64,000 nt of DNA from Artemia franciscana (taxonomy: Eukaryota > Arthropoda > Branchiopoda > Anostraca > Artemiidae): contig NC_088868.1 in the NCBI RefSeq assembly GCF_032884065.1, positions 1,548,001 through 1,612,000 of the forward strand, read 5' to 3'. Shown here piece after piece: positions 1 through 64,000 of the stretch; position 1 is the stretch's first letter, and each line of letters opens with the position of its first letter. The notes beneath the pieces were generated by a model. The model worked only from the letters and a program-made list of their open reading frames with translations. It had not been told where the DNA came from and did not search any database. The position numbers and the translations under genes were made by a program.

Positions 1-2560
1 TCAGAAATTAAATAAAAAAGCCAACTATTTCAACTAAAAATAATAAAAATAAGGAGCAATATTAAAAGATAAGAAGAACAACATATATTGAAGGTCGTCC
101 CCTCCTCAATATAGTAGTATTATAGTAGTATTGAAATAAAAGAGACAAAATCAATCGATAGCACACCAAAAGCAACTACATCACCCTTTACGCTAAATTT
201 CGACTTTTTGTCCCGACTCTTAAAAAAAAACTCCAAAAAACATAAGGACAGTTTAATTAATGTAAGAAGCTCTTTTAAAAGTATTAAAAAACCTAAGCGT
301 GAAGGTTTAAGTATTGCGAAGGGGTAAACCCCCTAATATACGAAATAATTATACATAAGTCAGACTAGCAAAGGCAGTGATTAGATCTATTATGTTGGAA
401 AAGAAAATTAAGTTGGGAATCAAAAGGTGCATTTCTTTAATTTGTATCTAATCTGTTTCCTATCAAACAGTTCGTGGTAACAACCTGTAGTAAGGTCGTT
501 CCCACGACCTTACTAGTAATCGGTTACAATAGTAACCAAAACTCTAAAAAACGGATTTTTGATACCAATAATTACATCAAAAGAATCGCATTTTAATGCT
601 GATTTTGAACGTATAAGTTTCATCATGTTTAGTTTTACCAACCAAAAGTTACAAGCCTGAGAAAATTTGCCTTATTTAAGGAAATAGGAAGAAACATCCC
701 CTAAAAGTAATTGAATCTTATTGATAACCCCACCATAAATATCAGCGTATCAGTAAACCCAACTGTAGAAGTTTCAAGCTCCTATCTACAAAAATGTGGA
801 ATTTCGAATTTTTTGCCAGAAGACAGATCACGGATGCGTGTTTATTTGTTTTTTATTTGTTTTTTTCTTCCAGGGGTGATCGTATGAACACAGCGGTACT
901 ACAATGCTACGAGAAGGTGCAATCTAACAAAACTTCAAAGTTCTAGTGCCCTTTTCAAGTGACAAAAAAATTGGAGGGCACCTAGGTCCTCTCCAACACT
1001 CTTTTTTTTCAAAGCCACCGGATAAAAATTCTTATATAGCCATTTTGTTCAACATAGTCGAAAAACCCAATAATTAGGTCTTTAGGGACGACTTAATCCC
1101 CCACAGTCCCCAGGGGAGGTGCTGCAAGTTACAAACTTTGACCATTGTTTACGTAAAGCAAGGGTTATTGGGAAGTGTATAGTTGTTTTAGGGGGGACTT
1201 TTTCGTGTTGAGAGGGGAAGGTGGGTCAGAGGAGGGGGTTACGTGGGAGGATCTTTCCATGGAGTAATTTATCACGAGAGAAGAGAATTTCCATGAAGGG
1301 GCTGCAGGATTTTCAAGTATTATTAAAAAAAAACAATTAGAAAGATCAGCAAGAAGTAAGGAGCAGCATTAAAACCTAAGAAGAACAGAAATTATTACGT
1401 ATATAAAGGGAATCGTCTCCTCCACAGTACCTCGCTGTTTACGATAAAGTACTTTTAGTAATTCCAACTTCAGGGGTCATTCTTAAAGAATTGGGCAAAA
1501 TTCAACCTTTATTGTAAAGAGCGAGGTATTGAAGAGGGGGGCGAACCCCTTCACATACGTAATAAATATATACAAATATAGTAGTTGGTCACACAAGTTA
1601 ATTCCTAAGTTAAGTATATTAATTACTAATGAAAACGTTCGGAAAAAAAAGTTCATTGCCTTTTATAGTAACAAAAAATTAGAGGGCAATTAGGCCTCCT
1701 CCCCCACCCCCTTTCTTATCAAAATCGTCCGATTAAAACTATGAGAAAGCCATTTAGCCGAAAAAAAAAATGTAAATTTCGTTTTAACTATTCATGTTCG
1801 GTGAGCCAAAATAAAAAAAAAATGCATTAATTCAAAAACGTTCAGAAAGTAAATAAAAAAAAACAACTTTTACTTAACTGCAAGTAAGGAGCGGCATTAA
1901 AACTTAAAACGAACAGAAATTATTCGGTATATGAAAGTGGTTGTTCCCTCCTCAGCACCTCGCTCTTTACGCTAAAGTTTCTCATTTTTTTAAAAACTAG
2001 ACTTGTGAGAAAGAGCCAAACCTTAGCGTATAGAGCTCACAGTAAAAGAGCTCATTTAAATCAGAGGATTCAAATATACGTTTTAATAGAAACGTTTCCA
2101 CCTTGTTAAATTATAATCATGCAAGATATGTAATGTACATAATTTCATGTCCCCGGAGCAGTACCTATTCTACCCCCAACTCTCCCGCTTTTCTAGTTCA
2201 GAATGTAAGTGAATACGGTAGAGATTACGGGTTTTCAAAAATTATGTGAATCGTTTTATGTCTTATGGATTTCCCAAAATCATTTGAAAAATAATCTGAA
2301 ATTAAATCTAAAAATTTTTTTTACTGAAAGTAAGGAACAACATTAAAATTTAAAAGGAACAGAAATTATTCCGTATGTAAAAGAGGCTGCCCCTTCTTCA
2401 ACAGTTCGCTTTTTCCGCTAAAGTACTGTATTTCTTTAAAAGAAGAGTTGTGACAGAGTCAAACTTTAGTGTAAGGAGCGAGAAGATAAGGAGGGGGCAG
2501 TCTCACTTTTAGTGTGGCGCCTGCTACTCAAACTGCTAGTAGAGGGGTCCTTTTATTATA
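1..2560. repeat. Cluster of R1 repeat family pieces
   Basis: No gene is seen. The stretch is made of diverged, partly tandem pieces of a repeat I call R1. The hallmark block begins AAGTAAGGAGC, continues with ATTAAAACTTAAAACGAACAG, then a variant of CGTATATGAAAGGGGCTG and ends CTCTTTACGCTAAAG. Versions of it start near 45, 1350, 1870 and 2320. The R1 5' end with its terminal hairpin is near 471. A GGTGATCGTATGAACAC block near 875 and a GGAGGGCACCTAGG block near 975 recur in the complete copy at 37330-39024. Class unknown. Confidence 0.7.
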
Positions 2561-2587
2561 TAAAAAAACTTTTCAAAGTTTTCAATT

Positions 2588-3190
2588 TTAAAGATACATA
2601 TAATTGTTAAAGTTACTCCTTAGCCAATTACAACAATCAGCAATCAGACTGTTTTCACTGTCCTTGGTACTTAAACATTTCATATAGCTGTTAAAGTTAC
2701 TCCTTAGCCAATTACAACAATCAGCAATCAGACTGTTTTCACTGTCCTTGGTACTTAAACATTTCATATAGTTGTTAAAGTTACTCCTTAGCCAATTACA
2801 ACAATCAGCAATCAGACTGTTTTCACTGTCCTTGGTACTTAAACATTTCATATAGTTGTTAAAGTTACTCCTTAGCCAATTACAGCAATCAGCAATCAGA
2901 CTGTTTTCACTGTCCTTGGTACTTAAACATTTCATATAGTTGTTAAAGTTACTCCTTAGCCAATTACAATAATCAGCAATCAGACTGTTTTCACTGTCCT
3001 TGGTACTTAAACATTTCATATAGTTGTTAAAGTTACTCCTTAGCCAATTACAACAATCAGCAATCAGACTGTTTTCACTGTCCTTGGTACTTAAACATTT
3101 CATATAGTTGTTAAAGTTACTCCTTAGCCAATTACAACAATCAGCAATCAGACTGTTTTCACTGTCCTTGCTACTTAAACATTTCAGTGC
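2588..3190. repeat. 84-bp minisatellite, about seven copies
   Basis: A direct tandem array. Each unit contains GTTGTTAAAGTTACTCC, CAATCAGCAATCAGACTG and CTTGGTACTTAAACATTTCA, with a period of 84 bp. Copies differ at only a few positions (for example ACAACA, ACAGCA or ACAATA before the CAATCAG block), so the array is young or homogenised. Because 84 is divisible by three, the minus strand stays open for 171 codons with a 28-residue period (motifs MKCLSTKDSENS, NWLRSNFN). The frame is explained by the period, so I do not call a gene. Confidence 0.9.
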
Positions 3191-3439
3191 CTAATTCCCG
3201 AGAATAACAAATCTTGTTTCCGCAATTGCATATTTCTTCTGAGGGTTGTGTCAATAAGCGGAAATAAATTGAAAACACCTTTCTAATTTAAGTGGAAATG
3301 AAATACCGTCGTGTGAGAGAAAGATTGTTTAAAAGTTAGTTTTGTTGGACTTCATAGGCAATGCAATAGCGATGCCTAAGTAAAGAGCAATGTAGCCACA
3401 ATATGTTATTATTTTTTAGTAGTTAAAAGTGATTGGAAG

Positions 3440-4280
3440 ACAGATAGCCACCCTCCTCCCTCTATGCCCATCATTTTTCCAAATACATGTAACAAAAATT
3501 TTGAGATAGAGATTTTGTTTAGCGTAGTTGAAGGGTCCGGAAATTATTTCTTTGAGGCTGGCATTCTCCCCGGATTCCTCAGGGCAAGGGTTGTAAAGTA
3601 TGCCCTCGGGGCTTATAAGGCTTTACAGAAAGGATATTCGTGTAAATTTTGGAGGGTGCTCATTAGACTGGTAATCACAAGCTCTAGTATCTTTTTTAAG
3701 TGTCAAAGAGCTCGGAGGGCGGATACCCACTCCCCACGTCGTAGTTTCCCCAAGTTTCCCTCAAATTGAAAATTTGCGATAGTCATATTCTTCAGCATAG
3801 TGAAAGGGTCCAGGAATTATGTATTGGAAGATGCCCCCCCCCCACGGTCGTCAAGACAAGATTTGTAAGTAGTACCCCGAGGGTGTGTAATGTTGTTTTG
3901 GAAGGGGCCGGTCGTATAAATTTTCAAGGAGGCTCAATTAATTTTAACTTGAAAGTTCTAGCTCTGTTTTAAGAGTAAAAAGTCATAAAGGGTAACCAGC
4001 CTTCCCCCCAGACCATCATTTACTATAACAAACATTCAATCAAAATTATCTAAGTTATTCAGCACTGTTGAAAGATAGAGTAATATTGTCTTTGGGTACA
4101 TCAACCCCGTCACAGCCACAAGGGCAAGGGATGTAGGCTATGCATTTCTTTCACTGTTTACCCATAGCATATGTTATTCAGAAAAGTCTGCATGTCTGAC
4201 TTTTATTTTCCAAAAAGACAAAGTGAATTCAGGTGAGCCTTTCAGAGAAAGCTGAGGGGAGTGTTGAACTAGATCAAAAT
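3440..4280. repeat. Diverged R1 internal units
   Basis: Three diverged versions of one block follow each other near 3460, 3735 and 4000. Each has a C-rich stretch, a 'TTTAGCGTAGTTGAAGGGTC' or 'TTCAGCATAGTGAAAGGGTC' phrase, then a G/C-rich stretch. The same block occurs in R1 copies at 7200-7420 and 37850-38080 (TTATTCAGCATAGTCGAAA). Open frames here are shadows of the repeat. Confidence 0.6.
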
Positions 4281-4539
4281 ATGGTATGTGTATACGGGTT
4301 GTCAAATGTGTATACGTTATATGTCTACGGGTTGTCCATACGATCTGCTACAACTCCAACTGCTACAACCACCAAACTACATTTAAAATATTGATGAGAA
4401 ATTGGAAATAAATAAAAAGACATTTTGTGCCTGCACACTTTCAAAAGAGTGTATCTCAAGAATAAATTTAATTATTAATTTGGAACTTTCAGACAATGCT
4501 GAAAGGGGAAGAGCAATTTACCAAAAGGCAATATATGTA

Positions 4540-4645
4540 TGCTACTACTAATGTTACTACGGCTGCTATATTTACTGCAACTACTTCTACTACTATTGCT
4601 GCTTCAAGTACTACCTCCATTGCATCTACTTTTAAGTCCAAAAAC
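4540..4645. repeat. Imperfect ACT/GCT trinucleotide tract
   Basis: An imperfect trinucleotide-rich stretch (ACTACTACTAATG, ACTTCTACTACTATTG) that reads as a Thr/Ser/Ala run in the + frame beginning at 4496. It abuts the endonuclease relic downstream. The low complexity accounts for the open frame. Confidence 0.5.
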
Positions 4646-4789
4646 ATTAACATGAAATTCACAAGAAGTATACGAATATACAGGTTATCAAAACGATTTA
4701 TCAGCAATGTTACAGCAGGGGCTAATTGTATTGAATTGAAAGTTGTAGGACTTGATAAGAATGATGTTCAAATGACCAAAAGCCAATAT

Positions 4790-5470
4790 ATTAATGCTAT
4801 GTTCTTTCAACATCAAAGGCACAAAGGACAAAGATCATTCAATTAGCCAATTTTGGACGATTTTGATGTCTTGTTTCTCAAGAGCATCATCCACCACAAG
4901 ACAGTATCAATGTGCTCCGTAAATGTGACGATCACATTGTTTATACAACAAACGCTCTTAAGAGGGAGACCCTCTGGGTGACTTGCTTGCCTAGTTAAAC
5001 GATCCTTGTCCCTCACGCATGTATTGTACCACTCGGCTGATAATTTTTCAGCTATTAGAATTAGTAATCTTGTACTGATGAATGTTTACCCTCCTCATAA
5101 CCAGATTTCACTGTCATCTCTGACGAAATTTGCAACTGTGTGCTCCATCAGCAGTCTGATCAAAAATATTGAAAGTCCTGGATACGATTGGGTTTTAATG
5201 AGCGACTGCAACCGTGATTTATGAATTAATTCAAACCGTGCTGAACTTATTTTAGAGTCTTTATATACTGGTTTTCGTATTGTCCCAAAACATTTTAGAC
5301 ATACGCACATTCATAACAGTGGAACCCTATACAACATTGACCATTGTGTATGCTCTGCTACAGTTCCTTCCTCGGATGCACAATGCGGACGAGGATGAGC
5401 GTGATTATGGCCATCTCCCAATATGCTTAAGCGTCTCCTTTTATTTTTCGCAATCCGGTTGCCCGTAACT
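4790..5470 (+). pseudogene. Non-LTR retrotransposon endonuclease relic
   Basis: Decayed apurinic-type endonuclease (EEP fold) of a non-LTR retrotransposon, the enzyme that nicks target DNA for reverse transcription. Pieces appear in order but in different frames. Near 4850 is DDFDVLFL, leading to a QEH-like motif after a frame change. Near 4965 is GRPSG. At 5076-5110 is VLMNVYPPH. At 5190-5222 is the YDWVLMSDCN block, matching the usual GDFN motif with G to S and F to C changes. Near 5315 is HNSGTLYNIDH, matching the usual S/N-L-D motif. A stop follows the DCN block at 5221. No reverse transcriptase follows, so this is a dead 5' fragment. Confidence 0.6.
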
Positions 5471-5534
5471 GGCAGTAAGCTTGATAAGAAGTGGTGTTAT
5501 AAAAGTGAATGGAGGAGAATTGACGTTCCATTAT

Positions 5535-6962
5535 ACATTTGTAAGTTATAAATACCTCTAATTTTTTTTCAGTTTTTTCTCTCCCTCCAGCCCCCCAGAT
5601 GGTCGAATCCGGGAAACGACTGTTGTCAAGTCAATTTGTGCAGGTCCCTGACACGCCTACCAATTTCCATCGTCCTAGCACGTCCGAAAGCACCGAACCC
5701 GCCAAAGCACTGGAAATCCCCCCAACTTCCCCAAAGAGAGCGGATCCGTTCCAATTATGTCAATCAAGTATCTTGAACTTGTGATTACTCTTCCCATCAA
5801 GTTTTGCCCCGATCTCTCCACTCTAAGCGTTTTCAAAGATTTCTGGTTTCCAAGATTTTTGTCCCCCCCCCCAACCTTCTATGTCCGTGGATCCGATTTG
5901 AATTAGAAATGGAACATCTGAGACATAAAATCCTTCTATATATTAAGTTTCAATAAAGTCCAATCACCCATTCGTAAGATAAAGATACCTCAATTTTCAC
6001 GTTTTCCAAGAATTCTATTCCCTCTCTAACTCCCCCCAATTTCACCGGATCAGGTTGGAATTTAAAATGAGAGCTCTAAAGCACAAGATTTTTCTAAATA
6101 TATAATTTCTGCAAGATCTAATCACCCTTTCGTAAGTTACAAATATCTCATTTTTTCTTATTTTTCCGAATTACCCCCCTCCCCCAAACTCCACCAAAGA
6201 GAGCGGATCTGGTCAGGCTGTGTCAGTCATGTATTTTGGACTTAAGCTTATTCTTCCAAGTTTCATCCTGATCTCTAAGCGTTTCCAAAGGTTCAACCCC
6301 CCCCCTCCGATGACATTGGATCCGGTCGGGATTTAAAATAAGAGATCTGAGTTACGAGGTCCTACTAACAATGAAATTTCATGAAGATCCGATCACTCCT
6401 TCGTAAGTTAAAAATACCTCATTTTTTCGAATTTTTCAGAATTAACCGTACCCTCTCCCCCCCCCCAGCTTTCCCCAAAGAGAGTGGATCCGTTCCGGTT
6501 ATCTAAATCACGTATCTAGGACTTATGCTTATTTTTCCCATCAAGTATCATCCCGATCCCTCCACTTTAAGCGTTTTCCAAGATTTTAGGTAGCCCCCCC
6601 CAACTCCGCCCAATGTCATTGGATCCGATCGAAATTTAAAACAAAAGCTCTGAAATCTGATATCATTCTAAGCATCAACTTTCATTAAGATCTGATAAAC
6701 CGTTGATAAGTTAAAAATACTTCATTTATTTTAATTTTTCCGAATTAACCGTCCCCCATCCCCCCCAGATGGCTGGATCGAGGAAGTGACTTTTTTTTTT
6801 AATTCAACCTGGTATTGTTTCTGATACACCTGCCAAATTTCATCGTCCTAGGTTATCTGGAAGTGCCTAAACTAGCAAAGCCGGGACAGAAAAACCGACA
6901 GACAGACCGACATAATTTGCGATCGCTATATGTCACTTGGTAAATACCAAGTGCCATATAAA
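5535..6962 (-). mobile_element. R2 repeat element, 3'-truncated copy
   Basis: Inverted copy of the R2 family defined at 28421-30880. Its 5' terminus lies at 6962 and includes the terminal hairpin CACTTGGTAAATACCAAGTG at 6935-6954. It is followed on the minus strand by the CGATCGCAAATTATGTCGG and CCTAGGACGATGAAATTTGG blocks. About 300-bp internal units (GGATCCGCTCTCTTTGG, TTTAAATCC, G-runs) run down to about 5535, where the copy breaks off. No transposase is encoded. Confidence 0.75.
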
Positions 6963-7149
6963 AGAAGCTCAGCACTGGCTGTTATCCGAATCCTCACTTT
7001 CACCCTGGCACGCTAACAAAGAGGGTTCAAAAAAGCCAGTGCTACTAAGAAAAAACATCCAAACGCACTTATTTTGTTTGAAAAATTCTGTGAAAAAGGG
7101 AAAAAGTTGTTCGGAGATCGAGGTAAATATAAAAATGGGTCTCAATAGT

Positions 7150-8343
7150 TATCCTACTCTATAGGACCCTCTTTAATCGGAGGGCACCTAGTCCCCCTCC
7201 CACGCTCATTTTTTTCCCAAAGTAGTCGGATCAAAATTTTGAGATAGCCATTTTATTCAGCATAGTCGAAAGACCTTATAACTATGTCTTTGGGGACGAC
7301 TTACTCCCCCACAGTCCCCGTGGGAGGGGCTGCAAGTTGCAAATTTTGACCAGTGTTTGCATATATTTATGGTTATTGGGAAATGTAGAGACGTTTTCAA
7401 GGGGATTTTTTGGTTGGGAGGGGGGGGGGGGTTGAGAAGAGGGGGCTATGTGGGGGAAATTTTCCATGGAGGAATTTGTCATGGGGGAAGAAGATTTCCA
7501 TAAAGGGGGCGCAGCATTTTCTAGCATTATTTAAAAAGCAATGAGAAAATAAATATGAAAAAGTTTTTTTCAACTGGAAGTATGGAGTAGCATTAAAACT
7601 TAAAACGAACAGAAAATATTACGCATATAAGGGGTTCGCCTCCTCCTAATACCTCACTCTTTACGCTAAAGGATTTTTAGTAATTTCAACTATTTATTCT
7701 ACGGCCTTTGTGATTCAAGGGACAAAATTTAAGCTTTAATGCAAAGAGTTATTGACGAGGTATTGACAAGTGGGCGAACCTTCTCATATACGTAATAAAA
7801 ACATACGAACATAGAAGTTTGTTAAGTAAGCTAATTCGTAAGGTACGTATATCTTTTACTAATGAAAATGTTCGTAAAAACTAAAAGTTCTAGTTGCCTT
7901 TTTAAGTACCCAAAAAATTGGAGATCAACTGGGCCTCCTTCCCCTCCTTTTTTCGCAAAATCATTCGATCAAAACTTTGGGAAAGCCATTTAGCCAAATA
8001 AATAAATATACAAATTTTGCTTTAATTATTCATCTACCGAGAGCCGAAATCAAAACATGGATTAACTAAAAAACGTTCAGAAATTAAATAAAAAAAAAAT
8101 TAACAGAAAGTAAGGAGCGACATTAAAACTTAAAACGAACAGAAATCACCCCGTATATAATAGGGGCTGCTCCTTCTTCAACGCCCTGCTCTTTACGCTA
8201 GAGTTTTTACTGTTTTAAAAAGTAGAGTTGAGAGAGAGTTAAACTTTAGTGCAAAGAGCAAGGCGTTGAAGAAGGAGCAGCCCCTTTCATATACGGGGTA
8301 ATTTCTGTTCGTTTTAAGTTTTAATGTCGCTCCTTACTTTCAA
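7150..8343 (+). repeat. R1 repeat copy, 5'-truncated, palindromic 3' end
   Basis: Collinear with 37850-39024. In order: GGAGGGCACCTAG near 7180; CAGCATAGTCGAAA near 7258; the C-rich/G-rich block at 7300-7440; the AACGAACAGAAA block near 7600; the GGGAAAGCCATTTAGCC block near 7978; and the terminal palindrome 8104-8343. It lacks the hairpin start. Confidence 0.75.
8104..8343. repeat. Long palindrome at R1 3' end
   Basis: The left arm begins AGAAAGTAAGGAGCGAC and the right arm ends GTCGCTCCTTACTTTC. Arms are about 95 bp and pair over nearly their whole length, including CCCCGTATAT against ATATACGGGG. The centre is about 50 bp of T/A-rich sequence. It would form a very stable cruciform or hairpin RNA. 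Confidence 0.85.
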
Positions 8344-8370
8344 TTAATTTTTTTTTTTTATTTAATCCTA

Positions 8371-8985
8371 TTATATAGGCCCCCTTTAACCTTGAATACG
8401 CCTTTGTTAGTCAGCCTTGTTTTTTCAGTTAATCTGAACACCATTTACCCATTCCTGTCTGTTCTTACCACTTTAACTTAGTGAGTAAAGCCTTTAGTAA
8501 ACCTCGAGTTTATTTGCCATGGACTTTGGGCAAATGTCTAGGATTTGGTGTGATGATTTCAAAGCAGACAGTGATTAAAAAAATACGAACCTTTAGATAA
8601 ATATTTAGTTTAGTTCGATAGTCGTAGCAATCATATATCATAGCAGTTAACATTGTAATTCATTTTATATCTTGGCACGTTTAAACTTTTTACGAAATAG
8701 GTTTCAATTTTTATTATGTAGCACTGATTGAGTGTGGGTTGATGAGAATTGCCTCGAGTACTTGGTAAAGGGGGTGGGGGGAATGTAGAAAAATTTGTAA
8801 AAAAATTGGTTTTTTGGGTGGGGAGATTGGGGAAGGGGCAGATACCCGAAAATTTACCCAAGATATTTACCCAAGATACAATGGAATTTTCCTCAATTTT
8901 CAGAATGGAGAGCTTTGAGACTCCATTGAAGAGTTTTAGATGGACAAAATGAATTAACTTGAATATGAAAATTGGCACCTACATT
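8371..8985. other. No recognised feature
   Basis: AT-rich sequence between the R1 copy and a minisatellite. Open frames at 8631-8978 and 8749-8952 overlap on opposite strands, are low-complexity in part (G-rich near 8765-8845) and resemble no family I know. Confidence 0.4.
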
Positions 8986-9330
8986 TTGCTCTGCATTGGC
9001 TCTCTACATACACACCCTAAATTTGGCTCTCTACATTTGCCTTTACATTGGTTCTCTAAATTTGGCTCCATATTGGCTCTCTAAATTTGCCTCTTCATTG
9101 GCTCTCTACATTTGCCTCTACATTGGCTCTCTGCATTTGGCTCTATATTGTCTCTCTACATTTGCTGTTACATTAGCCCACTATATTTGGCTCTACATTG
9201 GCTTTTTACATTTGGCTCTACATTGACTATCTACGGTTGGCTCCACATTGACTCTCAACATTTGGCTCTACATTGGCTCTCTAAATTTGGCTCTAAATTA
9301 GCTCTCTACATACAGCTCTCATCCTACATT
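8985..9330. repeat. 25-bp minisatellite
   Basis: Degenerate tandem repeat with a 25-bp period. The unit has the form ACATTGGCTCTC then TACATTTGGCTCT, about 12-14 copies. Each unit is itself two similar halves built on TTGGCTCT. The + strand frame codes a Leu/Ala/Tyr-rich string purely because of the repeat. Confidence 0.85.
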
Positions 9331-9948
9331 TTGACTATCTTTGGGGAATAACTTATGTTTTGCGACACAAAATGGCAGAGCACGTCACCGCTTCTGCACA
9401 CCTACTAAAAGGCCAAAGTTTGCTAGTAAAAAGGCCACATTTTGTAACTAAAAATGCTTATTTAGTTTTATACATTCAATCCATTAAGTCCTAATTCAGT
9501 ATTACACGACCACTGGTTTGACCACCCAAAAGGAGAAAAAATGAAAAAAAGGGTAGAAATAAATTAGTGCCACTCAGACAAGAATATACTTTTCCTGGTT
9601 GCTCAAGGTAGCGGACTGGGAGTCTTCAGTTTTCAGATTTCTGACAATCGTTATTTCAAGGTTGAACTTTTTTAATGTTATTCTTAGGCGTTTCAAAGTC
9701 TTATTTTGATATTCTTAGAAATTTCTTCTCGTAGTCATGATTATAAATTAGTTCTTTGCTGCATCTGAATTAAAGCAGTTGTTTCCAAAATAGTGTCTGC
9801 TGGGAAATATTTATCGCTACAACGTTTCTTTAAAAACACTTTTTTTTACTTAAGCAACTCCGAATTGTGACTTGCTTTTTACTAATTCACAACTACTGTT
9901 GCAAGCATAAAATGATACAAATGAATAGATGCAAAGGGGTCGTTTCTC

Positions 9949-9951
<3 letters not shown>

Positions 9952-9996
<45 letters not shown>
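9952..9996. repeat. Poly(A) tract of 45 nt
   Basis: An uninterrupted run of A. It could be the tail of a retrotransposed sequence in + orientation, but I see no coding remnant or target duplication next to it. Confidence 0.9.
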
Positions 9997-9998
<2 letters not shown>

Positions 9999-10331
9999 CT
10001 GAAGCTTTGATGTGATTGATATGGTAATAACAGCCAAAATAAAATTTATGAATAATAGATTTAGCACGGGGATAAAAAAACTGTATAATTATCTTTTCTA
10101 TAAATGAAAAATGCCAGAAAAGGTTTGGCAGTATAATTCACAAACTTGTAATAAATCTCTTTTTTCGAATAATAAGTTCTCCTGGGAATAACCATGGAAG
10201 ACTCACTACTGTGATTAATGAGACACCAAACGAGTTATTTGTGAATTTCTTATTCTATTCTTTATGAGGACCAAAAAGGGCTTAACGTAACAAGGACATG
10301 AAAAAAATTTCTTGCCTTTCGGCAGATCTTA
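9997..10331. other. No recognised feature
   Basis: AT-rich DNA between the poly(A) tract and the tandem array. No open frame or repeat structure recognised. Confidence 0.4.
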
Positions 10332-11511
10332 AGTTCATTCATGCAGATGAAAATCAAGATTTTTGTTGAGTTATTTCAAAATTAAAAATGTTCAAGGCAA
10401 CCTCACATTTTGTCAGTGTTGCCGCATCAAATCTTGAAAATAACTAAGCGAAACTAATTATTTAAATTTAGCTGCCCTGTCCGTCCGTAAAAATTCAAAA
10501 ATTAAGAGTTTATTGATTTCCAAAGACAACCTTCAAAAGAAAGTTGCATATTTTTTGCTCAGTTTGTGCTGTTTTCTTTTTCAATTTTTTTTTTTTTAAT
10601 TAGCTGTCAATTATGAGTTCATTCATGCTAAGTTCATTCATGCAGATGAAAATCGAGATTTTTGTTGAGTTATTTCAAAATTAAAAAAGTTCAAGGCAAC
10701 CTCACATTTTGTCAGTGTTGCCGCATCAAATCTTGAAAATAACTAAGCGAAACTAATTATTTAAATTTATCAGCCCTGTCGGTCCGTAAAAATTCAAAAA
10801 CTAAGAGTTTATTGATTTCCAAAGACAACCTTCAAAAGAAAGTTGCATATTTTTTGCTCAGTTTGTGCTGTTTTCTTTTTCAAATTTTTTTTTTTAATTA
10901 GCTGTCAATTATGAGTTCATTCATGCTAAGTTCATTCATGCAGATGAAAATCGAGATTTTTGTTGAGTTATTTCAAAATTAAAAAAGTTCAAGGCAACCT
11001 CACATTTTGTCAGTGTTGCCGCATCAAATCTTGAAAATAACTAAGCGAAACTAATTATTTAAATTTATCAGCCCTGTCGGTCCGTAAAAATTCAAAAACT
11101 AAGAGTTTATTGATTTCCAAAGACAACCTTCAAAAGAAAGTTGCATATTATTTGCTCAGTTTGTGCTGTTTTCTTTTTCAATATTTTTTTTTTTTAATTA
11201 GCTCTTAACTATGAGTTCATTCATGCTAAGTTCATTCATGCAGATGAAAATCGAGATTTTTGTTGAGTTATTTCAAAATTAAAAAAGTTCAAGGCAACCT
11301 CACATTTTGTCAGTGTTGCCGCATCAAATCTTGAAAATAACTAAGCGAAACTAATTATTTAAATTTATCAGCCCTGTCGGTCCGTAAAAATTCAAAAATT
11401 AAGAGTTTATTGATTTCCAAAGACAACCTTCAAAAGAAAGTTGCATATTTTTTGCTCAGTTTGTGCTTTTTTCTTTTTCAATATTTTTTTTTAATTAGCT
11501 GTCAACTAGAA
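10332..11511. repeat. Tandem array, four copies of about 299 bp
   Basis: Unit starts (AGTTCATTCATGCAGATGAA) fall at 10332, 10631, 10929 and 11229, giving periods of 299, 298 and 300 bp. Units share CAGTGTTGCCGCATC, GTCCGTAAAAATTC and TTTGCTCAGTTTGTGCT and each ends in a T-run then TTAGCTGTC or a variant. Copies differ mainly in T-run length and a few substitutions, such as 'AAATTTAGCTGCCC' in the first copy. No open frame spans a unit. Confidence 0.92.
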
Positions 11512-11994
11512 CTTAAAAACCCCTTAACTGTATTCAGGGGTCATGTTCGTTAAAAATTGATTTTTCCTTTTTTTAAAGATATGATTGTGCATACGTAACC
11601 GACTCAAAAAATCAAATTTTAGCTTCACTGTACTTGGTATTTTGACTGATTTGACTTAATTATTATTTTGTATTCTATTTTGACTTAATTATTTATTTTT
11701 TTCATTTGTTATAATTCTCGACTACTTGACTGATACACCTGAACACCATCGGCACCACCGTGCAAACCTGAGTGGCAAAGTTATAGTGGCAAGTTATAGT
11801 GGCAAGATATAGTGGCAAAGTTACATTATTTTGCCTTACTATCACGTTTAGTCAACTAATAAAAATCCAACACTATATTCAAAACACCAGAAGCGAGATT
11901 CACTTTATCCAAGCCAAATTGCAAAATTGGCATGGTAAATTTTGGACTGAATATGTATTAGCTCCGTATAAACACCACAGACAGATATAATTAC
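11512..11994. other. No recognised feature before the gap
   Basis: AT-rich sequence containing a short direct triplication of AGTGGCAAGTTATAGTGGC near 11770-11820 and nothing else identified. Confidence 0.4.
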
Positions 11995-12094
11995 NNNNNN
12001 NNNNNNNNNNNNNNNNNNNNNNNNNNNNNNNNNNNNNNNNNNNNNNNNNNNNNNNNNNNNNNNNNNNNNNNNNNNNNNNNNNNNNNNNNNNNNN
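11995..12094. other. Assembly gap of 100 N
   Basis: Exactly 100 N, a typical scaffold gap of unknown true size. The sequence on either side is dissimilar, so linkage across it rests on scaffolding. Confidence 0.99.
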
Positions 12095-12500
12095 GAACAG
12101 CGGTCCAACAAGCCACGGCTTGAAGGCATCCGTACTTTAAGCGGTGAACCTAGGCACCTTGATATGTGTGTAGCGGAGGGTTATTACCACTTGAGCAATG
12201 GTCTAACCATAGAATGTTATAGAGCGTTGGTATTTGCTTAGAGCAATGGGTTACCGCTATAGCGACGGTCTAAATAGCCTCTAACTTAAGCGGTGGACAT
12301 AAGCTAGATGGGATGACTCTGTGTCTGTCTGGTATATATTAGCAAGCAGCGGTCTAAGTAGCCTCGGCTTGAAAGCATCCGTGCTTTAAGCGGTGAATAT
12401 AGTGTTGGTATATGCTTTGAGCAATGGTTTACCGCTAAAGCAACGGTCTAAGAGCAACTAGGGTAAATTGTCAATTATAAATGACATTTAAGCTTGAAAG
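12095..12500. repeat. Degenerate short repeats
   Basis: Irregularly repeated phrases: AGCGGTCTAAGTAGCC, GCTTGAAGGCATCCGT or GCTTGAAAGCATCCGT, CTTTAAGCGGTGAA, and GAGCAATGGTTTACCGCTA. They recur two to four times with unequal spacing. Family unknown. Confidence 0.6.
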
Positions 12501-12669
12501 GAATATAGCGTTGGTATCACCCGATTGGACACATTTTATGACAAATTTCGCCCCCCCCCCGCTAAAAATACGCTAGTGTGTTGAATTGCACGAAGTTGCT
12601 CATCTTTTGTATGTGACTAAAAGGATTTAACAAGAAGATGTTTTCTTTCCTATTAGAAATAGAAGAAGT

Positions 12670-12855
12670 AAGGAAAAACAGCTGTTAAAACAGCTGTTTT
12701 TTATTTTAAAAAAGCTGTTTTCTGTTTTTTCGAAAAACAGAACAGATTACAGAAACAGGTCACCTGTTTTTGTTTGACCTGTTTCTGTTTCTGCTCTGTT
12801 TTTTTTCTAACTGTTTTTTTCTGTTTCTGTTTTTCTCAAAAACAGAAACAGTGCC
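12670..12855. repeat. CTGTTT-rich palindromic low-complexity tract
   Basis: Many copies of CTGTTT and its complement AAACAG, beginning with the exact palindrome AAAACAGCTGTTTT. Opposite-strand pieces (CAGAAACAG, CTGTTTCTG) would let it fold on itself. Confidence 0.7.
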
Positions 12856-12863
12856 GATGCTTA

Positions 12864-13984
12864 ATTTGAATCTACTCTAAACTGAATTTATCACATAGTT
12901 ACACAAGGCTTACGAATTTTATCACCAGCATTAAACTAGAAATCAAAAGTACAGAGGCAAAACGCAATTGCAATAATCGGTGATAACAAAACATACAAAA
13001 CAATGTTGCCAACAACGACAAATAAAATAACGGGCTTCTCAGATTTGGCGTTCTTTTTGAGGCACTGCTGAGCAATAAGTCACCTTGACACTTTACTACT
13101 ACTACTAACAATTCACGGTATCTACTACTGACAATTCACCGTAGCATCAAGCTGCATGAGGCCAATATAGCTATGCGCGCTACTCCTCCATCTCAATATT
13201 TTCAAAGCCTCCCTATTTTCACCCTCACTGGAAGTCCCTATTTCACCTAAATTTTCCTGCTTTCCGTTTAGCCCTTGTCGGTTTCTGAAAAAGGACAATG
13301 TTCGGTAATCTGCTCCTCTTCATCTGCTAAACTTGCCCAAGCAACCTCAATTTCTCTCTCATTGTAGCCACAGAAATTGGAATTGAACCACGCTTTTTGT
13401 ACAGCCTACTGTTTGAAATACGGTTATTCAGTCGGGTAAGAACACCTTGGGCCTTTGGTTATTCTACTTTAAACAACTTTACTGCTCCCGCCGTCTTTGC
13501 TAATAAAGCCCCCAAGGTAAGTAAACCTGTCCACTTCATCGATCTTTTCGCTACCCAACGTCACTTTTTCATCTTCACTTATTCCTAGCCTTAGCGATAG
13601 TGACTTAGTCTTCTTAATGTTAATTTCGAAACCCAAATTTTAAGGTTTTCGCCTATTAAGAAATGAGTTTTTGGGTTTTTTCTGGTTGTTTTGTGGGGAA
13701 GGGAGTCTTGTTCTAAGTTGCACCTCATTTTTAGCTGGAATTTTTTTTTCTATTCGATTATGCTTGTAAATCTCCCTCCGTTGAAGATTTTTCCCAAAAA
13801 ATTCCTGCCCTAGAAAATTTCCCTCCTGAAAATTTTTCTCGCATAACCCCTCTCCCCAGACAATTCCCTCCTTGCTGAAAATCATCCTGGAAAATTTTCC
13901 CGGGACAACACTACGTGAAAATTCTCCTTAGTTTTATTTGAAAAATATTTTTGTTTGTTTAATTTCTGATCGTCTTCAAATCAT
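12864..13984. repeat. 1.12-kb segment duplicated at 57812-58932 (copy A)
   Basis: Starts ATTTGAATCTACTC and ends CGTCTTCAAATCAT. A second copy in the same orientation lies at 57812-58932. The two differ by scattered substitutions and small indels (for example GATTTGGCG against GATTCGGCG). Flanks differ: copy A abuts the piggyBac relic on the right, copy B runs into R1-like sequence. Contents are an RTE-like retrotransposon tail and an A/T-rich block full of AAATTTTCCC-like phrases. Confidence 0.93.
13130..13640 (-). pseudogene. RTE-like non-LTR retrotransposon, 3' end of ORF (copy A)
   Basis: Minus-strand frames give the C-terminal end of a non-LTR reverse transcriptase ORF. First comes a KKTKSLSL-like and YLGDFISKDGG block (clear in copy B), where the thumb follows the palm. 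After a jump come NRISNSRLYKKRGSIP, MREKLRLLGQV and PTRAKRKAGKFR, the usual end of this class. The segment between SRIT and the RLNNRIS block is missing compared with intact relatives, so it is internally deleted. It ends in a microsatellite-like GTAGTAGTAGT tail at 13090-13130, as such elements often do. Inactive. Confidence 0.7.
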
Positions 13985-14350
13985 ACCACTCATGTACTCA
14001 GCAATACACAGGGGACGGACAACGTCGACGTACTTCTTCGAATTACGGTCCCAGCGTTTGCAGTTATCTGAAGGTTCGGCGCCGACAAATGACGAAGCAA
14101 TGCAGACGCTCTTGTTGTCGAACCACTTCGTAACCACTATACCGCTATTGGTCTCAACTCTGTAGTCAAAACTTCCTCTTCCCTTTTTTTCAGTAAATCG
14201 TCAGCTTCGATATTGCAACCTTTCAGTCTGTTTGTCCTGACGGTGCCAGCTGAATGAATCCCGTGTAAAAGGAGCTCGCGAATCAGTGGTATACTTGTGT
14301 AATAATTGTCAAAAAAGAGCTTGAAGTTTTTGTCTCTTGGAATCTACTCT
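13985..14350 (-). pseudogene. piggyBac transposase, C-terminal piece
   Basis: Minus-strand continuation of the transposase at 14352-15179 in another frame. It contains KNFKLFFDNYYTS, the conserved core motif with a catalytic Asp, then IHSAGTVRTNR, DLLKKREEE and, after another frame change, VCIASSFVG and YMSGMI. A TAG stop precedes the core motif and another follows LRPIAV. It ends abruptly at 13985 against the duplicated segment, so the Cys-rich tail and 3' transposon terminus are gone. Confidence 0.8.
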
Positions 14351-14351
14351 G

Positions 14352-15179
14352 CTAGTCTGAGCACAACCTCTGATTTGCTCGCAGTCCGTCTATAACCGGC
14401 CGAAGTTTAAAAAGAGAGTCATAGCCGTCTTGACCTTTTGGAACAGCAAGATGGTTATCGTTTGCATGAAAAAATCTTCGAAGGGTTTTGAACCTGTCTC
14501 TGGGCATGACATCTGCAATGAGGGGAAACCTTGTAGCTCTATTCCAGTGTTGAGACATTGTGGGCTGTTTTATTAGGCCCATGAGCATGTGGATTCCCAG
14601 GAACTGTCCCATCTCTTTATTGGTGACTTTCAGTTGGACACCCTCCTTCTGCATCGCATACAAATTGAACTGAAAAACAAGGCGTTCGACCATGTCATCG
14701 TCGAACATCTGCTTGAAATATTCAATAGGGATTGGAATTTCCGGAGGAGGTGGAGGAAGAGAAGACTTCCAGGTTACATCGGGGGATTCAAAGTTTTGTT
14801 TTCTCCATCGAAATTCTCTGGAAGATGAAGATTGGAAAGGTGTTGCTGTACCAGAGGTAGATGGGTCACTAATGACAGAGGCAACCAAAGGGTATGGTGG
14901 TGGAGATGCACTTCGGTTGACGATGTGTACGTGAGTCAGTGACGATAAAGGTAAATCATCTTCATCAACGTTGTATTCAAGGGAGGGGTCGACAGGGGGG
15001 TTCCAGTCAGGATCGTTATCATCTTCCTCGTGGTCAAGGTCCTCATCGTCTTCTATTTCCAGATCAGACAGTTCTCCATCTGGTTCAAGAATATACTGAA
15101 CAGCTTCGTCCCGTGAAAAGATGTGGTTCGCATTTCGTGTAGTCTGGCTTCTGAATAATCTTTCCTCCCTCTTTGACAT
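14352..15179 (-). pseudogene. piggyBac transposase, N-terminal part
   Basis: PiggyBac transposases cut and paste DNA at TTAA sites through an RNase H-like DDE/D core. The likely start is the Met at 15179 (MSKREERLF), not the longer frame start at 15248, because a T-rich tract ending in AG sits just upstream as if an intron ended there. Residues about 10-120 are acidic and Pro/Ser-rich, usual for the family's N terminus. From about residue 150 come YFKQMFDDDMVERLV, GIHMLMGLIKQP and the RFFHAND block. The frame ends after GLRANQRL. The middle of the catalytic core, including the first catalytic Asp regions, is missing between here and the 13985-14350 piece. Dead or at best non-autonomous. Confidence 0.85.
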
Positions 15180-15248
15180 GATAGCACTAAAAATAAAAAA
15201 ATCATTAATTGTTGAAATTAATTTAAATTGTTGTTTGATATAATGCAT

Positions 15249-16470
15249 GTCAATAAAAAAGTAGGTGTAATATTTATCATTTTATTGAAATTTACAAATA
15301 TCAGGCCGGTCTCCATCAAATTTGACCAAATATTTGGATAAGTATGGTTTCTTGGACAAAAGAATTGTTTAGGTTTTCTTAGCTTTCTCTATATCAAACA
15401 CTATATCTTTATATCTTTCATCAGATTCAGCACACAGATAATAAAACAACAGAAAAGAATCCAACTTTTTTGCTTTTCTGCATCCAGACATTTTCCTTCA
15501 AGTCAAAAGTTTGATAACATTTAGTCTTCTTAGCTTTCAGTAACGTTTTGACTAAAATATCCCTTATCCTATAATTAGATTCAGGGCTAATCTATTTCAC
15601 TAAATTTTTTATGCTTTACCATTAAAAATTACCAGAATCATGAAAAATCACTTGTTTTTTGAAAAATAATCACTAAAAGTCACAAACTAGGTAGCACAAC
15701 TACAAAGCTACCACAACTAAAAATTCTAAGGTTACAAAGAAATAACAAAAACATGCGAACAAAATGATAGCCCCCGTAACACAAAACCGACTATTAAAAC
15801 GTTTGTTTTACCTTCATGGCCGGTTGATGCCTTATGGGATCAAGACAAATGAGTGGCCCTACCGGTAAACCAGAGACCCCCCACCTCAAATAATTAGTCT
15901 TATTTGATATTCTAATCATTCTTTATCTGCCCAATTTTTTCTTTAACTGTAACGCTCCAAACAAAGAAAATAAAAAATAAAATATTTCCCTTACCTTCAG
16001 TAGTTCCTTCAATTACAAAACAAAGAACTGAAATGACCCGGGTAAAGCCCAACAGATGTTTGTGCGTCTAAACGGGTATTTATTCGAAAGAACTCGATGT
16101 CCGCTATCTGATGGTATAATTTACGATTCAATTTCTTATAACTAGATGGCACTTATGCTGCAGCAAAGACTGTGATTCCAATTGTAATCACACGCCATGA
16201 AAGAAAGCCCTTCGATCAAAGTATAAGGAAAGAAGAAGAAATGACACGTTCAGACAAGCGTTATTCATTTAAGAACGGAAACATCTTGCCTGAGAAAGAA
16301 TGGGGCTGAATGTGAGAAGATTCAGGCGGAACTTAGACTCTCATGTGTAAGTTATCAACTGGCCATTATTAAGTTAGCCTAGTGTTTTAGATTAAAACGT
16401 TACTCAATTTGTTAGTAGCATGTGATTGGAGCCTAAAGAAATGTAGTCACCACCTTTTGACATGGAAAAA
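15249..16470. other. piggyBac 5' side, no further gene seen
   Basis: AT-rich. It may include the 5' untranslated part and terminus of the piggyBac relic, but I could not identify a TTAA-flanked terminal repeat. No open frame of interest. Confidence 0.4.
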
Positions 16471-16476
16471 GAATAG

Positions 16477-16664
16477 TATATAGGCTTATATAAAAAGGTA
16501 CTATCCAATCTCCCTAGAAAGACAAATAGGGCAAATTTTCTTGTCAACTAGTTGACAAATTTGATTATTGCTAGCCTATAGGACTGACCAAATTATCCAA
16601 CTAAATGGCAAAAATATTTTTCTTTATAGGGAGATTAAATAGTACCTTTTATATAAGCCTATAT
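16477..16664. mobile_element. Small MITE-like inverted-repeat element
   Basis: Arms of about 43 bp. The left arm starts TATAGGCTTATATAAAAAGG and continues ACTATCCAATCTCCCT; the right arm is its complement, beginning AGGGAGATTAAATAGTACC and ending ATATAAGCCTATA. The interior is about 100 bp and non-coding. Size and structure fit a miniature inverted-repeat transposable element. The target duplication cannot be called confidently. Confidence 0.7.
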
Positions 16665-16849
16665 GCTTTGTTATCCATTTGTCAAAGGATAGACATCCAA
16701 AAAATAGACCTATAACCCAAGATAGGGTAAAATTCTAGTTTAGCTACTTTTTGCCATCTATTTATAAGCAGATAAAATCCATTAATTTTTATAAATAAAT
16801 AAAACAAATGTTTTATCCAATTTATATGTCTTAAACTAAGGTTAAAATT

Positions 16850-17263
16850 ATGACAGTTCATATAACTGTCATGTGTACTTACCAATAAAGTGAACATACC
16901 ACTTGATGCCTTTTTTATGCTCTTTACAAATATAATAATTGTTTCTATTGTAAATTTGAATTGAAGCACCTTTTGGGCTCTTAAAAATGACAAATTTTGT
17001 ATTAAAGTATAAGCTATTGCTTGTTTTCCACAAAATAATGCTACATTTTCTCAGCACCTTCTTTTTCCATTGTCATAAAAAAAATGATGCTACATTTTCT
17101 CTGTGCTAAAACTATTTAGAATAAGATTAGTTAGGGTTAAAAAGTGTTTAAATTTGAATTTATGGTAGAAGCAATTATTATATTTGTTAAGAACATTAAA
17201 AAAGGCATTAAGTGGTAATTTCACTATATTGGTAAGTCAGTTATATGAACTGTCATAAATTTA
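16850..17263. repeat. Diverged inverted repeat, about 120-bp arms
   Basis: Left arm 16850-16975 and right arm 17146-17263 are reverse complements with substitutions. Matching phrases are TTACCAATAAAGTGAAC against TTCACTATATTGGTAA and AAATATAATAATTG against CAATTATTATATTTG. Both arms carry a GTTCATATAACTGTCAT-type motif. Two direct ATGCTACATTTTCTC copies sit in the loop. It looks like an old foldback element. Confidence 0.65.
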
Positions 17264-18139
17264 CCAAACTAAGTAAGCTGCTATTTTAACAAAGCTTGAT
17301 TTCATTTACAGTAAGAAAATTTGTACCTATTAGTTTTCTAGATAGAGGAGGGGTATTACCTTTTTAAGCCTAGGAAGGTCAAAATTGTTGAAAATTTGAT
17401 TAGAAGCTTAAAAAATGTTTAACAAAAAAAAATGCTCAGTTGATATTCTAACTACAGGGCAACTCTAAAACAGTATCTGGTATATCTTTACCATTTTTTG
17501 TAACTTTTAAGCTTAAAAAAAAGATATCCTTATATCTAAGCTTATTTATACCCACAGTAACATTCAAGTTTCACAGCACTTTTTTTTTTATTAAGCTGTT
17601 TAGTGCTGTAGATGGTTGAAATATTCAAGCTAATCATATACTTATTCCAATAAATAGCTTGCCCTATGAAAGACTTTTTTATGTACAATAAACAGGTGTA
17701 AATTCTAAAAATACAAAAAATTATTGATATAACTAGCCTATTTGTGATCACTCTTAGCAAGTGATATTTACAGCTCTAAGACAAAGAAAAAAATCTCATA
17801 AGAAAATCAGTAGAGAGGAAAAATATGCTGAACCCTAAGTGTAACTGTTAGAATTTAACAACTTATGAAGGTCTCTTAAAGTATATTGATGTAGAATGTG
17901 GATATTGAATATTGATGCAGATATTTGTGAACATGATGCAGAACATGATATAGGTATCAAGAACATTGATGAGGGTATTTCAGCAAAGATATAGAATGTG
18001 CAGATTAATGCATAGATTAGGCAAAACATAAATAGCATTGGATATTTCCTATGTCAAGAATATGAACTTGAAATATCTGTCTCTGCATGAATATGTATTT
18101 TTGAAATTAATAAGATTTATCAAAAAAGGCATTTTCTAG
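17264..18139. other. No recognised feature; upstream intron of BI-1-like gene
   Basis: AT-rich sequence just before the first identified BI-1 exon. I looked for the missing N-terminal exon (a short segment before the NMKNMH block) and found no convincing candidate with a phase-0 donor. Confidence 0.4.
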
Positions 18140-18371
18140 GCTAAACCAAAGACAACAATAAACATGAAGAATATGCACATCATCTGTGTAGTAATAGCTT
18201 GCTACATTGCTTATATATATGCATATGACAAGCTGCTGGAAGGAACAATTTTGCCACCAAATATCTCTGATCCTATCCTCACTGTGCTCCTGGTATTGGT
18301 TCTTCTCAGTTTTAGAAGAGAACAATTTCGGCTTAAACTAACAATACATCTTGTACTACATCTTTCCTTTG
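18140..18371 (+). CDS. BI-1-like exon: helices 1-2 and start of 3
   Basis: The acceptor is TTTTCTAG|G and the donor is TTTG|GTAAGTG, a strong consensus. It opens in phase 0 with AKPKTTI, runs through NMKNMHIICVVIACYIAY (helix 1), a loop with PPNISDP, helix 2 (ILTVLLVLVLL), a charged loop FRREQFRLK and the start of helix 3. A Met at 18164 could be taken as a start, but the frame is open back to the acceptor and the family N terminus lies upstream. Confidence 0.75.
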
Positions 18372-21300
18372 GTAAGTGTTGCCATTTTTTACCTTGATGA
18401 AAAAAAAATTAGGGCTTGTCTGCCATTTCCTTCTGTTTATTAGCAATAATGCCAAATTCAGATTCATGTATTCCCTATTATTCTACTTTTCAACTGATCT
18501 ACTACAAAAATAAAAAGTGGCATTTTAAAAAGAATTAAAAGTCCTTCCCTTTCTTCAGTTCAAATTTCCTTCTATTTTTTTGCAGTAAACATGTTAAAAA
18601 TGCTTATGGTTATTGATGCTAAAGTTCAAGGAGTACATACAGGGCTACACTAATCTGCAGCAAAACACCAACTGGTATAGATCTGCTAAACATATGTAAA
18701 CTCAATGATCTGTAGGACCATTGGTGGATTATTCCATGGGGAATACATGGGATATTTGCTCAGAAAATCTGCTGGGTCTTATCCATGGATATCACCCAGA
18801 GCTCAGCTTTTTGAATCTACTGGAGCTTGGCTGAGGAAATAAGAATTTGAATTGGAAAATCAACTGGGATTTGAGTAAAGAATATACCAGGTGCCAGCCA
18901 CTTGGGCTTTGTTCAGGGAATCTATAAAATTTTCTCTCAGAAATCTAAAAAAGCCTGTTAGCATTGCACTGTTAGCTGAGTATTATCAGTAATCTCAAGG
19001 GATGCAACAAATACAAGACTCCCTGTTCTGTCCCTGATTCCACATTATATTCTGAAACAATTCCTGATTACAGGAATACAAAGTAGGAATTACTTTTTTT
19101 GGTATCCATAAGATTTACCAGACTATAAATAGCCATGTCATATAATCAATTAATCATGTGTTCTTTTTAAATGTTTCTGGTGCATTTTTGAATATCAATA
19201 ATTTGCTGATTCTGAATTTTAGGGTTTAAAAACAAATAACAAAAAAAATTCAAACTTAAATCAAATGTCAGCAATTTAATCATCGTTTTCATCACTGGTA
19301 TAAAGAGAAATACGACAAAAAAAAAATAATGTATACCTTCTAAATGACCTTACCTTTTGCAATATTTTTCTCTCCAGTAAATTTGCTTGTATTTTTTGCT
19401 GAAATTTGCTGTGACTCAAGGCTATTCAAATGGTTTATAATGTGTGTTCAATAGTTATAATTGATTCCAAGGATAAATTTATTATATTTTAAATACCAGA
19501 GGGGTTTGGCAATACTTACCTCAAATATGAACAATTTGCAGAATAGTTCATAGAACTATGTTTTCTAGTGTGGAGCTTGAGATTCTGAAGTGTAAGTTGA
19601 TCCCCAGCTTCCTTTCATTGGATAGATATGACTCTGTTGACTGGACCATTGTGTGTGCAATAGCCTTATAGATCCAGTGATTTCAGAGAGACCAGTCCCA
19701 AGCCCCTCTCCTGACTACCCTGAGTGTCAATAGACACTTTTATTTTGGATGATTTTGCTGGCTTTTTTCAGCCTAAGAAAGTTTTATTAGTCACTCACAT
19801 ATACTTTAATTATATACTATTTTTTATATACATTATATACATATACTATATTTTAATTCCAATAAATTCTCTCAATTTTATGAAAATACAATATCTGCCA
19901 CAATTCTCCAATATATTTTTATACATTCAGGCTTGTTTATATGAACCCTAAATTAATCTTAAATCTGGTGAATTACTTAGAAGAGCAGTATTTATGGAAA
20001 ATATATTATTCTAATCATTTAAGACTGCAATAATTGGTCCTTCAGCTTTGGAAGCCTTAGGCCATAGCAATGGTGATTCTGGCCCCTCTTATGTCTGGGC
20101 AAAATCTTGATTAGCCCCCTCCCCTGTCTCCCACAAAATTTTGAGGCCGAACAAAAAAGAATTATCAACAAAATTATTTTCAATTTATTAATCAATTAAT
20201 ATTTTTTTTTATTTGTTATTTATATTATTCAATTATTTTTAGTTTAATTTTATTTTGCTAATTAATTAATTATTTATTATTAAATTTCATTTATTAACTA
20301 CATCCTCTTTTTTATTAATAAAATTTCAAAATTAAAAAGTGATTATAATCATTAAATTATTTCTTTGAAATTTTGCACCCCTAAAATGTCGGTCCCCAGG
20401 GCAATTGCTGCTTCTGTCCGTTTCCGGAAACTGTTTCTGGGCTGTAGCTATAAGTATATGCAAAACTTTTTGTACAGACAAGGGGGCAAATTAAAAGAAT
20501 ACAATATATTATAAATATGAACAATCAGTGAAATTCCAAAAAAACTTCAAGATATGTTAAGAGCCTTTTCCTAAAGACCCCTTACATATGTCTAATGTCA
20601 AAATTAAATAATACCAAAAGAAGAAAATCAAGAATGTTAGGTTGATTAATGTCACTTTTTTCACTTGTTGGTGCTATATAACACAAGGCTTTAAAAGTGA
20701 CAGAAATCAAAGTAAACTCAAAATGTACATTCACACATTGGTAAAATGAGGCAAAAAAGTGAAACAAAATTAGTCTCTATACCAAGACTTGTCATCTGGC
20801 TGATTAATAGTGAATCAGGAACACATGAAAGGATGCTGAGGCATGTGGTCCCATGAATATTGAGTTGTTTTTTTTTTTATTTAATCTTTAATATCTTAAA
20901 TTGTCTGTGCAGTTACCCATTTTTCAAAACTGAATTCCCGCAAAAAAAAAAAAATGGTGTTTGTGCCTGTTCACGGTTGTGGATTTTTCAATTATTGAAA
21001 CCAAATCCAACAATAAAATATGTATTTTCCAACCTATGTAAATGACTGATTTGCTATCTACCTGCTTCTACAGCAAGTTTATATTGTATTACACTTCTAG
21101 TTTCTAAAATGATAAATGTTCTATCAGTTTCCTTGAATAAGTGAGTAATTTAGATAAATGTTTTAATATTCTATATAAACCTCTTCCCCATCCATATTAT
21201 TTTCTCAACAAAATGTCAAAAACGTACTTTAAAATGAGAGATTTAGTAATTCAATATACTGTTTCTACACCACTCTCCCTCCCTGCCTCTCGTCTCTCTA

Positions 21301-24300
21301 TCTTCTTCTTTTCTCTTTCTCTCTGCTACTTATTGATATTCTGGCTTGTTAAAATTTTGTGCTCTTATTAACTCTTTTAAGGTGCGGTTACCCTGATTGT
21401 TTTGCTGTTCAATGATCCCTTTTCAATTGCAACACCTCTAGGAAAACCTCTTTCAACCTGTCTCGTATCAGTAACTTTGGCGAGACTCTTCATGGGAGGA
21501 ATCATGGAAATTGAGGTATGTTTATCTTACAAATTGGTAATCAGATCTTAATAAAACTTGATATGTAGAAAGATCTCATGTCTGAGATGCTCAGTTTTCA
21601 ATTTAGATTGAATTTCGGGGACATTGGGGAGTGGGGCTGGGGAAATGAAAATGTTGGGAAACGCTTAGATTGGAGAGATCAGGATGAAACTTTATTGGAA
21701 GAATAAGCACAAGTTCTAAATATGTGAATGACATAACCGGACTGGATCCGATCTCTTTGGGGGAGCTGGAGGGATTTCTAGTGCTTTAGCAAGTTTGGTG
21801 CTTCTAAACGTGTTGATGATTAAAACAGAACAGCAAAATCGTAAACTCTAGTACAGAGTCTAATTTTAGGTTCGGACCTCATCACAAGTGCCATATGAGC
21901 TCTTGGCTCTTGTTTGTTTAAGAAAAGTTTCAGCATTGACAATTAATTTGTTTGATTCTTGATTATGGCTTATGTTCCCTGTGCAAATTTTGACATGGAA
22001 ATTTCTGCTCTCCTACAGTTTCAATGCATCAAGAAAAGACAACAGTTTTGCCGTCATTTTATATCTAATACTCAGCCCTGTTCATTCACCAAATTATGTT
22101 TTTCATTTTAATGCTAATGTTTTTTTTTTTTTTAAATATGTCAAGTGCTCTTTTGTGAATATTTTGAAAAGTCTCAGTTTTCCTATTTTAGATCAATATT
22201 AGCTCTTATTTCATACTCTTGTACACTATCAGAAAATATTTATGAAATCTCATTATACTATGATTCTATATCAACCTATCACTGCTCTGTGGTGAATTGG
22301 AACGATTTTGATGTTCTAACCTTTGGGAAGACCTATTGTTGCAGCTATCTTTATATTTGAAGTAAGGATTAATTAATTAGTCGTTTTCCCAATTTGACCA
22401 TCTGGGGGGGGGGGCAGTGGGGGGCCGGTTAATTCGGAAAAAATAGAAAAAATGAAGTAATTTTATCTTATGAATGGGTGGATGAAATTTGATATTTAGA
22501 AGGATCTTGTGCTTTAAAATTCTCATTTTAAATTCCGACCAGATCCTGTGACGTTGGGGGGAGTTGGAGGGGGAAACCGGAATTCTTGGAAAACGTGAAA
22601 ATTGGGGTATTTTTATCTTACGAATAGATGATCGGATCTTAATGAAATTTGATTTTTAGAAAGAATTCATGTCTCAGAGCTCTTATTTCAAATCCCGACC
22701 AGATGGTTTGACATTGGGTGGAGTTGGAGGGGGAAATCTTGGAAAAACACTTGGAGTGTAGGAATCGGGATGAAGCTTGGTGGATAGAATAAACAAATGT
22801 CCTTGATGCGTGATTGACAGAATCGTACTGGATTCGCTTTCTTTGGGGGAGTTGGGGGGAGGGGTTCAGTGATTTGGCGAGTTTGGTGCTTCTGGACGTG
22901 CTAGGACGATGAAGATTGATAGGCGTGTCAGGAAGCTGCACAATTTGACTTGATAAAGTCGTTTCCCCAGATTCGACCATCTGGGGGGCTAAAAGGGGAG
23001 GAAAAAATTAGGTATTTATAACTTACGAGTGGGTGATCGGATCTTAATGAATTTTGATATTTAGAAGGACATCGTGACTCAGAACTCTTATTTTAAATCC
23101 TGACCGGCATTAAGCCTCTTATTTTCCTTTTTAAATCAATCTATTGATTCATAGAATTTTGTTAGAGCTCATACCATATGATCTCTTGGCTCTTAGCTCT
23201 TCTCGCCTCGTCACAAGTGCCATATGAGCTCTTAGCTCTTGTTTCTTTGTCACTAAGAATATATCTGTTATTAATACATATATCGTATTTCCTATCATCA
23301 ATAGGTTTATTAGAACCATTCAGTAGGCTGATATAATGGTGGACTTTTGCTAAGGCTGTTTGGGAGTCAATCTGGGAGCGAAACCTATCCCATGCTATCT
23401 TTTTTTACTTTCTGCATATTCTTTTGAGCTTTGCTATTGCATGTTTATACTCATGATGTGTGGTAGGTGAGGGATGTTTCTGGAAATGCTTTCTGGCTTT
23501 TTTTTCTTGTTTTTTTGTTGTTGCTAATTCAGTCATCATCCCACCATGTCTTAGGCAGCCTCTTAAGATTTAGCTTTTTCTTATTACGTTATTTTGGAAT
23601 GGCTGCATCAGCAGCAGCAACCAACCATGATGATAATTTCTCAACTTTTTTAGCTATATTTAGAAGGTTATATACCTCTGAGTAATCAAAAGATACAAGT
23701 ATATCTTGGAAAAGTGACCAGTTTGCTTTTTTGGTATTATACTTTGGCTTGGGATTTGTGGACATAACTTGTGCGTTACTTAATGAAGTAAGAATGGTTC
23801 TATGATCTGTTTACAGTTCAGGGACCTTTGAAATTTTAATCATTGCATAAAGATATGTGGGACCAATCTGGAGATCAATTGTAGACGAACTATTATTACG
23901 AGAATCAAATCTGGTCTAAAAGTTATAAGGAGTAAAAAAAGAGAGATTAGTATCATTTATCAGAAGTCGTTCTATACTTTTTCCAGCCTTATTTTCATAG
24001 GTAGTTAATTCCCATAATGGACTCTGAGCATTAAAATCACCAAGTATAAGAGTTTTTCCTCCAACTGTTTCTTTCCCAAGAATATTAAGAATATTCACCT
24101 CGTGTTTTATAAAAGGATTTGATATTGATATGCTTACCAGTATTTAAGTTTACAGATACTCCAATCACATCTATTTCAAAATCGTTGCAAACTGTAGGCA
24201 AAGGGAAATGGATAATATTATTATCTATAAAAATTGCTTCAGCACCGAATTTCCTATTTGTACCCTTGTCTTTACGATAGCACTTATAACCAGCCAGGGT

Positions 24301-27300
24301 AATCTTTTTTTAGTCTGTGTAGATTAGTTTCTTGAAGACACACAATATTAACATTATTCTGTGTTATGTAATCAAATAAGTCCACTAGTTTCATTGTATT
24401 AATTGATGCACAATTCCATTGGAGTATCTTTAAAGGGACAGAAATATCATTAGTCATATATTTTTGTCAGATAATGGAGAGCCTGACATTGGTTGAGGAT
24501 ATTAATAACCTCACTCTGTTTCTTCAACAACAGATTTAGAAAATAGTGTACTGCTATTTCTATCAAAATGGTGGCCTTCAGATGTTTTGGTATATCTATT
24601 TGGGGAATAAAGGTGACTGAGATGAGGTACTGTATCAGCTTGGATAGAGCAATATGATCCTTGGCAGATATTGCAGACTTGGGCAGTAGACTAGGCATGG
24701 GGGTAGTGTTTTCCTTTTTTGAGGCTTGTAGTCATTATTTTTAGATTTGTTACTTCTTCCTGGAGGGGTAAAATTTAAATCAGCCAGAAGAGGTTTAGGG
24801 CTAGTCAATGGAGATGCCATACTACTTGTTGGGGATCTTTGCTGTGGTGTACTACTTATACTAGGGCCCCATTTCCATGGAAGAGTCTTAGGACTTTCCT
24901 TTAAAGTAGGAATGTTTTCCTTGAGAATACTGCCGTATGATTTTGCAACTATTCCCACTGGTAGGTTTTCTTTCCTGGCAATTTTCAAAACTTGATGCCT
25001 TTCCAAATATTTGGGTGTTGTGATCGCACGATCACAATGAGTTGTGATCTCCTTTACAATTGGCACACTTAGGCTTAGACCTGCAGGATTGGTGTGAGTG
25101 CTCTTCAAGACAAATATTATATTGGGTCTTGGTGGACTTGTAGTTTTTAGAGACATGACCTAACTTCATGTATTTGGTGCACCGTATAGGCTTTTCTTGG
25201 TATAATCTAAATGGCTTTGGCTGGCCAAAGAGAAAATTTTTTTCCACCATTGTTGAGAGAGTTAAAATAAACAAGACACTTTCCTCAGTACAATTCCAGC
25301 TTCATTTGGCCTACCCAGTCGGAAAGCCTCTAGCACTGGTATTTCTTCACCTTTGGAGTTCATTAGACCTTCTTTAAGATCTGCTAGTGGGATTTCAGTG
25401 GGGACATTGTAAATCACAATTTTTTGTTGTTGATTTTATGTTGATTTTAATGTGTATTTTAAACTAGCTGATTTAATAATGTTGATTTTAAACTAGCTGT
25501 GACATATATATTATTGATGCAGCTAATTTCTAGGGCTTTTTTGGTGTCTTTACCATCCAGTAACAAAACATCTAGGGCTCCATTTCTTGTAATATTTGCA
25601 ATAAAGTTGCATTTCAATATTTTGTAAAGGTGTATCCTGATCTTTAAAATTTCTTTAGTTGTGAACATCTCTGATTTATTAGTTGGGGTCAAATGCACAA
25701 GAGGTTTTGGTAGAGGGGATCTTGTAGCTTGTTTCAGGTTTATTCTCAGTCCTTCTGGCTCAGGGGTAATTTCAGGAGGAGTATTGGAGATTTTCTTTCT
25801 CTTTCTGCTTTCAACTAGTTGAAAATTATCATTGGAGTCTGATTGACTACTAGTACAAGGTGAAACATCTTCAACAGCTAACATCATCAGAGGTCATCAC
25901 CATCATCAGAGGTCAAACAACATCACCAGGTTTCATCATCATCAGAGGGATGTACATCCCCCCAGGGCTGGCCCCCTTCCAGAAGGGGGCCAGACACATC
26001 TAATTTTGACATTCAGTCAAGGAAGGAAAAAGGAGAGTAAACTATGTATAAGGCACTATAACTTATATACAGAGCTAGAAAATACTCGACCAAAAAGGAT
26101 ATTTGGTCAGCTTCTTCCTCCCTGTACTACAAGATTAAAAAAATTTCTCTAGTTCTGTAAACCGGTTTTAAACAGAGTCTGAAGAATTACCAAGAATTAG
26201 AGTAGTGTGGAGACATCAAACTCTGCCGGTTGATAAATATATAAAAGAAGATAAATAAATATATAAGAAGTGCTAAAAATAACCCGTACCTAATACTTGA
26301 GATAAAGTGAACGCAACACAAGAGTTAAAAAAGAGCAAAGGTTTTATTTTTAAAAGAAGTTTAGTTTTTGGATTTAATAGTATCGTTTTAAAAAGATAAT
26401 CAAGTAAATCAAAAGAGTTTTACAATTTGTAATATAAGTACAATCTTGCATAGTCTTCGTACTGAAATAAGAATTTAAAGATATTAAAATAAACTAACTA
26501 ATATGTGAGCAAACAAAATGTTCCAAGGTATTTAAATTATTTCAGCGAGACTGATGTCACGCTGTAAAAACTAGTAAAATAACATTATGAGATTGAGAAG
26601 CAAAAATGTATTGTACTCGCATCTAAGCAAAGCTACCCACACTCGCGAAGCTCCCAGCACCAACTACCCTCTTCCTAAACCCTTTTCGTCCTTCTATACA
26701 ATCCTTATTTACAATTCGCACTTGTTATTTAACATGATCAATTCGTACAAATAAAAACATTTCCAAGGCTATACCAAGAAGAGGTTTAATCCCTGGTAAA
26801 CAACTCATAAATCTAATAACAAGATTCTTACAGTACAATGATTGGAAGCACGTGTTGAAATTTTGAAAATGAACCGAAAGGAAAATATAGTTCGCAAAAA
26901 TTGTAATTACTGATGATGGTGAGGAAATTTAGGGAAGTTATTCAAAAACTGCAAGTGGTTCAGCACTTGTGTATGGCTAGTTTGATGCAAACATCAAAGA
27001 TACAAAAAAGAAGCGGATAAGGAAAAAAGAAAAGGACCAACCAAATTTCATTGGAATTTGTGACCAATTTTTCTTTTAAAGCTAAAAGGGACACATGTGA
27101 ACCAACCCAGTAATTGGATTTTAGGCAATATGACAAGTAATCAAGGGTCAAAACCCTTCTAGCAATAATCCAGAGACTACGAAAAATGTCCTACAAATAT
27201 AATTTCCAACTAACAGAAAATACAGAATGGATCCAAACAGCCGTTAATAATGCTAATAAAATAAAGGATATTTATTTTAAAGCCTCGAAAGGCTGAATTT

Positions 27301-28222
27301 GTGTTTCAGGATAAAAAAAGTTTAGAAACAAGAAAACGCTTGGAAACGTTATATTTATCTTATTTGTGTATTCATTTAGGCTGCAATGGACTTGAGCCTT
27401 GGTTTCATCTGTGCTTACATTTTGTATGAGACTCAGCTGATAATTGAGAAGAAACGCACAGAAGACACGGATTTTTTGTCTCACTGTCTGATGCTATTCG
27501 TTGACCTCTTGTATGGCTTCATCGAACTGCTCCGTATATTGCTAGAGCAAGGTAATTGTTTAATCTTTCATCTGTTGAACCAAGATTTTTTCGTTTGTAT
27601 TCAGATATCTGATCTTGCTCCCTTTCCATCACTAAGAAATTGTTCAGGGCGGTTTTTTTTGCAGCTTTTTTCTACTTTCAGCCAGTAGACACATACTTTA
27701 CCTTTGTCTATTGTAAAGAAGCATTTGCCTCTCGTATGTTTTTTCAAGGTCACTTCATTTGGAAGGAGTGGTTGTGGAGATTCTGGAAGGGGTTCATTCA
27801 GTTAGAGCATATAGTCTCTGTTCCTGGTTTAGTTGGTAATAGATTTCTTTTTTAAGCTCGTAAGAATTCAAAACAATTTTTTTTCATAATATACAAGTTT
27901 AGAAGTATTGCCTCCCATAAGAGGTGAAAGTCTAAAAATGTAAACTAATAAATGATAATGATTATACTTCTGTAAAAATAAATTGAATTTGACTGCACAG
28001 ATCGTAGGATGATGTATTCTATGATTAGCATTATATATGACTAATTTTGTTTTATAAATTGTTTGGTTCTGTTTATTATTCAGCTTCTCGGGCAATGATT
28101 AGGTATATATGATAATTTCAACTGGTTCAGCATAAGCTTAATTTTCAGCTCCCATCAAAGTTCGAAAAGCAATTACTTCTTCAAGACATGCTAATGATAG
28201 CTCCGGCTATTGTAGTGAATAA
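18140..28222 (+). CDS. Bax inhibitor-1 (TMBIM6)-like protein, 5' end missing
   Basis: Bax inhibitor-1 proteins are endoplasmic reticulum membrane proteins with six or seven helices that dampen cell death and leak calcium. The model joins four exons: 18140-18371, 21382-21515, 27380-27551 and 28149-28222. All borders are AG/GT and phases agree (0 in, 1, 0, 1, stop). It encodes 203 residues; the usual length is near 235. The NMKNMH segment matches the family HLKNVY start of helix 1. The third exon has the signature YETQLIIEK and LSHCLMLFVDLL, matching the DTQLIIEK and WHC-DLFLDF blocks. The upstream exon with about 25-30 residues was not found. About 36 residues matching one helix, between the second and third exons, are absent. 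The second exon ends in R2 repeat sequence, so the gene may be damaged or use a repeat-borne donor. The stop TAA overlaps AATAAA. Confidence 0.75.
18372..21381 (+). other. BI-1-like intron between first two listed exons
   Basis: 3.0 kb of AT-rich DNA with no coding evidence. 20160-20360 is especially A/T-rich with TTAATTAATT runs. No nested element with recognisable ends was found. Confidence 0.5.
21382..21515 (+). CDS. BI-1-like exon: helices 3-4, R2-derived 3' edge
   Basis: The acceptor is CTTTTAAG|GTGCGG and the donor is ATTGAG|GTATGT. It completes the split Gly codon from the previous exon and encodes VTLIVLLFNDPFS, then PLGKPLSTCLVSVTLARL. The final residues, GIMEIE, and the donor itself match an R2 internal unit such as the one near 30215, so the homologous part of the gene probably stops near 21496. 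The out phase is 0 and fits the next exon. Confidence 0.7.
21497..21925 (+). mobile_element. R2 repeat, 5'-truncated copy at exon edge
   Basis: Matches the last R2 unit plus 3' terminus. It starts GGAATCATGGAAATTG (compare GGAATTTTTGGAAATTG near 30220) and passes through TATCTTACAAATTGG, AGATCTTAAT, CTCTTTGGGGGAG and TTGGTGCTTCT. It ends at the family terminus CACAAGTGCCATATGAGCTC. The 5' edge lies inside the BI-1-like exon and supplies its splice donor. Confidence 0.75.
22371..23249 (+). mobile_element. R2 repeat, 5'-truncated copy
   Basis: Begins within the 5' module at GTCGTTTTCCCAATTTGACC, contains about two internal units (GGATCTTAATGAAATTTGAT near 22633) and ends with CAAGTGCCATATGAGCTC at 23214-23249. 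It abuts the retrotransposon relic at 23250. Open minus-strand frames are repeat shadows. Confidence 0.75.
23880..24458 (-). pseudogene. Retrotransposon endonuclease (ORF2 N-terminal)
   Basis: Starts MTNDISVPLKILQWNCAS at 24458, with the conserved WN--S and NIVCLQETNL motifs (catalytic Glu). LILGDFNAQSPLW follows near 24050, containing the catalytic Asp and Asn. A frame break separates the two parts near 24120. Motif style fits the I/jockey group. Confidence 0.75.
24635..25887 (-). pseudogene. Retrotransposon ORF1, gag-like with CCHC knuckles
   Basis: Nucleic-acid-binding ORF1 split over three frames: 25887-25459, 25274-25032 and 25156-24635. The first part is a polar N terminus then an RRM-like region (KILKCNFIANITRNGALD). 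The second has the knuckle run C-T-K-Y-M-K-L-G-H, ICLEEHSHQSC and KPKCANCKGDH, where the first knuckle has lost one Cys (Tyr instead) and another has Tyr for Cys. The third is a Pro/Ser-rich tail. Frame breaks and lost zinc ligands show it is inactive. Confidence 0.7.
25947..25993. repeat. Two adjacent hairpins at retrotransposon 5' end
   Basis: GGGATGTACATCCC is a perfect 14-bp palindrome at 25947-25960. CTGGCCCCCTT/AAGGGGGCCAG, an 11-bp stem with loop CCAG, is at 25968-25993. They lie upstream of ORF1 on the minus strand, where structured 5' leaders or promoters are common in this class. Confidence 0.75.
25996..27379 (+). other. BI-1-like intron, distal part
   Basis: AT-rich intron sequence with no recognised repeat or coding segment. 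I searched here for the missing membrane-helix exon and found none with matching phase and motif. Confidence 0.45.
27380..27551 (+). CDS. BI-1-like exon: signature helix and C-terminal helix
   Basis: The acceptor is TTCATTTAG|GCTGCA and the donor is GCAAG|GTAATTG. In phase 0 it encodes the AAMDLSLGF helix start, YILYETQLIIEK, a short acidic loop (RTEDTDF), then LSHCLMLFVDLLYGF and IELLRILLEQ. This is the most conserved block of BI-1 and identifies the family; the Lifeguard branch has LYVDIINLF here instead. Confidence 0.85.
28149..28222 (+). CDS. BI-1-like terminal exon
   Basis: The acceptor is TTAATTTTCAG|CTCCC. It completes the codon left by the previous donor and encodes PIKVRKAITSSRHANDSS, then GYCSE and TAA. 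A short basic, soluble tail is normal for BI-1, whose C terminus is cytosolic and Lys-rich in vertebrates. The length and stop just before AATAAA support it as the last exon. Confidence 0.6.
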
Positions 28223-28223
28223 A
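28218..28223 (+). promoter_or_regulatory. AATAAA poly(A) signal overlapping the stop
   Basis: AATAAA overlaps the TAA stop of the BI-1-like model. T/GT-rich sequence follows within 40 bp (CAAGTTGTATTTATTATTTT). If used, the 3' untranslated region would be only about 20 nt. Confidence 0.4.
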
Positions 28224-28420
28224 TATATTCTATTCTATTACAAGTTGTATTTATTATTTTATTTATTGCTGTATATAATCTTCAACCAATTAATGATTGT
28301 CTATGGAAGTCCTGGATCAAGTTTTGATATTCGATGTTTTTACTTTCCTTGGGCTCAGAAATAAATTAATACAAAAATAGGTGTTCTTGCTGAACGTGTT
28401 AGATTCCCCCTTCTTTTTTA

Positions 28421-30880
28421 TGGCACTTGGTATTAACCAAGTGACATATAGCAATCGCCAATTCTGTCGGTCTCGGTTTTGCTACTTTAGGCACTTCCAG
28501 GTAAGCTAGGACGATGAAATTTGGCAGGCGTATCAGGGACCGGACCAGATTAAATTAGAAACAGTATTTTTCCCGATTTGACCATCTGGGGGGGGGGAGT
28601 GGGGGTCGATTAATTCGGAAAAATAGAAAAAATGAAGTATTTTCAACTTATGAGCGGGTGATTGGATCTTAATGAAATTTGATGTTTGGAATGATATTGT
28701 GTCTCAGAGCTCTTATTTTAAATCCCGACCGGATCTGATGACATTGGGGGGAGTTGGATGGGGGGAAACCTAAAGTCCCGGTTTTGCTACTTTAGGTACT
28801 TCCAGGTAAGCTAGGACCATGAAATTTGGCGAGAGTATCTGGGACCGGACCAAATTAAATTAGAAATAGTTGTTTTCCTGATTTGACCATATGGGGGGGG
28901 GGGTTTCCGGTTAATTCGGAAAAAATAGAAAAAATGAAGTATTTTTAACTTATGAGCGGGTGATTGGATCTTGATGTTTTGAATGATATTGTGTATCAGA
29001 GCTCTATTTTTAAATCCCGACCGGATCTGATGACATTGGGGGGAGTTGGAGGGGGGAAACCTAAAATCTTGGAAAACACTTAGAGTGGAGGGATCGGAAT
29101 GAAACTTAATGGGAAAAATAAACACAAGTCCCAGATACATGATTGACATAATCGGAACGGATCCGCTCTCTTTGGGGTAGTTGGGAGGGGGGGGGGGTAA
29201 TTCTGAAAAATTAGAAAAAATGAGGTATTTTTAACTTACGAACGGGTGATCGGATCTCAATGAAATTTGATGTTTATAAGGATACCGTGTCTTAGAGCTC
29301 TCATTTTAAATCCCGACCGGATCTGGTGACGGGGGGGGGTTAGGAGGGGGAAACCTAAAACTTGGAAAACACTTGGAGTGGAGGGATCGGGATGAAATAT
29401 GGTGGGAAAAATAAACACAAGTCCTAGATAGATGATTGACATAAACGGAACGGGTCCGCTCTCTTTGGGTTAGTTGGGGGGGGGGTTATTTCTGAAAAAT
29501 TGGAAAAAATTAGGTATTTTTAACTCACGAACGGGTGATCGGAGATCAATGAAATTTCATATTTAGAAGGATATCGTGGCTCAGAGCTCTTATTTAAAAC
29601 CCGACCGGATCTGGTGACATTGGGGGGGGGGGTTGGGAGGGTGAAACCTAAAACTTGGAAAACACTTAGAGTGGAGGGATCGGGGTGAAACTTGGTGGGA
29701 AAAATAATCAAGAGTCCTAGATACAGGATTGACATAACCAGAGTGGATCCGCTCTCTTTGGGGTAGTTGGGGGAGGGGGTAATTCTGAAAAATAAGAAAA
29801 AATGACGTATTTTTAACTTACGAAGGAGTGATCGGATCTTCATGAAACTTCATATTTAGAAGGACCTCGTAACTTAGATCTCTTATTTTAAATCTCAACC
29901 GGATCAAGCGTAATTGCGGGGGGGTAGTTGGGGGGGACCGGAAATCTTAGAAAATACTTAAAGCGGTGAGATCAGGATGAAACTGGATGGGAAGAATAGA
30001 AACCTGTCTAAGATACGTGACTGACATAACTGGACCGGATCTACTCTCTTTGGTGGAATTGGGGGGGGGGGGGTAATTTTGAAAATTGAGGTATTTGTAA
30101 CTTACGAAAGGGTGACCAGATCTTAATGAAATTTGATATTTAGAAGGATCTTGTGCTTTAAAGTTCTAATATCAAATTCTGACCTGATCCTGTGACATTC
30201 GGGAGAGTTGGAGGGGGAAACCGGAATTTTTGGAAATTGGGGTATTTTTATCTTACGAATAGATGATCGGATCTTAATGAAATTTGATTTTTAGAAGGAA
30301 TTCATGTCTCAGAGCTCTTATTTCAAATCCCGACCAGATCTTTTGACATTGGGGGGAGTTGGAGGGGGAAATCTTGGAAAAACACTTGGAGTGGAGGAAT
30401 CGGGATGAAGCTTGGTGGATAGAATAAACAAATGTCCTTGATACGTGATTGACAGAATCGTACTGGATTCGCTCTCTTTGGGGGAGGGGTTCAGTGATTT
30501 GGCGAGTTTGGTGCTTCTGGACGTGCTAGGACGATGAAAATTGGTAGGCGTGTCAGGGAGCTGCACAATTTGACTTGATAAAGTCGTTTTCCCAGATTCG
30601 ACCATCTGGGGGGCTAAAGGGAGAGTAAAAATTAGAAAAAGTTAGGTATTTATAACTTACGAGTGGGTGATCGGATCTTAATAAATTTTTATATTTAGAA
30701 GGACTTCGTGACTCAGAGCTCTTATTTTAAATCTTGACCGGCATTAAGCCTCTTATTTTCCTTTTTAAATCAATCTATTGATTCATAGAATTTTGTTAGA
30801 GCTCATACCATATGATCTCTTGGCTCTTAGCTCTTCTCGCCTCGTCACAAGTGCCATATGAGCTCTTAGCTCTTGTTTCT
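28421..30880 (+). mobile_element. R2 repeat element, near-complete copy
   Basis: Best example of the R2 family. The 5' end is TATGGCACTTGG, with an 8-bp-stem hairpin CACTTGGT-ATTA-ACCAAGTG at 28424-28443. Then comes a module with GCTAGGACGATGAAATTTGG and TTTGACCATCTGG plus a G-run. Six internal units of 281-301 bp follow, with GGGTGATCGGATC-type markers near 28657, 28958, 29245, 29534, 29828 and 30111. The 3' end is CAAGTGCCATATGAGCTC and TTAGCTCTTG. TATGGCACTTG at the start and CAAGTGCCATA near the end form an inverted pair. There is no coding capacity. The layout (sub-terminal inverted repeats, hairpin, central tandem units) resembles non-autonomous Helentron derivatives, but that is inference. 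Confidence 0.8.
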
Positions 30881-31363
30881 TTTTTTTATCACAGACTTAT
30901 GCCTCATGCTGCTTTACTGGTTTTTCGTAATATTTTAACTCTGATGCTGAAAAACGCATTGGTTCTGAAGAATAGAGAGAGAGAGAGAGTTTATTATTAA
31001 ATACAAGACAATACAAAATGCAATTCAAAATTGAATCACAATACACTTACTCCCTCTCGAAAGGCTGAATGGCCAGGGATACAAGGGGGATTAAAATACA
31101 AGCAACAGCAACAATGTAAGTAATATATATAAGGGGAATACAATATAAGAAATCAACTACCAAAAAAAAAGGTTATTCTATTATATTCTTTATTAAATAA
31201 TCCTTAAGACACCTTTTAAAAGTCCCAAACGAGTGGCATCTATTTACTGAAGAAGGTAGCGAATTTCAGACCTGTTGACAAGCAATGAGGGGATTGAAAT
31301 CTGATTCAATAGTAGGGGTAGGTGGAATGTAGATATCATTTGAAGAGCGAAGGCTGTATGGAG

Positions 31364-33440
31364 CTAAATCAGAAATAAACATTGGAGTTTTCCGAAGAGA
31401 TTTTGGAAGATTGCCGTGAAGCTGATGAAAGACAAAAGAAGCACAAGAAATAATGTAAATAGGCTGTAGACTTCAGACCGGTGTTGGTGAGGAACGGTTG
31501 TTTTCCATAACCAGACGGTGTGCTTTATTATACATGACAGAAAGTCACCGCAGCGTAGACGGAAAAGTAGATATCCATACAATGGGGCAGTAAGAAACAT
31601 ATGACTGGACAAGACAAGAAAAAAGAAGTTTCAGAATAGATCCAGGAAATGTGTGTAAGTTTTTGAATGATACCTAAACTCTGTGACACCTTAACCTTAA
31701 TCACGGCTATATGGCTTCTGAATGCAAGATTCTCATCAGGTAGGATACCAAGAAACCGGACCACCCGATTCTCTGGTCTACACAAGGAGCCTTGTGACAC
31801 CTGAAGTTGTATAAAATGAGGGAAAGCTATACCAATTTGAGAAAATATAAGAAAATCTGACTTACCAACATTCAAGACCAAGTAATTTGCAATAAACCAT
31901 GAAGTAACTCTCTCGAATAATGCGACAAGATTAGACTTTATATCACATTCCGTCTTCCCAAGGGTCCTAAGAGTGGTATCATCAGCAAAAGCAACAAGAA
32001 AATCTTTGTTAGGAATAATACTGGAACACGAAGCAGCATCCGGATGACACAGCTTGCAGCATTCCAGAGGCCTGGTGTTTTTCACCGCCGAAATCAGATC
32101 ATTAACATAAATCAGAAATAAAATGGGTCCAAGAACAGATCCCTGAGGGATGCCAAAATATACTTCAAAAGGGCTCCGGTAAATCGGATAAATTGAAATA
32201 ATTCTACCAGAAAGATATGAATCAAACCAAGGCAAAGCGTTTGATCTTCCAATACGCGGTAGTTTACAAAAAAGAATGCGATGAGTCACGGAATCAAAAG
32301 CTTTACGAACATCTAAAAATAAAGCTGCCGGGATAGGACCAGAATCTATTGCCGAATGAATGAAATTCGAGAAAGCTACGCAAGCATGCTCTGAAGAGTG
32401 ACTCGCTTGGAATCCAAACTGGAAATCATGCAAAAATTCTTTTGCATCCAGAAAACTAAGAAGCCTGGACAGCATAGCCTTCTCAAAAATTTTGCTGAAA
32501 ACAGATAGGAGAGAAATTGGTCTATAATTAGCAGGATCACTCCAAGAACCACCTTTATAAAGCACTATAACCTTAGCTCGCTTGAGAGATTCAGGTAAAA
32601 TTTCATCCTCGAAAGAGAGATTGACAAGCTTAGTCAATGGTGGCATGATAGCAGGCAGAATGGCACGGATAACCCTTGTAGGAATTTTGTCTGATCTTGA
32701 AGAGGATGATCCTTTAAGAGCATTCACCATACGAGCTACCTCAAATTCAGAAAAAAATTCAAGACCATCGACTTTAAACATGATGGTCCAAGATAGGCTC
32801 TGAAATCGCAACGAAAAGTTGTAGAGCTTGCAGAGGAAGCAGTTGCCTTCCCTATATTAGTAAAATAAGAGGTAAGCTTTAGTTGAACATTTGTATCTCC
32901 TTGGATGGTTTTACCATCGAGTATCAGCATTGATGGAACTGAAGGCAGAGGAGGAGTAGGTCTAAGAACTGAATTAATTAAATGCCATGTCTTCCTAACA
33001 TCCTTCCCACATTCAGAAAATTTCCTATGATAATACTGAGACTTTGCCTTCCGACACAGAGAATTAAATATACTCCTATTGGCCTTGAATCGTTCAAACT
33101 ACAGATGATGAAGCCTTGTAAAGTTTCCAAAAATTATTTTTCCTTTTCCAGCTTTTATGGAGACCTCAAGTCATTTTTGGATTCAGTGGTGCTATCCTTT
33201 TCGGAGTATGGGGCGCTGGACCCTGATTGCAAATTTCCAGGATTCCTTCTTCTACTAAATCATAAAAGGAATCAAAAGAGCGGTTAAAATCTGAATAAGA
33301 AACCAAACTATCCCATGGTAAATCAGCCAGATGAGAATTAAGTAGACTTAGGTCAGTATCACCATAAGGGAAAAATTGGAGAATAGATGGTGATGCTATA
33401 CACTGCGCTTGATCAGCACTCTTATATCGGGAAATAGTGG
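31364..33440 (-). pseudogene. CR1-like reverse transcriptase
   Basis: The longest piece, 32811-31528, holds the palm and fingers: VIVLYKGGSWSDPANYRPIS, FGFQASHSSEHA, FLDVRKAFDSV (first catalytic Asp), GIPQGSVLGPILF and LVAFADDTTL (catalytic FADD), then the thumb (NRVVRFLGILPDENL). The active-site residues are intact. The upstream connector is in other frames at 33486-33166 (PWDSLVSYSDFN) and 32930-32736 (LTSYFTNIGKA). Downstream of about 31630 the frame shifts and the tail degrades. Reverse transcriptase copies element RNA at the nicked target; this copy cannot make a full protein. Confidence 0.85.
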
Positions 33441-35070
33441 GAAAGCTAGACCTACGTTGCCCGGGCAACGTGAAGTGTTGCGGCAACCTTTGTCCGGCTT
33501 CGCCGACTAAAGTGTTGCAAGAGCAACATTTTGGTTTTGCTTCTTCGCTATCGATCAGTAATCACATGATCAAAGGCTATTCCTCAGCGTTGAAAAAACA
33601 ACAACAAAATAGTATCGAAAGAAGGGACTAAATTGACTTTGCAGCTAGTTGAACTTTATCCTTTTCAATCGTAGACATCGTGACGAATGAAAACTCGGAA
33701 CAATATCTTATATAATCTAGTTGGTATCCTAGAGCTATCCGTAACTTTTCAGGATAAAAATACTGTAGGTGACACTAATTATTACGAAACTACCTCATTG
33801 TTTTACGTTATCGTTTGTACCCGTTGCGTAAACACTTAATTCTGCAGATCTATAAAGATCGAATACAATTTACACCAATTTGCACAAATTTCTAGCCCAA
33901 AGTGAACAAATTCTTACTTACAAGTCCCTCTCCCGTGATAGACATCAAGTTCACCGGAAACAAATAAATGGGTACACCAACTAGCATAGTTGCAAACCCC
34001 TCATCGCTGAAGTTGACTGTAGCCTAACAGCAGATTATTACTTACAAGTTTTCTACATGTCTTACCACTAGAAACAAATAATAGATACACCAACTAGCAA
34101 AAGTTGCTAACCCCTCATTGCCGAAGGTGATTATTACCTAACAGCCGACTGTTGCTTACAAGTCCTCTATATGTCTCAAAATCTGTATCGGCCTTGATTT
34201 CGTTTTAGTGGGTACCTTACTACTGAAGCTGTCAACCCCTTGAAACTTTCAAACTTATATAGCTCATGAAGGAATTTTTGTACCAAAAAATGGATGTCAT
34301 ATACTTTGATCAGCTCATCAAGAGCTATCGATTGCCGTCGAAAAAAAATTATATCTGTCTTAATTCGAAAGTTTTTTTTGCCGTAGGCCAACTTTCTAAC
34401 GTCACCACTTAACTCGAAAGCAGCAAAGGATAAGCTCCAATTTCTTTAGCAATGAGAGAACTTTTAAAGTTTATTAGGCACATCTGATACCATTTCTCTA
34501 CCGCAATCCCAAGTCCGGAAAACCGAATGATAAACTCAGCTGAAATCACGAACAGAAATGGGTAAAAACAATAGATGGCAGCACTTTCGGACCCGTGGGA
34601 AAATGCCACATTTTTGCTTCTGTAATTTTTTCTATTTATCACTCAAAGAAGATATATTGGCTGTGGGGCCGGGTAACTGCCGCATATATTTAACACTTAT
34701 AGATTTTAGTCCATCTTCAATTTGAAAGTGGTGCCTGCCTGCTTGCCTGCTAGAATGGAGCTTTCCACTCGAAAGCAGAAACATGGTTTGAGGAAACGAA
34801 AGCTTGGCTGCACAACTTCAGATACTCCTCTCTGACGTAGGCTATATAACTCCATTTCACTTCGCACACCATAGGCTCTGGCGCGTGGACAAGCAAAAAC
34901 CATCCTTTTTGGCCCCAGGCAAGAGTTCTGCGGAGCTTTCCAAAATGGAATGTCATATTCATCAATCCGGCCTGAGGTCCACACTTTCCCTAAAAACCGC
35001 ACAGGTTGGACCCTTACCAGTTTCAAGGAATAAGCTGATTGGCGGCACAGAAAAAAAAAAGAAAAAAAAG
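33440..35070 (+). mobile_element. Unclassified insertion inside the CR1-like element
   Basis: 1.6 kb that interrupts the retrotransposon between the end of its endonuclease (SDISDH motif, near 35110) and its connector (near 33430). It begins near the palindrome GTTGCCCGGGCAAC and ends in an A-rich run at 35051-35069 on the + strand, so a + strand retroposed sequence is likely. I recognise no protein. Open frames at 34706-35131 are partly endonuclease plus read-through. No target duplication could be confirmed. Confidence 0.5.
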
Positions 35071-35848
35071 GACAAAACCAAAGTGGTGTTCTCGCGACAC
35101 AATGATCAGAAATATCACTAACCAGTACCACATTATTTAAAACATCTAGTGACGAAGAGACGCATTATTGATAACTAAAATCATTATTGATTATTTAAAA
35201 CATCTAGTGACGAAGAGACCCATTATTGATAAGAGACGCATGTGTGTCAGTAACTCGGGTTGGTATACAAACTGAAGGTAGAGTACCTGAAGAGAGCATC
35301 ATCGACAAAAAATCAATAGCTGAAGCAGAATTTTGATCCAGCAGGTTGAGGTTACAATCTCCCATAAGGATTAGTTCATAAGGATGTTTTTGGACTGAGT
35401 CCAAAATTTCTTCAAGAATTTTCATAAACGAAGGAATAGACCCATGGGGGGACCTATAAACCAAACCCACAGCCAAATACTTTCACATTGATTTAATATC
35501 AATAAAAAGGGATTCAAAGATTCCTTCCTCATTTCTGCTCAAATCACTTCGGACATTATATGCAAGACGATCAGCAATATAAAGGACAAGGCCACCTCTC
35601 GCCATCTGTTTCCTATTCAGCCTCTCTATCCAATATCCTGAAATATCTAAAAGGATATCCTTTTTTGAATCCAGGAAAGTTTTATGTAATCCTATAACAT
35701 CAGGAGTTCCACCACTAATGATCCGTTTCAGCTCATCAAAAGACGAGCAAAGTCCCTGAATGTTAAGATGAAACTCAGAAAAAATATCATCTCGTTTAGA
35801 GGAGGCAGAACCATTTAATTGCGAAACATACCTACTTATATAAGCCAA
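35070..35848 (-). pseudogene. CR1-like endonuclease
   Basis: ORF2 N-terminal endonuclease. 35848-35483 carries LNIQGLCSSFDELKRI and PDVIGLHKTFLDS, where the usual catalytic Glu of the (S/Q)ET motif is replaced (HKTFL). It continues with GYWIERLNRKQMARGG. 35476-35204 carries GLVYRSPHGS and LILMGDCNLNLLD, then PTRVTDTHASLINN. The terminal SDISDH motif is at about 35107. Two nearly identical pieces of about 60 bp (ACATCTAGTGACGAAGAGAC) at 35141 and 35201 show a local tandem duplication that breaks the frame. Confidence 0.75.
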
Positions 35849-36515
35849 ATTAGAATCATTATTCTTCCGATTTCTACTTCCAATTGAATTATTAATTATA
35901 TTTTCAATATCTAAAGGATTATTTTGTAATTCAAGTAAACGTTCCCCAAAAGAGTTGATACCTACCTGGCCACAAAATAGAAATCGTTGATAAACTCATG
36001 GTGGATTTTAGTTCCGCTCCATGACCAAACCCACCAAACCACAGGCATAAGGAAAAAATATCAGGAAAAAAAAATTAAAAAATAACATAATTAAGGTAAG
36101 GATAAATAAGAAGAAGCGGGGAAAGAGAAGGAAAATGAAACAAGGAAAAACTAAGAAATAAACAAATAATCAGCATTGGTAAATTAAACGCGAAAGAACC
36201 ATATATTTCACTAACAGACATGAAACTTTCTAATAGGGGCATTTTATCAACAGCGCCACCGAATATTTAACAGGGATCGAATATGTTTCTACTGTCGTTA
36301 GACAGAAAGTGTTCTTGGAGACAAATAATTTCTTCGGTGTGGCATAGCTGTTCAAGCACGGTAATTTTGGTACTAAAACCATTATTCATATTCCAGGAGA
36401 CGAAACGCTTGTCAATATAAAATTCATTCATTTTGGGCGTTTGAGGTCATTGATTTCTCTGACTTGTTAGATGGTCAGCTACCATGATAGCATGTGTGTT
36501 GGGTGCTTGTACAGC

Positions 36516-37330
36516 TTAGGCATCGCATTCTGGTAGGGATTCTCTTTCGTTGCACCATGTTTTTTGAGCACAATTGACACACTTCGATACGTTTTTACAC
36601 TGGGTTGCTATGTGGCCAGATTCATGGCAGTTGTAGCAACGTTTCGGAAAAAAGACGAATTCTTGAATTCTGAAACTTTCAAAGCCCGCTTTCATTGACA
36701 ATTTTGTGGCAGTATCGAAAGATTCACGACATGGAAAATACAGCTTGAATGCGTGTGATTTTCCACATTGTTCGGCATTCTCACATCCAGAAACTAGACT
36801 GAATGACCTCTGCGTCAAAGGGATCAGGAATCCCTTAAATCAGTCCTATGTACAAAGGGCTTTTTCTTTGGCATCGGATTCTGGATTTTATTTTTAATCG
36901 CTAGTGCTATTTTTTCCGCCGTAGCCTTGTGAGCTACAGCCATGCACCAACCGTTCATTACAGGCCTTAGTTCACTTTTGGTGGCGTCTAGAGTTTCGCC
37001 ACATGCAGATTCGATAAAGTTCTTTTGTTCCAGTGGTGTTTTCAAGGGTGGAGGGTTTTATACAACGGAGTATGATACCCTTTGCGGAGCGTAAAGTTTA
37101 CTAAAGTGGCTGGCATGGGTAGAAACGTGGAACTCACCGTAGTTAACACATTCCATAAAGCCATCAAAACTATGACACATGTCGTTTACTCTAGTAGTTA
37201 TACAAGCATTTATCTCCTCTATACAATCCGGGACTTCTGCAGGTTCAAAATAACGAAGGTAGGCAAGGCACGATTTTCCTTTGCTGACTTAACAAATAAT
37301 TTGGCTACATCCAAAACGTTTTCATCAGAC
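36516..37330 (-). pseudogene. CR1-like ORF1 with CCHC zinc knuckle
   Basis: Three frame-shifted pieces. 37330-37050 has SAKENRALPT, INACITTRVNDMC and HFSKLYAPQ. 37045-36824 has ESACGETLDATKSELRPV. 36818-36516 has FFPKRCYNCHESGHIATQ then C, a perfect C-X2-C-X4-H-X4-C knuckle, followed by CVNCAQ. Such ORF1 proteins coat element RNA. Breaks in every part mean it is not translated as one protein. Confidence 0.75.
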
Positions 37331-37695
37331 AGTTTGTGGTAACAAACTGAAGTAAGGAGCGACCCGGCTCAATAGTAACTAAAACTCTAAAATACGGAAT
37401 TTTGATACCAATAGTTACATCAAAAGAATCGCATTTTAATGTAGATTTTAAATATATAAGTTTCATCAAGTTTAGTCCAACCTATCAAAAGTTATGAGCC
37501 TGAGAAAATTTGCCCTATTTTAGAAAATAGGGGAAAATACCCCCTAAAAGTCATAGAATCTTAACGAAAATCACACCATCAGCGTTTCAGAGAACCCTCT
37601 GAGTTCCAAGCTCCTGTCTTCAAAAACATGGAATTTTGTATTTTTTGCCAGAAGACAAATCACGGATCACGGACAAATCACAATCACGAATGCGT

Positions 37696-37697
<2 letters not shown>

Positions 37698-37747
<50 letters not shown>
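37698..37747. repeat. Poly(T) tract of about 50 nt inside R1
   Basis: An uninterrupted T-run at a position where the copy near 840-870 has only short T-runs, so it is a length-variable site within the R1 element. Confidence 0.9.
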
Positions 37748-38780
37748 CAGGGGTGATCGTATTGGCCCAGTGGTCCTAGAATTTTGCGAGAGGGCTCATT
37801 TGAACGGAAATGAAAAGTTCTAGTGTCCTTTTTAAGTGACCAAAAATATTGGAGGGCACCTAGGCCCCCTCCCACGCTAATTTTTTTCCCAAAGTCGTCG
37901 GATCAAAACTCTGAGATAGCCATTTTATTCAGCATAGTCGAAAACACTTATAACTATGTCTTCGGGACGACTTATCCCCCCCCCTCCTCCCACAATCCCC
38001 GTGGGAGGGGCTGCAAGTTACAAACTTTGACCAGGGTTTGCATATAGTAATGGTTACTGGGAAGTTTACAGATGTTTTCAGGGGGATTATTTGGTTGGGA
38101 GGAGGGGTTGAGAAGAGGGGCTATGTGGGAGAAATTTTCCAAGGAGGAATTTGTCATGGGGAAAGAAGATTTCCATGAAGGGGGTGCAGCATTTTCTAGC
38201 ATTATTTAAAAATAAACAATGAAAAAATAAATATAAAAATGTTTTTTCCACTGAAAGTAAGTAGTAGCATTAAAATTTAAAACAAACAGAAAATATTACG
38301 CATATAAGGGGTTCACCTTCTCCTAATACCTCCCTCTTTACGCTAAAGTATTTTTAGTAATTCCAACTATTTATTCTACGGCCTTTGTGATTCAGGGGAC
38401 AAAATTAAGCTTTAGAGTAATGAGAGAGGTATTGACGAGTGGGCGAACCCTCTCATATACGTAATAAAAACATCCGAATATAGAAGTTTGTTACGTAAGC
38501 TAATTTGTAAGTTACGTATTTCATTTACTAATGGAAACCTTCGTAAAAAACTAAAAGTTCTAGTTGCCTTTTAAAGTACCCAAAAAATTATAGGGCAACT
38601 GTGCCTCCTCCCCCCTCCTTTTTCTCAAAATCTTTCGATCAAAACTATGGGAAAGCCATTTAGCCAAATTAATAAATATGCAAATTTCGCTTTAATTATT
38701 CATCTGTGGAGAGCCAAAATCAAAACATGGATTAACTAAAAAACGTTCAGAAATTAAATTAAAAAAAGTTTTTTTTTTTT

Positions 38781-39024
38781 ACTGAAAGTAAGGAGCGACA
38801 TTAAAACTTGAAACGAACAGAAATTACCCCGTATATGAAAGGGGCTGTTCCCTCTTCAACTCCCTGCTCTTTACGTTAACGTTTTTACTGCTTTAAAAAG
38901 TAGAGTTGAGAGAAAGAGTCAAACTTCAGCGCAAAGACCGAGGCGTTGAAGAGGGAACAGCCTCTTTCATATACGGGGTAATTTCTGTTCGTTTTAAGTG
39001 TTAATATCGCTCCTTACTTTCAGT
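38781..39024. repeat. Long palindrome at R1 3' end
   Basis: The left arm begins ACTGAAAGTAAGGAGCGAC, the right arm ends GCTCCTTACTTTCAGT. Arms are about 97 bp with few mismatches (AGTCGGA-like differences are confined to the centre). Same structure as 8104-8343. Confidence 0.9.
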
Positions 39025-39065
39025 TAAAGAAAACTTGTTTTTATTTATTTAATCAATATATAGGG

Positions 39066-40120
39066 TTTGGGGGAGTCTACAGGGCACATGTACCTACCCC
39101 GCCTGCGCTAGTTGTTCCCCTTTACCTGATAATAAAATAGAAGTAAACCTACTGAGCACTACCACAGCAGTTTTTATTCATAAACATTTGGTTCATGTTT
39201 TTTTTCATTTACTTTTGTTTTTTTGTTCATTTACTGGAGTAATTCAATGGAATTACTCCAGATTTAAACAAATTTGTCGCTTTCGTCAATTGTTGGAACC
39301 CTTGTCACATTGGGCCTCCAAAGAATTTGCTTATTGGCGCCCTCGTCAGATTCCCCCCCCCCAAGATTCTGCTTTAGATCTGCTCTTGGGAAGTTGAAGG
39401 CACAAATTTAACGTAAAACTTTTTTGTCAGAGTTCAGATCGGTGCAGACCTGTCACTTATGCAAATGTCTAAGCCTTAGAAATAAGAAAAGGCACATTAT
39501 TTTAGCAATACCTTGCCGGGGTAGATTTTTGGCGATAGATTCAATTCTTAAAATTTCATTCACTTAGCTCAACCACTTTCCAAGATAGTTAGAGTCCCCT
39601 AAACTAGAATTTTACCAAATAATCTATTGAATTATAAATTATGAATAAATTAACACTTTTTTTAGAAACTTTTAGTTATAACAGTACCAGTAAAATGTGG
39701 ATGATTTTTTGCGTAAGATGGAGAGATGCACAACAAATTCTGTTTTTTAGCCAAACATATTTACAAGCGTACAATCTAGCCTAAAATAACAGAAAAACAC
39801 CTTGTTTCCATTTTTTATTATATTCTGTCAGTAAAGAACTGTGGAGTTTGCCGTATCGCTATTTCCTATCTGTGATTTGTTTATTTTGTTCGGAAGTCAT
39901 CCTGAAAGAAAATTTGCGATAGAGTTTTACATAATTTTAAGTTTTGAATTAATCTATTGAATTATAAACAGATCACAATTATAAACAATATAATTAATTA
40001 GTTAGTAGTGGTAAAATATGGAGACTTCTTTTGTATCAGATGAATAACGAAACTTTCTTGAGCTAAATTTATTAGTGTGTAACATAATAGAATTATAGAC
40101 TTGAATGGATAATAAATAAA
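39066..40120. other. No recognised gene; diverged 60-bp direct repeat
   Basis: AT-rich. AATCTATTGAATTATAAA with similar following sequence occurs at 39621 and again near 39951, indicating an old direct duplication of about 100-300 bp. No coding signal. Confidence 0.4.
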
Positions 40121-40129
40121 GACTAAGTT

Positions 40130-40240
40130 TTTTTTTAACTGAAAGTAAGGAGCAGCATTAAAACTTAAAACGAATAAAAATACTACGTATATGAGGGGAG
40201 TTCCTCTCTCCTCAACACTTCGCTCTTCGCGCTAATGTTT
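40130..40240 (+). repeat. R1 fragment
   Basis: A single AACTGAAAGTAAGGAGC block followed by AAAACGAATAAAAATACTAC and CTTCGCTCTTCGCGC, matching the recurring R1 module. Confidence 0.65.
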
Positions 40241-40507
40241 TGTAGCACTTTTAAAAAAGCTTCTTTTTGTTCTAATTCAACTTTTGTTCTAACTAAAAAA
40301 GCTTATTTCGTTCTAATTCAAATAATAACCAGTTTAGTACTGTTTGTATTCGCAGACAATTAGCTTTGGCTCAGTGGAAAACAACGTTGTAGCTATATTT
40401 TAATAAATATTTAGTTGGTTTTTTGGGTTAGGTTAGGTTATATTTTGCATTCATCCCCGCTATACTTAACCCCCCAGCCCCCTACTGTCCAAATATAAGC
40501 ACAAATT

Positions 40508-40531
40508 ATATATATATATATATATATATAT
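40508..40531. repeat. (TA)n microsatellite
   Basis: About 12 TA units. Confidence 0.9.
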
Positions 40532-40706
40532 CCCATCTATTTCCCAAGCGTTTCAGTTGTTTCAGCTCTGAACCTGTGGATCCAAATTCTCGAGTGTGTA
40601 CTGGCTAATAGATAAGCACCTTTGTTCTTAAGGTGCTTGTACAAAATTCAAACTTAAGCGCAAGAAGTGCAGTGTTCAGGAGAGGACAATCACCCTTATA
40701 TACGTA

Positions 40707-41177
40707 ATAATATGAAAAAAAAAACTTCGTTTTCTTAAAGAGTTAAAGAGGCTGCGTCCCAAAGTCGAACCTTAAAACGTACAGGAATTAGAAGAGGCAG
40801 TTGGGGGGCTGCCGCCCCCCAAACCCCCAGCTTTTAAAGACTCTTTTGTACAGGTTTTTTTTGTGGGGGGACTTCATTGTTACTAATTACTAGTTTCGGC
40901 GCAATGGTTCTCCTGTCCTCTTGTGTTTAACATTTTTCGAAGTTATTCCATTATTCATTCATTTCAATGTTTTGTTTATTAAAAGAGGGCCTTTCCCAAG
41001 CCAAGAGCGGGGGGTTAGCAAAAAAACAAAAAACCCGTACAAAAGAGTCTTTAAAAGCTGGGGGTTTGGGGGGCGGCAGCCCCCCAACTGCCTCTTCTAA
41101 TTCCTGTACGTTTTAAGGTTCGACTTTGGGACGCAGCCTCTTTAACTCTTTAAGAAAACGAAGTTTTTTTCATATTA
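40707..41177. mobile_element. Foldback element, 150-bp near-perfect arms
   Basis: Left arm 40707-40864 and right arm 41026-41177 are near-exact reverse complements, including the GC-rich GGGGGCTGCCGCCCCCC, GGCTGCGTCCCAAAGTCG and CGTACAGGAATTAGAAG phrases. The loop is about 160 bp. Near-identity implies recent formation or arm-to-arm gene conversion. Additional CTGTACGTTTT/AATTCCTGTAC phrases continue to 41260. No coding sequence. Confidence 0.88.
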
Positions 41178-41418
41178 TTTCTGTACGTTTTTCTACAATC
41201 CATGGTGGATGTAATTTAATAATTCCTGTACTCCTCGTACAGGAATTAGGAGAGGAACCCCCCCCCTCCAGCTTTTAAATCATTGTATAAAATAGAAAAA
41301 AAATAGATAGAATGACCGAAATGTTTCTTTTGCTCATAAAAAGCTAATATTCTGTTATCTCTCAAATGATAAGCTGTCCAGGTGTTATCAAAAATTTTTT
41401 GATGTTGTGAAAAAAAAC

Positions 41419-41490
41419 CGCCCGTAAGGGACTTGAACCCTTGACCCGAGGATTAAAAGTCTCACGCTCTACCAAGTGAGCTAATAACTT
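41419..41490 (-). pseudogene. tRNA-Lys(TTT)-like pseudogene
   Basis: The minus strand reads TTAGCTCACTTGGTAGAGC (D arm and A box), CTTTTAA anticodon loop with TTT, GGTTCAAGTCC (B box) in a good T arm (AAGGG/CCCTT), and a 3' acceptor strand ACGGGCGG followed by a T-run terminator. The 5' acceptor strand (AAGTTAT) does not pair with it and the anticodon stem has mismatches. So the internal promoter survives but the tRNA does not. It could also be the head of a tRNA-derived SINE. Confidence 0.65.
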
Positions 41491-41571
41491 GCATGTGTCT
41501 AAATATAACTTCTCAATAAATTTTAAAAATTTCAAATTAACATGGGCTCTTATGGAGAGAAATCCGTTAAT

Positions 41572-42080
41572 TAATAGCTAATGCGTGGTTTCTGCAAAAC
41601 AGGGAAGGAGTTATCGGATCGAGCTGAAATTTCGCGGATAAGCTCCTGGGCCATAGGGGACCTTAACTTGTGAATTTCAGCCCGATCGGACAACGTTAAA
41701 AGGGGGGGGGGGTTGGAGGGTCGAAACTTTCGGGGGGTTAAGATTTTCCTATGAAACTTTCCAGGAAAATTACTCGGAGAATTCCGCATCGAATGAGTCT
41801 TCGTACACCCAGATCCGATGTCGGATGTGACCTGTAGGCGTCTAGAAAAAAAAAGTAAATGAATTTTAAGTGGCTATGCGTGGTTTCTGGAAAACAGGGA
41901 AAGAGTTATCGGATCGAGCTGAAATTTCGCGGATAAGCTCCTGGGCCCTAGGGGACCTTAACTTGTGAATTTCAGCCCGATCGGACAACGTTAAAGGGGG
42001 GCTGGGGTTGACGAGTCGAAACTTTCGGCCAGATTTTCCCTATGAAGGAAAAGTTGGAGGGGGATGAAATTTTGCAGGTT
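41572..42080. repeat. Two-copy tandem repeat, 296-bp period
   Basis: ATGCGTGGTTTCTG starts at 41580 and 41876. Both copies share GTTATCGGATCGAGCTG, AAATTTCGCGGATAAGC and TTTCAGCCCGATCGGACAAC, then a G-run. The order (GATCGGATC, GAAATTT, CCCGA-CGGA, G-run, GGAGGG) parallels one R2 unit, hinting at distant relationship. The second copy is cut short. Confidence 0.8.
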
Positions 42081-42199
42081 TCTTAGTTGGAGCTCGGGCT
42101 ACGAAATGCATCCCTCCCCATCCCTCTGCGACCACTGGAACCGAAGATCGCTTAACATTGTCGTGTGTCGCCTCTTTATAGAGGCACGAGTGTGCCTCC

Positions 42200-43215
42200 T
42201 TGATAATTTCTGTTCGTTTTAAGTTTTAATGTTGCTCCTTGCTTTCAGTTGGGAAAACTTGTTTTTTTTTTGTTTTGTTTTTTTTTTTTCATTTAATTTC
42301 TGATCATTTTTTAAATAATACCGGGAAATCTGGCTGCACCTTCACGGATAAACTTCTCCCCATCTGGTGAAAATGTTCCACATAACATCTCCATGCGTAA
42401 AATTGAGTAGGCAAAGCGATATCAAGACACACAAAAAGAATTCTTATAGGAACTCAGGGAAATTCTCTCAGTATAAAATTTCCGCAGAAAGTTTCACCCC
42501 ATGGAAACTTCCCCCTCCACGGAAAACTCCCCATGGAAAATCTCATCACAAAATTTGCCCCCCCCCCGCACCTGAAAAATGTATTCATACTTTCCAATAA
42601 AAAATGCTACACGTAAACAATGGGCAAATTTTATAACTTAAAGACCTTTCCCCGGGGGCTGTGGGGGTCATGTTATCTCCAAAGGCATACTTATTGGGGG
42701 TTTAAACTATGCTGAACAAAATGGCTATCTCAAAGTAGACGACTTGGGAAAAAGGGGCGTGGGATGGGGCCCTGTGTGCCCTCCAATCTTTCTGATCACT
42801 TAAAAACGACACTAGAGCTTTTAATTTCCGTTCTAATAGCCCCCCCCAGATATTCTAGGACCCCTAGGTCGATGTTATCACCCCTGGTATAAAGCAAAAC
42901 AAACACGCATCCAGGTTCTAACTTCCGGCAAAAAAAAATCTACATTTTTGCAGACATGAGCTTGAAACCTCTACAGTAGGGTTCGCTGATACGCTGAATG
43001 TGGTAGAATGATATTCATTAAGATTTTTTTTACTTTTAGAGGGTGTTTCCCTCCTTTTTGAGAGTCGGAAAAACTTTCCAAGGCTCGTAGCCTTTAATGA
43101 ATAACACTAAAGTTGATAAAACTTATATGTTGGAATCAGCATAACAAGCTGATTCTTTTTATATATCTATTGGCCGTTCCTTACTTATGGTTCGTTACCA
43201 CGAACTGTTTGAAAA
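42200..43215 (-). mobile_element. R1 repeat copy, inverted
   Basis: Minus-strand R1. The hairpin start is GTTCGT-GGTA-ACGAAC at the 43215 end, and the 3' module (AGCAACATTAAAACTTAAAA on the minus strand) is near 42200. The GGTGATAAC, GGAGGGCAC and TTCAGCATAG modules lie between. The 3' palindrome is missing its second arm. Open frames are shadows. Confidence 0.7.
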
Positions 43216-43490
43216 CAAGATTAAATAACCAAAACAAAATCGTATGTGTCTTAATAAGAGCCGTATTAGTCATTTTGTTTTACTCATGTGTAGGGGAGTC
43301 AAATTATGAAAAAATCTATTTTAGACATTACTTATTCAAAATATACATTTTTATTTAACCGCAACCTGTTACACACCTCATTCCAACTCCAGACAAAGCC
43401 TTGAATTTGCTACTATTTTTGCTGTGTTTAAACAGGATGGTATAATTTTTTGCGATTCTTTTCTTCTATTTGCGCACTTTCAAATAAATG
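43216..43490. other. No recognised feature
   Basis: Short spacer between R1 and the Penelope-like element; nothing recognised. Confidence 0.4.
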
Positions 43491-43509
43491 TTTAAATTAA
43501 AGAGTCTGG

Positions 43510-44380
43510 GGAAAATTTTTCCCCCGAGGCAGCTTTTGTCCAAAATTTTATGGTCTACCAAAATTACATAAGCAAGGCATTCCTTTAAGGCCAATTGTAG
43601 CTTGTACGAAAGCCCCCGCCTCCAACATTGGAAAATGGTTATCTACAGCCTTCAAACCTTTGCTTTTTTCTCAAAAATCTTATATATGTAATTCGGTCGA
43701 TTTAGTTGAAAAACTCAAAAACGTAAATATTTCAGAAAATACAATTACCAGTAGCTTTGACGTTGTGTCTATGTATACAAATATTAATGTAGCAGAATCC
43801 AGAAATTATTAGAAAATAAAATAAATGAAAACTACGACTTAATAGAAGTTTCAGCAACAGGATTAGATTGCGACGTTTTAATGACCTTGGTTAAACTTTG
43901 TAACAAGTATTCAATGTATTTCCAATTCCGAAATTCTTTCTACCAATAAATAAATGGCTTACCCATGGGTGCGCCTCTTTCCTTGTTACTGGCGAATATT
44001 TATGTAGAGCATATTGAAAATTGGGCATTAAATTCATATCTTTTGGGGACGTTACATGGATGACGTAATTTCATTTTGGAACTATGGGGAAAATGAACTT
44101 AGGGGTTTTTTTAGGTCACCTTTCACATATGATAGGAATTTACAGTTTACCTTAGAAATTGAAATTGCAAATAAAATCTCATTCCTAGATGTTCTAATTA
44201 TTCGTAACTTAGATGGACTCAATTTTACTATTTACAGAAAACCAACACAAAACAATAGATATTTACATTTTGAATCAAACCACCCCCCACAATTTGAAAG
44301 AGGTGTCGTAATATCTCTCGTAGATCGTGCCCGAATATTTGTTCTGATTCCTACATCACAGCTGAACTAGACTTTATCAG
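43510..44380 (+). pseudogene. Penelope-like reverse transcriptase
   Basis: Penelope reverse transcriptases are related to telomerase. Visible motifs across frames: KAPASNIGKWLS near 43608; SFDVVSMYTNIN near 43753 (first catalytic Asp); LPMGAPLS and LLANIYVEHIENWAL near 43963-44030; RYMDDVISFWNYGENEL at 44050 (catalytic DD); FTLEIEIANKISFLDVLIIR; then IYRKPTQNNRYLHF and SNHPPQFERGVV. There are stops near 43809 and a one-base shift just before RYMDD. Active-site residues survive but no continuous protein does. Confidence 0.82.
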
Positions 44381-45015
44381 GGACATACTTTTTGGAAATG
44401 GGTATCCTCTTTTATTTATTAATAATACAATTAACCGTAGAGTGAAAAGACACTCCCTTAAAATCAACGATAATTTACCATGTGAAAATCCCGATAAGCC
44501 CCAAAACGTAATTTACCTCCCATATATCCCAAAAATCACTAGAAATCTTAAAAAAGTATGCACACAAAATAATCTGTATGTCGTATTTGCTAATAATTTG
44601 AAAATCATAAATCTCCTAAATTCTGGTAAAGATAAGACTCTAGTTATTCGCCAAAGAGGTGTCTATCAAATACCATGTGACTGTGGCAAATTCTATGTAT
44701 GGAGAACCCACCAGAATTTCGAGAATCGTCTACAACAACAACAAGATGTTATCACCAAAGCTCTTAATTCTAGATAATATTACTTCTGTTTCTTTTGATT
44801 CTGCTTTAAGTTGCCATGTTTTCGAAAATCCTAGCCACAAAATACTTTTTGAAGAATCCGCCATTATTAGCAATGATCTAGGCATAAAGCAAGTAGTTCG
44901 AGAAGCAATTGAAATCAGATTTAAGATTAGTAATAATATTTCCTTAAATAGGGATTTAGGAGAATATTCACTGAATGCTTTATACACAAATTTAATTAAA
45001 AATGACCTTACATAA
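44380..45015 (+). pseudogene. Penelope-like GIY-YIG endonuclease
   Basis: 44442-44777 encodes KTLVIRQRGVYQIPCDC then GKFYVWRTHQNFENRL, the GIY-YIG core in which GIY is GVY. The YIG Gly is Trp (TGG for an expected GGG), a change likely to kill cleavage. A frame change then leads to CHVFENPSHKILFEES, the usual C-terminal block, and REAIEIRFK, ending with GEYSLNALYTNL at 44960-45000. This endonuclease normally nicks the target for reverse transcription. Confidence 0.8.
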
Positions 45016-45179
45016 TATTTTCAAAAACCAATAGATATTAACACAGAACCTGTCACATATAGACCTATAAGATCAGCAGCGAAAAAAGCTAGGCTGGCAT
45101 TAAAACCTGTTTTTAAATCATTTTCTTTCATTTCATTGAATTGCCTCGTTTCATAACAATTTATTTTTCACTCCTGGTT

Positions 45180-45330
45180 GAACTTCGCTGAGGTAAGGAT
45201 GCTGGGACTGTTTTGAAAAACTGTTCATTTTAGTTTTATTGATTTTATCCTCTCGTAAGTTGTTTTTTCTTATTTGTATTGCTGAGGACGGCCCTTGGAC
45301 ATAGGGCCGAAGTATTCATTCTAATTTGTT
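45180..45330 (+). ncRNA. Penelope tail with hairpin resembling a hammerhead core
   Basis: CTGAGGA, then stem CGGCCCT / AGGGCCG with loop TGGACAT, then GAAGTATTC. Penelope-like elements are known to carry hammerhead ribozymes whose core is CTGANGA, stem II, GAAA. Here CTGANGA and stem II are present and GAAG stands for GAAA, but pairing the full stem uses the G of that motif and no stem I partner is evident. Treat it as a possible ribozyme remnant, not an active one. Confidence 0.3.
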
Positions 45331-45584
45331 TCCTACTGTCTTAAAAAATGCCCTATTGTTCTTCATGTTTTGGGTGTTTGTGATGGAAAGGCAGTGTGGT
45401 CTTCGTCCTTATTTATATTAATTCAAGTTCACAGCACTTAATTAATACAAGTCCAAAACAGGCTTTAAAATCCAATAAATCGAAACAGGTGTTCGCACTT
45501 GGAAGATTGAATGAATACCCATTGTCAGAAGTTCAGAAGAAGTAAAATAATTTTTTTTTGTATTTATTTTTCTTCTTCTAGAAG

Positions 45585-45735
45585 AAGAAGACGAGGAACA
45601 AGAAGAAGAGGAAGACGAGGAACGAGAAGAAGAGGAAGACGAGGAACAAGAAGAAAAGGAAAACAAGGAACGAGAAGAAGAGGAAGACGAGGAACAAGAA
45701 GAAGAGGAAATCGAGGAACAAGAAGAAGATGAGCA
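45585..45735. repeat. GAAGAAGAG-type purine tandem tract
   Basis: About 24-bp period of GAAGACGAGGAACAAGAAGA and variants, repeated in the other arm as its complement at 48765-48915. It gives charge-rich or Leu/Pro-rich frames on either strand, which are composition artefacts. Confidence 0.85.
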
Positions 45736-46089
45736 ACTAAAAACTCTTTGTCTGTTTGTACAATCCCTTTTGGCATAGGGGACATGGGGGACATTTTATC
45801 ATAGCTAATGACCTAAACTTTATGACCATATCTGAGATTTTTACAGTTTTACAGCCAGAGGGACACATGGTATCTGAAGCTGTTCATTTGGGCATTTTTT
45901 TTGGGGGGGGAGGGTTTGAATTTGGTTGGCATCACTTTGGATGTAAGTTACCGTGAATGTCCAAAATTGGTGAATGTCACATTCACTGGTGAATGTCTGA
46001 AATATCTTTTTTTTTCCCTTGGATTTAGTCAGTGTTGCCAGTCAATTTTTCAGTTTCATGAAAGGTTTGATGGTGATATGTAAGGTTAA

Positions 46090-48403
46090 ATTGGGTTAGG
46101 TCGGGTTAGATTAGATTAGGTTTTTAGCCCATTTCTGAGATTGTTAACCTAATTTAGCCCAGTATAACTTTAACTTTTACCATTAAAGCTCCAATAAGAC
46201 TAAGAAAGCTGATTCGTAAGGCTAATTGAATCCAAGCAGAGAAAAAGAAATGTGGACATTTACCGTTGAATGTCAACATTCACCAGATTTCGGACATTCA
46301 CAGTAACGTACATGTTTATTTCATTTTTTGCCCACTTACAATGAAATGCAAAAAAATTGAGTAAATAGTAAACAAAAAATTATAAAGTTTTTAACACTAA
46401 AGTCTTAAAATATAGATTTTGGAATCACACAAATTGTCGTACATAAAAGTATGTAGTTATTTAAATTACACTGCTTTTTCGTTTGAAATGAAATAAAATC
46501 TAAGAACTCATAGTTCGAATAATATAAATGAATTCATGTGCTTTACTTTGACATAATTTTGTACAACTATTACATAAACTGCTTTGTTTTTTACATAAAC
46601 TGCTTTGTTTTTTACATAAACTGCTTTGTTTTTTACATAAACTGCTTTGTTTTTTAAATACCGTCAATCCCAAAAGCAAAAGATGCATCAGACACTATTT
46701 AAAAATAATTTAATCGCTGGGACTCCATGGGAGTCCGTGAACTCTATGAAAGTCAAAATGGGATCCGCTAAGGCTCCAGTACTGCATATACGTCTATGTA
46801 TAATTAAATAAAAACGAGTAAACTTTGTTCTTTTTTAATTTCATTTCAATTTTGAGTTTCCCCATTATTCTATTTTGATGACATTTAAATTACAAATGCA
46901 ATTATAAATTGTCCATGGAGTTTCAATGGATTCCATACTGACTTTCATTGAGCTCATGAATCATGGATTCTAAACGGAGAAATTATTTTTAAAATGTGTC
47001 TGATGCACCTTTTACTTTTGAACTTGATGGTTTATAAGAAAACGCAATAGCTTATTTAATAGTAAAATATAATACTTGTTTATATTGTTTGATACATTAT
47101 TATTATTTTAAAACAAGCTCTGAACCTTAAGCTTTTTCTCTCAGCATTAAAAACTAGTTCTCTGAAAACTATGAAAATTATTTTTTGTAATTTTTTTTAT
47201 TGCTATGAAATAATAATGGTAAATAGAACATAAAATAATTTCAGTAAATACATAATTATGGAGTCACACTTCTACTTCAGTTTTATTAAATAAGCAAATT
47301 TAAATAAAGAAAGAACAGATACGGCCATTGAGCATGGGCACGGTGATAATTACAAAATTTGTCTGTGATATACATTTTGCCTGATTTAAAAGTAGCCTTG
47401 CATGTAGTGACTTTATACCGTTGCTCTAGTGATATGTGAATGGTAAAAATTTCCGTCTTGTTCAATTGGTAGAAACCAAAATGATTTTCTTCAAATATGC
47501 TTCTGTTAAACGTTTAAAATACAATGTTAGTGTGTATATATCTTCAAATCCACACTATAAAGTTGTATCTAATTTATTTGGTCTTGTTCAATTGATATAA
47601 ACGAGAAAATGCCTGTTAAATGTCTTTTGACAGCATCTATATTTCTGTTCAAGTGCGTGTTTTTTTCTGTTCATACGTATCCTTTAACGCTGTACCTTTT
47701 TATTTGGCTTCTTTTTCGCATGTGTGTCAGATATTTTTGATAGGTATAGGGTCTCCCATCATTTCCGTTGATATGTGATATTAGTGATATGTGAATGGTA
47801 AAAATTTTCGTCTTGTTCAATTGGTAGAAACCAAAACGATTTTCGTCAAATATGCTTCTTTCAAACGTTTAAAATACAATGTTAGTGTGTATATGTCTGT
47901 TCAAATTCATACTATAAAGTGTTGTATCTAATTTATTTGGTTTTGTCCAATTGATATAAACTAGAAAATGCCTGTCAAATGTATTTTGACAGCATCTATA
48001 TTTCTGTTTAAGTGTGTGTTTGTTTCTGTTCATACGTATCCTTTAACGCTGTACCTTTTTATTTGGCTTCTTTTTCGTATGTGCGGCAGATATTCAATGC
48101 ATTCAATGGCAGATTTAAATGGCAAAAGTCTCCATGTGGTTCAATTGATAGAGAAAAAAAATGTCTGTGAAATATATTACCTTGCCCATTTCTACCCATT
48201 TTTAATGGGTAGAAATTCTACCATTTTTAATTGCTGAAGTACCAACGGGAGAAACAATTTCCCCTTGCCCTTGTTTGCCAATTTTGACAGGAGCATTTTT
48301 TGCCTCAAACCTATTTTAAGCCCATTCGTACCTGAAAATCGCGATTTTTTTTTTTTTTTTTTTTTTTTGAATTGTTAATTTTAATTAAATTTTAATTTAA
48401 AAT
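46090..48403. other. Interior of the inverted-arm element
   Basis: AT-rich and non-coding. It holds four 21-bp copies of ACATAAACTGCTTTGTTTTT at 46571-46656 and a direct duplication of about 310 bp at 47431-47740 and 47785-48095 (354-bp offset). It also holds a poly(T) run at 48345-48369. No transposase is visible. Confidence 0.6.
47431..48095. repeat. 310-bp direct duplication
   Basis: GATATGTGAATGGTAAAAAT starts both copies, at 47431 and 47785. They share TTGTTCAATTGGTAGAAACC, CGTTTAAAATACAATG, TTGACAGCATCTATATTTC and CTTTAACGCTGTACC with about 5-8% differences by eye. Confidence 0.88.
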
Positions 48404-48964
48404 TAACCTTACATATCACCATCAAACCTTTCATGAAACTGAAAAATTGACTGCAACACTGACTAAATCCAAGGGAAAAAAAAAGATATTTCAGACATTC
48501 ACCAGTGAATGTGACATTCACCAATTTTGGACATTCACGGTAACTTACATCCAAAGTGATGCCAACCAAATTCAAATCCTTCCCCCCCCCCCCAAAGAAA
48601 AATGCCCAAATGAACAGCTTCAGATACCATGTGTCCCTCTGGCTGTAAAACTGTAAAAATCTCAGATATGGTCATAAAGTTTAGGTCATTAGCTATGATA
48701 AAATGTCCCCCATGTCCCCTATGCCAAAAGGAATCGTACAAACAGACAAAGAGTTTTTAGTTGCTCATCTTCTTCTTGTTCCTCGATTTCCTCTTCTTCT
48801 TGTTCCCCGTCTTCCTCTTCTTCTCGTTCCTTGTTTTCCTTTTCTTCTTGTTCCTCGTCTTCCTCTTCTTCTCGTTCCTCGTCTTCCTCTTCTTCTTGTT
48901 CCTCGTCTTCTTCTTCTAGAAGAAGAAAAATAAATACAAAAAAAAATTATTTTACTTCTTCTTA

Positions 48965-51710
48965 AAATTAAAATTAACGTGTGGTTTGTAGATCTGCGTG
49001 GTAAAAGAAATCCTCATGTTTCAAGTGAGCCATGTACTTGACAAATTGCCAAAAGTCTTAAAATTATAAACCAAGAAGCTTGGAAACAAAATGTGTTGTT
49101 GATGTTATGTTAAATTTATTGTCATGTGGAAGGAAAATGTTTTTTTTTCTGTTTTCTTTCTTACCCAGTGCAAAGAGGATGTATTATTTATAAGAGTAGA
49201 AACTGGTGTTAGTGTCAAGAAAAAAAAAATCAAAAGAGCCTTCTAGTATTTTAAATTTCTTGGCATTTGTTCAAGGTTTGCACATGTGTTTTTTCCAGAA
49301 ACTTTAATAAGGCACGTATTAATACTGTAATTTTGCTAATCTTTACTTGATGAGGTGAATTATACACATGACAACAGTGTATGGTGAATGCCCCCCTCGC
49401 CTGCGAATCTTTTTTTCTAGGTGTAGTTTTTCAAACAAAAATACAAAGGGAAGGTGTTTTTTGAAATGAAAGGGTAAATTTCCTCCTCCCCCCCCCCATG
49501 TAACTGGTATACCTGGTAATTGTAGAAACTGGATTATGTTTTTTTAATACTTGGTTGCTTTGAATAAATGCCATGGGGTTTTAGAAATGACAAAAATAGA
49601 GCCAAATTAATGCGCCCTTCAGAAAAACTATCGAGTCGTTTTCGAGAAAAATATATATGTATATGTACATAAATACATACCCAAGTATTGTTCCTTTAAA
49701 GATGTAAGTATTTGCCTTGTTATTACACTGTTATACACTGAGTTAAGTACGACAAAAACCGAAATACTAGATGGCGTCGTAAGTTTTCTTGATGACACTA
49801 CCAACAGCCTCCATTCTTGTATCTCACCTATACTCTTTAGTATGGTGTTCAATTTAAGTGGAAGCTAGTCAAATTTGCTTCTGGAGAAAATACTCATTGT
49901 TCAATCGTCAAATTATTGGAGTTGTGTATTAATCCTTATTTTTAGAATAATACATTCAATGACTGAAAAATGATGTTTTGAAACGTGCATTGTCTTAAGT
50001 TAAACGTGAGAAAGTTGGTTTTTACTAAAGCCTAACCAAAAAATAAATAGATAGAGTGAGCTAAGAAATTAAATTTACTAATGAAATGTCATTAATTTAA
50101 TTTTTTTCAAACAATTACTTTTGCCTCGGGCATAAATAACTTCTTTCAGTAAAAATTTTTTTATTTGTGCGTTGAAAAGTAGTTTACAAGTTTAATGGAT
50201 TAATCCTGGACTCTATGTATTTAAAGTATTTCAGCTGGATATTAAGGTATATGTTCACTCTGAAATTGCGATTTTCTGGTATCATACATCTGTAATAATG
50301 CGATTTTACGATAATCTGTTACTTACACAATGAGAATTAATATTTATATCACTGGATTCATTAGTCTCAGGTCTATCCATTCACCGAGTTAAAGTTTTAA
50401 TATTACGTGAATTTTTTATTGGAAAAGATAAGAAACTTGGTCTAAAAATAGAAAATTGTCCTCTTTGAACGGTTTTTAATTAGTTTTCAGATATTTTCAA
50501 TTTAAATACCACGTACGCCAAATATTTAAAATGAAATTTAGCGAATGGACAGAATTAATTTTGAGCTATGGAATAATATCAGAATTTTCTTTTTTATGAA
50601 AACCGTAAAAGAGCAGAAAGATAACATACTAAAAATTGCTCAGTGAACATAAACCTTAAAAATAATAATCGGACATTTTTAACCCACTATTGAAGATTAG
50701 AAGTGGAGTAGTACAGAGCAACCAAATTTACAGCAACCAAAATAAAAAGGCAAACCAAATGAATTCAGCTATAAACTTAAACTTTAATTGAATTCAGTTC
50801 AAAACTAGCAACACTTCAGTTCAAACTACTACCAGTCGATTCAACAACTCCAAAGAGGGTTTTTAGGAGCTCAGGATTCTACAAATTTATAAGAATGTTA
50901 CCTGGGTTCTGTAAAGTTTTGCCCAGTAATTCAAGATTCTACATATTTGAATTAGTGAAAAGTAGTTTACAAGTTTTATTGATGAATTCAGGATTTCATA
51001 TTCAGAAACCGGAAATTCAGGCTCTTTTTTTCCAAACTAAATACATGTACAATAAGGGTATGTCTGGCTGAGAGTCTAGCTCGTATTAATATACGAGCTA
51101 AAATTCTAAAAGTATTTTACCTATGCGTTAGAAAATATCTTAATTTTTCTTACGAATCAGCGTCTCGTCAATTTGCTCTCTGTTGCATTCATTTTACACG
51201 AAATATTGTATATTTATATTCTTGTAAAAATTTTGTTTTACATGAATAAATGCAATACAAGTTCGATTTTAAAAAAGTTAGTTTATTTGCACAATATTTA
51301 TAAATAAAAGGGGAGAATTAATTAAACACTTAACTAGAAATTTTTAAACCATCTTGCATCTTCATTTCTTTTGTGACGATTTATAATGTTACATTTTCAT
51401 CTTTTTTCTTTAACTTTTCTTCTCAGAAAAAGAATTTAAGTCAAAAGAGTTACAGGAAATTATAGCAGAAACTGGCGTCGTGTGATTTCTTTGGCTTAAT
51501 TTTATTGTGATTTAAAGCCTTAAAGACAATTGAAACTTAAAGGTATGATTGTTCAAAGCTTCAAAATTACCAAGTATATATGTCGCATCCATGGAATATT
51601 GCTAAGGCTGTGTTCAGGAGGTAAGGTACTATTGCGTAAAACACTCCAAGGAAGGAAGGAAGTAAAAAAGGAATGGGAAAATTATAAATAAAACACACAA
51701 ATAATGGTTT
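48965..51710. other. No recognised gene or repeat
   Basis: 2.7 kb of AT-rich DNA. No long open frame, protein motif or tandem structure stood out. AGTAGTTTACAAGTTT occurs twice, near 50181 and 50961, with some similarity around it, suggesting an old duplication. Confidence 0.4.
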
Positions 51711-53114
51711 TTATGGCACCTGGTATCTACCAAGTCCGATTTACGGTTAAATCGGAAAAATAAGAAAAACTGAGGTATGTTTAACTTACAAACTGGTGAT
51801 TGGATATTAATGAAATTTGATTTTTGGAAGGATATCGTGTCTCAGAGCTTTTGCTTTAATTCTCGACCGGATCCAGTAACATTGGGGGGAGACCTAAAAT
51901 CTTGGAAAACGCTTAGAGTGGAGGGATTAGGATGAAACTTGGTGGGAGAAATAAGCACAAGTCCTAGTTATGTGATTGCCATAACTAGAGCTGATTCGTT
52001 CTCTTTGGAGGAGTTGTGGGGAGGGTTAATTCTGAAAAATTAGAAAAAATGAGGTATTTTTAACTTTCGAAGGAGTGATTGCATCTTAATGAAATTTCAT
52101 ATTTATAGGGACCTCGTAACTCAGATCTCTTATTTTAAATTCCGACTGGGCCCAGTGTCATAGGGGGGGTGGTCTTGGAAAACGCTTAAAGCAGAGAGAT
52201 CAGGATGAAAATTGGTGGGAAGAATAAGCAGAAGTCCTAGATACGTGATTGACACAACCAGACTGAATCCATTCTCTTTGGGGGAGTTAGAGGTGGTGTT
52301 ATTTCGGAAAAATTGAGGTATTTTTAACTTACGAATCAGATCTCAATGATGTTTAGAAGGATATCGTATCTCCGAACTTTTATTTTAAATCCCAACCGGA
52401 TCCGGCGACATTGGGGGAGTTGGAGAAGGGAATCTAAAATCTAGGAAAACGCTTAAAGTGAAGGGATCGGGATGAAACTTGGTGGTAAAAATAAGTACAA
52501 GTCCTATATACGGGATTGACATAACTGGAACGGATTCGCTCTCTTTGGGGACTTGGGAGATGGTTAATTCTGAAAAATTCGAAAAATTATTTATTTTTAG
52601 CTTACGAAAGAGTGATCAGATTTTAGTGAAAATTCATATTTAGAAGGACCTTGCAGCTCAGATCTCTCATTTTAAATCCTTACCGAATCCAGGGTCATTG
52701 GGGGGGGGGGGTGGAAATCTCGGAAAACGCTTAGAGTGGATAGATCAGGATGAAACTTGGTGGGAAGAACATGCACAAGTCCTAGATATGTGATTGACAT
52801 AAGCGGACCGAATCTGCTCTCTTTGGATGTGTTAATTCAGAGAAATAGAGGTATTCTTAACTTATGAATGGGTGACCATTCTTGAGGTATTTTTAAATTT
52901 GATATTTAGAAGGAACTCATGTCTCAAAGCTCTTATTTTAAATCCCGACCAATTTTGATGACATTGGGCGGGGGGATTTGGAGGGGGAAACCGCAAATCT
53001 TGGAAAACGCTTAGAGTGGAGAGATCGGGATGAAACTTGGTGGGTAGAATAAGCAAATGTCATAGGTGCGTGATTGACGTAACCGGAATGGATCCACTCT
53101 CTTTGGGGGAGTTA
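51711..53114 (+). mobile_element. R2 repeat, left part of an interrupted copy
   Basis: Starts TATGGCACCTGGTATCTACC (degraded terminal hairpin) and contains about four 300-bp units with GGATCTTAATG-like, TTTTAAATCCC and CTCTCTTTGGGG markers. It breaks at GGGGGAGTTA (53114). It resumes at 57102, so the two parts are one element split by the 53115-57101 insertion. Confidence 0.8.
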
Positions 53115-53365
53115 TAGTGAGGAAAAATACGGTTTGACCTCGGGGAAATTGCAACAGAATTTTTTTTACACCAAAATGTTCAGAAAAATCAACTTAATCA
53201 CACAAAAAAAAATCCTCCCGAATCCCCCTTGCACAACTACCCGAAACCCTCCTTGAAGGGGGGGTAAATAGAAATTTCTATTTGGACGTATATTTGGGTT
53301 TAAGTGGTCGTTTTCTATCAAATCAAGCATGACCAATCCGAATCTGACGTCAGAAATCAAGTGCT
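53115..53365. repeat. Left terminal inverted repeat
   Basis: Pairs with 56840-57101. The outer 80 bp match well and the inner part is diverged but keeps TTTTCTATCAAATCAAG. A T-run and A-run of variable length account for most length differences. Confidence 0.75.
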
Positions 53366-53757
53366 TCGTACCCCAGTATAAACTTTCACCTTCACGGAAC
53401 AGGGGAGGGGAAGGGGTAAAGTATGCAGGTCATTATTTGCCAGATTCCTATCGTTAAAGAATCATTTTATATCAAATAAAGTACCGTATTGCCAGATATG
53501 AGGTCAAAAAGCAGTTTTTTTTTTTTTTTTTTACTATTTACCTTATTTTCACCTCTAAGCGGCCTGTAATATGAGGGGTTGCTAAGTATAACATCTTGAA
53601 AAACCACTTCTTCAATCGAGATCAAAACTTCAGATCAATCAGTTATAAAAAAAAGAACGTTCAGAACTCAGGTAAATTAATCACAAGAACATTTTGATTT
53701 TAAAGCACAACCTAAAGCTAATTCTTCTTCCTACTCGTCTTCGTTATCATCCTCATC

Positions 53758-56439
53758 CTAATTTGCTGCAGCGTTAGCATATAACGCCCCTTTGCACTCC
53801 CCGCAGGTAAAGCTGCTGGGCAAACCGTTCCGACGGCAGCCGCATCTGAGCGACTCGCGCCCACTGGTGCACTGGCACCGCACCATCTTCAGCAGGTTTT
53901 CCGATGCTGGTGAAGCATCCGTCATTATGGGAAGATACATATTCCGTGACGAAGAGAGGTGCCAACCCCACTCTTTGGGCTTTAGCGAATCGGCCGTATC
54001 TTGCCACTTCATTATTTGCAAATAGCACCTGTAAAAGTGGTACTTTGCGACAGCCAAAGTAGGCGGAAGCCCCTCTGCCTGAATGAAAGCAATTGCACTT
54101 GCAACCCGCATTGTAAATGATCGCACCCGAAGATCCTTCAGGGTCTTCTCATTGCTTTTTCCTGTGTAGATGCGGAGCAAAGATTTCTCTCCAGCTTCTG
54201 CAGTCTCCTGGTGGTTGGATCCTGTTGTCATGAAGGTCTTAAAAGCATCTTTAAAAATCCCATCTTTAAGTGACAAGGAAACATCTGCTGGTTTCCCTAC
54301 GCCGTGAAGTCTAAATGTTGTATCGCAGCCAGACATTGCGTGGCAAACGAGTCTATTTTCTGCTGCTTCGGTTCCTAGTTTGTTCTTGATCCTTTTTATG
54401 TCGTACACTCGTCAGTTATTTCCATATGTGTCTGTCTGCATAAAGATATCACATGCATTAAGCTTGGTATGGTACAGTAAAAGGACTAATAGGTCGGCAT
54501 CATTCCCAATCAAAGTGGTCGACGCAGTTTCAGTGCGACTGACTGCAGTTAATACAACTAAGACATCGCCATAATCCTGAGCGTGTAGAATGTTGCATCC
54601 TGAGTTCACCAGCCTCTCAGCAAGTAGGCTGATGAAGCGTTTGTTTTTGTGGTTTCTCAGAAATTCTTCCTTACTTTTGACAATCTTCATGTTAGGAGAG
54701 AATTGAATCGTTGGACACGACAAGCCTTTGGTTCTCTTCAGTTGTGTGCAGTTTTTCATCGTATGTGTATCAGTGTAAGAGTCAAAACTACCAATGCCTG
54801 GCCGAAATGTCTTGCGAAATAATCTACGTAAGATCCTGCCACCTCAGAGTATGTGGATCCTGGAGTCCACGGGATTTTCTGGACTAGCCAGCCACCGTCC
54901 AAGACTCTCTGGGAGGTTGGCAATGTCACTGGACCATAGAGCCCCTCAATTTTTATCTGTGCATTAGTTAGAGAGGCATTGTCGGTTGTCCTCATCACCT
55001 CGAACGAACTAAAGAGCGATGGTGGAAAGCTACAGAGCTCGAACGACAGAACCTCGTCAAGTCAGAACCACTGGTGCTAGCCACTGCGGCAAGACGTTGG
55101 AAGATTAGAGCTGGGTTGACCATTGCCATTTCGCTATCTTTCACCACGATAACTATGGCTGAGCTGTAACTGTGCAGTGTGTTAATTAAAAATCAAGATT
55201 ATAAATGGTGATGCAGCTGCGAAGCCAGTCCCATTTGTACAGGAGACATTGAACCGCGTGGTCTGCATGCCTGCATTATAGCCTGTCTTATAGAAGATAT
55301 TAGACCAGGCGTGTCGACCCCCTATTGATGAAAGCAGTAGACAAAGAGATGGACACACGAAGTTCAAACACTACTCTACTGACGATATCTCGTTAAGAAA
55401 TTCGTAGGAATCCTTCCTTGTCGTGATGGATTTGATTTCACTTCTTATTATCTTTCCAACGACTTTTATGAGCTGATCCCTTTCTCTTTTTTCACATTCT
55501 ACTTTTTCCTCTTGGTGAAATTCTTGTAATATCCTGTCAACTGTGTCTCTAAATGTTACGAGTGTCTCTTTCCCATTTGAATCGGACACAACCACTTGTT
55601 CGCCATACTTACTGACTAGCAAATCCTTGGCTTGACGAAAGCTGTAGGCCAAACTATCACAGTCAGTTTCGGAGAGAATATGAGCCATCTTTCTTAAAAT
55701 GATCATCAGAGGTACAGGTTCTTCACTGTTGGCATAGCACCAAAGCGCTTCTTCGAGAGTGGCTTTCCTTGCACTATCGCACGGTCTTCTCTTCTGTTTC
55801 TTTGGTGGAGGCACGTCACTCACTTCTTCTTGGCCACGGAATTTTTTGGAATCTCTTTTCCTGTCCTGAAGTTCACTGAGCATGTTTGATAATAAACGGC
55901 ATCCTCTGCATGAAGGTCAGAAGTCTTTGAATTTTTCCGACCAAGCACTGTCATGGCCCACTGATCGTTCCTGCTCTTACACATTTCACTAATAGAGTAG
56001 TCGAAGCTATGAGTTCGTACTGCATAAGCTTCAGAGAACTCACGACTTGTGATCTTGCATAATTTCAGTGCTTGACCACAGAATAGGCAGTTCTTCGAAA
56101 AATCAAAGCGTGGAGCTGAAGATCTGGTTGGGGGGCTGTAACCGGTTCTATCTGCTCAAGTTTCCTTTGAGCGTTCTTGTCTCTGTCGATCCAACGTCTG
56201 TCAGAGAAGTTACGACGACACGCGGTATGGACTTCATTTCCAATTGTCACAGCTATGCTACTGCCTCTTTCTTTGCTTGCGTTATTCACGGCATCGGATA
56301 ATATGCCAGTGTTTTCACCGGGTTTGATGCTGCTTGGGGATATCGGGCTCGCGGATCCCAGTTTATTATTTTGTCTTTTCTTTTTGGAAGTAAATAAAAC
56401 GGCACAAACCTTGTATTTAGCCTTGAACACGCCAATCAT
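53758..56439 (-). pseudogene. PIN/FEN-like nuclease-family protein with Cys-rich tail, broken
   Basis: The element's only gene, in disrupted frames. From the N terminus: NNASKERGSSIAV and VHTACRRNF (56439-56065); FDFSKNCLFCG and AVYYQTCSVNFRTGKEIP in another frame (56130-55850); KATLEEALWCYANSEEPV and YGEQVVVSDSNGKETLVTFR (55883-55371); VNPALIFQRLAAVA and DEVLSFELCSFPPSLF (55110-55000); GGWLVQKIPW (54998-54756); then IGNDADLLVLLLYH and, after an in-frame TGA at 54409-54411, CHAMSGCDTT and LHGVGKP. The C terminus has WQDTADSLKPKEWGW and the cluster CQC, CGC, CGEC. This order matches a many-copy uncharacterised invertebrate family I know from sequence. D-AD-LV and GCDTT--L-GVG resemble the PIN/FEN catalytic and helix-hairpin motifs; nuclease activity is inference. 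At least four frame shifts and two stops (TAG at 55371, TGA at 54409). Confidence 0.75.
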
Positions 56440-56839
56440 CTAGTAAGTACTATGGTAGATGGCTCCACTGACTAGATCACCCAAAGAATGACACTAAGGA
56501 ATGGAAACCGCAAACTGGAGGGGGAGTCTGGAATGCTGGTTTGAAATTAGACTGTTCGAGACTCATATTCTAAGGCGCCATTCCTAGCTTGATAGGAAAT
56601 GGCGAATCAACTGACAAATGATTAAAATTACTAGTTCATGTAGGTCAACTTCCACAGCCGACTTGGGTAATATGAGGTACTTGACCACGTGAAATCAAGT
56701 TTTTAACTTCATTTTCGAATTCACCGCCATTGATTCCAAAGGAAACGACCGAATAATGCAACAACCCTTTAATTTCGAGATTTGCCCCCCCCCCTGCCCC
56801 TTAAGGATAGAAATGGGCATTAGGATGCGGGAAAAAGGA

Positions 56840-57101
56840 AAATCTGAATTCAGATTTGGAGTCAGCATACTTGATTTGATAGGAAACGACTATTTAAACT
56901 CAAAAATATTTATAAACACAAAGGTCAGGTTTTCCCCTCATTTTTCCCCTTCAAGGGCAAATTCGGGATACTTGAGCATTCGGGGGGATTTTCTTTGTGT
57001 GATTAAACTGATTTTTCTGAACATTTTGGTGTAAAAAAAAAAAAAATCTGTTGCAATTTTCCCGAGGTTTGGCCATTTTTTTCCGTATCTTTCCTCCACT
57101 A
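56840..57101. repeat. Right terminal inverted repeat
   Basis: Complement of the left repeat, containing CTTGATTTGATAGGAAACG, CTGAACATTTTGGTGTAAAA, TCTGTTGCAATTTTCCCGAGG and the terminal CTCCACTA. Confidence 0.75.
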
Positions 57102-57492
57102 TTAGGGGGGTCCAGTGCTTTAGCGAGTTTGGTCCTTCTGGACGTGCTAGGACGATGAAAATCGGTAGGTGTGTCAGGGACCTACACAAATTGACTTGAT
57201 AAAGTCGTTTTCTCCCACTCGACCATTTGGGAGGGGGGCTGAAGGGAGATGAAAAATTAGAAAAAATGAGGTTTTTTAACTTACGAGTGGGTGATCGGAT
57301 CTTAATGAATTTTGATATTTAGAAGGAGCTCGTGTCTCAAAGCTCTTATTTTAAATTCCACCAGAATTAGCCTCTGATTTTCCTTTTAAATTATTTATAT
57401 TGATTCTTAGAATTTCGCTCGAGCTCATGCCATATGAGCTCTTGGCTCTTCCGACCTCGTCACAAGTGCCATATGAGCTCTTAGCTCTTGTT
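57102..57492 (+). mobile_element. R2 repeat, right part of the interrupted copy
   Basis: Resumes with TTAGGGGGGTCCAGTGCTTT, then GCGAGTTTGGTCCTTCTGG, GACCATTTGGGAGG and GGATCTTAATGAATTTTG, and ends with the family terminus CAAGTGCCATATGAGCTC at 57464-57492. Confidence 0.8.
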
Positions 57493-57811
57493 TAAAGTTA
57501 AAATGGCACTTTCTATTGAGGGACGTATCAAGCAAGACGGGGGTAGGAGCGTTGGTTTCTCGTTTTAATACCCTCCACACTTTCCTCAAACTGCAAAATT
57601 CGTCGAAAAAACATCTTTTATTAACATTCAAATATATTTCCTTGATCAGTAACGAACGTTTAAAAGGTTTTACTTTGGATTTTTTTTCCTTTACGCTAGG
57701 AATTTCCTTTACAATACCAAACTTTTTTTAAGTTAAGTTAATGAACTATTTTCTTTACTCTACTATTTCTTTCCCTTTAATGTACTAAAGGATGTCTAAG
57801 AAGAACGTAGG
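57493..57811. other. No recognised feature
   Basis: Spacer between the R2 end and duplicated segment B. Short opposite open frames only. Confidence 0.4.
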
Positions 57812-58932
57812 ATTTGAATCTACTCTAAACTGAATTTATCACATAGTTACACAAGGCTTACGAATTTTATCTCCAGCATTAAACTAGAAATCAAAAGTAC
57901 AGAGGCAAAACGCAATTGCAAGAATCGGTGATAACAAAACATATAAAACAATGTTGCCAACAACGACAAATAAAATAACGGGCTTCTCAGATTCGGCGTT
58001 CTTTTTGAGACACTGCTGAGCAATAAGTCACCTTGACACTTTACTACTACTACTAACAATTCACGGTAGCTACTACTGACAATTCACCGTAGCATCAAGC
58101 TGCATGAGGCCAATATAGCTATGCGCGCTACTCCTCCATCTCAATATTTTCAAAGTCTCCCTATTTTCACCCTCCCTGGAAGTCCCTATTTCACCTAAAT
58201 TTTCCTGCTTTCCGTTTAGCCCTTGTCGGTTTCTGAAAAAGGACAATGTTCGGTAATCTGCTCCTCTTCATCTGCTAAACTTGCCCAAGCAACCTCAATT
58301 TCTCTCTCATTGTAGCCACAGAAATTGGAATTGAACCACGCTTTTTGTACAGCCTACTGTTTGAAATGCGGTTATTCAGTCGGGTAAGAACACCTTGGGC
58401 CTTTGGTTATTCTACTTTCAACAGCTTTACTGCTCCCGCCGTCTTTGCTAATAAAGTCCCCAAGGTAAGTAAAACTGTCCACTTCATCGATCTTTTCGCT
58501 ACCCAACGTCACTTTTTCATCTTCACTTATTCCTAGCCTTAGCGATAGTGACTTAGTCTTCTTAATGTTAATTTCGAAACCCAAATTTTAAGGTTTTCGC
58601 CTATTAAGAAATGAGTTTTTGGTTTTTTTCTGGTTGTTTTGTGGGGAAGGGAGTCTTGCTCTAAGTTGCACCTCATTTTTAGCTGAATTTTTTTTTTCTA
58701 TTCGATTATGCTTGTAAATCTCCCTCCGTTGAAGATTTTTCCCGAGAAATTCCTGCCGTAGAAAATTTCCCTCCTGAAAATTTTTCTCGCATAACCCCTC
58801 TCCCCAGACAATTCCCTCCTCGCTGAAAATCATCCTGGAAAATTTTCCCGGGACAACAATACGTGAAAATTCTCCTTAGTTTTATTTGAAAAATATTTTT
58901 GTTTGTTTAATTTCTGACCGTCTTCAAATCAT
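57812..58932. repeat. 1.12-kb segment duplicated at 12864-13984 (copy B)
   Basis: Direct-orientation partner of copy A, same length within a few bases. To the right it continues into R1-like minus-strand sequence (58933-59350), whereas copy A switches to piggyBac, so one of the two junctions is secondary. Confidence 0.93.
58080..58584 (-). pseudogene. RTE-like non-LTR retrotransposon, 3' end of ORF (copy B)
   Basis: 58584-58372 encodes GFEINIKKTKSLSLRL, KVTLGSEKIDEVDSFTYLGD and FISKDGGSSKAVESR, the region after the catalytic palm. After a deletion the frame changes to the RLNNRISNSRLYKK and RAKRKAGKFR tail. Same internal deletion as copy A, so the deletion predates the duplication. Confidence 0.75.
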
Positions 58933-59350
58933 GCCTAATCCCCAACTGTGGGAAATTTTCCCCAAAAAAGCCTTCCTTGGAAAGTTCCTGTCGTGGAAAT
59001 TTCCCCATGGATAATTTCCCCCGTTGAGAATCCACCCTCCCACTGAAAAACACTATCAGATTGTTTCTTTCCCACTGAAAATGTCCCCCTGGCGATTGCC
59101 CCGGAACATTCTCTTCAAATGTCGAATTGAGCAGCCAAAGAGAAAAAAGATCACAAATCTTTCTTCCGGCAAAAAAAAAATACAAAATTCCACATTTTAT
59201 AGATAGGAGATTGAAATCGTTACTGTAGGATTCTCAGATATAAGTCTGATGGTACAGTTTTCATTTAGACCACCTGAATTTTTGGGGGTGTTTTCCCTCT
59301 TTTTCGAAAATCGGACAAATTTTCTTAGGATCGTAGATTTTGAAGGGTAA
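58933..59350 (-). repeat. R1 fragment, inverted
   Basis: Resembles the inverted R1 at 42360-43150: TTCCGGCAAAAAAAAAATAC, then a block with CAATTTCT-like and GTTACTGTAGGATTCTC phrases (compare CTACAGTAGGGTTCGC) and GGGTGTTTTCCCTCTTTTT. Confidence 0.55.
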
Positions 59351-60499
59351 CATTAAACTTAATGAATTTTTCACATATGGAATCAGCATTAATAGACAAT
59401 GCTCTTGATTAATTGATTGTTAATTGGCCTGGCCTGGTGGATGCATGTCGCATAAGCTTTTCTTTGTAAAAAAATTAATTAATGAGTTAATTAGGCACGC
59501 AGTTTAAGGGGCTGACAATATTTTTCATGGTGATGGAGACCGGAAAAAAATTGATATTTGACTTTTCAAAATTAGCTGTGGCAGGATGCATTGTGGAAAC
59601 AAGCTGTTGGCCAGAGGTGGGGTCACTGACACCAAACTCATGAAACGATATTTAATTAATGTTAATTAATTTAATTAATTGATTTATTTAATTAATTTAA
59701 TTTAATTAATGTTAATAGGAAGAACAAAGTACGAATTTGGTCCTGCCATTTCCTCTTCCTCCATCTAAAGAGAAGCAGGGATAGTGAACCCTGTTTAAGC
59801 TGAGCCAAAAAGAATTGTATTTTATATTCTTGGAAGCATAGGGTTGGTTCTTAAGCCCTCCCATTGCCTGTTTCTTAATAGAAAGATTGGCATATTACAC
59901 CTTGATAAACATAACTATGCAAGGATTTGCAACCGGTATGATTTGACATCATAGTGGGCAATAGACTTTTCATTGTGGTCCCACACCTCCCACCTCAGAC
60001 TTTAGTGGAAAGATAAGCATGTTATACTTAGTTTTAAGAGGATTATAGTACAATTTTAAATTTGCGTGATTAGAGGAAGAAAATGGGATCTTTGCCCCTC
60101 CGTAAATATTTCCTGACTTCTTTGCCAATTATGAAGAATAAATGTATGCTTTTTAACTTCTACGAGCGTATGAACAAATTAGACCCTCCAACACTACCTA
60201 TTCCTCTTATTTCCAACTGTTTAGTAGAAAAATGATTATGTTTACACCTTGTTGAAATCGAAAACGTACATCAATTCGGGATCTGTATAATTTGAGGCAC
60301 AAAGTAGGCCCATGGCTTCTTCAGCAATTCTTCCTCTCACCACCCACTTTTTAGGAGGCACAAACTGGAACTTTAGGCGCTACAACCCTATTTCTCCTCT
60401 ATAATATTGGTATTTCAGCGAATATGTAGACATTTTGCGCTGTTTTAAAAAGGAATCAAGAACTTTCAGTGTATCTCATAAACATAAATAACAGTAATA

Positions 60500-60500
<1 letters not shown>
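59350..60500. other. No recognised gene
   Basis: AT-rich, with a TTAATTAATT-rich stretch at 59650-59715. No coding evidence. Confidence 0.4.
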
Positions 60501-60819
<319 letters not shown>

Positions 60820-60820
<1 letters not shown>

Positions 60821-61270
60821 TATGCTTGTTTGATTTGATAAGCGAAAGAAAGTGGGACAGATATCCCATCAATACCTGCCACCCCTCCAACCTCCAGCCT
60901 CTCAGTGATAAGGTGGACATGTTCGACCTTTATAACGATCTTTTTCCTTTTTAAGGACCATTGTAAAAATTTTGGCCAGTGTACTAATTCAGTTTTACTT
61001 AAACAAATTGGAAAACCAAGTAAAAATTTACAATATTGAAAATAGCGAACAGGAATTGCAGACAAATCACAGATTTTAAAATCACAAAAAGAAGGGCAGT
61101 ATAGAAAATATGCGGGAGGGAAAGTGCGTTAAAAAGAGAACCTAAAGTACCATGACAATAAATACCACAAAACCGTATTATTGAGCCAAATACCTTTCTA
61201 ATTTTTGAAATATTTAAAATTAGTATAAAATTTGAATCTCGAGCTGAAACCCCATAAGGTAATCCCAAAT
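60820..61270 (-). pseudogene. Probable non-LTR reverse transcriptase C-terminal relic
   Basis: 61268-60999 encodes MGLPYGVSARDSNFI and LILNISKIRKVFGSIIR, then HGTLGSLFNAL and LPHIFYTAL. A frame change near 61080 leads to SAIPVRYFQYCKFLLGFP. The pattern (a stretch on past the palm, then Y-F-x-Y-C-K-F-L-L) is like the tail of non-LTR polymerases. The element clade is not identified and confidence is limited. Confidence 0.4.
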
Positions 61271-62800
61271 AAAGAACAGCATTTTAAATCAAAAATGAAC
61301 AAATAGAAACAAAAAGAAAGGCCTCTGTCCTTAAACCTATTGAAAAGGGTATCAACATTTTTAAATATCACTTAGCTGGTGAAAGAAATAAAATCAAATT
61401 AATTTCACTGAAAGATACTCAGTGTCAGTTTAAAAACAATAACATAGATTTTTCCAAGTTTTATTCTGTGGGACAAACTAAAAACTCAACTATTAACGAG
61501 ATTGACTAAAGGCCAAGAAATAGGGAATAATGTGGTTTTAAGAGCGCATCATATTTTGAATTCATCCTTAAGAAACACCTCTTAGTTTATTGTTGCTTTT
61601 GTACTTTAAACAAAACATTCTTCTTGAGACTCATTGTTCTGCTTTTCTATCGTTTACCATAGTCAATTTATGGCAGAGAAATGTATTCAAAACGATATTT
61701 CCGCAATACTAGTCGCTGAACCTGACGAGCGTCTGCTAAAACTTTTCAAGTTGTCCTAGTAACGTAAATATAGTTTGAATCCTAGCAAAGCTATTTCCGC
61801 ATATGTCCTTATCAGCAAGTTTATTTGGCATGTAAGCAATTGAAAAGGCTCATATACAATATTCGTCGCATTGAAAAGCCACGGGGAATTTGCACTCTAT
61901 ATTTATAAGAAATTCGGTCATTCGTTAAACATTGGAATGTCTCTTACTATGATGAATAGGCGTTTTTTAAGAACGATAAACAAAATAGATAATTAAACAC
62001 TAAGTATAAGAGCCAAGAGTTTTTTCTTGTTAATCTTTAGAGCCAGAGTGGCCTCAGAACTCATTTAGTTGTCTTGATTTAAAATGTTTCATGTCAAATT
62101 TGTTTCTTACTCAGGACAACTTAAAATATAAGTTATATTCTAGTTCAAAATTTTCATTTTCAACATTATATTCTTATATCATGTTGGTGACATTCAGTCA
62201 AAAGATAAGCTATACATTTTTTTCTCAAACTTATTCCTCATTAATTCGTATACATCTAGCCTTTGCTTTTTAAAGGCTCTGACATACATTTCTCTTGGTA
62301 TGTGAAGAAATTATCTCCCCAAGGGTTTGTTTGTAAAATCCCGCCTTAAATGAAAATCATAGATAGCATCCTGGCGCAATTTTGCTAATTATATCTTCTG
62401 AAAAGTAAATAGTTAATTTATTGTCTCTAAAGTATGTTGGCTGTGACTCACCTATGAATTCTCTTACAAAATGACTAATTCTTCATAAGAACTTATCCAA
62501 CTATTCTTACCATGCGAAAGGTTTGCATAATTTAACATCTGCCATGCGCACCTTTTATTTTTTGTTAAGCACTTGCTTAATAGAATACACGTTTAAATTT
62601 ATGTCTTTATGTCCATAAGCTTATGTCTCGGCCATTAATTTTTCTCTTTTAAAGTATGGTGCATTCATTATTAATTGCCCATATAACGGAACCTCAATAG
62701 GAAAAGGGTCCAAAACCTACAAAAAAACAGTGAGCTTAAAAAAGAGTATTCTGATCTTTCTAAAAAAAAAAAAATCAAAATACATGCCCTTCTCTAATAT
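61271..62800. other. No recognised gene
   Basis: AT-rich. A + strand frame without ATG is open at about 61309-61493 (contains KGINIFKYHLAGERNK) but matches nothing I know. Confidence 0.4.
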
Positions 62801-63990
62801 TTATTTGAAATTGATTTAATAGACTTACTTGAATTAAGTCTCCTGCCGGGCACTGCTCGGCGTAAAGAGTGACGTCTGCCTCCTCCAGCCACTTCAGTCC
62901 ATGGCGAGTATTTGCTCTTCGCCCTGTCTGAGGTTTGCCATCGTCAAAAACTCGGATAGGCTGTTGGATCAACGTTTCTTCGGTCGGCCGCGAGGTCGCT
63001 TCCAACCAACTTTGATAGGGTCGAAGTCGTAGATCATCTTTGCGGGTAGATGTGGTGGCATTCGAAGCAGATGCCCAAACCATCGTAAGGTTCACTTGGC
63101 TGATTGGGTCGAAAACCAAGACTGCTTTGTGAGCTGCAGAAGCTTCTCATTGCTGCCGAAGTAGGACCATCGTAGGCACTCAATCCTCCTTAGGCTCTTC
63201 ACATGAAATACGTCTATTTTCTTGAAGGTTGCAGGTGATGCTTGTCATGTCTCAGCCCTGTAAAGCATCATAGAGCCGACTAGAGGGTTTAAGATCCGTA
63301 GTTTTGTTGTGCAACTGATGTTTGGTTTTCACCAGAGGTGACGATTCAGTCTACCCGTGACAGAAGATGCTTTAGATAATCTCGTCTGCAGCTCGGGGAG
63401 AAGCGAGCCATTTGAAGAAATTATGGAGCCCAGGTATCTGAAGTCTTGAACAACCTCGATGCTAGTGGTGCTGTCCAGGCTAACTAGAGAGTTAACAGTA
63501 GGGGAAGACGGGTCTATGTCCATAATTTTACTTTTGTTCCAGTTTATATGCATTCCTACTTTGGCAGCCTCTTCTCACAGAATTCGAGCGCTTCCAGAAG
63601 CTGCTCCATGGAGTCCGCCAGAATAGCCAAGTCATCGGTAAAATCAACATCTGTGATGGTATGATCTCCGAATTTGAGCCCACAGCTGAGACGTGAAGTG
63701 ATTTTTGTCATAACGTAATCTACAATGACATTGAAGATCTCTGGGGCCACTGCACATCCTTGGAGCACTCCTGCTGTGATTTGAAAGAACGGGCTGTGCC
63801 GACCATTTACTTGTACACAGCTTTCCGTCCCGTTGTACAGCGCTTTGAGAAGTCTGCAATATTTCTCGGGTAGGCCAATCAACTCTAGAATCCGCCAAAG
63901 AGCTTTTCGATCGACAGAGTCAAATGCAGCACGTAAGTCAACAAAGGCAATGAATGCTCTCTGTCGGAACTCTGTGTTCTTTTCTACCAT
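62800..63990 (-). pseudogene. RTE-like non-LTR reverse transcriptase, 5'-truncated by window end
   Basis: The minus strand from the window edge has AFIAFVDLRAAFDSV (catalytic Asp), GLPEKYCRLLKALYNG, then GVLQGCAVAPEIFNV. The catalytic box reads VDFTDDLAILAD, with Thr in place of the usual Ala of FADD. A one-base shift at about 63556 then gives GMHINWNKSKIMDID and FRYLGSIISSNGSL in another frame. Further on are RRIECLRW, NEKLLQLTKQ, LRWFGHLLRMPPH and KVGWKRPRGRPKKR, the classical end of this ORF. The tail near 62830 is followed by an A/T-run. The ORF begins beyond the window, so the true 5' extent is unknown. Confidence 0.82.
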
Positions 63991-64000
63991 TTGTCAAATC

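What the first reader, a model, noticed from the sequence alone, without database searches (positions are those of the whole stretch)
53115..57101. Mobile inverted-repeat element built around a PIN/FEN-like, Cys-rich gene family
Seen: 250-bp complementary ends (TAGTG...CACTA), TTA on both sides, and an R2 repeat that rejoins cleanly (GGGGGAG-TTA-GGGGGG) when the element is removed. That is close to proof of insertion. The sole gene belongs to a family I know as many scattered 'uncharacterised' copies in invertebrates, with a GNDADLLVLL motif, a GCDTT--L-GVG motif and a CQC/CGC/CGEC tail. Inference: the family is the transposition protein, or passenger, of an unnamed DNA transposon superfamily.
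Basis: partly seen in the sequence, partly recalled or inferred. Interest (0 to 1): 0.85.

Follow-up and report, generated by a model that had tools for sequence, protein, structure and literature searches.

The report
Deleted Academ-like DNA transposon copy
This stretch is a decayed copy of a cut-and-paste jumping gene that has lost the core of its own transposase; complete relatives in the same genome suggest it belongs to a known group, Academ, rather than to a new one.

Summary
The insertion is real. The element spans 53115-57101, with imperfect ~250-bp inverted ends (TAGTG...CACTA), a TTA duplication, and paralogous empty sites elsewhere in the window. In three families of this genome it sits between TAGT...ACTA ends with 3-bp duplications: 15 of 16 elements of the window's family, 6 of 6 of a second and 1 of 1 of a third.

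A complete relative (5,440 bp, one uninterrupted 1,463-aa ORF) shows a single large protein: an N-terminal Cys-rich region, a putative DDE core (D448, D612, E852), an XPG/FEN-type nuclease and a Cys tail. The window copy has lost residues ~411-996, the whole putative DDE core, and its start codon. The nuclease assignment is supported: a profile of that domain finds 17 PDB sequences at E<=10, all GEN1, EXO1 or FEN1.

Nuclease, 3-bp duplications and 5.4-6.0 kb length fit AcademX of the named Academ superfamily (PMC10045372, PMC10294476 passages). Direct comparison with Academ reference proteins was not possible. Most likely a new member of a known kind, not an unnamed superfamily.

The parts
53112..53114 (.). 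Target-site duplication TTA, left
   Evidence: Direct reading; equals 57102-57104
53115..53364 (+). Left terminal inverted repeat (gene 3' side), begins TAGTG
   Evidence: Inverted repeats I1-I3; 40 scored matches in own genome
53758..53886 (-). Cys-rich tail (CQC...CGC...CGEC) of the broken gene, C-terminal end
   Evidence: ORF; aligned with relatives and with P0003
54310..54801 (-). XPG/FEN-like nuclease domain remnant (FDSY ... GNDADLL ... GCDTT ... GVG); one TGA at 54412-54414 inside
   Evidence: ORFs; tblastn of P0003; domain profile search
53758..55138 (-). Gene remnant, C-terminal part: matches P0003 residues 997-1447
   Evidence: tblastn of P0001 and P0003 to the window
55135..55171 (.). 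Deletion joint: P0003 residues about 411-996 (the putative DDE core) are missing here
   Evidence: Joint between element positions 2034 and 2057 in BLAST to L068; P0003 coverage
55166..56346 (-). Gene remnant, N-terminal part: matches P0003 residues 28-410
56346..56347 (.). Second deletion joint: 251-275 bp missing compared with relatives, with the start codon and the first Cys of the N-terminal Cys-rich region; the second Cys codon reads Ser here
   Evidence: Break at element position 3232/3233 in 7 relatives (L055, L064, L065, L067, L069, L070, L071) and their ORFs; window frame read
56843..57101 (-). Right terminal inverted repeat (gene 5' side), ends CACTA
57102..57104 (.). Target-site duplication TTA, right

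Best explanation
A non-autonomous, decayed copy of a cut-and-paste DNA transposon of the Academ superfamily, AcademX-like lineage. Shown here: TAGT...ACTA inverted ends; 3-bp duplication; insertion into an older repeat; one gene whose intact relative encodes 1,463 aa with an N-terminal Cys-rich region, a conserved middle domain, an XPG/FEN-type nuclease and a Cys tail; loss of the middle domain and start codon in this copy. Inferred: the middle domain is the DDE transposase (triad D448-D612-E852 of P0003) that cuts at the TAGT ends and joins them to target sites staggered by 3 bp. The XPG/FEN domain, in the same protein, probably trims or opens flap or hairpin intermediates at the ends. The window copy cannot make a working enzyme: it either moved in trans or decayed after insertion. 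The insertion and its flanks also exist in duplicate on C11.
For: TIR, TSD and empty sites. 3-mers match at both ends in 15 of 16 elements of the family (14 of 15 without the C11 duplicate of the window insertion); cross-pairing of ends gives 22 of 240; 4-mers 0 of 16. Second family 6 of 6. Third family: a complete 5,440-bp element with TAC on both sides and an uninterrupted 1,463-aa ORF. TIR and gene are linked: 28 of 30 gene loci. Window protein pieces lie beside the end in 7 of the 8 best TIR loci; the eighth, L003, holds the middle part, with the N-terminal part in adjoining L055. XPG/FEN: 17 of 17 PDB matches at E<=10 are GEN1, EXO1 or FEN1, best E 0.032; hhalign to a host ORF that looks like GEN1: E 6.5e-5, probability 64, over 74 columns. 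D448, D612 and E852 are conserved by family majority. AcademX encodes a nuclease and makes 3-4 bp TSDs (PMC10045372, passages). Academ is counted among DDD/E superfamilies (PMC9587614, passages). Curated bivalve Academ elements average 5,565 bp (PMC10294476, passages); full-length copies here are 5.4-6.0 kb.
Against: No reference Academ sequence was at hand, so membership rests on architecture. The middle domain has no PDB match and only a weak, sub-threshold Pfam match (PF20231 DUF6589, E 1.7e-4, in 1 of 6 rows), with none for the intact P0003; PF20231 searched genome-wide gives 3 weak matches, none over its cut-off. The XPG domain is remote: P0003 has no Pfam match, the only single-protein XPG match is XPG_I_2 at E 0.12, and none of the 13 genome-wide XPG_I matches lies at an element place in my lists. 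That Academ's nuclease is of XPG type is recalled, not read; the AcademH paper is not held. In one search single decayed rows depart from the triad (L064 has E at D612, L068 has K at E852). Two gene loci (L019, L021) lack a detectable end, and one element (C17) has unequal 3-mers. AlphaFold without an alignment gave unusable models (pLDDT 34.5 and 36.4).
Confidence: 0.85

Rival explanations
1. An unnamed superfamily: the middle domain is not an Academ DDE domain and the element is a separate lineage that also has an XPG/FEN nuclease.
For: No solid family or PDB match for the middle domain.
Against: TSD length, nuclease and element length all fit AcademX; a conserved D-D-E pattern is present.
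Confidence: 0.1
2. The XPG/FEN nuclease itself is the transposase (a DDE-independent mechanism) and the middle domain only binds DNA.
For: The XPG-like acidic motifs are conserved in three families. Deletion derivatives without the nuclease (L064, L067, L069, L070, L071, L003/L055) sit at sites with 3-bp duplications, but movement in trans says nothing either way.
Against: The middle domain has its own conserved acidic residues. XPG/FEN enzymes cut flaps and are not known to join ends (general knowledge).
Confidence: 0.04
3. EnSpm/CACTA or PIF/Harbinger element carrying a passenger gene.
For: 3-bp TSD; TTA at the window copy; the right end reads CACTA.
Against: The element's own 5' end reads TAGTG, so CACTA is in the opposite orientation at both ends. 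TSDs include CTC, GTT, AAC, TGA, TGT and TAC, not only TWA. The complete element read holds one large ORF with no Pfam transposase match.
Confidence: 0.01

Closest known systems
Academ superfamily, AcademX lineage
   Same: Nuclease-encoding, 3-4 bp TSD (PMC10045372 passages); mean length 5,565 bp in bivalves (PMC10294476 passages); a DDD/E superfamily (PMC9587614 passages); XPG nuclease (recalled)
   Different: No direct sequence comparison was possible; TAGT...ACTA ends and the Cys tail could not be checked against references
AcademH
   Same: Same superfamily
   Different: AcademH has a helicase and 9-10 bp TSD; no Pfam match of any kind in P0003, TSD 3 bp
FEN1/EXO1/GEN1 (XPG/Rad2 nucleases)
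   Same: Acidic motifs in order: VVFDG, DAD, DDTD, GCD..GIGK
   Different: Here a domain of a large transposon protein, 36-44% identical between its own families and only remotely similar to the cellular enzymes

Membership tests
Academ (AcademX) | Target-site duplication of 3-4 bp | tested here: met
   15 of 16 and 6 of 6 and 1 of 1, all of 3 bp
Academ (AcademX) | Encodes a nuclease (XPG type, recalled) | tested here: met
   17 of 17 PDB matches at E<=10 are XPG/FEN family, best E 0.032; hhalign E 6.5e-5 to a GEN1-like host ORF. Against: no significant single-protein Pfam match. Catalysis not tested
Academ (AcademX) | DDE/D transposase domain of Academ type | tested here: inconclusive
   D448, D612, E852 conserved by family majority; no PDB match; PF20231 weak in 1 of 6 rows; no Academ reference available
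Academ (AcademX) | TIRs, element of about 5-6 kb | tested here: met
   Full-length copies 5.4-6.0 kb with TIRs
Academ (AcademX) | Clusters with Academ in a transposase phylogeny | not testable with these tools
   No Academ proteins held
AcademH | Helicase and 9-10 bp TSD | tested here: not met
   No Pfam family in P0003; TSD 3 bp
EnSpm/CACTA | 5' terminus CACTA/CACTG (recalled) | tested here: not met
   5' terminus is TAGT in the three families
PIF/Harbinger | TWA target (recalled) | tested here: not met
   TSDs include CTC, GTT, AAC, TGA, TGT, TAC
Kolobok / piggyBac | TTAA duplication | tested here: not met
   0 of 16 four-base matches

The most novel reading that the evidence does not exclude
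An unnamed DNA-transposon superfamily in which an RNase H-like core and an XPG/FEN flap nuclease are fused in one protein, the nuclease processing hairpin or flap intermediates; the head-to-head palindromic derivatives would be by-products of that processing.
Probability: 0.1. Interest if true: 0.6.

Novelty: new member of a known kind. Interest (0 to 1): 0.3.

Why it matters
It explains how a PIN/FEN-like Cys-rich gene can be seen without a transposase: deletion derivatives lose the DDE-like core and keep the nuclease. It also points to a genome with many near-identical relatives (83 of 93 listed matches at 90% or more, 56 of 93 free of stops over the part searched) in which the role of an XPG/FEN domain in transposition could be tested directly.

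Tried and rejected
Relatives outside this genome: P0001, A2, A3 and A4 in viral contigs, A2 in genome contigs and P0001 in phages found none. PDB by sequence: P0001 and A2 none; A7 (putative DDE region) none; only A6 (nuclease domain of three families) found matches. Single-protein Pfam XPG_I_2 was weak (E 0.12). hhalign of A6 to an asteroid-like host ORF gave nothing (probability 0.5); A7 to the same ORF, a negative control, 0.2. Pfam XPG_I searched genome-wide gave 13 matches; the two I fetched look like GEN1 and an asteroid-like gene. Two AlphaFold jobs without an alignment were unusable, so no fold search was run. Considered and rejected: CACTA, Harbinger, Kolobok and piggyBac (terminus or TSD not met). 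Literature: no paper in the held library has all of 'Academ', 'XPG' and 'transposase' as whole words; the one paper holding PF20231 or DUF6589 is unrelated; of 22 papers listed for Academ terms only PMC10045372 has 'AcademX'. These cover only the open-licence library. Passages of PMC10799480, PMC12730594 and PMC8594854 were looked at and not used.

Full report
Observation. The element at 53115-57101 is as described. It starts TAGTG and ends CACTA, with TTA at 53112-53114 and 57102-57104. Its ends are complementary in three stretches of 47, 59 and 95 nt at 83, 90 and 73%. The two flanks joined with one TTA align across the junction to empty repeat units in the window at 5576-5851, 22734-22988 and 30369-30624, and in L056 and L026, at 81-86% identity. 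The insertion is therefore real. A second locus, C11:9179102-9182831, has the same TTA and flanks mostly 97-98% identical to the window's, so it looks like a duplicate of the same insertion and not an independent one.

Copies in the genome. The genome (G000, 1.27 Gb) gave 40 scored matches of 371 candidates for the left 250 bp, and 152 matches for the C-terminal 217 aa, from 1,341 candidates of which 150 were scored; both are lower bounds. Of the 30 gene loci fetched (L009-L038; L009 is the window's own copy and some others are duplicates of each other), 28 have a match to the left end on the expected side, some of them only in part; L019 and L021 do not. Of the 8 best TIR loci, 7 match the window's protein pieces within the 1.5 kb fetched; the eighth, L003, holds the middle part of the gene, with the N-terminal part in adjoining L055.

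Target-site duplications. In one search, 29 left (gene 3' side) ends were examined, boundaries being placed with up to five edits. Both ends could be read in 16 elements, the window copy among them; in the other 13 the second end was not found, was truncated or was not fetched. The flanking 3-mers agree in 15 of these 16; C17:631799-637444 does not. Without the C11 duplicate this is 14 of 15. Pairing ends of different elements gives 22 agreements of 240, and 4-mers agree in 0 of 16. The duplicated triplets are TTA, TAC, CTC, ATT, ATA, GTT, AAC, TGA, TGT and TAA, so the target is 3 bp but not a fixed word.

Two further families. A second family (41-44% identical in the C-terminal part) has ends TAGTCCAGGACTTTTAG...CTAAAAGTCCTGGACTA and 3-bp duplications in 6 of 6 fetched copies (L039-L044). 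These copies are 97.7-99.5% identical over their longest shared stretches, so they spread recently. They are 3.2-4.3 kb long, and none covers P0003 before residue 629, so all six look internally deleted. A third family is represented by L090:439-5878, a complete 5,440-bp element with TAGT ends, TAC on both sides and one uninterrupted ORF of 1,463 aa (P0003). A search with its middle part returned 93 matches (1,504 candidates, 92 scored): 83 are at least 90% identical and 56 have no stop in the matched stretch (counted from its list).

What the protein is. P0003 has, in order: an N-terminal Cys-rich region (CPLC at 8, FFC at 100-102); a middle domain; an XPG/FEN-like domain (VVFDGY 1114, DAD 1187, DDTD 1210, GCDTT 1269, GIGKGK 1278); and a Cys tail (1416-1446). 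The motif names are recalled. A profile of the XPG/FEN-like region from three families (A6) was run against 177,635 distinct PDB sequences. It found 17 at E<=10, and all 17 are GEN1, EXO1 or FEN1. The best E-value is 0.032, so each is weak alone, but the two alignments printed are in register over the acidic motifs they cover. hhalign of A6 to a host ORF that looks like GEN1 gave E 6.5e-5 and probability 64 over 74 columns. The comparisons with an asteroid-like ORF gave 0.5 (A6, a miss for my reading) and 0.2 (A7, a negative control). Pfam does not recognise the domain in P0003, gives XPG_I_2 only at E 0.12 in the second family, and its XPG_I model searched genome-wide hits none of the element places in my lists.

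The middle domain. By family majority, D448 (DN-DHD), D612 (FDQPL) and E852 (DLVIEQ) are conserved, with further His and Asp residues. The second family's fetched copies lack the D448 and D612 region, so its row there is not evidence; those two residues rest on the window's family, the third family, and L093 and L094, which are close to each other. Single decayed rows depart (L064 has E at D612, L068 has K at E852). The D...D...E order is what one expects of a DDE transposase with an insertion, but this is inference. One row (P0002) matches Pfam DUF6589 at E 1.7e-4, below the curated cut-off. The other five rows of A7 do not match, P0003 does not, PDB gives nothing, and the family searched genome-wide gives three weak matches.

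What happened to the window copy. P0003 matches the window element over residues 28-410 and 997-1447. The missing 411-996 is the whole middle domain, with D448, D612 and E852. The joint lies at about 55135-55171. A second deletion of 251-275 bp at 56346/56347, seen against 7 relatives, removed the start codon and the first Cys of the N-terminal region, and the next Cys codon reads Ser. Full-length copies of the window's family are 5.6-6.0 kb against 3,987 bp here.

Comparison with known superfamilies. PMC10045372 (passages read) states that AcademH makes 9-10 bp and AcademX 3-4 bp duplications and relates this to the helicase and nuclease they encode. PMC9587614 (passages) lists Academ among superfamilies with a DDD/E transposase. 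A survey of bivalves, PMC10294476 (passages), lists 100 curated Academ elements with a mean length of 5,565 bp. A nuclease, 3-bp duplication and 5.4-6.0 kb length therefore fit AcademX. That Academ carries an XPG nuclease I recall from Repbase reports; I did not read it here, and the AcademH paper is not held. CACTA, Harbinger, Kolobok and piggyBac fail on terminus or duplication.

Mechanism. Shown: mobility in the past, the ends, the 3-bp duplication, and the protein architecture. Inferred: the middle domain cuts and joins, and the XPG/FEN domain processes flaps or hairpins. Seven head-to-head palindromes of the second family appear in the list as inverted match pairs 178-189 bp apart. Two of them (L043, L044) were read in full, are 98.4% alike and lie at different targets (TAA, TTA), so the palindrome itself moves. 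Its asymmetric centre suggests snap-back repair; this is a guess.

Verdict. It is most likely a decayed AcademX-like copy.

Noticed in passing
L043 (2808-6010), L044 (2862-6040); pairs in the list on C1, C3, C4 (two), C7, C13, C15: Head-to-head palindromic derivatives of the second family: two copies of the 3' part facing each other around a loop of roughly 180 bp, at different target sites in the two read in full, so the palindrome is mobile.
   Followed up: partly
L064, L065, L067, L069, L070, L071, L003 with L055: A deletion subfamily of 3.6-3.8 kb that joins element positions about 645 and 2057 (with middle-domain sequence between) and so lacks the E852 region, nuclease and Cys tail; in L064 and L069 the joint keeps an open frame into the acidic C-terminus, possibly a truncated protein.
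   Followed up: partly
C13:3763974-3793824 (L016, L017, L018, L028): Four copies with the same 12-base flank, spaced about 9.4-9.6 kb: probably a local duplication of one insertion.
   Followed up: no
window 14355-15281 (-): ORF of 309 aa that looks like a piggyBac-type transposase N-terminus (by eye; no family scan).
   Followed up: no
window 31531-32856 (-): ORF of 442 aa with non-LTR reverse-transcriptase-like motifs (by eye; no family scan).
   Followed up: no
window 2591-3190 (-): 200-aa ORF made of a repeated unit (KCLSTKDSENSLIADCCNWLRSNFNNYM).
   Followed up: no
window 51745-52802: Tandem array of about 273-bp units beside the element, part of the repeat into which it inserted; related units lie near 5.6, 6.5, 21.6, 22.7 and 29-30.7 kb.
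   Followed up: partly
L092 365-1297 (-); other XPG_I matches on C17, C34, C19: Possible small asteroid-like XPG gene family of the host; one member read (by eye), others seen only as matches with open frames of about 290-320 aa.
   Followed up: partly
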